The notes under the pieces were generated by a model. It was not told where the DNA came from, searched no databases, and saw only the letters and a list, made by a program, of their open reading frames with translations. From Methanothrix sp. (GTDB taxonomy: Archaea; Halobacteriota; Methanosarcinia; Methanotrichales; Methanotrichaceae): 51,944 nucleotides of DNA. Position 1 is the stretch's first letter. Each line of letters begins with the position of its first letter. The stretch is from contig NZ_JANIHG010000008.1 of assembly GCF_024518575.1 (NCBI RefSeq), forward strand, positions 1 through 51,944. Direction: 5' to 3'. This document shows, piece after piece, positions 1 through 51,944 of the stretch. The position numbers were made by a program, and so were the translations under genes.

Positions 1-2
1 AG

Positions 3-137
3 GGCATCCGGGCACTGCTTCTTTATGCTGAAGTATTGCTCCATAAGTGGAGAGAGCCTGGCCATCAATCACATGTACACCACCTGTTAGATATGGCTTT
101 CGAATATATGGATGAATATAAAGAGACATATATATGA
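3..137 (+). CDS. C-terminal fragment of an unknown protein, cut by the window edge
   Basis: An open frame enters from the left edge and stops at TGA 135-137. It gives about 44 residues with a helical, aromatic and His-rich character (HKWREP, HHLLDMAFEYMDEY). The composition looks like the end of a real helical protein rather than noise, but the family cannot be named. The start lies outside the window. A chance frame remains possible because the fragment is short. Confidence 0.35.
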   Translation, partial: GIRALLLYAEVLLHKWREPGHQSHVHHLLDMAFEYMDEYKETYI

Positions 138-642
138 GCCTCATCCGGTGACCGGTACCAAGAATTTCCTCCTGGATCAGATCTCTTGACCGGAAATATG
201 GCATCGAAATCGGCATCCTGAGATCTGTCAATCCTTGTATGCCACCTGCAGATTGGGTGATGGAAATTATTCACCAAAAGTTGTTGTGTCTATTCTGGGT
301 AGACCACCTGGTTTTTGGTTGTGTACTTTTATGTATTCGTCTCGATTTAAGCTGAAATGGGCCTGAGGCGAGTGGAGATACACTTAACAGAATCGATATG
401 CTTGGCGATTTTGAGATGACCAATTGAAATCGGCAGCGCACCATCAGCCTCATCTTGCGCGCTGCTGGTTAAGATCCATCAAGCTATTCGAGCCCACGAC
501 CGAATGATAGACTGCAGCCGTTCCGCATGCCGGAGATCTCCACATCGTAGCTCATTTGCTTGACGTAATGGAAAGGCCTTAAATATCGGCAAATACGTAT
601 TGTGGGTTCGTCAAATCGCAAAATTTCGACGGATGTGTCCCC
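138..642. other. Gene-poor stretch before the terC homologue
   Basis: No convincing coding frame, RNA gene or repeat is visible on either strand until the TATA box near 578. A minus-strand frame at 484-942 mostly runs antisense to the terC homologue and has no family resemblance. The stretch may hold gene remnants. Confidence 0.4.
578..586 (+). promoter_or_regulatory. Archaeal TATA box for the terC homologue
   Basis: CTTAAATAT lies about 60 bases upstream of the TTG start at 643 and predicts transcription from about 610. It is the only good TATA-like element in the preceding 500 bases. Confidence 0.45.
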
Positions 643-1599
643 TTGACATCGAACCAGGTTGTGCTTTGGATCGGCTTTGGCGTTCTCGTCGTCCTGCTTC
701 TCACAGTTGATCTGGGGGTCTTCCACAGAAGATCGAGCGTCATAACAGTGAAGGAGTCGCTGATCTGGAGCGGAATCTGGACAGCGATCGCGCTTGTGTT
801 CAACATAATGATATTTCTCTGGCATGGCCAGGACAGGGCTGTAGAGTTCCTGGCAGGCTATCTCATAGAGAGATCGCTGAGCGTCGACAACCTTTTCGTC
901 TTCCTGATGATATTCAGCTACTTCCAGGTTCCCGAGACGCATCAGTACAAGGTCCTCTTCTGGGGCATCGTCGTGGCGCTTCTCATGAGGGCATTATTCA
1001 TAGCAACTGGTTTGACGCTAATAGAGCACTTCGACTGGATCATATACCTCTTCGGGGCGTTTCTCATAGTGACAGGGATCAAGATGGCCCTCCAGAGGGA
1101 GTCTAACGTGCAGCCGGACAGGAATCCGGTTGTGAGGATGTTCAGGAGCTTGATACCTTCGACAGATCACTACGATGGCGGAAGGTTCATCACCAGAGCG
1201 TACGGCAGAACCATGGCCACACCGCTTCTGATCGTTCTGGTCGCGGTTGAAATGACAGACCTGGTATTCGCAATGGACTCGATCCCCGCGGTCTTTGCCG
1301 TCACCGTCGATCCCTTCGTGGTTTACACATCCAACGTCTTTGCGGTACTCGGCCTGAGAGCGCTCTACTTCGCTCTGGCCGCCTGCGCTCACATGTTCCA
1401 CTACCTCAACCACGGTGTGATACTGATACTGATATTTGTTGGCATCAAGATGCTTCTCTCAGATGTGTACGAGATACCGGTCACATTCGCCCTTGGTGTT
1501 GTAGCCCTGGTTCTTGTGGTCTCGATGCTGGCATCTCTGGCGAGAAGCTCAGACAGAGAGCGGGTCTTGAACTGCCTGAAGAGCTACTCAGGCAAGTGA
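643..1599 (+). CDS. TerC/Alx-family integral membrane protein
   Basis: A 318-residue membrane protein with about eight or nine hydrophobic segments. It carries the TerC-family signature SVDNLFVF near residues 80-87 and a second acidic membrane motif (VEMTDLVFAMDSIPAVFA) near 203-220. Family members are linked to tellurium resistance and, in bacteria, to manganese export and metalation of secreted proteins. The substrate here is not known. No in-frame ATG lies nearby, so TTG 643 is taken as the start. The stop is directly followed by a P-type ATPase gene, which suggests one metal-homeostasis operon. Confidence 0.85.
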   Translation: MTSNQVVLWIGFGVLVVLLLTVDLGVFHRRSSVITVKESLIWSGIWTAIALVFNIMIFLWHGQDRAVEFLAGYLIERSLSVDNLFVFLMIFSYFQVPETHQYKVLFWGIVVALLMRALFIATGLTLIEHFDWIIYLFGAFLIVTGIKMALQRESNVQPDRNPVVRMFRSLIPSTDHYDGGRFITRAYGRTMATPLLIVLVAVEMTDLVFAMDSIPAVFAVTVDPFVVYTSNVFAVLGLRALYFALAACAHMFHYLNHGVILILIFVGIKMLLSDVYEIPVTFALGVVALVLVVSMLASLARSSDRERVLNCLKSYSGK

Positions 1600-1604
1600 T
1601 TTGT

Positions 1605-4127
1605 ATGCAGATCAAAGCTGCTGGTCTCTCGAGCGCTGAGGCAGAGAGGAGGCTTCGGGATGAGGGCTACAACGAGCTCCCGTCTGAGAGACGGCGTGGT
1701 CTCCTCTCAATTGCCATGGATGTTCTGAGGGAGCCGATGATAGCTCTCCTCATGGCCTGCGGAGGCATTTATTTTCTCCTAGGAGACCACAGGGAGGCGC
1801 TGATTCTGATCTTCTTCGTGTGTGTTGTGATCTCAATAACGCTCTACCAGGAGAGGAGGGCAGAGGGCGCGCTGGATGCTCTTAGGGCTCTCTCGAGCCC
1901 GAGGGCTCTGGTTATAAGGGATGGTCAGCCAGTGAGAATCCCCGGGCGGGAGGTCGTCCGCGGAGACCTCATCGTCCTTGAGGAGGGGGACCGGGTACCG
2001 GCGGATGCTGCAGTGATCTCCTGCACCAGTCTGCTGGTGGACGAATCGATACTGACTGGAGAATCTGTGCCTGTCAGGAAGACCTCCTGCGAATATCAGG
2101 AGCATCTGGAGGTCACGCCACCTGGTGGAGACGGGCTGCCCTTCGTCTACTCCGGCACGCTTGTCGTTCAGGGGAGGGGGCTGGCAAGGGTGGTAGCCAC
2201 CGGCTCCAGGACGCTGATGGGAAAAATAGGTGCGTCTCTCAAGAGCATAGAGCTCGAGGAGAGCAGGCTCAAGGGTGAGACGCGGTTGATGGTCCGCAGG
2301 CTCACAATTTTCGGTCTCGCCCTGAGCACAGTCCTCCTGGTAGCGTATGCGCTCGAGACCGGCGATCTTCTAGGCGGTCTTCTTGCAGGTATAACGCTCA
2401 CCATGGCGATACTCCCTGAGGAGTTTCCAGTTGTCCTCACGATCTTCCTCGCCCTCGGCGCCTGGAGGCTCTCCAGGATAAATGTGCTGACCAGAAACCT
2501 CTCTGCCATAGAGACCCTCGGCTCCGTCACCGTCCTCTGCACCGACAAGACGGGCACTGTGACCCTGAACAGGATGCGTGTGAGGAAGATCTTCGCGAGA
2601 GGCAGGATCTACGATTTGGATGGGGTGCTTCCAGAGGAAGTTCACGATGTCGTTGAGTTCGGGATCCTAGCCGGCAGGAGGGATCCATTCAATCCGATGG
2701 AGATCGCACTCCAGGAGATGGGGAGGAGGGAGCTCAACGGGACGGAACACATCCACGACGACTGGACATTTGTACAGGAGTATCCGCTCACAGATGACAT
2801 TCTCGCGATGTCGGTGGTCTGGATGCGCGGGAATGAGTATGTCATAGCTGCAAAGGGCGCGCCAGAATCGATATTCGATCTCTGCCATCTCGACAGGGAA
2901 GAGGTTGAGGAGCTCAGCGAGGTTGTGGAGAGGATGGCAGAGGACGGGCTGCGCGTTCTGGGGGTTGCCAGGGCCGCGATCCCGGAATCAAAGCTGCCGG
3001 ATGGGCAGCACGGTTTCGGCTTTCAGTTTCTGGGATTGCTCGGCTTCTCAGATACCCTAAGGCCAGGCGTTCCTGATGCAGTGACTGAATGCCAGAGGGC
3101 AGGCGTGAGGGTGATGCTGATCACAGGAGACCATCCTGTTACTGCATCTTCAATTGCATCCGCAATCAATCTTCACCCCGGCAATGTGCTTACCGGACCT
3201 GAGATCGAGTCGATGAGCGATGAAGAGCTCTCAAAACGCCTTAGAGATGCAAACGTCTTCGCAAGGATGGTTCCCGAGCAGAAGCTCAGGCTTGTCGAGC
3301 TCCTGAAGAGGGATGGGGAGATAGTTGCGATGACCGGAGATGGAGTCAATGACGCGCCAGCTCTGAAATCATCTCACATAGGCATCGCGATGGGCTCAAG
3401 GGGCACAGATGTCGCTCGCGAGTCCGCGGATATTGTGCTTCTGGACGATGACTTCTCCTCAATAGTCAGAGCGATACGTCTGGGGAGGAGGATCTTTGAC
3501 AACATAAGAAAGGCGACCGCGTACATACTTGCAATCCACGTTCCGATCGCAGGCATATCCATACTGCCTGTGGCTCTCGGCCAGCCGCTGCTGCTCCTTC
3601 CGATCCACATAGCCTTCCTGGAGCTCATAATAGATCCTGCGTGCTCGATAGCATTCGAGGCCGAGGCTGAGGAGAGCGATATAATGTCCAGGCCTCCTCT
3701 GGATCCAAAGACCTCGCTCTTCAGCACCGGTGTGATCGGCCTGGGCGCGCTTCAGGGGATCAGCGTTCTTGCAGTGCTCTCCGCGGTTTACCTTATGAGC
3801 ATATGGAGGGATATGAACGAGGCGAGAGCTCTGATATTCACCACGCTTGTTCTGGCAAACCTCTTTCTCATACTCATAAACAGATCCTGGTCCCAGACGA
3901 TAGTCCAGAGCATTAGGACCAGAAACTCTGCGCTCTGGATGATCTTTGGGGGGACATTGCTTCTTCTCTCGATGATACTCTACGTGCCACCGCTCAGGGA
4001 GATGTTCCATTTCGGATACCTGCACCCAAACGACATCGTGATCTGCCTCGCTCTGGCCTCCGCGAGCGTGCTCTGGTTTGAGGCTTGGAAGCTGATACTC
4101 AGAAGAGGGCGAGCCGGCCTGGCATGA
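1605..4127 (+). CDS. P2-type cation-transporting P-type ATPase
   Basis: A protein of about 840 residues with the full P-type ATPase plan: an N-terminal cation-ATPase region, an actuator domain with LTGES, the phosphorylation motif CTDKTGT near residue 314, and the hinge motif MTGDGVNDAP near 580, followed by C-terminal membrane helices. The M4 motif reads PEEFP rather than PEGLP as in classical calcium pumps. This may change ion preference, and calcium, manganese or magnesium are all possible. ATG 1605 is preferred. An in-frame GTG at 1596 would overlap the terC stop. The close linkage suggests both proteins move the same kind of cation. Confidence 0.88.
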   Translation: MQIKAAGLSSAEAERRLRDEGYNELPSERRRGLLSIAMDVLREPMIALLMACGGIYFLLGDHREALILIFFVCVVISITLYQERRAEGALDALRALSSPRALVIRDGQPVRIPGREVVRGDLIVLEEGDRVPADAAVISCTSLLVDESILTGESVPVRKTSCEYQEHLEVTPPGGDGLPFVYSGTLVVQGRGLARVVATGSRTLMGKIGASLKSIELEESRLKGETRLMVRRLTIFGLALSTVLLVAYALETGDLLGGLLAGITLTMAILPEEFPVVLTIFLALGAWRLSRINVLTRNLSAIETLGSVTVLCTDKTGTVTLNRMRVRKIFARGRIYDLDGVLPEEVHDVVEFGILAGRRDPFNPMEIALQEMGRRELNGTEHIHDDWTFVQEYPLTDDILAMSVVWMRGNEYVIAAKGAPESIFDLCHLDREEVEELSEVVERMAEDGLRVLGVARAAIPESKLPDGQHGFGFQFLGLLGFSDTLRPGVPDAVTECQRAGVRVMLITGDHPVTASSIASAINLHPGNVLTGPEIESMSDEELSKRLRDANVFARMVPEQKLRLVELLKRDGEIVAMTGDGVNDAPALKSSHIGIAMGSRGTDVARESADIVLLDDDFSSIVRAIRLGRRIFDNIRKATAYILAIHVPIAGISILPVALGQPLLLLPIHIAFLELIIDPACSIAFEAEAEESDIMSRPPLDPKTSLFSTGVIGLGALQGISVLAVLSAVYLMSIWRDMNEARALIFTTLVLANLFLILINRSWSQTIVQSIRTRNSALWMIFGGTLLLLSMILYVPPLREMFHFGYLHPNDIVICLALASASVLWFEAWKLILRRGRAGLA

Positions 4128-4230
4128 AGAGCGATGCTTCCAGACCGCGCTTGAGGAATTGTGCCACTGGAGAGCGATTCGGAGAGAATAGAGCCAGCAA
4201 CCATATTTCGGAGTGATGAGTGTGGATTGA

Positions 4231-4962
4231 TCAGAGCATGCGATCCATCAGCTCCTCTATGTGGCACATCTCAGAGATGTCGGTGAGCCCCGATATGGAC
4301 TCTGTCTCGATATCGAGCCCGAGCTCGACCGCAGCCGCAGCGGGGTTTGTGCCGCCGACCAGCGCCATCCCGAGATGATCTCGCTCCACAGGCATTCCCA
4401 GAACCTCCATGTTCGGCTCGCCGAGCTCCACGACCCCCATAATCCCTGCCTCTCTGAGCTCATCAAGCAGATCCTCTATTGTATCGCGGGAGAGCATCGG
4501 AGCCTCATGCAGGTTTCCGAGTATCCTGCCGGTCCCGGTGCGCATCATCTCGCATATGCCGGTCAGCTCCTGAGCTATGAGAAGGTCGAGGGGATCTATG
4601 GTCGTGGCCCAGTACATTATCATATCTGTGAAGCGCACAGTCTCTCCGTCTATAACCTCTATTAGCCCGCCGCCCTTCGGGCGAACAGGTATCCCGTGCT
4701 TTATGAGATATCCGTCTATGGTCATGCTGCAGACGGTGTATATCCTGAACCTCTCCCCTGCTTCCTCCAGCCTGACCAGGGGAGAGACTGCAAGACCGCT
4801 GTCTATCGCATTTTTGAATATCTCAAGCGTCTCATGAAGATCATCCCTGGCCACAAGGGATCTGTTCGTTATAACCCTGCCAGCGCCCCTCGCCGGGTCG
4901 AGACTAACCTGATGGATCAGACTCTCTATCCTGCCCAGGGCAAAGACCAGTGGTTCCTGCAT
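4231..4962 (-). CDS. Single-domain NrpR-like (DUF128) protein
   Basis: About 243 residues matching one NrpR regulatory domain, the DUF128 fold that senses 2-oxoglutarate in the archaeal nitrogen repressor NrpR. No helix-turn-helix precedes the domain. In Methanosarcina the repressor is split into NrpRI (HTH plus domain) and NrpRII (domain only), so this could be an NrpRII-type partner. ATG 4962 is preferred over the in-frame TTG at 4980. A TATA-like ATTTATCA at about 4985-4993 on this strand would start transcription almost at that ATG, giving a leaderless mRNA. No DNA-binding partner gene is in the window. Confidence 0.75.
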   Translation of the reverse strand: MQEPLVFALGRIESLIHQVSLDPARGAGRVITNRSLVARDDLHETLEIFKNAIDSGLAVSPLVRLEEAGERFRIYTVCSMTIDGYLIKHGIPVRPKGGGLIEVIDGETVRFTDMIMYWATTIDPLDLLIAQELTGICEMMRTGTGRILGNLHEAPMLSRDTIEDLLDELREAGIMGVVELGEPNMEVLGMPVERDHLGMALVGGTNPAAAAVELGLDIETESISGLTDISEMCHIEELMDRML

Positions 4963-5042
4963 TATGATATGGATCTGCAATGGTTGATAAATACATGCTC
5001 ATCCGTCCTGGGGGCCGGAGAGAACGCGATCCTTTTTCTCTG

Positions 5043-6224
5043 CTAATGCTGCTCTGATCCTGAGCATCTCGATTCGCATGAGAGGGTGAATGCGTCAGGC
5101 AGCAGTTCGCTCGCCTTCACCATCAGCGCATCGCCATTCGAGCCGACCATCACAACGTCCATATCTCCGAACTCGATCATCATCTGCCTGCATATGCCAC
5201 AGGGCGTGATGGGCTTCGGCAGCTCTCCAGCGACAGCAAGGGCTACAAGATCCCTCTCACCCGCAGCCACTGCGCTGGCTATCGCGGCCCTCTCAGCGCA
5301 TATTCCGGCGCCAGATGATGCGTTCTCCACATTTGCGCCTCTGTATATCCTCCCGCTTCTGCACAGGACTGCGGCTCCGACCCTGAACTTCGAGTAAGGG
5401 GCGTATGCCTGGTTCCTGGCATCGATGGCGGATCTGACGAGCTCATCGTATTCGCCTGTGTACGGACGCGGTATCGATCTAAGGACGCCGATGTACATGC
5501 ACTCGTGCGGCGGTATGTTCGGTATCGCAACAGGCCCCGAATCTGAGAGCTCGACCGGCGCTCCCCGTATCACGACCGCAGGAATCCCCTCATCCCCCTC
5601 GCCCATGACAAGCTGCGCGGCAGATACAAGGTTGTCGGCCACAGCCTTAACAGTTATTCTCAGTGGCCTACCGTAGAGGTCCTTTCTTCCGCGGGCGTCC
5701 TCCACGGGGAGGATGCCATCGCATGCGAGCGCAACGCCGACACATCCGAGACGGAGCGGATGGGTCCTGCTGTCTCCTATGATCACCCCTATCCTGGCGC
5801 CGTTCGAGAGAGCGTTCCTTATTCTAGAGGCTGCGTTCTTCGGATCGGATGGAAGGAGAACCACATGCCCGGGAGGCGCATTCGAATGATCCACTCCTGC
5901 GTTAGGATAAAGAAAACCGTCCTTGAGCGTCAGAACAACACCAGGTATCCCGCCAAGGATCTCATCAGACTCCCTGAGGATCAGCTCCATCTCTGCGGGA
6001 TCCTTTTCGTACCTGGATGCGAGGGAGATCGCACGCTCACCGGGTGTGATATCGGCGAGAGAGACGACGCGACCCTCTCCGGTTGCAACGAAGCTCTCGG
6101 AGACGACGATCACATCTCCATCCATGAGCCTGATGCCGGCCTCATCAAGCCCCCTTCTGAGAGATTCCACGATATCATCGCCGGGCTTCAGGAGGCCTGT
6201 CTTTATCCCGAATATCTCCAACAT
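5043..6224 (-). CDS. cofE: Fusion of F420-0:gamma-glutamyl ligase (CofE) and cytidine deaminase
   Basis: About 393 residues in two parts. Residues 1 to about 245 match CofE, which adds glutamates to coenzyme F420-0 in the cytoplasm using GTP. Residues about 258-385 match a tetramer-type cytidine deaminase with the zinc and catalytic motif CAE near 309 and PCGIC near 341-345, so the zinc site has three cysteines. The frame is continuous with a short linker and no internal stop. ATG 6224 is chosen because GGGGTGA sits just upstream and overlaps the stop of the DHPS-like gene. An in-frame GTG at 6230 is the alternative. CofE normally stands alone at roughly 250 residues, so the deaminase tail is unusual. 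Confidence 0.87.
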   Translation of the reverse strand: MLEIFGIKTGLLKPGDDIVESLRRGLDEAGIRLMDGDVIVVSESFVATGEGRVVSLADITPGERAISLASRYEKDPAEMELILRESDEILGGIPGVVLTLKDGFLYPNAGVDHSNAPPGHVVLLPSDPKNAASRIRNALSNGARIGVIIGDSRTHPLRLGCVGVALACDGILPVEDARGRKDLYGRPLRITVKAVADNLVSAAQLVMGEGDEGIPAVVIRGAPVELSDSGPVAIPNIPPHECMYIGVLRSIPRPYTGEYDELVRSAIDARNQAYAPYSKFRVGAAVLCRSGRIYRGANVENASSGAGICAERAAIASAVAAGERDLVALAVAGELPKPITPCGICRQMMIEFGDMDVVMVGSNGDALMVKASELLPDAFTLSCESRCSGSEQH

Positions 6225-6226
6225 TC

Positions 6227-7483
6227 TCACCCCTTACTTTGCGGACTGGAGGTGGTGGTTTGGTCATCAACACTCCTGTACCTGCTCACATCTGTGTATA
6301 GGACGCGCTCGATCTCGCTCGCTATTGATGGCAGAGAGAACGGCTGAAGCCTGAGCTTTCTCACAAGCCTCTCGATCTGAGCCAGCGTTCCGAATATCAC
6401 AGCTCTGTTCGCCGAAGGATCACATCTCAGGGCGCCTCGGGGCACCGCAGCATCTCCACCCGCAGCCAGCATCTCCTGCTTTATGACCAGCGCCTCCATA
6501 GGGGTTATGTCCTCGATGGCAACCGCCATAAACGAGCCCTTCTTCCAGAGTATATCATGAGCTCCCGGGTCGACCTCGACCCAGTCGAGGATGCACATCA
6601 GCTCCTCTGCCGAGCCTGCGAGCTGGAGCAGCTCAACCCTTCCGGAGCGCATCTGCCTTCCACGGGCGGCCTGGGCGATCCTGACCGCATCCCTGCATAC
6701 AGCAACATCGTGTGTTCTCACCACATGAGCTCCGTTGTAAACAGCTATGGCTGTCGCAGCTATCGATCCAGTCAGCCTCTCAGCAGGATCCCTGAGATCG
6801 AGAACAGCGCCGATGAACGACTTCCTGGAGACGGCTGCGACTATCGGCTTCATCAGTGAGCGCAGGCTTCTCATCCGATCCAGAATCGCGAGATCGTACT
6901 CGTATGTCTTTTCAGGGATCCACCGGCCGATTCCTGGATCTATCAAAATCTTTCTGGGGTCGACTCCGCCCTTCACAGCGGTGCAGACAGCCGCTGCGAG
7001 CCTGGGGATTATATCCTTCATCTCCAGGAGATCCCCGGGCCTCTCCTTTGAGGCCATGACGAGCAGCGATGCATCGTGCTCTGCGACTGCCTTTGCCATC
7101 AGGGGATCCTTGAGGCATGAGACATCGTTGATGCAGCTTGCGCCTCTCGACAGCGCGAGATCTGCTATAGATGCCCTCTGGGTGTCCACAGAGACCTCGA
7201 CATCAACATCATCCAGGATGTTCTCCAGAGCGGGGAAAAGCCTCTCACGCTCCACATCCTCTGAAATGAAAGGAGAGCCGGGCGCTGTGGATACAGCTCC
7301 GACATCTATCACCTCGGCGCCCTCATCTGCCATCTTCCTGGCGAAAGATGCCGCGCCCTCAGGCGTGGAGACGGATCCCTTGTAGAACGACTCGGCGCTC
7401 AGGTTGATTATCCCCATGAGCCTGACGGGGTGGACGTCTCCGACTTTCAATCTGCCCAGCTCGCCCTCTATGGTCAATCGCAA
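6227..7483 (-). CDS. Dihydropteroate synthase-like pterin-binding protein
   Basis: A 418-residue protein. Residues 1 to about 280 resemble the dihydropteroate synthase TIM barrel: GIINLSAESF near the start, then a GAEVIDVGA strand, VSVDTQRA, SCINDVS and LIDPGIG, with the late motif VSRKSFIGAV. The last 130 or so residues form an extra domain of unknown role. In a methanogen the likely pathway is tetrahydromethanopterin or sarcinapterin assembly, but folate synthesis is possible. The exact reaction cannot be read from sequence. The start is TTG 7483 with a weak AGAGG upstream. The gene is translationally coupled to the CofE fusion. Confidence 0.75.
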   Translation of the reverse strand: MRLTIEGELGRLKVGDVHPVRLMGIINLSAESFYKGSVSTPEGAASFARKMADEGAEVIDVGAVSTAPGSPFISEDVERERLFPALENILDDVDVEVSVDTQRASIADLALSRGASCINDVSCLKDPLMAKAVAEHDASLLVMASKERPGDLLEMKDIIPRLAAAVCTAVKGGVDPRKILIDPGIGRWIPEKTYEYDLAILDRMRSLRSLMKPIVAAVSRKSFIGAVLDLRDPAERLTGSIAATAIAVYNGAHVVRTHDVAVCRDAVRIAQAARGRQMRSGRVELLQLAGSAEELMCILDWVEVDPGAHDILWKKGSFMAVAIEDITPMEALVIKQEMLAAGGDAAVPRGALRCDPSANRAVIFGTLAQIERLVRKLRLQPFSLPSIASEIERVLYTDVSRYRSVDDQTTTSSPQSKG

Positions 7484-7680
7484 CGCCTCTGATTCCAGTG
7501 GTCTCCTTTGTGTTACCTACTATATGGCTATTCTGTTGGCGGGGAGATCTTGCTCGGGACGCGCGGAGAGGCGATCGTGCGGCGCGGCCCAAGGCCATAG
7601 GAAATCAGGCAGAAGGCCCCTTCCGGGGAAGGGTGGATGTCACAAGACCGTCCTCATGCATCCTCACACCATCCGGCAGT

Positions 7681-7688
7681 TTTAAATA
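7681..7688 (+). promoter_or_regulatory. TATA box of the trpBA operon
   Basis: TTTAAATA predicts a start of transcription near 7710 and a leader of about 38 bases to the trpB ATG. Two direct ACAATGTA repeats overlap and follow it. Confidence 0.6.
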
Positions 7689-7715
7689 CAATGTACTATT
7701 AAGTCCAACAATGTA
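7688..7715 (+). repeat. Two direct ACAATGTA repeats, candidate operator
   Basis: ACAATGTA occurs at 7688-7695 and again at 7708-7715, exactly 20 bases apart, so both copies face about the same side of the helix. They lie between the TATA box and the expected transcription start. A repressor bound there would block initiation. Whether tryptophan controls it is inference. Confidence 0.4.
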
Positions 7716-7747
7716 TTTTGTTATACATCAAACTGGTGGCGTGATTT

Positions 7748-8932
7748 ATGGATGAGATATCCTGCGAGGTCAGGTTCGGCAGATACGGTGGCAGGTTTGT
7801 TCCCGAGACGCTGGTGCAGCCGCTTGTCGAGCTCGCTGAGGCGTTTGAGAGGCTGCGAGCGGATCCGGAGTTCTCAGGGGAGCTCTCAAAACTCATGAGA
7901 GATTTCGCCGGCAGGCCGACGCCGCTTTACAGGGCTGAGAATCTCAGCAGAGCTATTGGAAGGGATGTGTACCTCAAGAGGGAGGACCTCCTCCACGGCG
8001 GCGCACACAAGATCAACAACACGCTGGGGCAGGGCCTTCTGGCCAAATACATGAAGAAGAAAAGACTGATAGCAGAGACCGGTGCCGGCCAGCATGGGGT
8101 CGCCACGGCGATCGTGGGCGCGCTGCTGGGATTTGAGACTGAGATATACATGGGCGAGGTGGATATCGAGCGGCAGCGCATGAATGTCTACAGGATGGAA
8201 CTTCTGGGCGCCAGGGTGATACCTGTCAGATCTGGTTCCAGAACACTGAAGGATGCGATAAACGAGGCTCTCAGGGACTGGGCTGCCAGTTACGAGAGCA
8301 CCCACTATCTGCTCGGAACAGTCGCCGGACCTCATCCGTATCCGTCGATCGTACGGGAGTTCCAGAGGGTCATAGGAGATGAGACTAAATCACAGATCCT
8401 CGCTGAGGAGAAGAGGCTTCCAGACTCCATAGTCGCATGCGTCGGCGGGGGATCGAATGCGATGGGCATATTCACCCCGTTCATAGAGGACGACGTCAGG
8501 CTCATAGCGGTCGAGGCTGGAGGCAGGGGTCAGGGCATGGGAACTCATAGCGCGGAGCACGGGGCGTCGCTCGCATTTGGGGATCCGGGGGTGCTTCACG
8601 GAGCCATGACAAAGATACTGCAGGATCCATACGGCCAGATACTGGAGTCGTACTCGATAGCTGCCGGCCTGGACTACCCTGGGGTGGGGCCTGAGCTCGC
8701 ACATCTTGTGGAGACGGGGAGGGTCGAGACGGCGACAGCTGGCGACAAAACCGCGATCATGGGGTTCAAGGCTCTCTCAAAGCTGGAGGGCATAATACCA
8801 GCGCTCGAATCTGCTCATGCGGTTGGATACGCGATAGAGCACCCTGAGATGCTGGGTGAGCTGAGCGTGATAAACATCTCAGGCAGAGGGGACAAGGATC
8901 TTCACACGGTGATCGCCTATGAATCTGTCTGA
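7748..8932 (+). CDS. trpB: Tryptophan synthase beta subunit (TrpB1 type)
   Basis: A 394-residue PLP enzyme that condenses indole with serine. The PLP lysine is in HGGAHKINN (Lys88), and the phosphate-binding glycine loop GGGSNAMG is present near 230. Its length and motifs match the TrpB1 class that pairs with TrpA. The ATG is preceded by GGTGGCG. The stop overlaps trpA by 14 bases, so the subunits are probably co-translated. No other trp genes are adjacent, so the rest of the pathway must be encoded elsewhere. A second, divergent TrpB2 is encoded at 39021-40373. Confidence 0.96.
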
Positions 8933-9707
8933 GGTGTTCAGGAGATGCAAACCTCTCATAGTCTACATCTGCGCCGGCGATCCCTCTCCAGATGAGACCG
9001 TGGAGATCGCAGAGCGAATAGTGCGCGCAGGTGCTGACGTGCTCGAGCTCGGCCTACCTCACTCGGACCCGATCGCGGATGGTCCCGTAATACAGGCAGC
9101 ATCCCAGAGGGCGATAGCCGCTGGCATGAACACAGACCTCTACTTCGATATCGCATCCAGAATAGATGGCGTGCCAAAGGTCTTCATGGGATACTACAAC
9201 ATGGTTTACCGGCGTGGCCTGGATAGGTTTGCATCAGACTGCAAAGCATCTGGTATATGCGGGATGATTGTGCCAGATCTGCCAGTGGAGGAATCGCGCC
9301 CCCTCAGGGAGGCGGCGAGCCGGCATGGCATAGATCTCATAAACATGATAGCTCCGAACACTCCTGATAAACGCATCCTTGAGATCATCTCCCTGAGCTC
9401 TGGTTTTGTGTACCTCGTCGCCAGATCTGGGGTCACGGGCGCAAGCGCAGATCTTCAGGAGTCTACAAGGCATCTGATAGAGAGGGTGCCTCCCGTCATT
9501 CCAAGAGCTGTTGGCTTCGGAGTCTCCAGGCCAGAGCATGCTGCTGAGCTCGTCCGCGCCGGCGCAGACGGTGTCATAGTCGGCTCTGCGTGTGTTGATC
9601 TCATTGGGAGAAGCGAGCTCGATCAGCTCGAGGATCTGATCAGACGCATGAAAAGGGCGATGACCGAGGTAAGTGTTAAGTCAGCAGCATCCATCCGGCA
9701 ATCATGA
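8919..9707 (+). CDS. trpA: Tryptophan synthase alpha subunit
   Basis: A 262-residue TIM-barrel enzyme that splits indole-3-glycerol phosphate into indole and glyceraldehyde 3-phosphate. The catalytic region [14 protein letters not shown] supplies the expected Glu43 and Asp54. The phosphate-binding strands [10 protein letters not shown] and DGVIVGSA are present near the C-terminus. The ATG lies inside trpB in another frame. The stop overlaps the start of the next gene as ATGA. Confidence 0.95.
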
Positions 9708-10309
9708 GTCAGTTCACCAGACGGACGGTTGAGGCGCTGCGGGCTGGAGATCATGTTGTGATAGTCGCATTCGGCGACTCGATCACGGCCGGATATGCTG
9801 TGAGGCGTGGCTTCCCTTACTTCTGGAAGCAGGCTCTTCAGGAGAAATACCCTGATGCGAGGATAGAGATGCACAACGAGGGCGTATCAGGGGATACAAC
9901 AAGAGATGGACTGGCGCGCCTGGAGCTCTCGGTCCTCTACTACAGACCTGATCTGGTCACGATAAACTTCGGCATCAACGACGCAGCCTACGGAATCGGT
10001 CTGGAAGAGTTCAGATCAAATATCTCAAGGATGGTGGAGATCATACTCACAGAGTGCGGCAGCGAGATGCTCCTTCTGAGCTCACAGCCCCTGCTCACAC
10101 CATATTACGATAAACTTGTGCTCGATTATTACCGTGCTATGGGGGAGATCGCAGCCGCAATGGGTGTGGGATTTGTCGATGTTTATGCAGCCTGGATGGA
10201 GCGCGTGAGATCCGGCACGCAGCTCGACTCGCTTGTGCTGCCCGGCCTCGATCACCCCAACGAGGATGGATACAGGATAATAGCAGAGGAGCTGATGAGG
10301 CTCTTCTGA
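9704..10309 (+). CDS. SGNH/GDSL-family hydrolase
   Basis: A 201-residue protein with SGNH blocks: GDSITAGY (Ser nucleophile) near residue 25, the block II glycine in NEGVSGDTT, INDA (Asn) near 90, and LDHPNEDG near the end for the catalytic His. The usual Asp three residues before the His is not there. The Asp is directly adjacent, as in some esterase-like relatives. There is no signal peptide, so it is probably cytoplasmic. It shares an ATGA overlap with trpA, so it is part of the trp operon although no role in tryptophan synthesis is known. The substrate is unknown. Confidence 0.8.
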   Translation: MSQFTRRTVEALRAGDHVVIVAFGDSITAGYAVRRGFPYFWKQALQEKYPDARIEMHNEGVSGDTTRDGLARLELSVLYYRPDLVTINFGINDAAYGIGLEEFRSNISRMVEIILTECGSEMLLLSSQPLLTPYYDKLVLDYYRAMGEIAAAMGVGFVDVYAAWMERVRSGTQLDSLVLPGLDHPNEDGYRIIAEELMRLF

Positions 10310-10443
10310 TCGCCCCGGTACTTACAGCATGTTGCTGGATAACCTCGAGAGGGGATGGCGCAGAGATTGTGGCTCACAGGTCGTGGTAAGCCCGGAGAAT
10401 ATCGTTTCCTGCATCTCTCATGTCGAACGGAAAGCTTTATCTC

Positions 10444-10451
10444 TTTTTATA
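10444..10451 (+). promoter_or_regulatory. TATA box for the AAA ATPase gene
   Basis: TTTTTATA predicts transcription from about 10475, just before ATG 10491. This makes the longer upstream frame from 10329 unlikely as the real start. Confidence 0.5.
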
Positions 10452-10490
10452 GGTCACCAGTTACCTCCAGTTCTGAATGGAGTTCTGAAG

Positions 10491-11768
10491 ATGGGTTCCG
10501 AGATACCCGGTTCTGTAGAGGTGACCGAGCTCCTGCTTACGGCAGAGATATACAACAGGTTTGAGAGCCTCACGGAGGATGATCTGCCACCAAAGATAAG
10601 AAAGCACTACTTCGACGCGGAGCACAGGGGAGTGAGACGCCCCATATACGTCACCATCTCTGATGTCGAGAAGATATACAGCATAGAGGACGTGAGGAGC
10701 ATTGCGAAGCGCCTCCCGTTCATCGATATAGAGGAGTTCGGATCCCAGCTGAGGCTCACGGTCTTTGATCTCGGTGCCAGGTGGTTTGCCAGAGAGGGCA
10801 TCGAGCGGGTGAGATCAAACCCTGTCCTCGCTTACTACTACGAGAGCTATGATCATCTCGATGTCAGCTATGCGGAGGCGAGGCGCGCAAACAAGTCAAG
10901 ATACGCGGACCGCGAGTGGATCGAGGCCAAGATCAAGGAGCTTCAGGAGACGGTACAGGACTCGGAGGATATGCTGAAGCTCGTCCAGATAAGATCGCCT
11001 GAGGATATCAGAGAGCGCATCGAGGATCTGGTGCTGACCGATGAGCAGAGGGCGGAGATATCAAAGATAGAGAAGGCAATAGAGCACAGGGATTACCTTC
11101 GCAGGGTCGGCTTGAGGGAGATAGGAAAGAGCCTCTTCGTCGGCTCTCCCGGCACAGGGAAGACAACAACCGCGAGGGCGATCGCAGAGTGGCTTGGCAT
11201 GCCTCTCATAGAGGTCAGGCTCTCGATGATCACCAGCCAGTACCTGGGCGAGACCTCGAAGAACATCGACAAGGTCTTCGAGCTGGCCAAGCGGCTCAGC
11301 CCCTGCGTCCTCTTTGTTGACGAGTTCGACTTCGTGGCGAAGACCAGGACATCGGACGAGCACGGCGCGATAAAGAGGGCGGTAAACACCCTCCTGAAGG
11401 CTATCGATGAGATAAGCCTAGTGGAGGATGGCGTCCTCTTCATAGCTGCCACAAATCACCCACAGCTTCTGGATTACGCTGCTTGGCGCAGGTTCGATAA
11501 GGTCCTGGACTTTCCCCTGCCTGACGAGCAGATGCGCCGCAGCATACTGGAGAAGATACTGTCCAGGATCGATGCTGAGGTGGACATCGACGAGATAGCG
11601 TGCCTGACAGATGGTTACTCGGGATCAGATCTGCGCCTGGTTGTCCGTGAGGCGGTGCTGAACGCACTTCTGGAGGACCGCAGAACTCTCAGGCATATAG
11701 ATCTCCTGCGCGCCATAGAGGACTTCGAGCACAGGATCAGAGAGCACAGAGGCAGAGTGGCTTTATGA
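10491..11768 (+). CDS. AAA-family ATPase
   Basis: About 425 residues. An N-terminal region of about 130 residues is followed by a charged, probably coiled segment and one AAA module. The module has Walker A GSPGTGKTT near residue 220, Walker B VLFVDEFDF near 280, sensor-1 ATNH, and an arginine-finger motif WRRFD. It resembles CDC48/proteasome-type AAA proteins but has one ATPase domain and an N-domain I do not recognise. ATG 10491 is chosen from the TATA box position. An in-frame start at 10329 would add 54 residues without family character. The stop overlaps the next gene as ATGA, so a joint function with the hydrolase downstream is possible. Confidence 0.8.
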   Translation: MGSEIPGSVEVTELLLTAEIYNRFESLTEDDLPPKIRKHYFDAEHRGVRRPIYVTISDVEKIYSIEDVRSIAKRLPFIDIEEFGSQLRLTVFDLGARWFAREGIERVRSNPVLAYYYESYDHLDVSYAEARRANKSRYADREWIEAKIKELQETVQDSEDMLKLVQIRSPEDIRERIEDLVLTDEQRAEISKIEKAIEHRDYLRRVGLREIGKSLFVGSPGTGKTTTARAIAEWLGMPLIEVRLSMITSQYLGETSKNIDKVFELAKRLSPCVLFVDEFDFVAKTRTSDEHGAIKRAVNTLLKAIDEISLVEDGVLFIAATNHPQLLDYAAWRRFDKVLDFPLPDEQMRRSILEKILSRIDAEVDIDEIACLTDGYSGSDLRLVVREAVLNALLEDRRTLRHIDLLRAIEDFEHRIREHRGRVAL

Positions 11769-12502
11769 GAGTCGTGATGCTCGGAACCGGCGATGCGATA
11801 GGCACCCCGAAGATAGGGTGCAGGTGTCCAACATGTGTTGATGCCCTCAACGGAGGAAGGAGCCGGAGGCTGAGGTTCTCGATACTTCTTGAGAGCGACG
11901 AGGGCAGGGTGCTCATCGATACAAGCCCGGATCTGAGGTGGCAGCTCATCAAGATGGGCATAAGCAAGGTTGATGCAGTCATCTGGACGCATGCACATTA
12001 CGATCACTACGCCGGCTTCGGCGACTTTCACAGGGTGCAGAACCATGTACCTGTATACGCGACCCGCGCCACCATGGACTACATAATCAGCTATCTCTAC
12101 TTCCTGAGACCGCAGCGGCATGATGTGAGACCTATGGAGCCATTTGAGATCGCTGGCATGGAATTCACGCTCTTCGAGGTGAATCATCCTCCGGTCGAGA
12201 CTATGGGAGTGCTGGTTTCCGCGGGTGGTAAAAGGGTCGTCATAACGAGCGATACAAGCGATTCGCTATCAGAGGATAGTATGGATATCATGAGAGATGC
12301 GGATCTCTTCATCGCGGATGCGATAATGCCACCCGGATACAAACTGAACAAGCACATGAACGCTGAGGAGGCGATCTCTCTCGCGCGGAGGCTGAATGTG
12401 AGGCAGACCGTGCTGACGCACCTGAGCCATCTGTATCCGCCTCATGATGAGGCTGTGAAGAGGTGGCCGCTTGCACATGACATGATGTCTATATCGCTGT
12501 GA
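11765..12502 (+). CDS. Metallo-beta-lactamase-fold hydrolase, PhnP-like
   Basis: A 245-residue metal-dependent hydrolase. The N-terminus MLGTGDAIGTPKIGCRCPTC carries the cysteine cluster found in PhnP-type phosphodiesterases, probably a structural zinc site. HAHYDH near residue 77 is the metal motif, and later ligands include SDTSD and THLSH. PhnP cleaves cyclic ribosyl phosphates. The substrate here is unknown. It is translationally coupled to the AAA ATPase upstream. Confidence 0.82.
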   Translation: MRVVMLGTGDAIGTPKIGCRCPTCVDALNGGRSRRLRFSILLESDEGRVLIDTSPDLRWQLIKMGISKVDAVIWTHAHYDHYAGFGDFHRVQNHVPVYATRATMDYIISYLYFLRPQRHDVRPMEPFEIAGMEFTLFEVNHPPVETMGVLVSAGGKRVVITSDTSDSLSEDSMDIMRDADLFIADAIMPPGYKLNKHMNAEEAISLARRLNVRQTVLTHLSHLYPPHDEAVKRWPLAHDMMSISL

Positions 12503-12556
12503 TGGCAGATCGCGCTGGCGTCTGAGTAGCATGGAGCAGTCGGATCCGGTCGGGCA

Positions 12557-12572
12557 TTGTTGAAAACAACAA
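12557..12572. repeat. Small inverted repeat TTGTTG-AAAA-CAACAA
   Basis: A perfect 6-bp inverted repeat with a 4-base spacer lies in the gap between the metallo-hydrolase and nep1. It could be an operator or a weak hairpin. No T-run follows it on the plus strand. Confidence 0.3.
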
Positions 12573-12646
12573 CCAGCGCTTTGATCGCTACAGTGAAGCC
12601 TCAACAAAATCATTCGATAGTTCGCTTGAAATGTTGGAGAGTAATT

Positions 12647-13318
12647 ATGATACACATGCTGCTTGCGGATTCTGAGCTTGAGCTTGTGCCGAGAGAGATC
12701 ATGGGGTATCCGGCGGTCAGGCTCAACGCTAAGAAGAGGAACAAATCTCCGGCAAAGAGTCTTCTGGATGCCAGCCTCCATCACTCCGCGATGCGGGCTC
12801 TGCCCATGGGAGATCGCCGCGGGAGGCCGGATATAGTCCATCTCTTCCTTCTTGTTGCTCTGGAATCGGTGCTCAACCGGATGGGCCAGCTAAGGGTATG
12901 CATACACACAAGGAATAACGAGATGATAACCCTAGATCCCACAACCAGGATACCCAAGAACTATCCCCGGTTTGTGGGCCTGATGGAGAGCCTCTTCGAG
13001 GCCGGGAGTGTTCCGGAGAGGGAGCCGCTCATTGTGATGCAGAGGGATCGGAATATAAGCGCATGCATACGCGAGATACCGCACGAAAAGGTCGTCCTTC
13101 TCTCCCCGGATGGAAAGAGGGTCAGGCTCAGTGATTACGTGAGGGGCTGCGATGGCGCTCTCTTCATACTTGGCGGCTTTCCGAAGGGGGAGTTCCTAAG
13201 CGATGTCCGCTCCGAAGCTGACGATACGATATCGATCTACGAGGAGAGCCTCCCTGTATGGACCGTGGCATCTGAGATACTCGTCAACTATGAGAACCAC
13301 GTTCTGGAAGAGATGTGA
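12647..13318 (+). CDS. nep1: Ribosome biogenesis methyltransferase Nep1/Emg1
   Basis: About 223 residues of the SPOUT-class Nep1 family, which N1-methylates a pseudouridine in small-subunit rRNA. Visible family motifs are the LLDASLHH segment, RRGRPDIVHLFLL near 60-75, and the C-terminal knot region FILGGFPKGEF and ESLPVWTVASEI. ATG 12647 has GGAGAG a few bases upstream. The upstream in-frame extension lacks family features. It probably has its own transcript after a gap of 144 bases. Confidence 0.9.
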   Translation: MIHMLLADSELELVPREIMGYPAVRLNAKKRNKSPAKSLLDASLHHSAMRALPMGDRRGRPDIVHLFLLVALESVLNRMGQLRVCIHTRNNEMITLDPTTRIPKNYPRFVGLMESLFEAGSVPEREPLIVMQRDRNISACIREIPHEKVVLLSPDGKRVRLSDYVRGCDGALFILGGFPKGEFLSDVRSEADDTISIYEESLPVWTVASEILVNYENHVLEEM

Positions 13319-13401
13319 GCAGAGCGGGCTCGAATGAATCTGCCGGAAAATCGGGTATGATGAGGGATGCAGCCTTCAGGCAGTTTTAGGCAGAGTCCAT
13401 G

Positions 13402-13668
13402 CTAATCCTGCTCTGACGTCTCCTTCAGAACATCATGCACTCTCTTCAGATCCTCGAGCAACTTGACGCCCTTCTCAGTCGTTGTATATGTCACAGTTGA
13501 GCCCTGAGAGACCTCAAGAAGACCACGGGCGATCAGAAGATCCAGGTAGGGGTTGACTGTCTTGAAGTTGAGGTTTACCTGGTAGACTATAGCGGTCTTT
13601 GTGGCACCTCCGACGCATTTCTGAAGTATCTCAGATATTATGCTAAGCTTGTCTCTTTTAAGCACCAT
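13402..13668 (-). CDS. Small winged-helix transcription regulator (HTH_45-like)
   Basis: About 88 residues, nearly all one winged helix. Helix-turn-helix residues TKTAIVYQVNLNFKTVNPYLDLLIARGLL are followed by a wing with YTTTEKG and a C-terminal helix that probably mediates dimerisation. Single-domain regulators of this type are common in archaea and rarely have known targets. ATG 13668 is preferred over 13695. An AT-rich TATA-like site at 13693-13702 would make it nearly leaderless, while the stronger palindromic TATA at 13735 would give a 40-base leader. It converges with nep1. Confidence 0.75.
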   Translation of the reverse strand: MVLKRDKLSIISEILQKCVGGATKTAIVYQVNLNFKTVNPYLDLLIARGLLEVSQGSTVTYTTTEKGVKLLEDLKRVHDVLKETSEQD

Positions 13669-14177
13669 CTTCTCATATCCAGGATACAAGATCAATTTAA
13701 CAATATCCTAACTGTCTCCGTCATCTCTCAGACGTTATATAAAGATTTTATCGCTGATCAGGGTCCTGTTTAGTTCCGAAAGTCTTGACTTCATATAGCC
13801 AATCCCCCTGGACATCTTAGGTGGATGGCCTCAAACTGCATCCGCAGTCTCTTGCTTTGTTATCATGCGATGCCGCTGGATTCCGGGATGCAACATATCG
13901 AGGGCTTCTGGCTGTTCTGAGACAAGTTAACAATGAGTTCATCTCAAGATCGCCACGAACATCGATTCGGTTTGGTGTATTTTCCAGTCACCTGCAGCAC
14001 CCTCCACATTCCGCTTAAATAGCTTCGAGACAGCTCCATAACCTGCCCTATTGAAAGCATATCGGAAGAATGAGGACTTTCCAGCGAGTTAACAACTGTA
14101 ACTCCATTCAGCCCGACCAAAGTATTAATAGGGAGCTGGTGGATTTGAGCTCGAAGATCTGAACCGAGGATGGGGTC
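13669..14177. other. Non-coding interval with an isolated TATA box
   Basis: About 500 bases without a convincing gene. A strong, nearly symmetrical TATA (TTATATAAAG, 13735-13744) could fire either way: minus toward the winged-helix gene, or plus into sequence with no gene. A frame at 13821-14018 has no family features. A TATA-like TATTAATAG at 14123-14131 probably serves the S-adenosylmethionine synthetase gene. A small RNA on the plus strand is possible but unproven. Confidence 0.45.
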
Positions 14178-15377
14178 ATGACCAGAAATATCAGGGTCGA
14201 GGAGCTAACCCAAATGCCTGTTGAGAAGCAGAAGATAGAGGTCGTGGAGCGCAAGGGGCTTGGGCATCCGGATAGCGTTGCAGATGGCATTGCAGAGGAG
14301 ATCAGCCGGGCTCTCTGCAGGGAGTATATCGATAGGTTCGGCCGGGTGCTCCACCACAACACCGATAAGATACAGATAGTGGCGGGACGCTCCAGGCCGG
14401 CCTTCGGTGGCGGTGAGGTCATCCAGCCCCAGTACATACTGCTTACAGGCAGAGCTACACGGATATGCGGAGATGTTGAGGTGCCTGTGGACGCGATAGC
14501 GCTGAGAACAGCACGAAGCCACCTCAAGAGAGCTCTGAGAAACCTCGATCTGGATACACATGTCATCATCGACTGCAAGATCGGCACAGGCTCTGCGGAT
14601 CTGTGTGAGATATTCGATAGGGACGCCTCCACTGTGCCGAGTGCGAATGATACCTCATACGGCGTTGGATACGCTCCGTTATCCGAGACTGAGAGGATAG
14701 TCTACAGCACGGAGCAGGAGCTTCTGTCGCTCAGGAGCAGGATACCCGCGATAGGTGAGGACATAAAGGTCATGGGTCTCAGGGAGGACGATACGATCTA
14801 CCTGACGATCGCATGCGCAATGGTCGACAGGTACATAGATGACCTGGATCACTACGTGGAGACGAAGAAAGAGATTGTGGAGGAGATCTCCGCCAAGGCG
14901 CAGTCTATGACGAGGCGCAGGGTTAACGTCCAGATGAACGTGGGCGATAACATAGCCACCGGCTCCGTCTACATCACTGTCACAGGCACCTCTGCAGAGA
15001 TGGGGGACGACGGCGCTGTGGGAAGGGGCAACCGTGCAAACGGCCTGATAACACCTAACAGGCCGATGAGCCTGGAAGCCACGTCAGGGAAGAACCCGAT
15101 CAACCACGTCGGCAAGATCTACAACCTCCTCTCAAACCTCATAGCAAAGGAGATCGCTGAGGAGGTTGAGGGTGTGGAGGAGGTTTACGTGAAGATACTC
15201 TCACAGATCGGCAAGCCAATAAGCCAGCCGCACATCGCCTCTGTCCAGCTCGTCCTTAAGGACGGTGTGAGTCTGAACTCGGCACATTCCAGGGCGCAGG
15301 AGATAACCGACAGGTGGCTCGAGGAGATCCCCAGGGTGCAGCAGATGATCTTCCGCGGGGAGCTCCAGACATACTGA
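14178..15377 (+). CDS. mat: Archaeal-type S-adenosylmethionine synthetase
   Basis: A 399-residue enzyme that makes S-adenosylmethionine from methionine and ATP. It belongs to the archaeal family, which is distant from bacterial MetK. Recognisable stretches are [17 protein letters not shown] near residue 25, HHNTDKIQI near 60, and the glycine-rich [16 protein letters not shown] near 280 followed by [14 protein letters not shown]. The length is normal for the family. The ATG is preceded by GAGGATGGGG. The next gene starts 8 bases after the stop, so the secreted protein downstream is probably co-transcribed. Confidence 0.95.
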
Positions 15378-15385
15378 GGTGGGTT

Positions 15386-16288
15386 ATGATAGCGCTGGCT
15401 CTGGCTCTTCTGTTTGTCCTGATACCCCAGGTCTCATATGCCGCAGACACGCTGATCTGGAGCGGAGAGAGGCCGGATGCGCTAATAAGCTCCGGCGAGG
15501 ACATCTATGCTGCGATCTACAGAGATGGCCGTGATACAACGGAGATCCTGAGGATCTCTCCTGATGGGACAGTTCTGGGCCGGTTTGAGATCGATGGGCG
15601 TGTCAGAGGGATGGCATTCAGCAACGGTGAGCTGCTGGTCTCACACTCGGACAGGATAACCTCGATCAGGAATGAGAGCATCCTTGATATAGCAACAGGT
15701 CTGATCAACCCGGGATCGATAGCAGCTCTGGGGGATCGGATCTTTGTCGCGGTTGATGGTGGGGTGCTCAGAATAGGCAGGCATGGAGAGGATCTGGCAG
15801 TAAACACTGGAAAGCATATCTTTCTCGAGATATGGACAGTTGAGCATGGCATCTCCAGGAGAGGACCCGGCCCGCGTATCATGATCGATTTCCCCACCTA
15901 CTCGCTGGATGATGGCGTTCTCAGATCTATTATGCCGGTTGACGGTGTGGAGGGTGCGGATCTCATAGTCGGAACGGGCATATCTCTCTCGGGAGATCTC
16001 GGCGGCGGTGCGAGCAGCATGCTCAGTGCGGTGAAGCTGCCGTATACAGCAGAGGTATCGACGGTGGAGGCTAACGAGACCGATCGGTTCGGTATTCTGG
16101 GCATCGAGGATGGCTGTGTGCATATGGCCCACATGGGCGAGATCTTCCGGCTCTGCCCTGGCGAGTCCAGGAGCTTCACGAGAAACACATCCAGCCCGGA
16201 CGGCTCTCTTGATATAATGCTCACGACCACGGTCACAAACCACGGGTTTGTTCAGCTGGAAACGCCTGGCGTGCAGGAGGAGATATAA
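15386..16288 (+). CDS. Secreted protein of unknown function
   Basis: About 300 residues starting with a clean signal peptide (hydrophobic residues 1-14, cleavage probably after VSYA). The mature part is rich in short beta strands with repeated turns (ISPDGTVLGRF, DGRVRGMAFSNGELL, GDRIFVAVDGGVLRIG), like a partial beta-propeller or WD/NHL-like sheet protein. No catalytic motif is recognised. ATG 15386 is chosen because GAGGTGGG lies just upstream. The longer frame from 15314 overlaps the S-adenosylmethionine synthetase gene and hides the signal peptide. It is probably in one operon with that gene, though a functional link is not evident. Confidence 0.7.
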   Translation: MIALALALLFVLIPQVSYAADTLIWSGERPDALISSGEDIYAAIYRDGRDTTEILRISPDGTVLGRFEIDGRVRGMAFSNGELLVSHSDRITSIRNESILDIATGLINPGSIAALGDRIFVAVDGGVLRIGRHGEDLAVNTGKHIFLEIWTVEHGISRRGPGPRIMIDFPTYSLDDGVLRSIMPVDGVEGADLIVGTGISLSGDLGGGASSMLSAVKLPYTAEVSTVEANETDRFGILGIEDGCVHMAHMGEIFRLCPGESRSFTRNTSSPDGSLDIMLTTTVTNHGFVQLETPGVQEEI

Positions 16289-16295
16289 ACCAGGC

Positions 16296-16652
16296 ATGAC
16301 ACATGAAGATATTGATAGCATGATGAGGAATAGTGGCGCACCAGATTACAATGAGATGTCGATGTGTCTCAGGACGTACACAATCGGCGGCGAGGTCCTG
16401 GTGGCAGTCTGCGACAGTGAGCTGCTCGGACAGCGGTTCACGGAGAACGAGCTCCAGCTCGAGGTGAGCGCGAGCTTTTTCGGCCATGAGCTGGCATCGG
16501 CGGCGATGCTCGAGAGGGCTCTTGAAGAGGCCACGATGGCCAACTTCGTAGGCGAGAGGGCTGTCGCATGGGCGATAGAGTTCGAATATGTCGATCGCGA
16601 GAACGTTCTGCGTATCGATGGGGTTCCGTGCGCCCAGATGGTGCGAATGTGA
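16296..16652 (+). CDS. DUF424-family protein
   Basis: About 118 residues. The core TYTIGGEVLVAVCDSELLGQRF is the typical start of archaeal DUF424 proteins, small cytoplasmic proteins of unknown function often found near translation genes. The start is uncertain. ATG 16296 gives a 20-residue lead. ATG 16356 or 16362 (MSMCLRTY) would match the usual family length better, and a TATA-like ATATAAAC at 16283-16290 would suit those later starts. The stop overlaps the GTG start of nmd3, so the two are translationally coupled. Confidence 0.75.
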   Translation: MTHEDIDSMMRNSGAPDYNEMSMCLRTYTIGGEVLVAVCDSELLGQRFTENELQLEVSASFFGHELASAAMLERALEEATMANFVGERAVAWAIEFEYVDRENVLRIDGVPCAQMVRM

Positions 16653-17683
16653 GGAGCATATGTCCCAGATGCGGTGGGGCATCTGATGGCGGGCTCTGCC
16701 TCTCCTGCATTCTCGAGACTACAGAGTTCATGATCTGCCCGGATCAGATCGAGCTTGTCGTCTGCCCGGTCTGCGGCTCAATCCTGGATAGGGGAAAGTG
16801 GAGGGAGTCAGATGCGGACCTGGATGAGCTCATAAAAAACGCTCTCTTCAAGGCGATCTCTGTACACCATGAGCTCGAAGATGTTGAGCTGGAGATCATC
16901 ATAAATCAAAGGGGATCCACGAGGTTTGTGGCAGATGTCCATCTGAGCGGCACGTTCAGGGGCACGATCGTGCATGCTGACTGTCAGGTCAGGGTCAGGG
17001 TATCAAGGCGCACATGCGACAGGTGCAGCAGGATCTCCGGCAGATACTTCGAGGGCATAGTCCAGGTGAGGCGAAGGGACAGACCGCCGGAAGAGAGCGA
17101 TCTCTCCGAGGCCAGGGAGATCGCCCAGAGCCTTGCAGCGGCTGGATATAAGAAAGGCGACCGTCTTGCATTCATCCAGGATATAAAGGACGTCAGGGGA
17201 GGCATAGACATCATCGTGGGCTCCACACAGCTTGGAAGACATATAGCAAAAACCATCGCTCAGAGGTTTGGGGGCAGGATCCAGGAATCTGTGAAGCTTG
17301 TGGGATGCAGGGACGGAAAGGATATCTTCAGAACGACAATGCTTGTGCGCCTTCCCCGGCTCAGGAAGGGCGATGTGATATACTCAAAGGGCGCGGTGAT
17401 GGAGGTGGTGGGTTTCGAGGGAAGAAGGACAGCTGTCGTATCTCTGGACAAGGGCGAGCGGTTCTTCATATCTGAAGATGAGGCTGATGCTGCGGAGATC
17501 ATAGGAGACAGCTCGAAGGCCAGGAAGAGCGTGGTGATCTCCGTTGACGAGAGTGTGGTGGAGGTTCTGGATCCGGAGAGCTACCGGACCGTGCTCGCGA
17601 TTCGCCCGGCTGGGATGAAGCTCGAGTCAGGGTCCGAGGTGAAAGTATTGCATACAGACAGGGGTCTGTTTTTATTGTATTAG
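16649..17683 (+). CDS. nmd3: Nmd3-like ribosome export/60S biogenesis protein
   Basis: About 344 residues. It opens with two zinc-binding cysteine pairs (CPRC, CLSC), then CPVCGS near residue 33. A third CxxC pair (CDRC) falls near 123, in line with the Nmd3 N-terminal region. The middle and C-terminal parts carry the Nmd3 beta-rich domains. In eukaryotes Nmd3 is a large-subunit export adaptor. In archaea it presumably acts in large-subunit maturation. GTG 16649 overlaps the DUF424 stop. The upstream extension of the frame lies antisense-like inside that gene and adds nothing recognisable. Confidence 0.88.
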   Translation: MRSICPRCGGASDGGLCLSCILETTEFMICPDQIELVVCPVCGSILDRGKWRESDADLDELIKNALFKAISVHHELEDVELEIIINQRGSTRFVADVHLSGTFRGTIVHADCQVRVRVSRRTCDRCSRISGRYFEGIVQVRRRDRPPEESDLSEAREIAQSLAAAGYKKGDRLAFIQDIKDVRGGIDIIVGSTQLGRHIAKTIAQRFGGRIQESVKLVGCRDGKDIFRTTMLVRLPRLRKGDVIYSKGAVMEVVGFEGRRTAVVSLDKGERFFISEDEADAAEIIGDSSKARKSVVISVDESVVEVLDPESYRTVLAIRPAGMKLESGSEVKVLHTDRGLFLLY

Positions 17684-18180
17684 TAGTATAAATTATATGC
17701 CGATGCTGCGGTACCTGCTGTGTTGAATAATGTTTGAGAATCCGATAGCATAGGCCGGATTCATACGAATTGCAATCCTAGTAAAAATCAATAGCTATCG
17801 ACCTTAAAGCTCTTAATTATTCAACACAGCAGCGGTACCAAAAAGTTATTAAACTAGTTTTGCCCCTTACTCTTTGATAGATGCTCGCGTGGGAGCTATT
17901 ATAAGAGCATTGTATCTCACATGAGAGCTCGGTAGGACCACAGTGGGCAGTTATCACATAATCCATAAAGCTGATACATAAGCATGGGAATAGTTGGATA
18001 AATGCACGTTCATGATCATTACAGCTCGATAGGAAGGGCACCTGAAGGGTATTTTGGCTGAAAGACTGTGCAGGGTGGAGCAGTTGGGTGATGCCGATAC
18101 AGTGTGGGTAGGTCTCCCTGTCGGGCAGTGAAGGTCTGCGTGACTTTTATCTAACTATTTTAAAATTTGGGGTGTCTTAT
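17684..18180. other. Intergenic region with a MITE insertion before dnaG
   Basis: Besides the 116-bp element at 17716-17831 and its target duplications, the remaining 340 or so bases show no convincing gene. A TATA-like CTTTTATC at 18144-18151 sits about 30 bases before the dnaG ATG. Confidence 0.6.
17708..17839 (-). mobile_element. MITE copy 1 (116 bp) with 8-bp target duplication
   Basis: The element at 17716-17831 begins with TGCTGTGTTGAATAAT and ends with the exact reverse complement, giving 16-bp terminal inverted repeats. It is flanked by perfect direct repeats GCGGTACC at 17708-17715 and 17832-17839. It is in the opposite orientation to the other two copies. By eye it differs from copy 2 at about two positions. 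It has no coding capacity, so it must be moved by a transposase encoded elsewhere. Confidence 0.93.
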
Positions 18181-19476
18181 ATGCAGAATGTTGACACAAC
18201 AAAATATATAATTTACGCTGATATCACTGCAGATGGCATAGTGGAGCGGCCGGATGTTGTGGGAGCGATATTCGGCCAGACGGAGGGGCTGCTGGGCAGC
18301 GATCTCGATCTCAGGGATCTCCAGAAGACTGGAAGGCTCGGCAGGATAGACGTCCAGATATCCTCAAGCGGCGGAAAGTCGATGGGCACGATCTCCATAC
18401 CATCAAGCTTCGATAAGGTCGAGACCGCGATTCTGGCTGCAGCTCTTGAGACCATAGACCGGGTTGGGCCCTGCATGGCAAGGATACAGGTTACAAAGAT
18501 AGAGGATGTAAGAGCCGCAAAGAGGAAGTACATCATCGACAGGGCGAAGAGGATACTGGTGGAGATGTTCGATGAGAACATCCTGGAGACGGAGCAGATC
18601 ACCGAGGAGATCAAGCAGTCTGTGAGGGTGGAGGAGATCACCTACATAGGCAAGGACAACCTGCCGGCGGGGCCGAACGTTCTGGATTCGGATGCGATTC
18701 TTGTTGTGGAGGGGCGGGCTGATGTCCTGAACCTTCTCAAGTACGGCATAAAGAACGCCGTCGCCGTTGGTGGGACGAACATACCTCCAACGATCACAGA
18801 GCTCTGCGCGAAGAAGATCGCCACAGCATTCACAGATGGCGACCGCGGCGGAGAGCTCATCGTCAAGGAGCTCCTGCAGGTCGCAGATATAGATTACGTC
18901 GCACGTGCGCCAGAGGGCAAGTGTGTGGAGGAGCTGACGCAGAAGGAGATCATACGCGCACTCCGCCAGAAGATCCCGGTCGAGCAGGTCATGGACATGT
19001 ACAAGATCAAGCCGATCTCGAGGAAGAAGCGGGAGATCGTGACCAAGCGGAAGAGCCTGATAAGGGAGAGACCAGTCTCTGTGAGGACCGTCGCCCAGGT
19101 GGTTCCGATAGCGCACCGTGCTGAGATCGCTCCGCCGCCCGAGATCCAGACAAGAGCGCTTCAGAAAGAGGCTCATGAGCACTACGAGGAGCCGGAGGAC
19201 TGGTTCAAGCACCATCTCGAGGAGCTCGACGGAACGCTAACTGCAAGGCTCTTCGACAGGAACAACAACCCGATAAGGGATGTGGCTGTGCGCGATCTCG
19301 CAAAAGAGCTGAAGGAGTCCAACGGCAGCGTTCATGGCGTGATATTCGATGGAGTGATCACCCAGAGGCTTCTTGATATCGCGGCTGAAAAGGGCCTGGA
19401 CTACCTGATAGGCGCCAAGATGGGGAGCATAGCGAAGACACCTGTGGGGATAAAGGTCATAACAAGCGGTCAGTGA
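18181..19476 (+). CDS. dnaG: Archaeal DnaG-like primase/exosome subunit
   Basis: About 431 residues. A TOPRIM domain lies in the middle, with the acidic signature [12 protein letters not shown] near residue 175 and TDGDRGGE near 218. The flanking N- and C-terminal regions are those of archaeal DnaG. The protein is a DnaG-family primase homologue and in archaea is also an RNA exosome component. ATG 18181 is preferred over GTG 18172 because GGGGTG sits about seven bases upstream. Two hairpins follow the stop. Confidence 0.93.
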
Positions 19477-19486
19477 TAAGATCTCA

Positions 19487-19519
19487 GGAGATTCGGCCAG
19501 GATCTCCTTCGCATTTTTA
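19487..19519 (+). terminator. Hairpin and T-run after dnaG
   Basis: GGAGAT (19487-19492) pairs with ATCTCC (19502-19507) across a 9-base loop. ATTTTTA follows at 19513-19519. It is suitable as a dnaG transcription terminator. Confidence 0.45.
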
Positions 19520-19538
19520 TTGGTTGACCGGGTGATTT

Positions 19539-19561
19539 AGCGGAGCAGGCGCTCCGCTTTT
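19539..19561 (+). terminator. Strong 8-bp hairpin with T-run
   Basis: AGCGGAGC pairs perfectly with GCTCCGCT around the 4-base loop AGGC and is followed by TTT. It looks like an intrinsic terminator about 60 bases downstream of dnaG. Confidence 0.55.
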
Positions 19562-19585
19562 CGATCTAGAGGCCATGTGAACGCT

Positions 19586-19603
19586 CCCGCCCTGAAGGGC
19601 GGG
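19586..19603. repeat. CCCGCCC-TGAA-GGGCGGG hairpin, possible IS605-like end
   Basis: A perfect 7-bp GC stem with a TGAA loop is followed by GGTCTTCTCGCTTCGG. Similar hairpins are seen at transposon ends of the IS200/IS605 group, so this may be a solo remnant. No tnpA or tnpB coding sequence is nearby, so the assignment is tentative. Confidence 0.4.
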
Positions 19604-19671
19604 GTCTTCTCGCTTCGGCTTATTCTCTCCCAGAGATTCAGGAGTTTACGGACTACAACTGATCTTCAGCT

Positions 19672-19760
19672 GGACCTGTCCTGATACAGATGGTGTGTCT
19701 CCGACATCCAAATGCATGAAGGCCAGAATTTCTTGATCAGGCTCTTATTCGGACAGGTCC
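19672..19760. repeat. 10-bp inverted repeat pair upstream of carA
   Basis: GGACCTGTCC at 19672-19681 is the reverse complement of GGACAGGTCC at 19751-19760. They flank about 69 bases just upstream of the carA TATA box. This could be a looping operator or the ends of a tiny remnant element. Confidence 0.45.
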
Positions 19761-19777
19761 CTTCAGCTCATCGAAAC

Positions 19778-19786
19778 ATATTTAGA
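19778..19786 (+). promoter_or_regulatory. TATA box of carAB
   Basis: CATATTTAG lies about 30 bases before the carA ATG and predicts a leader of only a few bases. Confidence 0.5.
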
Positions 19787-19814
19787 TCACCTCATTGCTT
19801 GTGGTGGCGATACT

Positions 19815-20900
19815 ATGATTGGGGTCTTAGGGTTAGAGGATGGCACTCTGGTAGAGGGCTACGGTTTTGGTGCCCCAGGGATCGTAACCGGAGAGATCGT
19901 TTTCACCACGGTGATGTCTGGATATGAGGAGGCGCTGACAGATCCCTCCTACAACGGGCAGATCCTGCTATTCACCTACCCGCTGCAGGGCAACTACGGC
20001 GTGAGCGGTGATGAGTTCCAGTCGGATCGCATGTGGCCCAGGGGGATGGTCTGCAGGCACATCTGGCCGAGCCCGAAGCATCACAGGTCTACGAGAACGC
20101 TCGCGGAGTTTCTTGTTGATGAGGGAAGGCCCGGGATCCACGGCGTGGATACCAGGATGCTCACAGTCAAGATAAGAAGGCTTGGTGCCATGAAGGCAGC
20201 TCTCGCTGTTGGAGAGTCTGTGGTGAGAGGGATCGACATCGTGCAGCTCGCCAGGGATCAGCCCTCGATATCGTCCCTGGATCTGCTGAGCGAGGTCACG
20301 TGCAGAAGCCCTTACAGGATAAGAGGATCTGGCCCAAGGCTGGCGGTGATCGACCTCGGGATAAAGCGGCACATACTCAAGAGCCTGGAGTGCCGCGGGT
20401 TCGATCTGCACGTTCTTCCTGCACATTCGAGCATCTCGGATATAGAGGCGGTCGAGCCTGATGGTCTTTTCATATCAAACGGACCCGGAGACCCTGAGAG
20501 GGCGGTGAGCGCCATAGAGGCTGTCAGGCATTTCGCGGGATCGATGCCGATATTCGGAATATGCCTCGGCCATCAGGTCATCTCGCTGGCGCTGGGCGCT
20601 AGGACGTTCAAGCTGAAGTTCGGCCATCACGGAGGCAACCAGCCTGTGAAGGACCTCGAGAGCGGGATCGTCTACATAACATCTCAGAACCACAACTTTG
20701 CAGTTGTTCCCGAATCAGTTGAAGGTACAGATCTTGAGATAACGCAGCTGAATGCGAACGATGGAACTGTGGAGGGGATCAGGAGCAGGTACCTGAAGAT
20801 CCTGGCGGTTCAGTACCACCCTGAGGCGCATCCAGGACCGATGTGCACCGAGGATCCGTTCTTCAGCTCTGTTTTGAAGATCGCATCCGGAGGCGATTGA
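19815..20900 (+). CDS. carA: Carbamoyl-phosphate synthase small (glutaminase) subunit
   Basis: A 361-residue subunit that releases ammonia from glutamine for carbamoyl phosphate, the precursor of arginine and pyrimidines. The class I glutaminase nucleophile is Cys250 in GICLGHQ, and the His/Glu of the triad lie in [10 protein letters not shown] near 334. The N-terminal CarA domain starts normally ([10 protein letters not shown]). It is separated from carB by one base, so the subunits are co-translated. Confidence 0.96.
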
Positions 20901-20901
20901 G

Positions 20902-23900
20902 ATGCCGAGGCGCCCAGACATCAAGAAGGTCCTCCTGATAGGCTCTGGCCCTATCCAGATCGGGCAGGCAGCGGAGTTCGATTTCTCGGGTTCGCAGGCA
21001 TGCAAATCCCTCCGCGAGGAGGGCGTGGAGGTCGTCCTGGTCAACTCAAACCCGGCAACGATAATGACCGACCCCGATATGGCGGATAAGGTCTACATCG
21101 AGCCGCTGGTGCCGGAGATTGTTGCAAAGATCATAGAGAAGGAGCGCCCGGATGGCATAATAGCCGGGATAGGCGGCCAGACCGGCCTGAACATAACAAG
21201 CGAGCTCGCAGAGATGGGCGTTCTGGAGAGATACAACGTCGAGGTGCTCGGGACTAAGGTGAGATCGATCCAGGAGGCCGAGGACAGGGATCTCTTCAAG
21301 AAGGCGATGGAGCGCATCGGAGAGCCTGTGCCGAGGAGCATTGCCGTCACAAGCCTTGAGGAGGCGGAGGAGGCGATGAAGGAGCTCGGCCTTCCTCTGA
21401 TAGTGAGACCCGCGTACACACTCGGTGGCAGCGGCGGAGGGATCGCGAGGACGCGTGAGGATCTCATGCGTATATGCGAGATGGGTTTGAAGAGATCCCG
21501 CATACATCAGGTGCTCCTCGAGGAGAGCGTCATTGGATGGACAGAGGTGGAGTACGAGGTGATGAGGGACTCGAACAACACATGCATCACCATCTGCAAC
21601 ATGGAGAACATGGATCCTATGGGGATTCACACAGGAGAGTCGATAGTTGTCACGCCGATACAGACGCTCTCCGATCATGAGATCCAGATGCTCAGATCTG
21701 CTGCAATAAACATCATAAGAGCGCTGGGGATAGAAGGAGGATGCAACATACAGTTCGCGGTCAGAAACGGCGAGTACAGGGTTATCGAGGTCAACCCCCG
21801 CGTCTCGAGATCATCAGCTCTGGCCTCGAAGGCCACAGGCTATCCGATAGCCCGCGTCACTGCCAAGATAGCCATCGGCCTCACGCTCGATGAGATCAGA
21901 AACGATGTGACAAAGGAGACGCCGGCATCATTCGAGCCCACCGTCGATTACGTCGTCATAAAGATCCCGAGGTGGCCATTCGACAAGTTCGTCAAGGCCG
22001 ACAGGACGCTCACAACATCGATGAAGTCCACGGGAGAGGTGATGGCCATAGGCAGGAGCTACGAGGAGGCTCTCATGAAGGCCATCAGGTCTCTCGATAT
22101 CGATATAGATCTGGGATACAACGGCAAGTACACACCATGGAGCGATGAAGATGTCAGAGAGCTCCTAAGAACGCCGACGGATGAGAGGCTCTTCGCGATA
22201 TACCAGGCTCTCAGGCGTGGTTTCTCGGTGGATGAGATCTCACAGCTGAGCATGATCGATCCGTACTTCATCGAGAGGATTCAGAACATAATCCAGATGG
22301 AGGACGAGCTGAAAAAGGGCCTCACCCCGGACAGGCTCAGGCGCGCTAAGAGGATGGGGTTCCTCGACAGCAGGATCGCAGAGCTTGTGGGATTGAGCAG
22401 GGAGGAGGTCACCGACTACAGGCTCTCTCTGGGGATAATACCCACATACAAGATGGTGGACACGTGCGCAGCTGAGTTCGCGGCATCGACTCCATACTAC
22501 TACTCGACATACGATGAGGAGTGCGAGCTGTCTCCATCCGATAAGAAAAAGGTCCTGATCCTCGGCTCAGGTCCGATAAGAATCGGCCAGGGCATAGAGT
22601 TCGATTACTGCACAGTCCATGCGGTCACAGCCCTCAGGGAGATGGGAATCGAGGCTCACATAATCAACAACAACCCAGAGACAGTCTCCACAGATTATGA
22701 CACCTCTGACAAGCTCTTCTTCGAGCCCGTCACCCTTGAGGACGTTATGAACGTGATCGAGAAGGAGAATTACTGGGGAGTGATGGTGCAGTTCGGAGGT
22801 CAGACGGCTGTGAACCTGGCGGTGCCGCTGGAGCGGGAGCTGAAGCGGCGGGGCCTGAAGACCGTGATCCTGGGAACATCTCCTGACAGCATAGATATCG
22901 CGGAGGACAGGGAGCGCTTCAACAAGCTGCTCAATTCACTGGGAATACCGCAGCCTAGAGCGGGAATAGCCTACTCCCCGGAGGAGGCGAAGAAGGTTGC
23001 AAAGGAGATCGGCTACCCTGTTCTGGTCAGGCCGAGCTACGTCCTCGGCGGCAGGGCGATGGAGATAGTCTACGACGAGTCAGGACTGGAGCTATACATG
23101 CGTGAGGCTGTGCGCGTATCTCACGAGCATCCGGTGCTCATAGACGACTTCCTGCAGAACGCTGTCGAGATAGATGTCGATGCTGTGTGTGACGGTCGCG
23201 ATGTTCTCATCGGGGCTATCATGGAGCACATAGAGGAGGCCGGGATACACTCGGGAGACAGCGCATGCATGATCCCCCCACAGACGCTTCCAGAGGACGT
23301 CGTCGCGACAGCGAAGGATTATGTAAGGCGCATAGCTCTGGCGCTGGGGGTCAGGGGAATAATCAACATTCAGATGGCCTACAAGGATGGCGTCGTTTAT
23401 GTCCTCGAGGCCAATCCCAGATCGTCCAGGACGATACCGTTCGTGTCGAAGGCCGTGGGCCTGCCCCTGGCGAAGATCGCTGCAAAGGTTATGGCAGGAA
23501 TGACTCTGAGAGAGATGAATCTAAACGTCGAGCCCGAGATACCGTATGTGGCTGTCAAGGAGGTGCTCCTGCCGTTCGACAAGCTCCCCGGCGCAGACGT
23601 CCTCCTAGGCCCTGAGATGAGGTCCACAGGGGAGGTCATGGGGATCGACTACAACATGGGACTCTCGTTCTTCAAGGCGGAGATGAGCGCTGAGAACAGC
23701 CTCCCGCTCGATGGAATCGTCTTCATCTCTGTGAGGGACGAGGACAAGGCTGAGATGGCAGAGGTGGCCAGGAGGCTTGCCAGCGCAGGTCTCAAGATAA
23801 TAGCAACCGACGGCACATCTGAGTATCTGAGAAGAGCCGGAGTTCCGGCGGAGCGCGTCAGGAAGATCTACAACGGCAGCCCGAACGTTCTGGATTACAT

Positions 23901-24126
23901 CAGGAGGGGCGAGGTGAAGCTGATAATAAACACGCCCACGACCAAGCAGTCTGTGAGGGATGGCTTCCAGATACGCAGGAGCGCAGTAGACTACCACGTG
24001 CCGTACATAACAACCGTACAGGCGGCGAAGGCTGCGGCCGAGGCGATAGAGAAGGCCCTGAAGGGAGAGCTGACGATAAAGGCGCTGGATGAGTACCACA
24101 GGGAGGTGCGCTACAGGTCTCTCTGA
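20902..24126 (+). CDS. carB: Carbamoyl-phosphate synthase large subunit
   Basis: A full-length 1074-residue subunit with the two homologous ATP-grasp halves. The first begins [20 protein letters not shown] and the second [20 protein letters not shown] near residue 550. Each half has a glycine-rich ATP-binding loop ([16 protein letters not shown]). The C-terminal regulatory methylglyoxal-synthase-like domain is present at about 935-1074. Many archaea split this protein in two. Here it is a single chain. Confidence 0.97.
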
Positions 24127-24290
24127 TCCTGTAGCGGCTCAACCTTCACACCTCTTTTGCACTCATCGGCACACGCCACCGTTAAACATCAAGCTGTTTT
24201 TGAGAGATGCTTTCCGGTATATCTCTCACCATCGCCCTGGTTTGTGGCCATGCTGATGCCATGGGGATCAGAAGTGGCTTCAGGGTCAAG

Positions 24291-24298
24291 ATTTATCT
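24291..24298 (+). promoter_or_regulatory. TATA box of the aconitase-family gene
   Basis: ATTTATCT lies about 27 bases before ATG 24323, so that ATG would be the first codon of a leaderless mRNA. The in-frame ATG at 24302 would then lie upstream of the transcript. Confidence 0.5.
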
Positions 24299-24322
24299 AT
24301 CATGGGAGTGATGGGCCTGAGC

Positions 24323-25573
24323 ATGGCTGGTCAAACCCTCTCGGAGAAGATATTCTCAAGGGCCGCGAACAGGGAGGCCAGGGCTGGCGAGTTCGTCATG
24401 GCCTCGATAGATCGCGCGATGATACATGACATAACCGGGCCTCTCGCTGTCAGGGGCTTCTACGAGATAGCAGGCAGGGGTGCCAGGGTCTGGGATCCCT
24501 CCAGGATTGTGATCCTCTTTGACCATCAGGTGCCTGCAGACAGCATAAAGGCGGCTGAGAACCACCAGATGCTGAGGGCATTTGCAAGAGAGCAGGGCAT
24601 CATAAACTACGATGTATTCAGCGGAATCTGCCATCAGGTCATGCCCGAGAACGGCCATGTGCTTCCAGGGCACCTCATAGTCGGCACGGACTCTCACACA
24701 TGCACCTACGGGGCGCTGGGAGCTTTCGCGACCGGCATCGGCTCGACAGACATGGCCAGCGTGTTCGCCACAGGAAAGCTCTGGTTTATGGTACCTCAGA
24801 CCCTCAGGCTTGTGATAGACGGGCGCCTGCCAAGGAGAGTCACATCAAAGGATGTGATACTCAGGATCATCGGCGACATCGGCGCGGATGGCGCGAACTA
24901 TCTCGCATGCGAGTTCGCCGGATCCGCGGTCGAGAGGATGAGCGTCGCAGAGAGGATGACCATGACCAACATGTCGATAGAGATGGGCGCGAAGGCAGGG
25001 CTTGTGGAGCCGGACAGGGTTACCATGACATACCTCAGGGAGTGGGTCACCGAGGAGCCGATCAGGGGGGATGAGGACGCGATCTTCACAGAAAGACACT
25101 GGGACGTGAACGATCTCGAGCCACAGGTGGCCATGCCCCATCGTGTCGATAATGTGGTACCTGTCAGCACTCTTCATCATGTGAAGATCGATCAGGTCTT
25201 CCTCGGATCGTGCACGAATGGTCGATTCGAGGACCTCAAGCTCGCTGCAGAGGTGATGGGCGATGAGCCGGTTGCACGGGGCGTCAGGATGATCGTCATC
25301 CCTGCGAGCAGGAAGGAGTACATGAGGGCGCTCAGGGCAGGACTCATTGAGAGGTTCATGGAGGCTGGTGCGATCGTAGAATCGCCGTGCTGCGGCCCGT
25401 GCATGGGCGGAAGCTTCGGGCTGATCGGGCCTGGAGAGGTCTCTCTGTCAACATCTAACAGAAATTTCGTCGGAAGGCAGGGCAGCCCGCAGGGTGAGAT
25501 CTACCTCTGCTCTCCCGCAGTCGCGGGTGCAAGCGCCATAACCGGGGAGATCACGGATCCGAGGGAGATCTGA
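24323..25573 (+). CDS. 3-isopropylmalate dehydratase or homoaconitase large subunit
   Basis: About 416 residues of the aconitase-type large subunit. The three cluster cysteines are in GSCTNGR near residue 296 and CCGPC near 355-359. The start [11 protein letters not shown] is typical for LeuC-type proteins. It either isomerises isopropylmalate in leucine synthesis or works in the homologous 2-oxosuberate pathway of coenzyme B. Sequence alone does not separate LeuC from HacA. The small subunit is not adjacent, as is common in methanogens. ATG 24323 is chosen from the TATA position. Confidence 0.85.
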
Positions 25574-25668
25574 TAGCTGTTGAGGTCTGCAATGTCTTTA
25601 TCTGAGAGATGAAGTTCTGAGCGGCGCAGTGGCTGCGAATGGCCTCTGCGTGATCATTTTATGATGCG

Positions 25669-26472
25669 ATGAAGATTGCACTGAAGGTCGCATATCTCGG
25701 AGATCGTTACTACGGCTTCCAGAGGCAGCCGGGTCTCCGAACGGTGGAAGGAGTCATAAGAGACGCTCTCCTGAGGATAGGGGTCGCAAACGGGGACTTC
25801 TGCTATGCAGGAAGGACCGACCGGGGGGTCAGCGCGCTCGGCCAGGTCATCGACTTCTGGATCGATGATGAGAGGGAGCATCTCGCATCTCCCAGGGTGA
25901 TCAACGGCTTCCTCCCATCTGATGTTTGGGCATGGGCAAGAGCGGTCGCGCCGGCCGGGTTCAGCGCCAGGTGGAACGCCTTGTGGAGGGAGTACAGGTA
26001 CTTTCTCTTCTCCCCAGATCTCGACCTGAGTTCCGTGAGAGAGGCTGCAGAGCATCTTCTCGGCACCCACGACTTCCGGAACTTCTCCACGTCAAAGGTG
26101 GACACGGTCCGCAGGGTAATCTCAATTGATGTGAATGAGTGTGGAGGGATTGTGGTCTTCGATATAAGAGCTGATGGTTTCCTCTGGAACATGGTCCGGC
26201 GCATCGTCGGGGCCCTGGAGCTGATAGGCATCGGCGAGAGACCTGTGGAGTGGATCCAGGAGCTTCTCGATCCAGCGACCCCCCACGGCGCGCCTACAGC
26301 GCCGCCAGAAGGGCTGATGCTGATGGACGTCGGCTACAGTGATCTGGAGTGGGTGGAGGATAACTACACGAAGCAGCGCGTCTCGAGGATGCTCATCAGC
26401 GAGGCCAAAAGAAGGGCCGCAATCTCTGAGGTGGTAAAGGAGGTGCTCTCGCGGATGGGGGATACATTCTGA
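25669..26472 (+). CDS. truA: tRNA pseudouridine synthase A
   Basis: A 267-residue enzyme that makes pseudouridine in the anticodon arm (positions 38-40) of tRNAs. The catalytic Asp51 is in AGRTDRGVSA, and FLWNMVRRIVGAL in the second half is the other TruA signature. The length is normal. A TATA-like CATTTTAT lies just upstream, so the leader is short. The next gene is a tRNA on the same strand. Confidence 0.93.
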   Translation: MKIALKVAYLGDRYYGFQRQPGLRTVEGVIRDALLRIGVANGDFCYAGRTDRGVSALGQVIDFWIDDEREHLASPRVINGFLPSDVWAWARAVAPAGFSARWNALWREYRYFLFSPDLDLSSVREAAEHLLGTHDFRNFSTSKVDTVRRVISIDVNECGGIVVFDIRADGFLWNMVRRIVGALELIGIGERPVEWIQELLDPATPHGAPTAPPEGLMLMDVGYSDLEWVEDNYTKQRVSRMLISEAKRRAAISEVVKEVLSRMGDTF

Positions 26473-26568
26473 TACGCTGAGTACGTAAATGATCTGCGAC
26501 ACAGTGTGAAGGCTGATGATGCGCTCTCTTCATGAGAGCTGCTCTGGAGTGCAGCCACAGGGGCAACA

Positions 26569-26577
26569 GATATAAAC
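26569..26577 (+). promoter_or_regulatory. TATA box of the tRNA-Ser gene
   Basis: GATATAAAC is about 26-34 bases upstream of the tRNA 5-prime end, so transcription would begin almost at the mature end. The same transcript could continue into the eL40 gene. Confidence 0.6.
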
Positions 26578-26624
26578 CATCAGATCTCTCAGCTGAAGTC
26601 GTGCCGGGGTGGCAGAGCGGACAA

Positions 26625-26657
26625 GCTCTGGGCCGTGCTCCAGCGGCAGAGGTCCAT
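26625..26657 (+). other. 33-nt D-loop intron of tRNA-Ser(CGA)
   Basis: A bulge-helix-bulge is formed by GGAC (26619-26622) with GTCC (26652-26655). The 3-nt bulges are AAG (26623-26625) and ATA (26656-26658), and the 5-bp inner helix is CTCTG/CAGAG. Cutting after the second bulge base places the intron between tRNA positions 21 and 22. The outer helix is weak and is only the D-stem. Confidence 0.78.
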
Positions 26658-26708
26658 ACGCGGCAGGCTCGAGACCTGTTGTCCCTTTCAGGGACGCTTG
26701 GGTTCAAA

Positions 26709-26738
26709 ATGGCGCGGACGTCGAGTCCACCATGAAAA
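26709..26738 (+). other. 30-nt T-loop intron of tRNA-Ser(CGA)
   Basis: A complete bulge-helix-bulge is present. The outer helix is the T-stem TTGGG/CCCAA and the central helix is TTCA (26703-26706) with TGAA (26733-26736). The 3-nt bulges are AAA and AAT, and the inner helix is TGG/CCA. Cutting after the second base of each bulge joins positions 59 and 60 and restores the loop TTCAAAT exactly. Confidence 0.88.
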
Positions 26739-26788
26739 TCCCAACCCCGGCGCCAAAACGATATCCTTCATCGGGGAGAGTAACTATT

Positions 26789-26935
26789 ATGGCCAGATTT
26801 CCAGAGGCAGAAAATCGAGTTCTGAACGTCAAGATATGCATGCGCTGCAATGCGCGCAACCCCGTCAGGGCGACACGCTGTCGTAAATGCAGGTACAAGG
26901 GCCTCAGGATGAAGTCCAAGGAGAGCAGAGGATAA
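26789..26935 (+). CDS. rpl40e: Ribosomal protein eL40
   Basis: A 48-residue zinc-ribbon protein of the large ribosomal subunit. Two CxxC pairs (CMRC and CRKC) hold the zinc, and the tail is basic ([14 protein letters not shown]). The ATG has GGGGAG ten bases upstream and lies only 34 bases after the tRNA-Ser gene, so both may share a transcript. The longer frame from 26609 runs through the tRNA and is not real. Confidence 0.92.
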
Positions 26936-26943
26936 ACGGGTCT

Positions 26944-27711
26944 ATGCTCAGAAAGCGTGTCGAGATAGGTCCTGTGGAGTCGGAGCTCTGGGACGCCGTG
27001 GAGTCTCAGGGGGCGGCGCACCTTACCCTCATAGATCCGGCGTCGCAGGATCCGGAGCGGGCTGCGCAGATGGCGAGATCAGCAGCGGACGCTGGCACCA
27101 AGGCCGTCATGGTCGGTGGATCTGTCGGTGCCACCGGCTCCACACTGGACAGGACCGTGCGCGCCATAAAGGAATCTGTGGAGCTACCTGTGATCCTCTT
27201 TCCGAGCAGCGCTGCAGGCCTTTGCGATAGCGCTGATGCGGTCTTCTTCATGAGCCTTCTGAACTCGAGATCCAATAGCTATCTCATAGAGAACCAGGCG
27301 CTCGGAGCACCGATTGTCTCCAGATATGGGCTTGAGGCGATACCCATGGGCTACATAGTGGTTGAGCCCGGGGGCACGGTCGGCTGGGTTGGCGATGCGA
27401 AGCTCGTGCCGCGGAGAAAGCCAGAGATTGCGGCTGCGTACGCGCTCGCAGGGCGCTACCTCGGGATGCGTCTGATATATCTGGAGGCAGGCTCCGGCGC
27501 AGAGTCGCCCGTCCCAGCGAGCATGGTCTCTGCGGTCAGGGAGGCGATCGGCGATGCGATTCTGGTCGTGGGCGGCGGGATACGCGACGCAGAGAGCGCC
27601 AGTAAGCTCGTGGCTGCGGGCGCGGATCTGATAGTCACAGGCACAGGCATTGAGCAGTCAGGTGACGTCTTCGAATTTGTAAAGAGCATCGTCACCGCGA
27701 TACATGTCTAG
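26944..27711 (+). CDS. Geranylgeranylglyceryl phosphate synthase
   Basis: About 255 residues of the GGGP synthase TIM barrel, which makes the first ether bond of archaeal membrane lipids from sn-glycerol-1-phosphate and geranylgeranyl diphosphate. Family motifs include HLTLIDPA near the start, the segment FPSSAAGLCDSADAVFFMSLLN, YLEAGSGAESPV near 180, and the late phosphate loop VGGGIRD. ATG 26944 starts eight bases after the eL40 stop, so an eL40 operon is likely. The stop overlaps the next gene by eight bases. Confidence 0.93.
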   Translation: MLRKRVEIGPVESELWDAVESQGAAHLTLIDPASQDPERAAQMARSAADAGTKAVMVGGSVGATGSTLDRTVRAIKESVELPVILFPSSAAGLCDSADAVFFMSLLNSRSNSYLIENQALGAPIVSRYGLEAIPMGYIVVEPGGTVGWVGDAKLVPRRKPEIAAAYALAGRYLGMRLIYLEAGSGAESPVPASMVSAVREAIGDAILVVGGGIRDAESASKLVAAGADLIVTGTGIEQSGDVFEFVKSIVTAIHV

Positions 27712-28855
27712 AGATTCTCTTATCAATGCAGTCCGGAGCCTTGGTGTCGATGGATTGCTTCTTGTGGGCGACAGCATATGCGATGCAGATGTCTGTTATG
27801 CATCTGGATTCCTCTCCAGCGACAGGTTTGCGGTGCTCATCTCTGACAGGATCTACATTCTGGTATCCAGCATGGAGAGATATAGGGCCTTGGCAGAATC
27901 CAGGGCGGATGTTGTGGAGACGACGTCCGATTATTCCATGAGGTCGAAGATCGCGGAGCTCGGCGGTCTCGAGATGGCGTACGCGAATGTCATCGAGGAG
28001 TTCGTCTCAGCACGTGGTATCGCGCGTTTGGGATTGCGGACGAATACGCCAGCGTATCTTTACAGAAGCCTAATGGAGCATTTCGATGTTGTTCTTCTCG
28101 AAAAACCATTGGAGAAAGTTCGCGCGGTCAAAACTCCTGAGGAGATCGCCGCGATTAAAGATGTTCAGAGATCCTGTGAATCTGCCATGGCAGTCGCTGT
28201 TCAGCTTATCAGAAAATCTAGGCCCTCTGGTGAAATGCTCATTTTGGACGGTACACCGCTCACATCTGAAAGAGTGAGGCGCGCTGTTGAGCTCAGGCTT
28301 GCAGGGCTTGGATGCGAGACTCTGGATACAATAGTCTGCGGCGGTCTCATGAGCTCCAGTCCTCATTCAAGGGGCAGCGGGCCGCTTCCTCCAGATATGC
28401 CCATCGTCATAGACATATTCCCTCGATCGAAGAGCAGCAGGTACTTCGCGGATATGACCCGCACGGTCGTCCGCGGGGAACCATCGGCTGAGATCATGGA
28501 GATGTATAGCGCGGTGAAGACAGCACAGGACGCGGCTATGGGGTGCATAAAGGATGGCGTGAGCGGGGCTGATGTGCACGAGGCTGTCTGCAGGACATTC
28601 GATGATCTAGGTTACACAGAGCGCGAGGAACGGGGTTTCATCCACTCAACAGGCCATGGCGTCGGGCTGTCGATACACGAGAGCCCCTCTCTGAGCGAGC
28701 ATGGGGAGATGCTCAGATCATGCAACGTGGTCACGGTTGAGCCCGGGCTTTACTACCCAGATGTTGGCGGCGTCAGGCTTGAGGATCTCGTTGTTGTCAG
28801 GGAGAATGGCTGCGATAACCTGACAGCATTCGAGAGAGAGCTCGTGATCCGGTAG
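27704..28855 (+). CDS. M24-family Xaa-Pro-type metallopeptidase
   Basis: A 383-residue pita-bread peptidase. The N-terminal creatinase-like domain (1 to about 145) is followed by the catalytic domain with five metal ligands visible in order: Asp in VIDIFPR, Asp in FADMTRT, His in STGHGVGLSIHE, Glu in TVEPGLY and Glu in RLEDLVVV. It probably removes N-terminal residues before proline in the cytoplasm. The start overlaps the GGGP synthase stop, so it belongs to the same operon. MITE copy 2 follows downstream. Confidence 0.88.
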   Translation: MSRDSLINAVRSLGVDGLLLVGDSICDADVCYASGFLSSDRFAVLISDRIYILVSSMERYRALAESRADVVETTSDYSMRSKIAELGGLEMAYANVIEEFVSARGIARLGLRTNTPAYLYRSLMEHFDVVLLEKPLEKVRAVKTPEEIAAIKDVQRSCESAMAVAVQLIRKSRPSGEMLILDGTPLTSERVRRAVELRLAGLGCETLDTIVCGGLMSSSPHSRGSGPLPPDMPIVIDIFPRSKSSRYFADMTRTVVRGEPSAEIMEMYSAVKTAQDAAMGCIKDGVSGADVHEAVCRTFDDLGYTEREERGFIHSTGHGVGLSIHESPSLSEHGEMLRSCNVVTVEPGLYYPDVGGVRLEDLVVVRENGCDNLTAFERELVIR

Positions 28856-28925
28856 GCATATCTGTTTGGAATCCCGCTGGCGTTGCAGCACTCATAGCGC
28901 AGCGATGTTCCCAGGAACTGATGTG

Positions 28926-29057
28926 AAGCGAACTGCTGTGTTGAATAATTAAGAGCTTTAAGGTCGATAGCTATTGATTTTTACTAGGATTGCAATTCGT
29001 ATGAATCCAGCCTCTGCTATCGGATTCTCAAACATTATTCAACACAGCAAAGCGAAC
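28926..29057 (+). mobile_element. MITE copy 2 (116 bp) with 8-bp target duplication
   Basis: The element at 28934-29049 has the same 16-bp terminal inverted repeats as copy 1 and is flanked by perfect direct repeats AAGCGAAC (28926-28933 and 29050-29057). Its internal sequence is nearly identical to copies 1 and 3. Confidence 0.93.
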
Positions 29058-29254
29058 AGAAAGTCTTTATAGCGCTTATTCTGTGAGCGTTGCTGCCTGC
29101 GGTTTGAATATACGGCTTCCAAGATCTGGGTAAGTGTTCTCTGCCGGGGATCTCTCGGGCTCGAAAGGCCAAAGCTTGAAGACGATAAGACAGGCATTCT
29201 GGGAGTTTTGATCTCACCCATACCCTTTGAGATTGTCGCTGCGCACTAGATAGA

Positions 29255-29262
29255 CTTATATC
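29255..29262 (+). promoter_or_regulatory. TATA box of the glyA operon
   Basis: CTTATATC lies about 30 bases before ATG 29292 and predicts a leader of under ten bases. Confidence 0.55.
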
Positions 29263-29291
29263 TGCATAGCGTATTTGCCATCAAAACCATA

Positions 29292-30545
29292 ATGGTGATT
29301 CGATTGAGCCTCTTAGATCATGTCGACCCGGAGATATCAGCGGTGATACGCAAGGAGCTGGACCGGCAGAGAAACACACTGGTTCTTGTCGCTGCGGAGA
29401 ACTTCACAAGCCCTGCGGTGATGGAGGCACAGGGCTGCGTGATGACCAACAAATACGCTGAGGGCTATCCGGGAAAGAGGTACTACCGCGGCTGCGAATT
29501 CATGGATGAGGCTGAGAACCTTGCAAGGGAGAGGTGCAGGGAGCTCTTCGGGGCTGAGCACGTCAACGTCCAGCCGCACAGCGGCTCACAGGCGAACATG
29601 GCTGCTTACTTCGCCACGCTCCGGCCCGGGGACACCATAATGGGCATGAACCTCGACCATGGTGGTCACCTTTCTCACGGATCCCCTGTCAACTTCTCAG
29701 GAAAGCTCTATCGTGTCGTTCCGTATGGCGTGAGCAGGAAGACTGAGATGCTCGAATACAGCGAGATCCTGGAGATCGCCAGGGAATGCAAACCAAAGAT
29801 GATAGTATGCGGCGCCTCTGCATATCCGAGGATCATAGATTTTAAAGCGATGCGTGAGATCGCCGATGAGGTCGGAGCCCTCCTGATGGCTGACATCGCC
29901 CATATCGCTGGTCTGGTTGCTGCTGGTGTCCATCCAAGCCCAATTCCTTATGCAGATATCGTGACGACCACAACGCACAAGACCCTCCGCGGGCCGAGAG
30001 GCGGCGTGATAATGTGCAGGGAGGAGCTCGCCCAGGCAATCGACAGAGCGGTCTTCCCGGGGATACAGGGCGGACCGATGATGCACACGATAGCTGCGAA
30101 GGCAGTAGCATTCCGGGAGGCGATGACACCTGAGTTCAGGAGGTATCAGGAGCAGATAGTGAGGAATGCAGCGGCTCTCGCAGCCAGACTCATCGAGAAC
30201 GGGTTTGAGCTCGTATCCGGAGGCACAGATAACCACCTCATGCTCGTCAAGCTTCTGAAGGAGAACATAACCGGAAAGGAGGCAGACGAGGCCCTGGAGA
30301 GCGCTGGCATCGCTCTGAACAAGAACATGATACCCTTTGATCCGAGGACTCCATTTGTGACAAGCGGGATCAGGATCGGCACTCCTGCCGTCACAACCAG
30401 AGGCATGAAGGAGAATGAGATGAGGGAGATAGCGGATCTCATAACAGAGGTCATTCGGGATATAAGAAACCCCGCTACAATAGAGTCGGTCCGTTCCAGG
30501 GTCAGGGCTCTTTGCGAGAGGTTCCCGCTTTATCCCGAGCTCTGA
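29292..30545 (+). CDS. glyA: Serine hydroxymethyltransferase
   Basis: A 417-residue PLP enzyme that interconverts serine and glycine and passes a one-carbon unit to a reduced pterin. The PLP lysine is in [14 protein letters not shown] near residue 230, and the N-terminal motif [17 protein letters not shown] is intact. The length is standard. It starts an operon with folD, which suggests use of a folate-type carrier in addition to the methanogenic pterin. Which pterin it prefers cannot be seen from sequence. Confidence 0.96.
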
Positions 30546-30560
30546 TGGGGTGATCTTCTC

Positions 30561-31403
30561 TTGATAATAGATGGAAAGGCGCTCGCGTCAGATATCGAGG
30601 CAGAGGTAAGGGGAAGGGTCGAGAGGCTTGGCTTCAATCCAGGCCTGGCCACGATACTGGTGGGAGACAACCCTGCATCTCAGATGTACCTGAGGATCAA
30701 GCATGCCGCATGCGAGCGTGTTGGCATAAGATCGGAGAACATCGTGCTTCCGGGGGATACGGATGAGGGCACCCTCATAAAAACGATCATGGAGCTGAAC
30801 TGCAGAGAGGATGTGCATGCGATACTCCTCCAGCTGCCGCTGCCGGGACACCTCGACCCGAGGAAGGCCATGATGGCGATAGCTCCTGAGAAGGATGCAG
30901 ATGGGTTCCATCCTGAGAACATGGGCGCGCTGCTGCTCGGCGCAGAGAGGCTTGTTCCATGCACGCCGAGAGGGATAATCTATGCGCTCGAGCGTCTGGG
31001 AGTGAAGATCGAGGGCGCAGAGGCTGTTATCGTTGGGCACAGCAATGTGGTTGGTAAGCCGCTTGCAGCCATGCTGCTGAACAGAAATGCCACAGTGCAG
31101 GTCTGCCATGTCTACACAAAGGATCTGAAAGAGCACACCAGAGACGCGGAGATACTCGTGGTCGCAGCAGGAGTCCCCGGGCTCATAAAGGCTGATATGG
31201 TCAGGGAAGGGGCGTACATCTTCGATGTGGGCATAAACAGGGTGGATGGCAAGACCGTGGGAGATGTCGATTTTGATGCCGTCAAGGAGAAGGCAGCCGG
31301 GATAACGCCGGTGCCTGGCGGTGTCGGGCCGCTCACCGTGGCGATGCTCATGAGCCAGACCGTGATGGCTGCGGAGCTCTCGCTCGAGAGGCGAAGATCA
31401 TGA
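30561..31403 (+). CDS. folD: Methylenetetrahydrofolate dehydrogenase/cyclohydrolase
   Basis: A 280-residue bifunctional enzyme that oxidises methylene-tetrahydrofolate and hydrolyses the methenyl form. Family motifs include [14 protein letters not shown], the PLPGHLD loop, and the nucleotide-binding [32 protein letters not shown] is near the C-terminus. The start is TTG 30561 with GGGGTGAT upstream, fifteen bases after glyA. The stop overlaps the connectase-like gene as ATGA. Confidence 0.95.
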
Positions 31404-31978
31404 GCCTGGTTATCGCGTTCTCCGGCAGGGAGGCTGTTATCGCCGGTGACAGGAGGAGCATAGCATTCGCCGGAGATTGCAGGTCGCTTGAGGAGGAGCT
31501 TTACTCCGGCAGGATTCATGATGACGAGGAGCTGCTCAGGAGGGCCGGAGAGCTTTCTGCGACGATATACATATCTGACGGCAGGGAGAAGGTCTGGCGT
31601 GATGGGGATGTGCTTGTGGGTGAGGTGACAGAGGTCTCCGCGTCCAGCAGCAAACGCAGAAGGGTGTATGTAACATCAGGAGCATATCTCATCGTGGACG
31701 TGATTGATGGAAACGCCAAGATCTCCGGAAGGGGCGGTGCCTCGCTAATCATTCTGGGGAACAGGCACACACGGGATGCTGCTGGAAGGATCCTCCAGAG
31801 TCTCGGGAGGATCAGCGCTGATGCGATAGCGAGAGTGATGAAAGAGGTCAGCGCTGGAACCGCAACCATGAGCAGGGAGCACACGATTCTCCAGGTTAAA
31901 GCGTCTCATAAAGACCCTGCATCCGTTCTCATGCAGACCTTCTCGAGGGACTGCGAGAGGATGGGCTGGAGGTTATGA
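31400..31978 (+). CDS. DUF2121 protein, connectase homologue
   Basis: A 192-residue protein starting [23 protein letters not shown], the N-terminal signature of DUF2121, a proteasome-like fold. A founding member from Methanocaldococcus was shown to be connectase, a ligase that forms peptide bonds through its N-terminal nucleophile and modifies methyltransferase subunit MtrA. Here the residue after the initiator Met is Ser rather than Thr, which would be the nucleophile after Met removal. The body is close to the usual length. It lies between folD and mobA with ATGA overlaps at both ends. Confidence 0.8.
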
Positions 31979-32613
31979 GGTCGGCAGTTGTGCTTGCCGG
32001 CGGGGAGGGCAGACGGATGGGCGCGGAGAAGACATCCGTTATGCTCTACGGCAGGCCCCTGATCGAGCATGTGATCGAGAGAATATTCGATACGGTCGAT
32101 GAGGTCATCGTTGTCGTGAGAGATGATGCGCAGGCGAGGCGGCTCGAAGGCGCGATTTCCGGCTGCAGGGTGGTGATCGATCGCGCGCATGGCGTGGGAC
32201 CGATCGCAGGTCTCCAGGCCGGAATGGATTCAGCTCGCGGACGCTACGCATTCGCAGCAGGCTGCGATATGCCTTTTCTCAATCCTGATGCGATCGATTT
32301 CCTCTTCTCGCTCGCAGAAGGTCATGACGGCGCGGTCCCTATCCTGAATGGCATTCCTGAGAGGCTGCATGCGGTTTACCTTGCGAGGCGGCTCGAGGAG
32401 GCATGCAGAAATGTGATCGCGAGAGGCGAGCGCAGGATATCAGCCTCGCTAGCAGGGCTTGACATCAAATTTGTAGATGCCGGATTGTTCAGAGCTGTGG
32501 ATACCGAACTCCTGAGCTTTTTCAATGTCAACACACCAGACGACCTCAGCACCGCGGAGAGGATCATGAGAGGGCTGGCTGAGAGAGGCGCTCCGGGCTG
32601 CTGTGATGGATGA
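31975..32613 (+). CDS. mobA: Molybdenum cofactor guanylyltransferase MobA-like
   Basis: A 212-residue nucleotidyltransferase with the signature VVLAGGEGRRMGAEKTSVMLYG at the N-terminus and the metal-binding GCDMPFL near residue 101. MobA adds GMP to molybdopterin, giving the bis-MGD-type cofactor used by molybdenum or tungsten enzymes such as formylmethanofuran dehydrogenase. A related specificity cannot be fully excluded. It is the last gene of the glyA-folD-connectase-mobA operon and overlaps the preceding stop. Confidence 0.85.
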   Translation: MRSAVVLAGGEGRRMGAEKTSVMLYGRPLIEHVIERIFDTVDEVIVVVRDDAQARRLEGAISGCRVVIDRAHGVGPIAGLQAGMDSARGRYAFAAGCDMPFLNPDAIDFLFSLAEGHDGAVPILNGIPERLHAVYLARRLEEACRNVIARGERRISASLAGLDIKFVDAGLFRAVDTELLSFFNVNTPDDLSTAERIMRGLAERGAPGCCDG

Positions 32614-32818
32614 CGTCTTGGGGACGCTTTCATTCTTCTGGCATGCCTCTGCTTGTCGCATGCGGGGTTTTCACCCATTCTGCACGTCTTTTGTTACGTG
32701 CGCCGTTTTCATCGCTCCGTCCTCTCCACTCCAGCGATTCAAATGTGTGCTTCCAACGGCTCTCCAGAACACATGCGCTGGACTGGCCCACAGCCCGATA
32801 CCCACAAGTTCGGGCAAG

Positions 32819-32827
32819 ATTTATAAG
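32819..32827 (+). promoter_or_regulatory. TATA box of the secreted-protein operon
   Basis: ATTTATAAG lies about 32 bases before TTG 32859 and predicts a short leader, which supports that TTG as the start over later ATGs. Confidence 0.5.
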
Positions 32828-32858
32828 ATCATCACATCTCGTTAGCCGGGGTGGTTGA

Positions 32859-34403
32859 TTGAGCATTCGCCTGAACCGGCAGCGTCTCAAATGGCCTGGG
32901 ACGGAAGAAGAGATGTGTGTAAATTCATGCGGCATGATTTTCGGTTTGTGCATATCAGCGGCGATCGCGCTCCCTCTGATTATGCTCCTCTCCATGGCAG
33001 GCAGCGCAGCCATAATACATGCAGGAGGCGATATACAGAGAAGCATAGATTCAGCATCTCCAGGGGATACTATAATCGTCGGGCCGGGGGTTTACGAGAA
33101 GTTCACGGTGAACAAGCGTCTGAACCTCATAGGCGATGGTGCAACCGTGATTGCATCATCCTCAGACGCATGCATAAGCGTAGAGGCTGATATGGTGAAC
33201 ATCACCGGATTCACAGTCAGAAACGGCCTCTACGGGATACGGTTGAGCAGGGTCAGGGGGTGCAGCATCACAAACAACACGGTGACAGGCTGCAAGCAGC
33301 CTGGAATCGTACTTCTGACGTCCTCTGGAAACACAATCGCGAACAACAACGCCAGCTACAATGGCGTCGTCGGGGAGGGGTGGTATGGTATATACCTCAC
33401 AGACTCCTCCAACGATAATCTGATCGTGAACAATATCGCGAGCAACAACGGAGCGTACGGGATACACCTCTCCACATTATGCTCGAACAACACTTTGAGG
33501 GGGAACACGCTAAACGGCAACATGTACGGAGTCTACATGTTCACAGGCTGCTCTAACAACATCATAGAGAAAAACCTGATCTCCGGAAACAAGGCAAACG
33601 GGATCGATCTGCGGTTCAACTGCAACCACAACATAATAAGAAACAACACAATCACCGATAACCAGGTCGCGGGGATATCCCTCCTGGACTCAGGCGAGAA
33701 CGAGATACTCAGCAACGATATACGCTCAAACATCAGGTTCGGCATACAGATACAGGGAAAGAGCGATGCCAACACAGTTGTCGGGAACAACATCACCCGG
33801 AGCCCCACAGGGATATTCGTGGAGTCGAACAGCAATATCTTCCACACCAACCGTCTCATCGATAATGTGGTCCAGGCCGTGGACCGGGGAGAGAACATAT
33901 GGAACGCGCCGTACCCTGTTGGTGGGAACGCCTGGAGCGATTACTCAGGCGTGGATGAGCGCAGCGGACCTGCACAGGATGTTCCAGGAGCTGATGGGTT
34001 CGGCGACACTCCCAAAGAGATCGGCAACCGCTCGAGGGACATGTACCCTCTCATGGGATATGAGCTCAAACCCATAAAGATACTGAATGCCAGCCTGCCG
34101 GAGGAGATCGAGGCCGGAGAACAGCTTCTCATAAAGGCCTGGATCGAGTCTGTAAACGGTCTTTCCCAGGTATCGGCACGGATTCCTGAGTCCAGGTCTT
34201 ATGTGCGTCTATACCAGGCAGGCGATCATTACGAGGGCGCTCTCACCACCGCACTTCTAGATCCTGGTGAGTACTCAGTTGTGATCACAGCAACAGATAG
34301 AAGAGGATATGAACTAGAAGAGGTTATAGGAAGGTTCAGGATCACACCAAGGGCTGGACGCAGCTTTGAGGCTGCGATGGCCCAGCTGAGAGGAAGATCA
34401 TGA
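32859..34403 (+). CDS. Secreted right-handed beta-helix (NosD/PbH1-like) protein
   Basis: A 514-residue exported protein. A hydrophobic signal segment at about residues 26-50 is followed by many beta-helix rungs with Asn ladders (NNTVTGC, NNIASNNGAYGIHLS, NNIIEKN, NNTITDNQ) up to about 345. Then come a WSDYSG-type stretch and a C-terminal beta-sandwich-like region (about 400-505) with YEGALTT and LDPGEYSVVI. Such proteins often bind or cut polysaccharides or act at the cell surface. No catalytic site is recognised. TTG 32859 has GGGGTG upstream. ATG 32916 or 32937 would also leave a signal peptide. Confidence 0.8.
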   Translation: MSIRLNRQRLKWPGTEEEMCVNSCGMIFGLCISAAIALPLIMLLSMAGSAAIIHAGGDIQRSIDSASPGDTIIVGPGVYEKFTVNKRLNLIGDGATVIASSSDACISVEADMVNITGFTVRNGLYGIRLSRVRGCSITNNTVTGCKQPGIVLLTSSGNTIANNNASYNGVVGEGWYGIYLTDSSNDNLIVNNIASNNGAYGIHLSTLCSNNTLRGNTLNGNMYGVYMFTGCSNNIIEKNLISGNKANGIDLRFNCNHNIIRNNTITDNQVAGISLLDSGENEILSNDIRSNIRFGIQIQGKSDANTVVGNNITRSPTGIFVESNSNIFHTNRLIDNVVQAVDRGENIWNAPYPVGGNAWSDYSGVDERSGPAQDVPGADGFGDTPKEIGNRSRDMYPLMGYELKPIKILNASLPEEIEAGEQLLIKAWIESVNGLSQVSARIPESRSYVRLYQAGDHYEGALTTALLDPGEYSVVITATDRRGYELEEVIGRFRITPRAGRSFEAAMAQLRGRS

Positions 34404-35857
34404 TTCGCAGATTCATCATTGTGTTTGGAATGGTGCTTATCATCGCTGCAATGAGCATGCAGTGGGCGAGTGCTACATGCCCGATGTGCAAACCAGATTA
34501 TGAAGAATATCCACACGAGGGATTCCTGAAGAGCCTGGGGCCGGAGGAGGAGAAGACATCAGCCCCGGTGATCTCTGCAAAGACCGAGCGGCTCAAGAAC
34601 CCTCTGTTCAACAAGAGCGCTCAGACATCTCAAAAAGAGACTGAGAGCAAGAGTACGACCACAGATGTGCCGGTGAGAGCTAGCGAGATGCTTGTTCCGG
34701 TCACAGGCGTTGCGCGCTCCGATATTGTCTTGGATGTCAGCAACGGCGCCACGGAGTACATAGATGGCGCTGTGCACATAAACTACATGGACTTCTACAA
34801 CGAGAACAAGGAGCTGAAATCCGCAGAGGAGATAGCAGCGCTTCTTGGAAACGCGGGGATAACTCCAAACGACAGGGTTGTGCTGACGGGCACCGATTAC
34901 GACTGCCCGACATGTCTGGGTGGGCCGTTCGGAGCAACATTTGTGTACTGGCTGATGCTGTACCTCGGGCATGACGAGAGCAGGCTGAAGCTCCTGGACG
35001 GGGATACAAATGACTGGAAGGCGGCAGGCCTGCCGGTGCAGAGCACACCGTATGTGAGACCGGCCACAACCTACACAGTTCAGAGGATCAGATCAGAGCT
35101 GCTGGCTACAAATGATTATGTGAAGAATGCTGATGTGCAGATCGTGGACTCCAGGCCGTTCGATGCGTTCGGCCAGGGAGCGATACCTGGAGCTCTGAAC
35201 ATACCCTACGATATGGTCACCGAGAACGGCAGGCTGAAGGACGAGTCGGAGCTGGAGAGCGTCTTCGCGGGCCTGACGAAGGAGAAGCCTGTTGTGGTCT
35301 ATGCGAATACAGAGTTCAAGGCGTCTATGGTGTGGTTTGCGCTGAGGATGATGGGATACGATGCCAGGATCTACACATGGAACGACTGGCTGAAGAACCT
35401 GCCGGCGTTCAGGATGCGACTCAACAGCACCCTGACGAGGGCTGAGCCGAATCCTGCGTCTCCAGGTCCTGTGAAGATCCACGCTGTCTTCGAGCTGCCA
35501 GAGGAAGGCGGAGAGGGCACGAGCGGGACGGCAGATGAGAACCTGACGACGCTCAGCGTAATGGGTTGTGCGACATGCGAGCCCATAACTGTATGGTCAG
35601 GCTCTCTCACGAAGAATAAGAACCCTGGACTGAGCCTGGGCAGCTCCACGCAGTACTTCACATGCGCCGCAAAGATAAGGGACTCAGAGGGGAATGAGGT
35701 CGCGTCTATTCCCATGGAGAAGGTCTCGGATGATGAATACGTCGGGACATGGGACGCGACAAACGCATCCCCTGGCAGCTACTCTGTCGGCTTTGCTGTG
35801 ACGGTTTACTCGCTCTCAAAGGAGTTCGAGAATGCCCTCACAGTTGTGATTCAATAG
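34400..35857 (+). CDS. Secreted tandem rhodanese-like protein lacking the catalytic Cys
   Basis: A 485-residue protein with a signal peptide (residues 1-26, ending ASA). Two rhodanese-like domains follow, at about 90-210 and 225-345. The second has the expected fold motifs (VDSRPFDAFGQGAIPGALNIPYD, PVVVYANTEFKASM). However, the position of the active-site Cys is Ala, so ordinary sulfur transfer is unlikely. Three CxxC motifs stand out: CPMC at the mature N-terminus, CPTC near 170 and CATC near 393. They suggest metal binding or thiol redox work outside the cell. A C-terminal beta-sandwich-like module (YVGTWD, SPGSYSVGF) resembles ones in the neighbouring proteins. It overlaps the beta-helix gene as ATGA. 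Confidence 0.8.
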   Translation: MIRRFIIVFGMVLIIAAMSMQWASATCPMCKPDYEEYPHEGFLKSLGPEEEKTSAPVISAKTERLKNPLFNKSAQTSQKETESKSTTTDVPVRASEMLVPVTGVARSDIVLDVSNGATEYIDGAVHINYMDFYNENKELKSAEEIAALLGNAGITPNDRVVLTGTDYDCPTCLGGPFGATFVYWLMLYLGHDESRLKLLDGDTNDWKAAGLPVQSTPYVRPATTYTVQRIRSELLATNDYVKNADVQIVDSRPFDAFGQGAIPGALNIPYDMVTENGRLKDESELESVFAGLTKEKPVVVYANTEFKASMVWFALRMMGYDARIYTWNDWLKNLPAFRMRLNSTLTRAEPNPASPGPVKIHAVFELPEEGGEGTSGTADENLTTLSVMGCATCEPITVWSGSLTKNKNPGLSLGSSTQYFTCAAKIRDSEGNEVASIPMEKVSDDEYVGTWDATNASPGSYSVGFAVTVYSLSKEFENALTVVIQ

Positions 35858-35873
35858 TGCAAGAGGCAGTGGG

Positions 35874-37811
35874 GTGGTCGGTCCGGAGAAGAGGCTCATA
35901 GGCAGAAAGGCAATCTGTATTTTCTCGGCAGCCCTAGCTGTTGCTCTCCTCTTCTCCATAGTCTTCGCCGAGGACCCATTCATCTCAGACAGGGCGACGA
36001 GGTGGTTTCAGAAGGAGTTCAGGGCTCTCATGGAAAGGGATCACACCGACACCACACCGCCGGTCATAACCAATCCCAGGATCTTTCCATACCAGCTGAA
36101 GCGCGGAGATCCCAGGGCGGAGATAAGCGCGAACGTCCACGACGGATCCGGAATCTCCTCGGTATACGCAGAGGTCGGCAGAAAACAGGTGCTCATGTTC
36201 GATCTGGACGGGGACGGGAGGTACATCGGCTACTGCGGCTCGAACCTGCCGCCAGGTGATTATGATGTAAACATAGTTGCCGTGGACAGGGCGGGCAATG
36301 CAGCCGTAACCCCCTGCAGAGCGCTCAAGGTCCTCGATCCGCTGGACCTAAACGCGAACAGGATAGAGGACTCGCTCGAATCGCTGGGACCTGAGGAGAC
36401 CAGGGTGATAGTGCTCCATGATGATAATGTGACAGAGTCGGATGGCGAAAAGCTGCGAAGCATCGATATTCTCAGGGGAAGCGCCATGCTAGTTCCGGGA
36501 AACAAAATCCCGGAGCTGGCCAGGCTCAGGGGTGTTAAGGGAATCTACAGAGATCAGAAGCTCAGGGTTCTGGGGGCGCAGTGTGAAAATAGCCATGCTG
36601 GCTCAGATATGCCTGGACCTCCTGAGAACCCCAGAAGAGCGGCCACAGGGCTTACAGGCAAGGGAGTGACAGTTGCGCTCATAGATACAGGCGTGGATGC
36701 GGGGCATGAGACCCTGGACGATATCGATGACGATCCTGCCACATCAGACCCCAAGGTCGTGGCATTCGTTGACATGGTCAACAAACTTGAGAAACCGTAT
36801 GATGACAATGGTCATGGAACGCACTGCGCAAGCCTGATATCCGGCACAAAGGGCATGGGTGTGGCGCCCGGATCGAGGCTCGTGGTGCTCAAGGTCATGG
36901 ACAGGGATGGATCATGCTATCTGTCTGACGCTCTATCCGCGCTCGACTGGTGCGCCAAGAACAAGGATATCTATGATATCAGGGTGATATCCTTCAGCGT
37001 CGGAGGAGATCGGAGCTCTGACAGGCCGACGCTCCTGGATGAGGCATGCAACAGGATGGCCGAGGAGGGAATCGTTGTTGTTGTGGCGGCCGGAAACTCC
37101 GGGCCATCGCCATCCTCCATCGTCGTTCCGGGAGAGGCTGAGGAGGTGATAACCGTCGGCGCCATAGACGCAAGAGGGAAGATCTTTGAGAGATCCTCAC
37201 GCGGGCCCACCTCGGATGGAAGGATCAAGCCGGACATCGTGACCATCGGGGTCGATGTGCCATCAGCGCTTGCAGGGACGAGGGATGATGAGAGCTGCAT
37301 GAGCGGGACATCCATGGCAGTTCCACAGGTTGCTGGAGCTGCTGCTATAATTCTGGAGGGCTTCGGGAACCTGACGCCAGCTGATGTCAAGAGGGTGCTT
37401 CTTAGATCGGCGGATGATCTTGGAGATCCAGGCGCGGATAACACATTCGGCTGGGGGGCGATGAACATCACCAGGGCAGTTCTGTACCTGAGAAACGATC
37501 CGGAGATGGTGGCCGGGCCTGAGCTGAAGAGCGTTGACCTGAGCTCGAATGAGGCAAACGTGGGGGATCTTGTTGTGATCGAGGCGCTCGTCGCGGGCGA
37601 GGTCGAGGAGGTGACATCCACTATAACAGGAGCTGAGAAGGAGGTGGAGATACCCATGGTCGACTTCGATCTCAACAGCATATACACCACCTTCTGGGAG
37701 ACAGGCCTCTGGAAGCCAGGGGATTACACAATAAAAGTCGAGCTTCGCGGGAGGTATGGTGAGAGGGTCTGCAGATCCAGACCCTTTCGCCTGAACCCCA
37801 GGACGAGATAG
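35874..37811 (+). CDS. Secreted subtilisin-family serine protease
   Basis: A 645-residue S8 peptidase with a signal or anchor helix at about 12-31. An N-terminal Ig-like region (about 57-155, with GRYIGYCGSNLPPGDYDV) precedes a likely propeptide. The catalytic domain carries the triad Asp near 273 (VALIDTGVD), His near 313 (NGHGTHCAS) and Ser near 480 (SGTSMAVPQVAG), plus the oxyanion Asn in AAGNSG. It ends with a beta-sandwich-like domain (YTTFWETG, KPGDYTIKV). GTG 35874 follows the rhodanese-like gene by 16 bases, so the three secreted proteins form an operon. Confidence 0.92.
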   Translation: MVGPEKRLIGRKAICIFSAALAVALLFSIVFAEDPFISDRATRWFQKEFRALMERDHTDTTPPVITNPRIFPYQLKRGDPRAEISANVHDGSGISSVYAEVGRKQVLMFDLDGDGRYIGYCGSNLPPGDYDVNIVAVDRAGNAAVTPCRALKVLDPLDLNANRIEDSLESLGPEETRVIVLHDDNVTESDGEKLRSIDILRGSAMLVPGNKIPELARLRGVKGIYRDQKLRVLGAQCENSHAGSDMPGPPENPRRAATGLTGKGVTVALIDTGVDAGHETLDDIDDDPATSDPKVVAFVDMVNKLEKPYDDNGHGTHCASLISGTKGMGVAPGSRLVVLKVMDRDGSCYLSDALSALDWCAKNKDIYDIRVISFSVGGDRSSDRPTLLDEACNRMAEEGIVVVVAAGNSGPSPSSIVVPGEAEEVITVGAIDARGKIFERSSRGPTSDGRIKPDIVTIGVDVPSALAGTRDDESCMSGTSMAVPQVAGAAAIILEGFGNLTPADVKRVLLRSADDLGDPGADNTFGWGAMNITRAVLYLRNDPEMVAGPELKSVDLSSNEANVGDLVVIEALVAGEVEEVTSTITGAEKEVEIPMVDFDLNSIYTTFWETGLWKPGDYTIKVELRGRYGERVCRSRPFRLNPRTR

Positions 37812-37894
37812 CCAGAGTCGCGAGAGAGCTCCGCTTTCACCGCCCCGGCAGCCACTCTCTCATCTCGGTCCTGGGGTTCTCTTCGCCATCTCCA

Positions 37895-39043
37895 TCATGC
37901 ATCAAAAACATCGCTTGCAGCCCTTACCTCTTTGAGCTGCGCTATCCGGTATCCTGTCACCACCTGCCGCCTTCCCGCGAGTGCCCTGTCGATCTCTACA
38001 TCTCCCGTGTCGACCAGAAGATACTTCAGATCCCTTAGCTTGTGTGGCGTAGCAATCAGTATCAGCCTCTCCGGGCCCACAATCCTCAGGACCCTCGGGC
38101 TTATCTGCTGGCTGCCTCTCCCCAGAATGAATCCCTGAGCACCTATCGGGCTGACGATGATCCTCACATCCCCATCGATCCCCTCGAGGAGCCTAAGCAG
38201 ATCGCTCTCGGATGCGTCCTTTATCAAGGTCCTCCCGTTCCGGATGACATCGACGCCCAGAAGCGTCTTCTCGCAGCCGATCAGCTCGGCGATCTTGGCT
38301 GTCGTGGTTCCAGCTCCGAGTATGTAGTAGGAGCCGTCGCTCATGAACTCCCTGGCAAACTGAGCGATCTCGCGCTTGAAGTGCTCCTCGTCAGAGCTTG
38401 CGTAGATCTGTTTCCTCTGCTGAACCAGCGCAGGAAGATAGGGCGTCTTGGCCACGCCGTAGATGCGCACCACAAGCTCGCCCTTTCTGTAGCGCTCCTC
38501 ATCGACATCAGCTATCTCTGTCTCCCTGACCCTCAGCTCGCCCCTGAGATATCCATAAGCGAGATCTGCAGCTGCCTCCGGGCTCACAGCAAATACCCCG
38601 GAATGCATCTTCACGCCCGCTGGTATGCCGAGGATCGGCAGATCTCCAGAGGCAGATGCGACGTCCCTCGCTGTGCCATCTCCTCCGCAGAAGAGTATCA
38701 GATCAACACCCTCAGATGCAAATATGGAGCACGCTCTTTTCGTGTCAAAAGGTGTTGTTTCCTCCCCAGGAGTGTGTACAACAGAATGCTCAACGTCAAG
38801 CTCAGACAGCAGGCCCTCTCCCATAGAGCCGCCTGCAGTGAGCACCTCCACAGGGATTCTTCCCGCTGAGAGCTCAAGAAGTCTCCTGAAGGCCCTCTCA
38901 GCTCTCTCCCTGGATACAGGGGAGGCGCCGAGGCTCTCCGCCAGGGCCGCGACGCCATCTGTGCCTTTTAGCCCGACCGCGCCTCCCATGCCAGCTATCG
39001 GATTGATCAGAAACCCGAGCTTACACCTTTGGCAGCCTGGCAA
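37895..39043 (-). CDS. ATP-NAD kinase-like protein (COG3199 type)
   Basis: A 382-residue protein with NAD-kinase-like features: [13 protein letters not shown] at the N-terminus, the [10 protein letters not shown] motif near residue 119, and [14 protein letters not shown] near 137. It is longer than ordinary NAD kinases and belongs to a group whose substrate is not settled. The only plausible start is TTG 39043, which overlaps the trpB2 stop by 23 bases and suggests translational coupling. The next upstream codons belong to trpB2. Confidence 0.8.
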
Positions 39044-40373
39044 GCGATTGCCTCACCAGCTCCTCTGGATACTCGTAATCCTCGAGGATTCCATCATTGT
39101 ACGCATCATATGCAGATAGGTCGAAGTGCCCGTGTCCGCTCAGGTTTATGAGCAGGGTCTTCATCTCTCCGCTCTTCCTGCACCGGATCGCCTCGTCGAT
39201 CGCGGGCTTGATCGCATGTGCAGATTCTGGCGCTGGCACGATGCCCTCCGCGCGCGCGAAGATCGTCGCGGCCTCGAAGACCTCGCGCTGGTGGAACGCC
39301 TGGGCCTCGATGATTCCCGCGTTCACCAGGTTGCAGAGGAGGGGCGCATCCCCGTGGTACCTCAGCCCTCCGGCATGTATTCCCGGCGGGACGAAGTCGT
39401 GGCCGAGCGTGTACATCTTGAGCAGCGGCGTCAGGCGCGCGGTGTCCCCGTAGTCGTATGTGTACAGACCCTTGGTGAGGCTCGGGCATGCAGTCGGCTC
39501 GCACGCCACAAGCCTTAGCTCCTTTTTGTCATTGAGCTTGTCAGGGATGAACGGGAAGCAGACTCCAGGGAAGTTGCTCCCACCGCCGCAGCAGCCGTAG
39601 ATCACATCAGGGTAATCGTCAACAAGCTCGAACTGCTTCCGCACTTCAAGCCCCTCGACCGTCTGGTGGAGAAGCACGTGGTTCAGAACCGATCCGAGGG
39701 CGTAGTTTGTATCATCATGCGTGGCCGCGTCCTCCACAGCTTCAGATATCGCTATCCCCAGGCTGCCAGGCGTGTCCGGGAACTGCTCCAGGATCCTCCT
39801 GCCTGCGTTCGTCCTGTTGCTCGGGCTCGGGAAGCACTCCGCACCCCAGACCCGCATCATGCTCCTTCGGTACGGCTTCTGATCGTAGCTGGAGCGGACC
39901 ATGTAGATCGTGCATTTAAGGCCGAATATGCAGGTGGCAAGCGCCAGCGCCGAGCCCCACTGTCCTGCGCCGGTCTCTGTGGCTATCCTCTCTATGCCCT
40001 CCTTCATGTTGTAGTAAGCCTGGGGCACAGCTGTGTTCGGCTTGTGGCTTCCCGCAGGGCTCACCCCCTCGTACTTGTAGTAGATCCTGGCGGGAGTCCT
40101 GAGGGCCTTTTCAAGCCTGACAGCCCTGTACAGAGGTGTTGGACGCCAGAGCCTGTAGACATCCCTCACCTCCTCAGGTATGTCTATCCAGCGTTCGGTG
40201 CTCATCTCCTGCCTTATAAGGGACTTCGGAAATATCGGCTCGAGGTCCTCCGGCTTCAGCGGCTCATGCGTCGCCGGGTTCAGCGGCGGGTCGAGCGGCC
40301 GGGGCAGATCAGCTGCCACATTGTACCATCTCTTCGGGATATCCTCCTCATCGAGCAGTATCTTTGATCTCAA
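39021..40373 (-). CDS. trpB2: TrpB2-type tryptophan synthase beta-like protein
   Basis: A 450-residue PLP protein of the TrpB2 class, longer than TrpB1 and unable to use the standard TrpA interface in characterised cases. The PLP lysine is Lys111 in [11 protein letters not shown], and the phosphate loop [10 protein letters not shown] is present near 260. Proposed roles include indole salvage or use of a different activated serine. The start is TTG 40373 with GGAGG seven or eight bases upstream, and a TATA (TTATATAAT, this strand) lies at 40433-40441. The trpB1-trpA pair is 30 kb away. Confidence 0.93.
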
Positions 40374-40703
40374 TCGGTTGTCCTCCAGATGGATTAGAGA
40401 AACAATATGTTCATCATAGAACCTGAAATCACATTATATAACCCTTTTGAGGACGGTTGCAAGCTGAGAGCCATTCCTGCTCCATTCAGCGGGCACCTCA
40501 CTTGGTTACTCATATCATTGAGATCAACAGCATGCGCTCTCGCAGTGTTTGAGATCTCTTAGCCAGTGAATGTCAATTCCTGAATTGCACATCAAGCTGA
40601 TCTGCGCTTAAAGAGCTTTTGCAGCTGGGCCCTCTACAAACTGGCGAGTCAGCAGCACAACTGGAAAGCGAGTTGATCAACGCATGAGATCTCCACTCAT
40701 CTC
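40374..40703. other. Intergenic region between nfi and trpB2
   Basis: Only the trpB2 promoter and Shine-Dalgarno region are recognised (40374-40441). The remaining bases up to the endonuclease V stop hold no gene or repeat that I can see. Confidence 0.5.
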
Positions 40704-41369
40704 TCATCGCTTTGATCTCGCCCTCTTCGATGAGAGGATGTGCGCCAGTCTCAGCGGTTCCGGCACTCGGTGGGATCTCGCGCAGTTCAGCGCGATCTCG
40801 ATCGCGGAACTCAGGTCTGACATGTGCCCCGGGGATACGAACACCGGTTTGACGTTTGTTCTGGTCCTGAGAGCAGCACCAACAATCTCCCCACGATCAA
40901 CCACCAGGGAGAATGACCCCCTCTCCTTTCCGGGCTCGGAGAACTCCCCGCAGAGCCTCGACTTTGCACACCCCACAGAAGGCCGATCGAGGAGCAATCC
41001 TAGATGGCTCGCCTCTCCAAATCTGCGCGGATGCGCGATCCCCTGCCCATCGAAGAGCAGGACGTCAGCATCATCGATCCCCTCAAGAGCCCTGAGGATG
41101 ACGGGCCCCTCACGAAATGTCAGAAGCCCAGGTATGTAGGGATAACCCACATCCATATCCGCGAAGGAAACATCGAGTAGACGCATATCCTGGTAATCGA
41201 GAAGAACTGCGGCCGCGTATGCCCTGGATCCAGAGAAAGATACATCTGTTCCAGCCACAGTCTCCAAGCGCTCCACCCTCTGAATTCTCACACTGCCGGC
41301 CAGCATCTCCTGTATCTCAACAGCCTCATCGGGTCTCACATCCCAGGAATGCAATAACTTGTATCTCAT
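40704..41369 (-). CDS. nfi: Endonuclease V
   Basis: About 221 residues of the endonuclease V family, which cuts DNA near deaminated adenine (inosine). The acidic first strand AGTDVSF, YIPGLLTFREGP, and DGQGIAHPRRFGEASHLG are all present. ATG 41369 (MRYKLLHSWDV) is preferred, with GGTGA upstream. A start at 41435 would add 22 residues without family features, and the TATA-like ATTTTAAATG lies there. The protein is normal in length with this start. Confidence 0.9.
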   Translation of the reverse strand: MRYKLLHSWDVRPDEAVEIQEMLAGSVRIQRVERLETVAGTDVSFSGSRAYAAAVLLDYQDMRLLDVSFADMDVGYPYIPGLLTFREGPVILRALEGIDDADVLLFDGQGIAHPRRFGEASHLGLLLDRPSVGCAKSRLCGEFSEPGKERGSFSLVVDRGEIVGAALRTRTNVKPVFVSPGHMSDLSSAIEIALNCARSHRVPEPLRLAHILSSKRARSKR

Positions 41370-41533
41370 TTTCACCAAGCTCAACACCAAAACGTGTTTC
41401 TTGACATTGGCTATCGTCTGCTCAAAATGGAACATTTAAAATAAAATACATGTGATTTACAGTACCTGGCAGCCTGCCAAGTGTGGATAGACGCATAACT
41501 TCAGGTGATTCATAGCCGCCAACCAGGGTAGGA

Positions 41534-41608
41534 TGGGCCTGGCCGGATTTGAACCGGCGACCACTCGGTTATGAGCCGAGCGCTCTAACCGGACTAAGCT
41601 ACAGGCCC
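41534..41608 (-). tRNA. tRNA with CAU anticodon, probably tRNA-Ile2
   Basis: A 75-nt cloverleaf: GGGCCTG/CAGGCCC acceptor, GCT/AGC D-stem, CTCGG-CTCATAA-CCGAG anticodon arm, GCCGG-TTCAAAT-CCGGC T-arm, and discriminator A. CCA is not encoded. The anticodon is CAT. The GGGCC acceptor and CTCATAA loop resemble archaeal tRNA-Ile2, whose C34 is converted to agmatidine by TiaS. Elongator tRNA-Met is the alternative. No intron is present. A TATA box on this strand at 41671-41679 predicts transcription from about 41645. Confidence 0.88.
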
Positions 41609-41941
41609 GCAGGACCACATGAACCTGATTTCTGTGCAACCACTGGCGTTATGCCTACTTTCCACCCCTGTATTTATAGCTTGTGTTATGCATCCCGATT
41701 GCCATATGAGAAATAAAATATTTAAATAAAAATCCATGGCATACGGACATACCGCTCGGCGCACAGCTTCTCTAACACAGACTGCGCGGATCGGGTGAGC
41801 AGCATGGCCATCACAGGGAACACATTTGCCACATGACTCGTCTCTCGTGGGATCGCTCCAAGACGTGAGCATGCGTACTGAACTTCTATGTCAACCGTTA
41901 CGATTATATGACGATGCCATTCACTAGCATCTGTGATAGGC
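41609..41941. other. AT-rich intergenic region with two divergent TATA boxes
   Basis: It contains the minus-strand TATA (41671-41679) for the tRNA and the plus-strand GATTATATGA (41902-41911) for the small protein. Minus-strand frames here have no family features. Confidence 0.5.
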
Positions 41942-42064
41942 ATGTCATGGACCAAGAGCAAGAAGTACTCTGAGAAGGAGAGGATGAAGATCGAGAAGGG
42001 GTCGGGATTTGAGAAGTTCTGGACTCTGATATGCAACTGGCTCTGGAGGGCGATCTCCTGGTAG
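41942..42064 (+). CDS. Small Trp-rich basic protein (40 residues)
   Basis: The 40-residue frame has a charged first half (SWTKSKKYSEKERMKIEKG) and a Trp-rich hydrophobic tail (FWTLICNWLWRAISW) that could lie in or on a membrane. A TATA box at 41902-41911 places the transcription start within about ten bases of the ATG, consistent with a leaderless mRNA. The five tryptophans in 40 residues are unlikely by chance. Function and family are unknown. Confidence 0.55.
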   Translation: MSWTKSKKYSEKERMKIEKGSGFEKFWTLICNWLWRAISW

Positions 42065-42200
42065 CTCCAGGAGGTCGTGTGTTTTTCAGCGCCTCATCGA
42101 GTACATCGAAACTCTTTTAGCAGATACCATCGTTCTCTGAACCTCAGGACGTTGTTATGGATATCCATCGACTGGAAAGATCAGCTGTGGGGCTGGCCCG

Positions 42201-43241
42201 ATGAGCATCGAGGAGGAGATCAGGGCCCTCGAGGAGGAGATCCTCAGAACGCAGAAGAACAAGGCGACCGAACACCACATAGGTCGCCTGAAGGCGAAGA
42301 TTGCCAGGCTGCGCGAGGAGCAGGAGAGGCGCACAGCCTCCAGAGCGAAGAAGGGTGGAGGCGTACGTAAATCGGGGGATGCCACAGTCACTCTTGTGGG
42401 GCCAGTTGGCGCCGGAAAGTCCACACTTGTTAGCAGGCTAACAGGAGCCAGGACCAGCGAGGATCCCTACTCAATGGAGATCGTCCCCGGAATCATGCAG
42501 CACAGGGGCGCAAAGATACAGATCCTCGATGTGCCTGATATTACGGTCTCAGGTGATGCATTATCCGCAGTGAGGGATTCTGATCTGGTGCTGCTTGTCA
42601 CGGAGCCGTATGGAGGGCCGCTAGATCCCTACCTGAACAGGCTCTATCAGAGCGGTGTCCGCCTGAACCAGAACCCCCCATCAGTTCTGATAAGAAAAAC
42701 ATCAAGAGGCGGCATAAGTGTGACGAGCACAGTCGACCCGGGTATAGACAAGGGATCGATCGAGGCGATACTGAGGGAGTACAAGATACACAGCGCAGAT
42801 GTCCTGATAAGGGAGAGTCTCACCCAGGAGAGGTTCATCGATGCCATCGAGGCCAACAGGCGCTACATAAAGGCCATACATGTGATGAACAAGGCGGACC
42901 TCCTGGATCCCGAGGAGCAGGAGCGCGATGGGGATGCGATACCGATCTCGGCCATAGATGGCACTGGGATCGACAGGCTGAAGGACGAGATATTCGACCG
43001 GCTGGAGCTCATAAGGATATTCATGAAGCCACAGGGGAGGCCGCCGGATCTCGACGAGCCCATGATAATGAGAAGGGGCGCTAACATAGGCGATCTCTGC
43101 GATAGGATCCACAAGGACTTCAGGCAGCGTTTCAGGTATGCAACTGTCTGGGGATCATCTGCAAAACACAACGGCCAGCGCGCAGGGCTCGATCACATCC
43201 TGAGCGATGGGGATATAGTGACCATCGTCCTGGAGAAGTAG
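42201..43241 (+). CDS. DRG-like GTPase with an altered G3 motif
   Basis: A 346-residue protein built like DRG/Obg-type GTPases: an N-terminal coiled coil (1 to about 50), a G domain, and a C-terminal TGS domain (about 265-346, ending ILSDGDIVTIVLEK). G1 is GPVGAGKST rather than the common GFPSVGKST, and the G3 motif reads DVPD where DxPG is expected. G4 is normal (NKAD). These changes suggest altered hydrolysis or nucleotide handling. Family members associate with ribosomes. ATG 42201 begins MSIEEEIRALEEEI with no gene tightly upstream. Confidence 0.82.
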   Translation: MSIEEEIRALEEEILRTQKNKATEHHIGRLKAKIARLREEQERRTASRAKKGGGVRKSGDATVTLVGPVGAGKSTLVSRLTGARTSEDPYSMEIVPGIMQHRGAKIQILDVPDITVSGDALSAVRDSDLVLLVTEPYGGPLDPYLNRLYQSGVRLNQNPPSVLIRKTSRGGISVTSTVDPGIDKGSIEAILREYKIHSADVLIRESLTQERFIDAIEANRRYIKAIHVMNKADLLDPEEQERDGDAIPISAIDGTGIDRLKDEIFDRLELIRIFMKPQGRPPDLDEPMIMRRGANIGDLCDRIHKDFRQRFRYATVWGSSAKHNGQRAGLDHILSDGDIVTIVLEK

Positions 43242-43413
43242 GAGAATTTTGGAGCGAACCTGATCTGGCCAGATCAATCCCACAAACCATATATCTCATG
43301 GGCATAAAATAAATGAATAGAAGCTCGTAAAATTCAGAGGCATCTCACCGGCGTGAGGGCCTGTGGATAGAACGAATCTGTGTTGTGTTCGGAGCATAAA
43401 AGGAGGTAAAAAC

Positions 43414-43791
43414 ATGTGTGGATGTGGCGATAGACATGGCGAGATAATGCGAGCTCTTGGGGATAAGATGGGTGGATATGTTCCCGAGACGCTGAAGGCG
43501 ATATACGACCACAGGCCGGAGCTCGTGGAGCTCATCGAGAGGCTTGACAGGGTGCTCCTCGAGGATGGAGCCCTCGACAAAAAGACAAAGAGGCTCATCG
43601 CGCTGGCCTGTGTTATAACGAGAATGTGTGAGGACTGTGTATATCCACAGGCGAGGGTTGCTGTGAACTACGGCGCGACAAAGGAGGAGATCCTCGAGAC
43701 TCTGGAGATCTGCATGATCACGGGGGGCGTACCGACGTTCTCGATCGCCAAGGGTGGCATAAGCAGGTTGTTCAAAGAGATGGAGGATTGA
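43414..43791 (+). CDS. AhpD/carboxymuconolactone decarboxylase-like protein
   Basis: About 125 residues of the AhpD-like helical fold with the redox pair CEDC near residue 70 in ITRMCEDCVYPQARVAVNYGAT. The N-terminus is cysteine-rich (MCGCGD), which may bind metal. Such proteins are often thiol peroxidase or reductase partners. The substrate is unknown. The start is well supported by AGGAGGT six bases upstream of ATG 43414. The longer frame from 43363 has no such signal. The gene appears monocistronic. Confidence 0.8.
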   Translation: MCGCGDRHGEIMRALGDKMGGYVPETLKAIYDHRPELVELIERLDRVLLEDGALDKKTKRLIALACVITRMCEDCVYPQARVAVNYGATKEEILETLEICMITGGVPTFSIAKGGISRLFKEMED

Positions 43792-43883
43792 GCTCAGGTT
43801 TGCGGGCTGAAATACCTTAACATGCTGACGTGAATCGGCAGGCGCTTGCTTGATACTGTACATCCATTTTTTGAGCTGAACTC

Positions 43884-44687
43884 TCACAGAGCCCTGACGT
43901 CTTTTGTGCTCATCACCTTCAGATCGAGGTTCGATGCTATCTCCTCGAGCCTCCTGCGCTCCTCTGAGCGGAAGGATTTGCCATCCAGATAGACCCCGGA
44001 GGCTCCTGAGAGCTCGGCAGCTTTCTTCATCGCCTCGATGCTCAGCATCGATGCCTGGTACTTCGAGAACATGTGACCGAATGCGACAGGCCTTGAGAGC
44101 ATCAGCTCAGTCTGCCTCTGCACATAGTGGCCTCCGCCAATTCCGAGAAGCACCGGCTCGCCGGCGTGCTCACGAGCACCTTCAAGCTCAAGGATCGCCC
44201 TCGCGACCGCGGTTCCTGCAGCTGGGTCGATCCAGTGCTGCTCACATGAGCCTATCTCGGCGAAGAGCGATGGGGTGTGCAGATCAACAGGCCCGTGGTG
44301 TGTGGCCTCACCAGAGATTCGAAATCCTGATGGGGAGTTACGCTGCAGGGCCATGAGCAGTCTCTTCAGCGCATACGGCGCTGGTCTGGAGAGCTCGAAT
44401 GATCCCTCCTGAACAACCCCGGTGAAGTGACCTCCGAGCCATGCCACAGCCTCTTTTGACCTGTGCCTGGATGCGAAGACGATCAGCCTCGGCGAGAGGC
44501 CCATGCGATCCAGTAGATACTCCAGGTTTCTGAGTCCCACAAGCTCACCCTCGATGCACAGCATGCAGTAGCTCCTGTGGAACCTGATATCACCCTGCGC
44601 CTCCCATTCAACGAGCTCGAGCAGCCTCGAGGCTATGTTCGAGCTGGCCGGATCAGAGGAGGAGCAGATTATCACTATCTTGCTCAT
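43884..44687 (-). CDS. dtd2: Archaeal D-aminoacyl-tRNA deacylase (DTD2)
   Basis: A 267-residue protein matching the archaeal and plant DTD2 (GEK1) family, which removes D-amino acids from mischarged tRNA. Family motifs are FASRHRSKEAV near 70, SGEATHHGP near 124, GIGGGHYVQRQTE near 188, and the FGHMFSKYQAS region near 205. The length is standard. The start overlaps the stop of the HTH protein upstream as ATGA, so both are in one operon. Confidence 0.92.
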   Translation of the reverse strand: MSKIVIICSSSDPASSNIASRLLELVEWEAQGDIRFHRSYCMLCIEGELVGLRNLEYLLDRMGLSPRLIVFASRHRSKEAVAWLGGHFTGVVQEGSFELSRPAPYALKRLLMALQRNSPSGFRISGEATHHGPVDLHTPSLFAEIGSCEQHWIDPAAGTAVARAILELEGAREHAGEPVLLGIGGGHYVQRQTELMLSRPVAFGHMFSKYQASMLSIEAMKKAAELSGASGVYLDGKSFRSEERRRLEEIASNLDLKVMSTKDVRAL

Positions 44688-45715
44688 ATCTCCTTTTCAA
44701 TCCCGAGCATCTCAGCAACAGCAGGTGCGTAATCGAGCTTCTCCACCCTAATCGCTCTCAGTGGCATTATGACCATATATGGTCTGCCATCTATGAGATC
44801 CCTCTCAATTGCGCTGTTAACAAACGCATCCATCCCATCCTTGAGATCAGAGTAGCTGGATGAGAGCATCGCTCCGCAGACGTCTCCAGGCTGCATGTAG
44901 TAGAAGAGCTGCGATCCCATCATGCTCAGGAGAGATCCCGCATCCTGGAAGCTCACATCCTGCCTCATGCGAAGATGGTAGAAGCACATGAGCTCACAGC
45001 ATATCCTCTGCCATTCAACGTGCGCCTCTCTGAGGAGAATGTTGGCATCGAAGAACCTGCTCTTCTTCCCAGATATTGTCGGCCTTGATATACCGGTCCT
45101 CTTTGAGAGTTCCAGGTCTGAAAGGCCAGGGTATCTGACGAAGGCGTAGAGCGTGAGTCTGTCCTTCTCGGACATCTTTAAATCATCCAGAGGCATCAGC
45201 GAGACAGGACCAACTTGAGCATCCTTTCTATCGAGCCCGAATATCTCGCTGACTGCTGCAGGAACATTGTACTGATAGCTCGCAAGCCCCACACAGAGAT
45301 GCACACATCTGAAATCCTCAAGCATGCCGCTCTGCCGGTATCTGCTCAGAATGCTTTCAGATCTTCTCTTGAACTCTGTCAGGTTTCTTGAGTAAACCAG
45401 GGAGAACGCATCTGTAGCTGTTACAGCACAGAATACACAGCTGGGGCTCAGGGTCCATTCGGACAGGGATTCTCTGCCATCGATCCCTGGAGAGAAGCGC
45501 ATGAAGACCACGCTGAGGATCTCGGCGCCCAGAGCGCCACCGGACGGAACGTTCAGAAACCTTATAATCTGCCAGTCTCGAAACTTGCGTTTGCTCTTGA
45601 ATATCGTTGATCTGTCTACATCAATAAAAGAAGCCAGGTCGATGTCGCTGAGCCCGGGGTATCTGGTCAGGCCGTAGAGCACAAGCTTCTCTTTTGATGT
45701 TAATTTGAGCTCCAT
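44684..45715 (-). CDS. Tandem-duplicated HTH regulator
   Basis: A 343-residue protein made of two similar halves. Each half begins with a winged helix (KEKLVLYGLTRYPGLSDIDL near 8-27 and KDRLTLYAFVRYPGLSDLEL near 183-202). Each continues with a sensor-like region and ends with a related motif (AAVSEIFGL and PAVAEMLGI). The duplicated architecture suggests it binds paired DNA sites as a single chain. No known family name is certain. A TATA (AACCTATAAA, this strand, 45741-45750) places the transcript start at or near ATG 45715. It is coupled to dtd2. Confidence 0.7.
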   Translation of the reverse strand: MELKLTSKEKLVLYGLTRYPGLSDIDLASFIDVDRSTIFKSKRKFRDWQIIRFLNVPSGGALGAEILSVVFMRFSPGIDGRESLSEWTLSPSCVFCAVTATDAFSLVYSRNLTEFKRRSESILSRYRQSGMLEDFRCVHLCVGLASYQYNVPAAVSEIFGLDRKDAQVGPVSLMPLDDLKMSEKDRLTLYAFVRYPGLSDLELSKRTGISRPTISGKKSRFFDANILLREAHVEWQRICCELMCFYHLRMRQDVSFQDAGSLLSMMGSQLFYYMQPGDVCGAMLSSSYSDLKDGMDAFVNSAIERDLIDGRPYMVIMPLRAIRVEKLDYAPAVAEMLGIEKEI

Positions 45716-46233
45716 CTGATGAAAGACTATTTTTTAACTATTTATAGGTTACCTCATCGCTTGCATCCCCACAATGTTGCCTTTATATTTGAAACCTTTT
45801 CTGTGGATCTAACTCCCTGACCAGGTATCAAAGCCAGCATTTCGTCGATGTGTGCAGGATATTTTTCGAAGTCAATAAATCTGAAAATTTTAACTTGCTG
45901 GAGCGGAGGTAGGTTTAAAGATGAGCTCAAAAATTCTCTAGGTACGCTAGAATACACCAATTATACCACATCAAGTGTCAGAAAGAACGTATCCCGCAAA
46001 TTCTATTTTATTAGAGATACTTTATTTATTAACATGCTAATTATCTCTCCAGAAGCCATTTCAGTATTATGATTCTGAAAGAAGGGTACCAATAAGATAT
46101 GTTCATCGCCTGTGTTTGTGCCTTATTGCCGTCGATGGCCCCTGTCTATTCTGAGAGAGGTTTACGCGAAGCTGAGCTGCGCCCATGGAAATGCAGATCT
46201 CATCGTCCAGCAAGCATATGATCTCACAAAATG
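45716..46233. other. AT-rich interval before MITE copy 3
   Basis: A region of low GC content compared with its neighbours. Frames at 45754-45960 (minus) and 45848-46072 (plus) have no recognisable family and overlap each other. They may be remnants of a decayed gene. Only the promoter of the HTH regulator is recognised with confidence. Confidence 0.4.
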
Positions 46234-46357
46234 TGCTGTGTTGAATAATTAAGAGCTCTAAGGTCGATAGCTATCGATTTTTACTAGAATTGCAATTCGT
46301 ATGAATCGAGCCTCTGCTATCGGATTCTCAAACATTATTCAACACAGCAACAAAAGG
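46226..46357 (+). mobile_element. MITE copy 3 (116 bp) with imperfect 8-bp target duplication
   Basis: The element at 46234-46349 has the same 16-bp terminal inverted repeats as the other copies. The flanks ACAAAATG and ACAAAAGG match at seven of eight bases. Its sequence differs from copy 2 at about four positions, so it is probably the oldest of the three. Its right end lies about 13 bases from the TATA of the flavodoxin gene. Confidence 0.9.
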
Positions 46358-46362
46358 AAGAG

Positions 46363-46370
46363 ATTAAAAA
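46363..46370 (+). promoter_or_regulatory. TATA box of the flavodoxin-FMN protein gene
   Basis: ATTAAAAA lies 24-31 bases before ATG 46394, which predicts a leaderless transcript. The site is immediately beyond the MITE target duplication. Confidence 0.45.
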
Positions 46371-46393
46371 GCGGCGAATCAATACTTCATGGG

Positions 46394-47356
46394 ATGATCA
46401 GGACTCTTGTGGTTTATGATAGCAGATACGGCTCGACCGAGGAGGTCGCACGAACGCTATCGCTGATACTCGGCCCCTCGGATGCTGTGAAGGTCGGCGA
46501 GATCCAGCCGGAGCACAGGAGGTTCGAGCTCTTCGTTCTGGGCGCGCCCGTGTACAAGGGTGTTATCAGCCCGAACCTGTGGAACTTTGTGAGGGAGAAC
46601 CTGAGCTGGCTGAGGGAGAAGAGCATCGCTCTCTTCACCACCTCCATAGACAGGAAGGATGGCGAGACGAACCTTGAAAGCCTAAAGAAAATGCTTGGAG
46701 ACAGCGTGATCCTCTCTAGAGCCCTCGGCGGAAGGATGTGCGTCGAGAGGCTCAGCTCGAACGATCTCCTCGGCATGGAGTCGTTCTGCAAGAGGAAGGG
46801 GTTTCTCTTCCAGGACATCGACACACTGGTCACAGAGGAGGTTGTCGAGTTAGGCCTTGAGATCAAGAGGGCAAGAGACATGCTCTCGCCAAGGATGCCT
46901 GTTAACGAGCTCCGGAGGCTGATAGATGCGTTTCTGGCATCTCACAACACATGCACACTTGCAACTGGTTATGGATCAAGAGTGAGGGCGACGCCACTTG
47001 AGTACCTCTACAGGAATGGCGCCATCTACTTCCTGAGCGAGGGAGGGGAGAAGTTTGCCAACATCGTGCTGAATGACAGGGTTTCCCTTGCGGTTTACGA
47101 TCCGTATGAGAGCATGAGGGACGTGGCAGGCATACAGCTCTCCGGAAGGACATCGTTTGTCGAGGTGGGCAGCGATGAGTACATTGATGTGCTCAGGCAG
47201 AGGGGAATAAGCCTCAGCACAGTATCATCGCTCCCCGTGCGGCTTCACATGATCAAAGTTGTGCTGGAAAGAGCCGAGCTTCTCTGCGCCAGGCTGAAAT
47301 CCAAGGGTTACGAGATAACGCAGATCTATGACTTTCCTGAGTTCAGAACGACATAA
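46394..47356 (+). CDS. Flavodoxin domain fused to an FMN-binding PNPOx-like domain
   Basis: About 320 residues. Residues 1 to about 155 form a flavodoxin-like domain with the FMN phosphate loop YDSRYGSTEEVA near 7-18. Residues about 175-310 resemble a pyridoxamine-phosphate-oxidase-like split barrel (TCTLATGYGSRVRATPLEYLYRNGAIYFLS). Two flavin sites on one chain suggest internal electron transfer. The partner is unknown. ATG 46394 is chosen because upstream codons fall inside MITE copy 3. The promoter position supports it. Confidence 0.78.
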   Translation: MIRTLVVYDSRYGSTEEVARTLSLILGPSDAVKVGEIQPEHRRFELFVLGAPVYKGVISPNLWNFVRENLSWLREKSIALFTTSIDRKDGETNLESLKKMLGDSVILSRALGGRMCVERLSSNDLLGMESFCKRKGFLFQDIDTLVTEEVVELGLEIKRARDMLSPRMPVNELRRLIDAFLASHNTCTLATGYGSRVRATPLEYLYRNGAIYFLSEGGEKFANIVLNDRVSLAVYDPYESMRDVAGIQLSGRTSFVEVGSDEYIDVLRQRGISLSTVSSLPVRLHMIKVVLERAELLCARLKSKGYEITQIYDFPEFRTT

Positions 47357-47411
47357 TCCGGGCAATGCGGGTGTGAATGACAAACCGCCATCATTCAGGA
47401 GGGAGCGACTC

Positions 47412-47534
47412 ATGAGCACAAAGAGCAGAGGGATCGCGCTGATAGGTGACTACCTGCTCGGATGCGCTCTAGGGTCGCGCATTCTCACAAGAGGTTTCGC
47501 TAGATGCCTTCTCGCTGATGGTGGGACCTCGTAG
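47412..47534 (+). CDS. Possible 40-residue protein overlapping the tiaS end
   Basis: A 40-residue frame (MSTKSRGIALIGDYLLGCALG at the start) has a very good Shine-Dalgarno AGGAGGGA at 47397-47404, seven bases before ATG 47412. It runs antisense over the last 85 bases of tiaS, so half of its sequence is constrained by another gene. It could be a small protein or chance. Confidence 0.3.
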   Translation: MSTKSRGIALIGDYLLGCALGSRILTRGFARCLLADGGTS

Positions 47535-48706
47535 AGACCATCCTCAATATCCCTGGGCAGCTCCACGATCTCGGCCTTCATGGATCTCGTCTTGCATCTC
47601 CTGCACCTGTATCCCTGGCCGGATCCCGCTGACTTCATGCGTCTGCCACATGAGCACAGCGGCGGCCTGGAGGATCTCTGCTTCTCCAGAGAGATTATGT
47701 CGATCTTCTCCAGGTTCAGTGTGCCGGACTTCATGGAGCCGTAGACTTCTATCAGATCTCCAGGGATCAGCGATCTGACGATCTTTCTGAAGCATTTCGT
47801 CGGCTCGAATGCAGCACATTCTATGTTTCTCTCGCCCAGATCGATGGGGAAGAAGACATGCCCTCCTTCGATCACGCGCGGCTCCCCGGCAACGCTGCCG
47901 CGCAGCCTGTAGCTTCTGTCATCGTGGAGATCGCAGGATTTGTTGTCCCTCATATCTATGATGTGCGCATCAGTCCCCTGGTTTGTGATGTACATCACGC
48001 ACCCCTCGGGCGCCTCAGATCTTATCATGCTGAAAGCCCTTCTTATCGCCTCGGGATCGTCGCCGCGAATGCCGAACAGCACCGGATCAGGCGAGTGCGG
48101 GGAGAATACTACGCGCCTGTTCGAGTAGTCCACCGTGTCCCAGGTTGCAGGATACGTCGCTCTATCCGCATCCCATATCGAATCCTCGTCGAGGATTCTC
48201 GGCGTGCCCCAGAGCTCTCTCCGTCTGTAGGCTATGAGCTCGTATGTGAATTCATCGAACTCCGAGCCGACCGCTGCGAGCGCGCCGATGAGGCCCCGCT
48301 GGTTCTTGAAGCCTCGGTGCCATATGCCCTCAGATGAGAGTATCCTCCTCGCATCCTCAATCTCCAGGATCTCCGTGACCGCTCTCCTGTAAAACCGCTT
48401 CATCTCTCCAGTGATCCTGTCAGCTATCACGAGCCCCGGGTTGGTGTTTATTCCGGAGAGATCTGAGAGCTCCAGAAGGGCATCCAGGGCGATCTGCCCG
48501 ATCCTATCAGTGTCCTCCGCCTCCACAGGTATGGCGATGGCTGCATTTCCTCTGGTCTTGTATCTCGCACATGGATTGAGGCGCACCAGTTTTGGCGCGC
48601 CGGTGTGATATCCGCTCGCTCTGAGCCTCTCTATCAGTACCGCTGCGAGATACGTTGTGCAGAATCCCCTCTCCGAGTCTGTGTCATCTATACCAATTAT
48701 AAGCAT
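47450..48706 (-). CDS. tiaS: tRNA(Ile2) 2-agmatinylcytidine synthetase TiaS
   Basis: A 418-residue enzyme that joins agmatine to C34 of tRNA-Ile2 so that the CAU anticodon reads AUA. The N-terminal signature MLIIGIDDTDSERGFCTTYLA is followed by the TiaS catalytic domains. An OB-like region lies at about 275-340, and a C-terminal zinc ribbon CSCGRRM...CRRC near 353-371. The length is normal. A candidate substrate tRNA lies 6 kb away. The 3-prime end overlaps a small plus-strand frame. Confidence 0.95.
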   Translation of the reverse strand: MLIIGIDDTDSERGFCTTYLAAVLIERLRASGYHTGAPKLVRLNPCARYKTRGNAAIAIPVEAEDTDRIGQIALDALLELSDLSGINTNPGLVIADRITGEMKRFYRRAVTEILEIEDARRILSSEGIWHRGFKNQRGLIGALAAVGSEFDEFTYELIAYRRRELWGTPRILDEDSIWDADRATYPATWDTVDYSNRRVVFSPHSPDPVLFGIRGDDPEAIRRAFSMIRSEAPEGCVMYITNQGTDAHIIDMRDNKSCDLHDDRSYRLRGSVAGEPRVIEGGHVFFPIDLGERNIECAAFEPTKCFRKIVRSLIPGDLIEVYGSMKSGTLNLEKIDIISLEKQRSSRPPLCSCGRRMKSAGSGQGYRCRRCKTRSMKAEIVELPRDIEDGLYEVPPSARRHLAKPLVRMRDPRAHPSR

Positions 48707-49009
48707 CCCGAAATCACATCTCTCGATTCCAGAGAATTGTCACTGCCACCCACAGAATCGGATTCGCTCCATAAATAAGCCTTTGGCCTGGGAATGGGAG
48801 ATTTTCCATGAGTGCTCGATGGTCAAAGGTACAACCACAGGCGCTGCACATATCGCATTGCCGGTGCTGTCTCGAGGCGAATTCATCCACACATGGAACC
48901 TCATGAATCGTCCTGCCAGAAGATATCGATTTCCGTGATATCGGGCCGAGACCAAAACGCTTATATCTAACTTTTTGTTACTAACCACCAGTTATGATTT
49001 CGTGGCAGG
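48707..49009. other. Divergent intergenic region between tiaS and the ArsR-type gene
   Basis: About 300 bases without a gene. A TATA for the plus-strand regulator is at 48961-48968. The stretch CCATAAATAAGC near 48770 may hold the tiaS-side promoter, but it is not clear. Confidence 0.4.
48961..48968 (+). promoter_or_regulatory. TATA box of the ArsR-type regulator gene
   Basis: TTATATCT lies about 42 bases upstream of GTG 49010, giving a predicted leader of about 20 bases. Confidence 0.5.
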
Positions 49010-49633
49010 GTGTTCGGCTTGGATCCAGTCGAGCTGCTTGATGTTCTGGGGAACGAGAACAGGAGGCGCATACTTCAGCTTCTCTCGTTCCGGCCATTCT
49101 ACTTCAACGAGATAGCCAAGAGGCTCGATGTCGGACCGAAGGCTGTGATAGATCACCTTGGCGTGCTGGAGTCAGCAGGGCTGATAGAGTGCTACAGGGA
49201 TGAGAGGAGGCGCAAGTACTTCCGGCTGGCGAGAAATCTCGTCCTTGAGGTTGCACTGGCGTCGCACTCATATGGGGTGAGAGCCTATGCCCTCTCCGGT
49301 CCATCCATGGAGAGGGAATCCGACTGCCGCGATCTCAGAACGATACACGAGGAGCTCTCAGCGCTGGCAGCTGAGATGGACAGGCTGAGAATGATGATGG
49401 CGGATGTGGCAACTAGGGAGCTGGAGCTGCGCCAGAAGGCGATGAGGGCGATAGACGAGTGCGCGACCGATGAGCTCGAGGCGGAGCTGCTCTTCTCCCT
49501 GCTATCAGGCAGCTCCACAGAGGAGAAGCTCGCCGAAAGGCTCAAGATGCCTGCAGCAGTTGTGAGGGAATCGCTCGCCAGGCTTGAGTCGAGAGGGCTG
49601 GTGCGATTCGAGAATGGCTCCTGGAGCATTTGA
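49010..49633 (+). CDS. ArsR-like transcription regulator with two winged helices
   Basis: A 207-residue protein. The N-terminal winged helix (LGNENRRRILQLLSFRPFYFNEIAKRLDVGPKAVIDHLGVLESAGLI) is ArsR-like. A coiled-coil-like stretch follows at about 100-150, then a second short HTH near 165-205 (EEKLAERLKMPAAVVRESLARLESRGLV). The effector and targets are unknown. GTG 49010 is the first start in frame. The gene lies 20 bases before cdc48, so it could be co-transcribed with it and may regulate it. Confidence 0.8.
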   Translation: MFGLDPVELLDVLGNENRRRILQLLSFRPFYFNEIAKRLDVGPKAVIDHLGVLESAGLIECYRDERRRKYFRLARNLVLEVALASHSYGVRAYALSGPSMERESDCRDLRTIHEELSALAAEMDRLRMMMADVATRELELRQKAMRAIDECATDELEAELLFSLLSGSSTEEKLAERLKMPAAVVRESLARLESRGLVRFENGSWSI

Positions 49634-49653
49634 ATCTGTGAGGAAGATCGCCG

Positions 49654-51819
49654 ATGAATGATCAGATAGTCCTCAGAGTGGCAGAGGCATACCACAGGGA
49701 TGCAGGTAAGAGCATAGCCAGAATCAGTCTGGATATAATAAACAGGCTGGGCCTGAAGAACGGCGACGTTGTTGAGATTCAGGGCAGGAACAAGGTATGC
49801 GCCCTGGCATGGCCAGGGAACCCGGGAGATGCACCTGACATAATAAGGATCGACGGGAACCTGAGATCAAATCTTGGGGTGGGGATAGACGACAGGGTCT
49901 TCGTCAGACGCACTGAAGTAAAACCTGCAAGAAGGGTGCTGCTCGCTCCGACCAGAAGCATAAGGCTGATAGGCGGACCGCAGTATCTCCTCAGGATCCT
50001 GGAGGGGAGGCCGGTCACAAAGGGCGAGCAGATAAGGATAGAGATGATCACGAACTCCCTGCTGATGGTGGTAGTGAGCACAACCCCCTCAGGACCTGTT
50101 GTCATAACAAGAGACACGGTCGTAAACATAACAAGCGAGCAGATCGAGGGGTTCCAGTTCAGAGATGTCACCTACGAGGATATCGGCGGCCTGGGCAGGG
50201 AGATAAGATCGATACGCGAGATGGTTGAGCTGCCCCTCAGACATCCTGAGGTATTCCAGAAGCTCGGCATAACGCCTCCAAAGGGAGTGCTGCTTCACGG
50301 TCCTCCGGGCACCGGCAAGACGCTCATCGCCAGGGCTGTGGCAAGCGAGACCGACGCGACATTCACAGCCATATCCGGACCGGAGATAATGTCCAGGTAC
50401 TACGGTGAGAGCGAGCAGCGGCTCAGGCAGATCTTCGAGGATGCACAGAAGAGCGCGCCATCGATAATCTTCATCGATGAGATAGACTCGATAGCCCCGA
50501 AGAGGGAGGAGGTCCTGGGCGATCTCGAGAGGCGGGTCGTCGCACAGCTCCTCTCGCTCATGGATGGGCTCACATCCAGGGGAGAGGTGATAGTGATAGC
50601 GGCGACAAACCGCCCGAACGCCCTCGACCCTGCTCTGCGGCGCGGCGGCAGGTTTGACCGGGAGGTCGAGATAGGGATACCAAACAAGAATGGCAGGCTG
50701 GAGATCCTCTATGTGCATACGAGAGGCATGCCGCTCGAGGAGTCCCTGGATCTGAGCGAGATCGCCGAGATGACTCATGGGTTTGTGGGAGCAGACCTTG
50801 CATCTCTCTGCAAGGAGGCTGCGATGCACACGATAAGCCGGATCCTTCCAGATCTCGATGTCGAGGAGGAGATCCCGCCTGAGATCCTGGATCAGCTGAA
50901 GGTGAGCCGCGAGGATTTCCTTGCTGCAATGAAGAAGATCGAGCCGAGCGCGATGCGCGAGGTTCTTGTGGAGATCCCTGAGGTCAGATGGTCTGACATC
51001 GGCGGCCTTGAGGATGCAAAGCAGGCGCTGAGGGAGGCTGTGGAGTGGCCGATAATGTACCCTGAGGCGTTCGAGGCTGTTGGTATAAGACCTCCCAGAG
51101 GCGTCCTCCTCTACGGTCCTCCAGGCACAGGAAAGACCATGATCGCCAGGGCGGTCGCAACAGAGTCCCAGCTCAACTTCATAAGCATCAAGGGACCGGA
51201 GCTCATGAGCAAGTGGGTGGGCGAGTCAGAGCGCGCTGTTCGTGAGGTCTTCAGGAAGGCGAAGCAGGCAGCTCCTGCGCTGATATTCTTCGATGAGATC
51301 GATTCGATAGTTCCCGCGAGGGACTCCGGCAGGGACTCGCACGTCACGGAAAGAGTTGTGAGCCAGCTGCTCACCGAGATCGATGGCCTTGTCGAGCTGA
51401 AGGATGTTGTAGTTCTTGCAGCCACGAACAGGCCGGATCTGATAGACCCGTCGCTCCTGCGGCCTGGAAGGTTCGACAGGATGATCTACATACCGATGCC
51501 GGATCTCGCTGCGCGAAAGAAGATATTCGAGATATATCTGCGAAGGATGCCGGTGGCAGGTGATGTGGATATCGATGATCTCGCAGCCAGAACAGAGGGA
51601 TACACAGGCGCGGACATAGAGATGATCTGCAGAGAGGCCGGAATGCTGGCCCTGAGGGAGAGGCTCCATCCCGGCATGAAGCGCGAGTCCTTGATTTTAG
51701 GGCAGATCCAGGTGAAAAAGGAGCACTTCGAGAGGGCATATCAGAACATAAAACCTCACATGCCGCCTGAGACGCTTAAGGAGTACCTGAAGATAATGGA
51801 GATGTTTGGCAGCGTCTGA
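49654..51819 (+). CDS. cdc48: CDC48/VAT-type AAA+ ATPase
   Basis: A 721-residue unfoldase with the CDC48 N-domain (1 to about 180) and two AAA modules. Walker A GPPGTGKT occurs near residues 216 and 488, and Walker B motifs IIFIDEIDS and LIFFDEIDS follow. Arginine-finger motifs lie in GGRFDRE and PGRFDRM. It works with the archaeal proteasome and in protein quality control. The length fits the shorter archaeal VAT proteins. It may share a transcript with the ArsR-like gene. Confidence 0.97.
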
Positions 51820-51944
51820 GTTGATTTCGTGACAGCGGAGAAGGCGATGTCATCAACGCTTCGTCGAGCGGTTCCGATGCGGATGTTCGAAGCGCGAGAA
51901 GCCATCTGCAGGGCTATGGCAATGCGGAGCAAGAGTTTAAGATG
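51820..51944. other. Sequence after cdc48 to the window edge
   Basis: No gene is recognised in the last 125 bases. The tail AGAGTTTAAGATG at the edge may be the promoter or start of the next gene. Confidence 0.35.

Follow-up and report, generated by a model that had tools for sequence, protein, structure and literature searches.

The window analysed here, a stretch of 51,944 nucleotides of Methanothrix DNA, contains a gene for tRNA-Ser(CGA) that is interrupted in its D-loop and again in its T-loop, and the question is whether such a gene yields a functional tRNA and, if so, which enzyme removes the two insertions. Two published reviews tie non-canonical and multiple archaeal tRNA introns to splicing endonucleases (EndA) of the (alpha-beta)2 or epsilon2 type and describe the euryarchaeal enzymes as strict (PMC4090602, PMC4033280). 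Euryarchaeota are assigned alpha4 or alpha2 enzymes and a single canonical intron in their tRNA genes (PMC4090602), alpha2 enzymes are stated to cut the canonical bulge-helix-bulge (BHB) alone, and euryarchaeal multiple introns are listed for Methanopyrus kandleri and Methanothermobacter thermautotrophicus only (PMC4033280). Non-canonical introns are also mentioned for "three thermophilic euryarchaeal methanogens" (Chan 2011), which that passage leaves unnamed. A preliminary description of the locus had taken the DNA to come from a probable euryarchaeal methanogen, correctly, since named loci carrying the same gene (Methanothrix sp., Methanothrix harundinacea and Methanotrichaceae MAGs) place it in the Methanotrichaceae; its view that multiple non-canonical introns are mainly a feature of Crenarchaeota agrees with the literature, which names the two euryarchaeal exceptions (PMC4033280).

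Anatomy of the gene and its two splice sites

The tRNA-Ser(CGA) gene occupies positions 26603-26755 of the plus strand and, with its flanking elements, is composed as follows.

26571..26576, plus strand: TATA box TATAAA, 32 nt upstream of the mature 5' end
26603..26624, plus strand: exon 1 (acceptor 5' strand, D-stem 5' strand and most of the D-loop; tRNA positions 1-21)
26619..26622, plus strand: exon strand GGAC of the intron 1 central helix H, pairing with GTCC at 26652-26655
26623..26625, plus strand: 5' bulge of intron 1, AA then G, cut at 26624/26625
26625..26657, plus strand: intron 1, 33 nt, in the D-loop at position 21/22, with a relaxed HBh' motif
26626-26630 and 26647-26651, plus strand: paired arms CTCTG and CAGAG of the intron 1 inner helix
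26656..26658, plus strand: 3' bulge of intron 1, AT then A, cut at 26657/26658
26658..26708, plus strand: exon 2 (D-stem 3' strand, anticodon arm, long variable arm, T-stem 5' strand and T-loop positions 54-59)
26703..26706, plus strand: exon strand TTCA of the intron 2 central helix H, pairing with TGAA at 26733-26736
26707..26709, plus strand: 5' bulge of intron 2, AA then A, cut at 26708/26709
26709..26738, plus strand: intron 2, 30 nt, in the T-loop at position 59/60, with a strict hBHBh' motif
26737..26739, plus strand: 3' bulge of intron 2, AA then T, cut at 26738/26739
26739..26755, plus strand: exon 3 (T-loop position 60, T-stem 3' strand, acceptor 3' strand, discriminator G and CCA)
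26789..26935, plus strand: gene for ribosomal protein L40e, a conserved neighbour directly 3' of the tRNA gene

Removal of both introns leaves a normal 90-nt type-II tRNA-Ser(CGA) with the T-loop TTCAAAT and an uninterrupted anticodon loop (CTCGAGA, anticodon CGA); the CCA is encoded at 26753-26755, and the body of exon 3 is 26739-26752. All coordinates in the preliminary description, which had assigned 33-nt and 30-nt introns to this gene, proved exact to the base, as did its placing of two BHB-type introns outside the anticodon loop and its prediction that excision of the second restores TTCAAAT. It had also credited both sites with a full BHB, and this holds for the T-loop site but not for the D-loop site. 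Intron 2 scores as strict hBHBh', with 3-nt bulges, a 4-bp central helix, the T-stem (TTGGG/CCCAA) as outer helix and TGG/CCA as inner helix. Intron 1 has a central 4-bp helix, a 5' bulge and an inner helix, and scores as relaxed HBh'; it lacks the outer helix of the strict motif, GAGC (5' side) and CGC (3' side) forming no pairs beside the bulge. Beyond the 3' bulge there is just a two-pair D-stem (GC/GC), set off by unpaired bases. Such motifs are weak evidence by themselves because relaxed BHB-like motifs are common in the window, where a scan of its whole length found about 5 relaxed motifs per kb per strand and about 0.4 strict motifs per kb. The motif itself was therefore not used as proof, and a chance motif was set aside as an explanation through the comparison of orthologues described below.

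When the window sequence was folded with ViennaRNA, forcing the T-loop BHB cost about 3 kcal/mol and forcing the D-loop helix about 5 kcal/mol above the minimum, compared with 0-3 kcal/mol for the splice-competent fold of seven canonical introns of the same genome, and the splice-competent helices are missing from the predicted minimum-energy folds. These modelled energies count weakly, and not decisively, against the D-loop site folding by itself. The D-stem of the mature tRNA contains an A12.C23 mismatch (26614, 26659; ACGCG), which is found in the Methanotrichaceae and several other families, while family f4 and some outgroups have A12-U23 (ATGCG); C-to-U editing and a tolerated A.C pair are both possible.

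The interrupted gene is missed by ARAGORN and, at the gathering threshold, by Rfam, and other annotation pipelines may also miss it. In the source genome (1.66 Mb, 72 contigs, 99.3% complete) a search with RF00005 returned 41 other tRNA genes, in which the remaining serine tRNAs have the anticodons GCT, TGA and GGA. A second intact tRNA-Ser(CGA) gene, which in the preliminary description would count against its reading if the present gene were unexpressed, was looked for and not found: neither BLAST with the joined sequence, in the source genome and in the closed congeneric genome G046, nor the RF00005 search of the source genome found one, and the BLAST matches in both genomes are pieces of this one gene alone. 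Genes for tRNA-Ala(TGC) and tRNA-Leu(GAG) are missing from the draft source genome and have strong matches in G046, and their absence probably reflects assembly gaps. ARAGORN gives tRNA-Asn(GTT) of L016 (G000:C60:5600-5683) a long variable arm; more likely, the gene has a short canonical intron directly behind CTGTTAA.

Orthologues, selection and intron history

Within the Methanotrichaceae (f1), where the L40e gene serves as synteny anchor for the locus, both introns are present in 40 distinct sequences from 10 of the 11 genera; the eleventh, represented by a single genome, gave no match to tRNA-Ser(CGA). The D-loop intron occurs alone in 16 other distinct sequences of the class Methanosarcinia, and families f3, f4 and f7 have a D-loop intron of 17-38 nt and no T-loop intron. 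The T-loop intron is absent from every family outside the Methanotrichaceae whose gene was read. Overall lengths range over 17-47 nt for intron 1 and 30-44 nt for intron 2. Two families of the class, f5 and f6, and several families that lie outside Methanosarcinia have the gene without interruption, and most of these uninterrupted genes read GCAGAGCGGAC(T/A)A followed by A(C/T)GCGGCAGGCTCGAGA across junction 1 and TTC(A/G)AA followed by TCCC across junction 2. At both junctions they are letter for letter the joined sequence predicted here, with an identical boundary for exon 1. The joined exons thus give a canonical tRNA whose junctions are those of its intron-less orthologues.

As to selection, the mean pairwise identity within the Methanotrichaceae is 0.969 for the exons, 0.503 for intron 1 and 0.598 for intron 2; of the flanks, the 40 nt upstream, with the TATA box, reach 0.613 and the 40 nt downstream 0.379. 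A TATA-like element lies about 31-36 nt upstream in 39 of the 40 distinct Methanotrichaceae sequences. The central helix of intron 1 has all four pairs in each of the 56 distinct sequences that contain this intron, even as the intron strand opposite GGAC varies among GTTC, GTCC and GTCT; that of intron 2 has 4 bp in the Methanothrix genus of the source, and GGAA stands opposite TTCA (3 bp plus A.G) in 31 of the 40 distinct Methanotrichaceae sequences. The bulges at the cut sites keep a constant form across the distinct sequences compared, in which the helices of both introns change in a compensated way. When 3' arms were dealt out between species, a statistic that ignores kinship, pairing of the inner arms fell from 96.5% to 79% for intron 1 (0 of 2000 swaps above 88.5%) and from 89% to 79% for intron 2 (maximum 84% in 2000 swaps). 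The intron reading is certain because relatives match the junctions and because the exons are kept while the introns diverge with compensated pairing.

The D-loop intron is the older of the two because the 16 sequences of the class outside the Methanotrichaceae carry it alone. On the distribution of the sequences, the simplest history would have an old D-loop intron in the class Methanosarcinia, with precise loss by f5 and f6, and the T-loop intron arising at the base of the Methanotrichaceae; these gains and losses are read from the family distribution, and other branching orders could change their number. In two other lineages (L197, G050; L245, G196) tRNA-Ser(CGA) has an apparent intron in the canonical anticodon-loop region instead, so that across lineages this tRNA would have been interrupted at three different places. 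Genera g33 and g25 of the same class (G154-G179, G096-G099) have no recognisable tRNA-Ser(CGA); they have probably lost it, with UCG read by tRNA-Ser(UGA).

A D-loop intron is present, too, in the tRNA-Arg(CCT) gene of L043 (G000:C16:28100-28500, minus strand) and is shared by the source genus and by g3, g5 and g7 (also L328, L329 and L330), the gene being uninterrupted in most other Methanotrichaceae genera. In the source genus and g5 the insert has two alternative 3' sites, with the cut directly after CTAG AA and CTAG CA, or after CTGG AC, and it may be two stacked introns removed in sequence or one long intron, the mature tRNA being the same. These D-loop introns support the tolerance of such introns in the Methanotrichaceae.

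The splicing endonuclease and the competing readings

The source genome has a single EndA gene (L044:808-1890, 360 aa), and identification of the EndA subunit type was among the checks that the preliminary description had proposed. The reading frame contains two PF02778 and two PF01974 matches, that is, two repeats of N-domain plus C-domain, with the triad Y297/H308/K339 (numbering from the alignment) in the C-terminal repeat and no catalytic His in the N-terminal one. One gene, tandem repeats and Tyr/His/Lys in one repeat define the alpha'2 type, and the protein would accordingly be a homodimer, as judged from its sequence. No second EndA locus or beta subunit was found, the source genome having just one PF01974 locus; each of the 128 class genomes that were searched gave exactly two PF01974 matches, and the frame that holds them, where listed, is usually 350-400 aa. 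Among 28 proteins of the class, none has an insertion of CSL or ASL length at the FYG...LSL site, the length of which varies by one residue only. A broad enzyme of the (alpha-beta)2 or epsilon2 type was rejected on these grounds, namely the lack of a second subunit gene and of a CSL or ASL insertion. The best PDB matches are the alpha'2 entries of Archaeoglobus fulgidus (1r0v, 1r11, 1rlv, 2gjw; E 1e-42). The Methanothrix protein is longer than A. fulgidus EndA (360 vs 305 residues), keeps two full N+C repeats, and aligns with the wild-type protein without a gap at the loop site, where 3p1y, which we take to be a chimera of A. fulgidus EndA with a crenarchaeal loop, has an insertion of about 10 residues.

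We regard it as highly probable, on the sequences compared, that this is a working single-copy tRNA-Ser(CGA) gene whose two BHB introns are cut by the sole alpha'2-type EndA and whose exons are then joined; that the gene is spliced is almost certain. The transcript would carry two archaeal BHB introns for the cell's only splicing endonuclease, an alpha'2-type homodimer. Cutting of the T-loop intron, a strict BHB stacked on the T-stem, need not depend on the tRNA body, the D-loop intron would present a relaxed HBh' site to EndA, and the three exons would be joined by the usual archaeal ligase, assumed to be RtcB. The sequences show the anatomy of the gene, its junctions, their conservation, the compensated helices and the type of enzyme, whereas splicing in the cell, the order of cutting and the responsible enzyme are what we infer. 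Against this reading stand the folding costs given above and the fact that tRNA-Ser(CGA) is in principle dispensable, U34 tRNAs being able to stand in for C34 tRNAs (PMC6000648), and is unrecognisable in some genera of the class.

On another reading the locus would be a decaying pseudogene with chance insertions, no functional tRNA being made and UCG being read by tRNA-Ser(UGA), which is present in the genome and can wobble-read this codon; the genera in which the gene is unrecognisable would fit this as well. Given the conservation, however, such decay is very unlikely: the exons are 97% identical across 40 distinct sequences from 10 genera, against diverging introns and flanks, the two insertions occupy the same junctions everywhere, the helices are compensated and the TATA box is kept. 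We give just as little credence to the idea that the mature RNA, an unspliced tRNA variant or tRNA-like RNA, retains the insertions, whether as expansion loops or as regulatory elements. The minimum-energy folds without splice-competent helices would suit it, but with an insertion retained in the T-loop the elbow between T-loop and D-loop would be lost, the introns drift in sequence and length with just the splice-site features and the pairing being kept, and the genes of relatives equal the joined sequence.

More deserving of attention, if still unlikely, is the proposal that the gene is spliced and the alpha'2 EndA is strict, the D-loop intron being cut by another nuclease or with a helper. 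Broad specificity has been ascribed to the CSL and ASL loops, and alpha'2 enzymes have been called narrow and loop-less (PMC6379350, PMC12397907); the alpha2 enzyme of Haloferax is said to require hBHBh' strictly (PMC7714728), and the D-loop site lacks the outer helix. On the other side, EndA reads the bulges and the 4-bp helix, and these keep their form; homodimeric enzymes are said to be capable of cutting BHL-like motifs (PMC8707768), and A. fulgidus EndA is described as able to remove a BHL intron from a full pre-tRNA (PMC6379350). The literature is thus divided on whether homodimeric EndA cuts relaxed sites. Cutting of both introns by the sole EndA, our preferred reading, requires some tolerance at the D-loop site, and to that extent the broad-range enzyme suggested in the preliminary description stands; the T-loop site is strict, and there is no crenarchaeal-type enzyme. 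Broad range, as suggested from sequence, is a possibility that depends mainly on one relaxed site.

Relation to known systems and implications

Archaeal tRNA genes interrupted by several non-canonical BHB introns are a known kind, to which this gene adds a case from a lineage that is not listed for multi-intron tRNAs in the literature surveyed, although an earlier mention of the gene is possible. The nearest parallels are the multi-intron pre-tRNAs of Thermoproteales, such as tRNA-Pro(UGG) of Pyrobaculum islandicum with introns at 25/26, 56/57 and the canonical site (PMC4090602), in which a single tRNA likewise carries BHB or relaxed BHB introns in more than one non-canonical position, 59/60 being a listed one. 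The Thermoproteales, however, have an (alpha-beta)2 EndA with the crenarchaeal loop, whereas Methanothrix has an alpha'2 enzyme without it and no anticodon-loop intron in this gene. M. kandleri and M. thermautotrophicus are also euryarchaeal methanogens with more than one intron per tRNA gene (PMC4033280), but they belong to other lineages, the intron pair of tRNA-Ser(CGA) is conserved across a family, and M. kandleri EndA is (alpha-beta)2 (PMC6379350) rather than alpha'2-type.

Because published statements conflict, the tRNA-Ser(CGA) gene breaks no agreed rule; it falls on a disputed point, for which it gives natural substrates. What is surprising is that the intron pair has been kept throughout a family whose type of EndA is often called too strict for one of the two sites. 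It is possible, though we hold this only tentatively, that the alpha'2 EndA of the Methanotrichaceae and of other Methanosarcinia is efficient at cutting relaxed non-canonical introns without a CSL- or ASL-like loop, having reached broad specificity by another route, and that D-loop and T-loop introns accumulated stepwise. If so, a loop-less broad EndA would have let single-copy tRNA genes in a class of Euryarchaeota build up such introns. With nearly identical exons, the gene exists in the Methanosarcinia without introns, with one and with two, and the coevolution of enzyme and intron, the gain of introns and their precise loss can be tested along this natural series.
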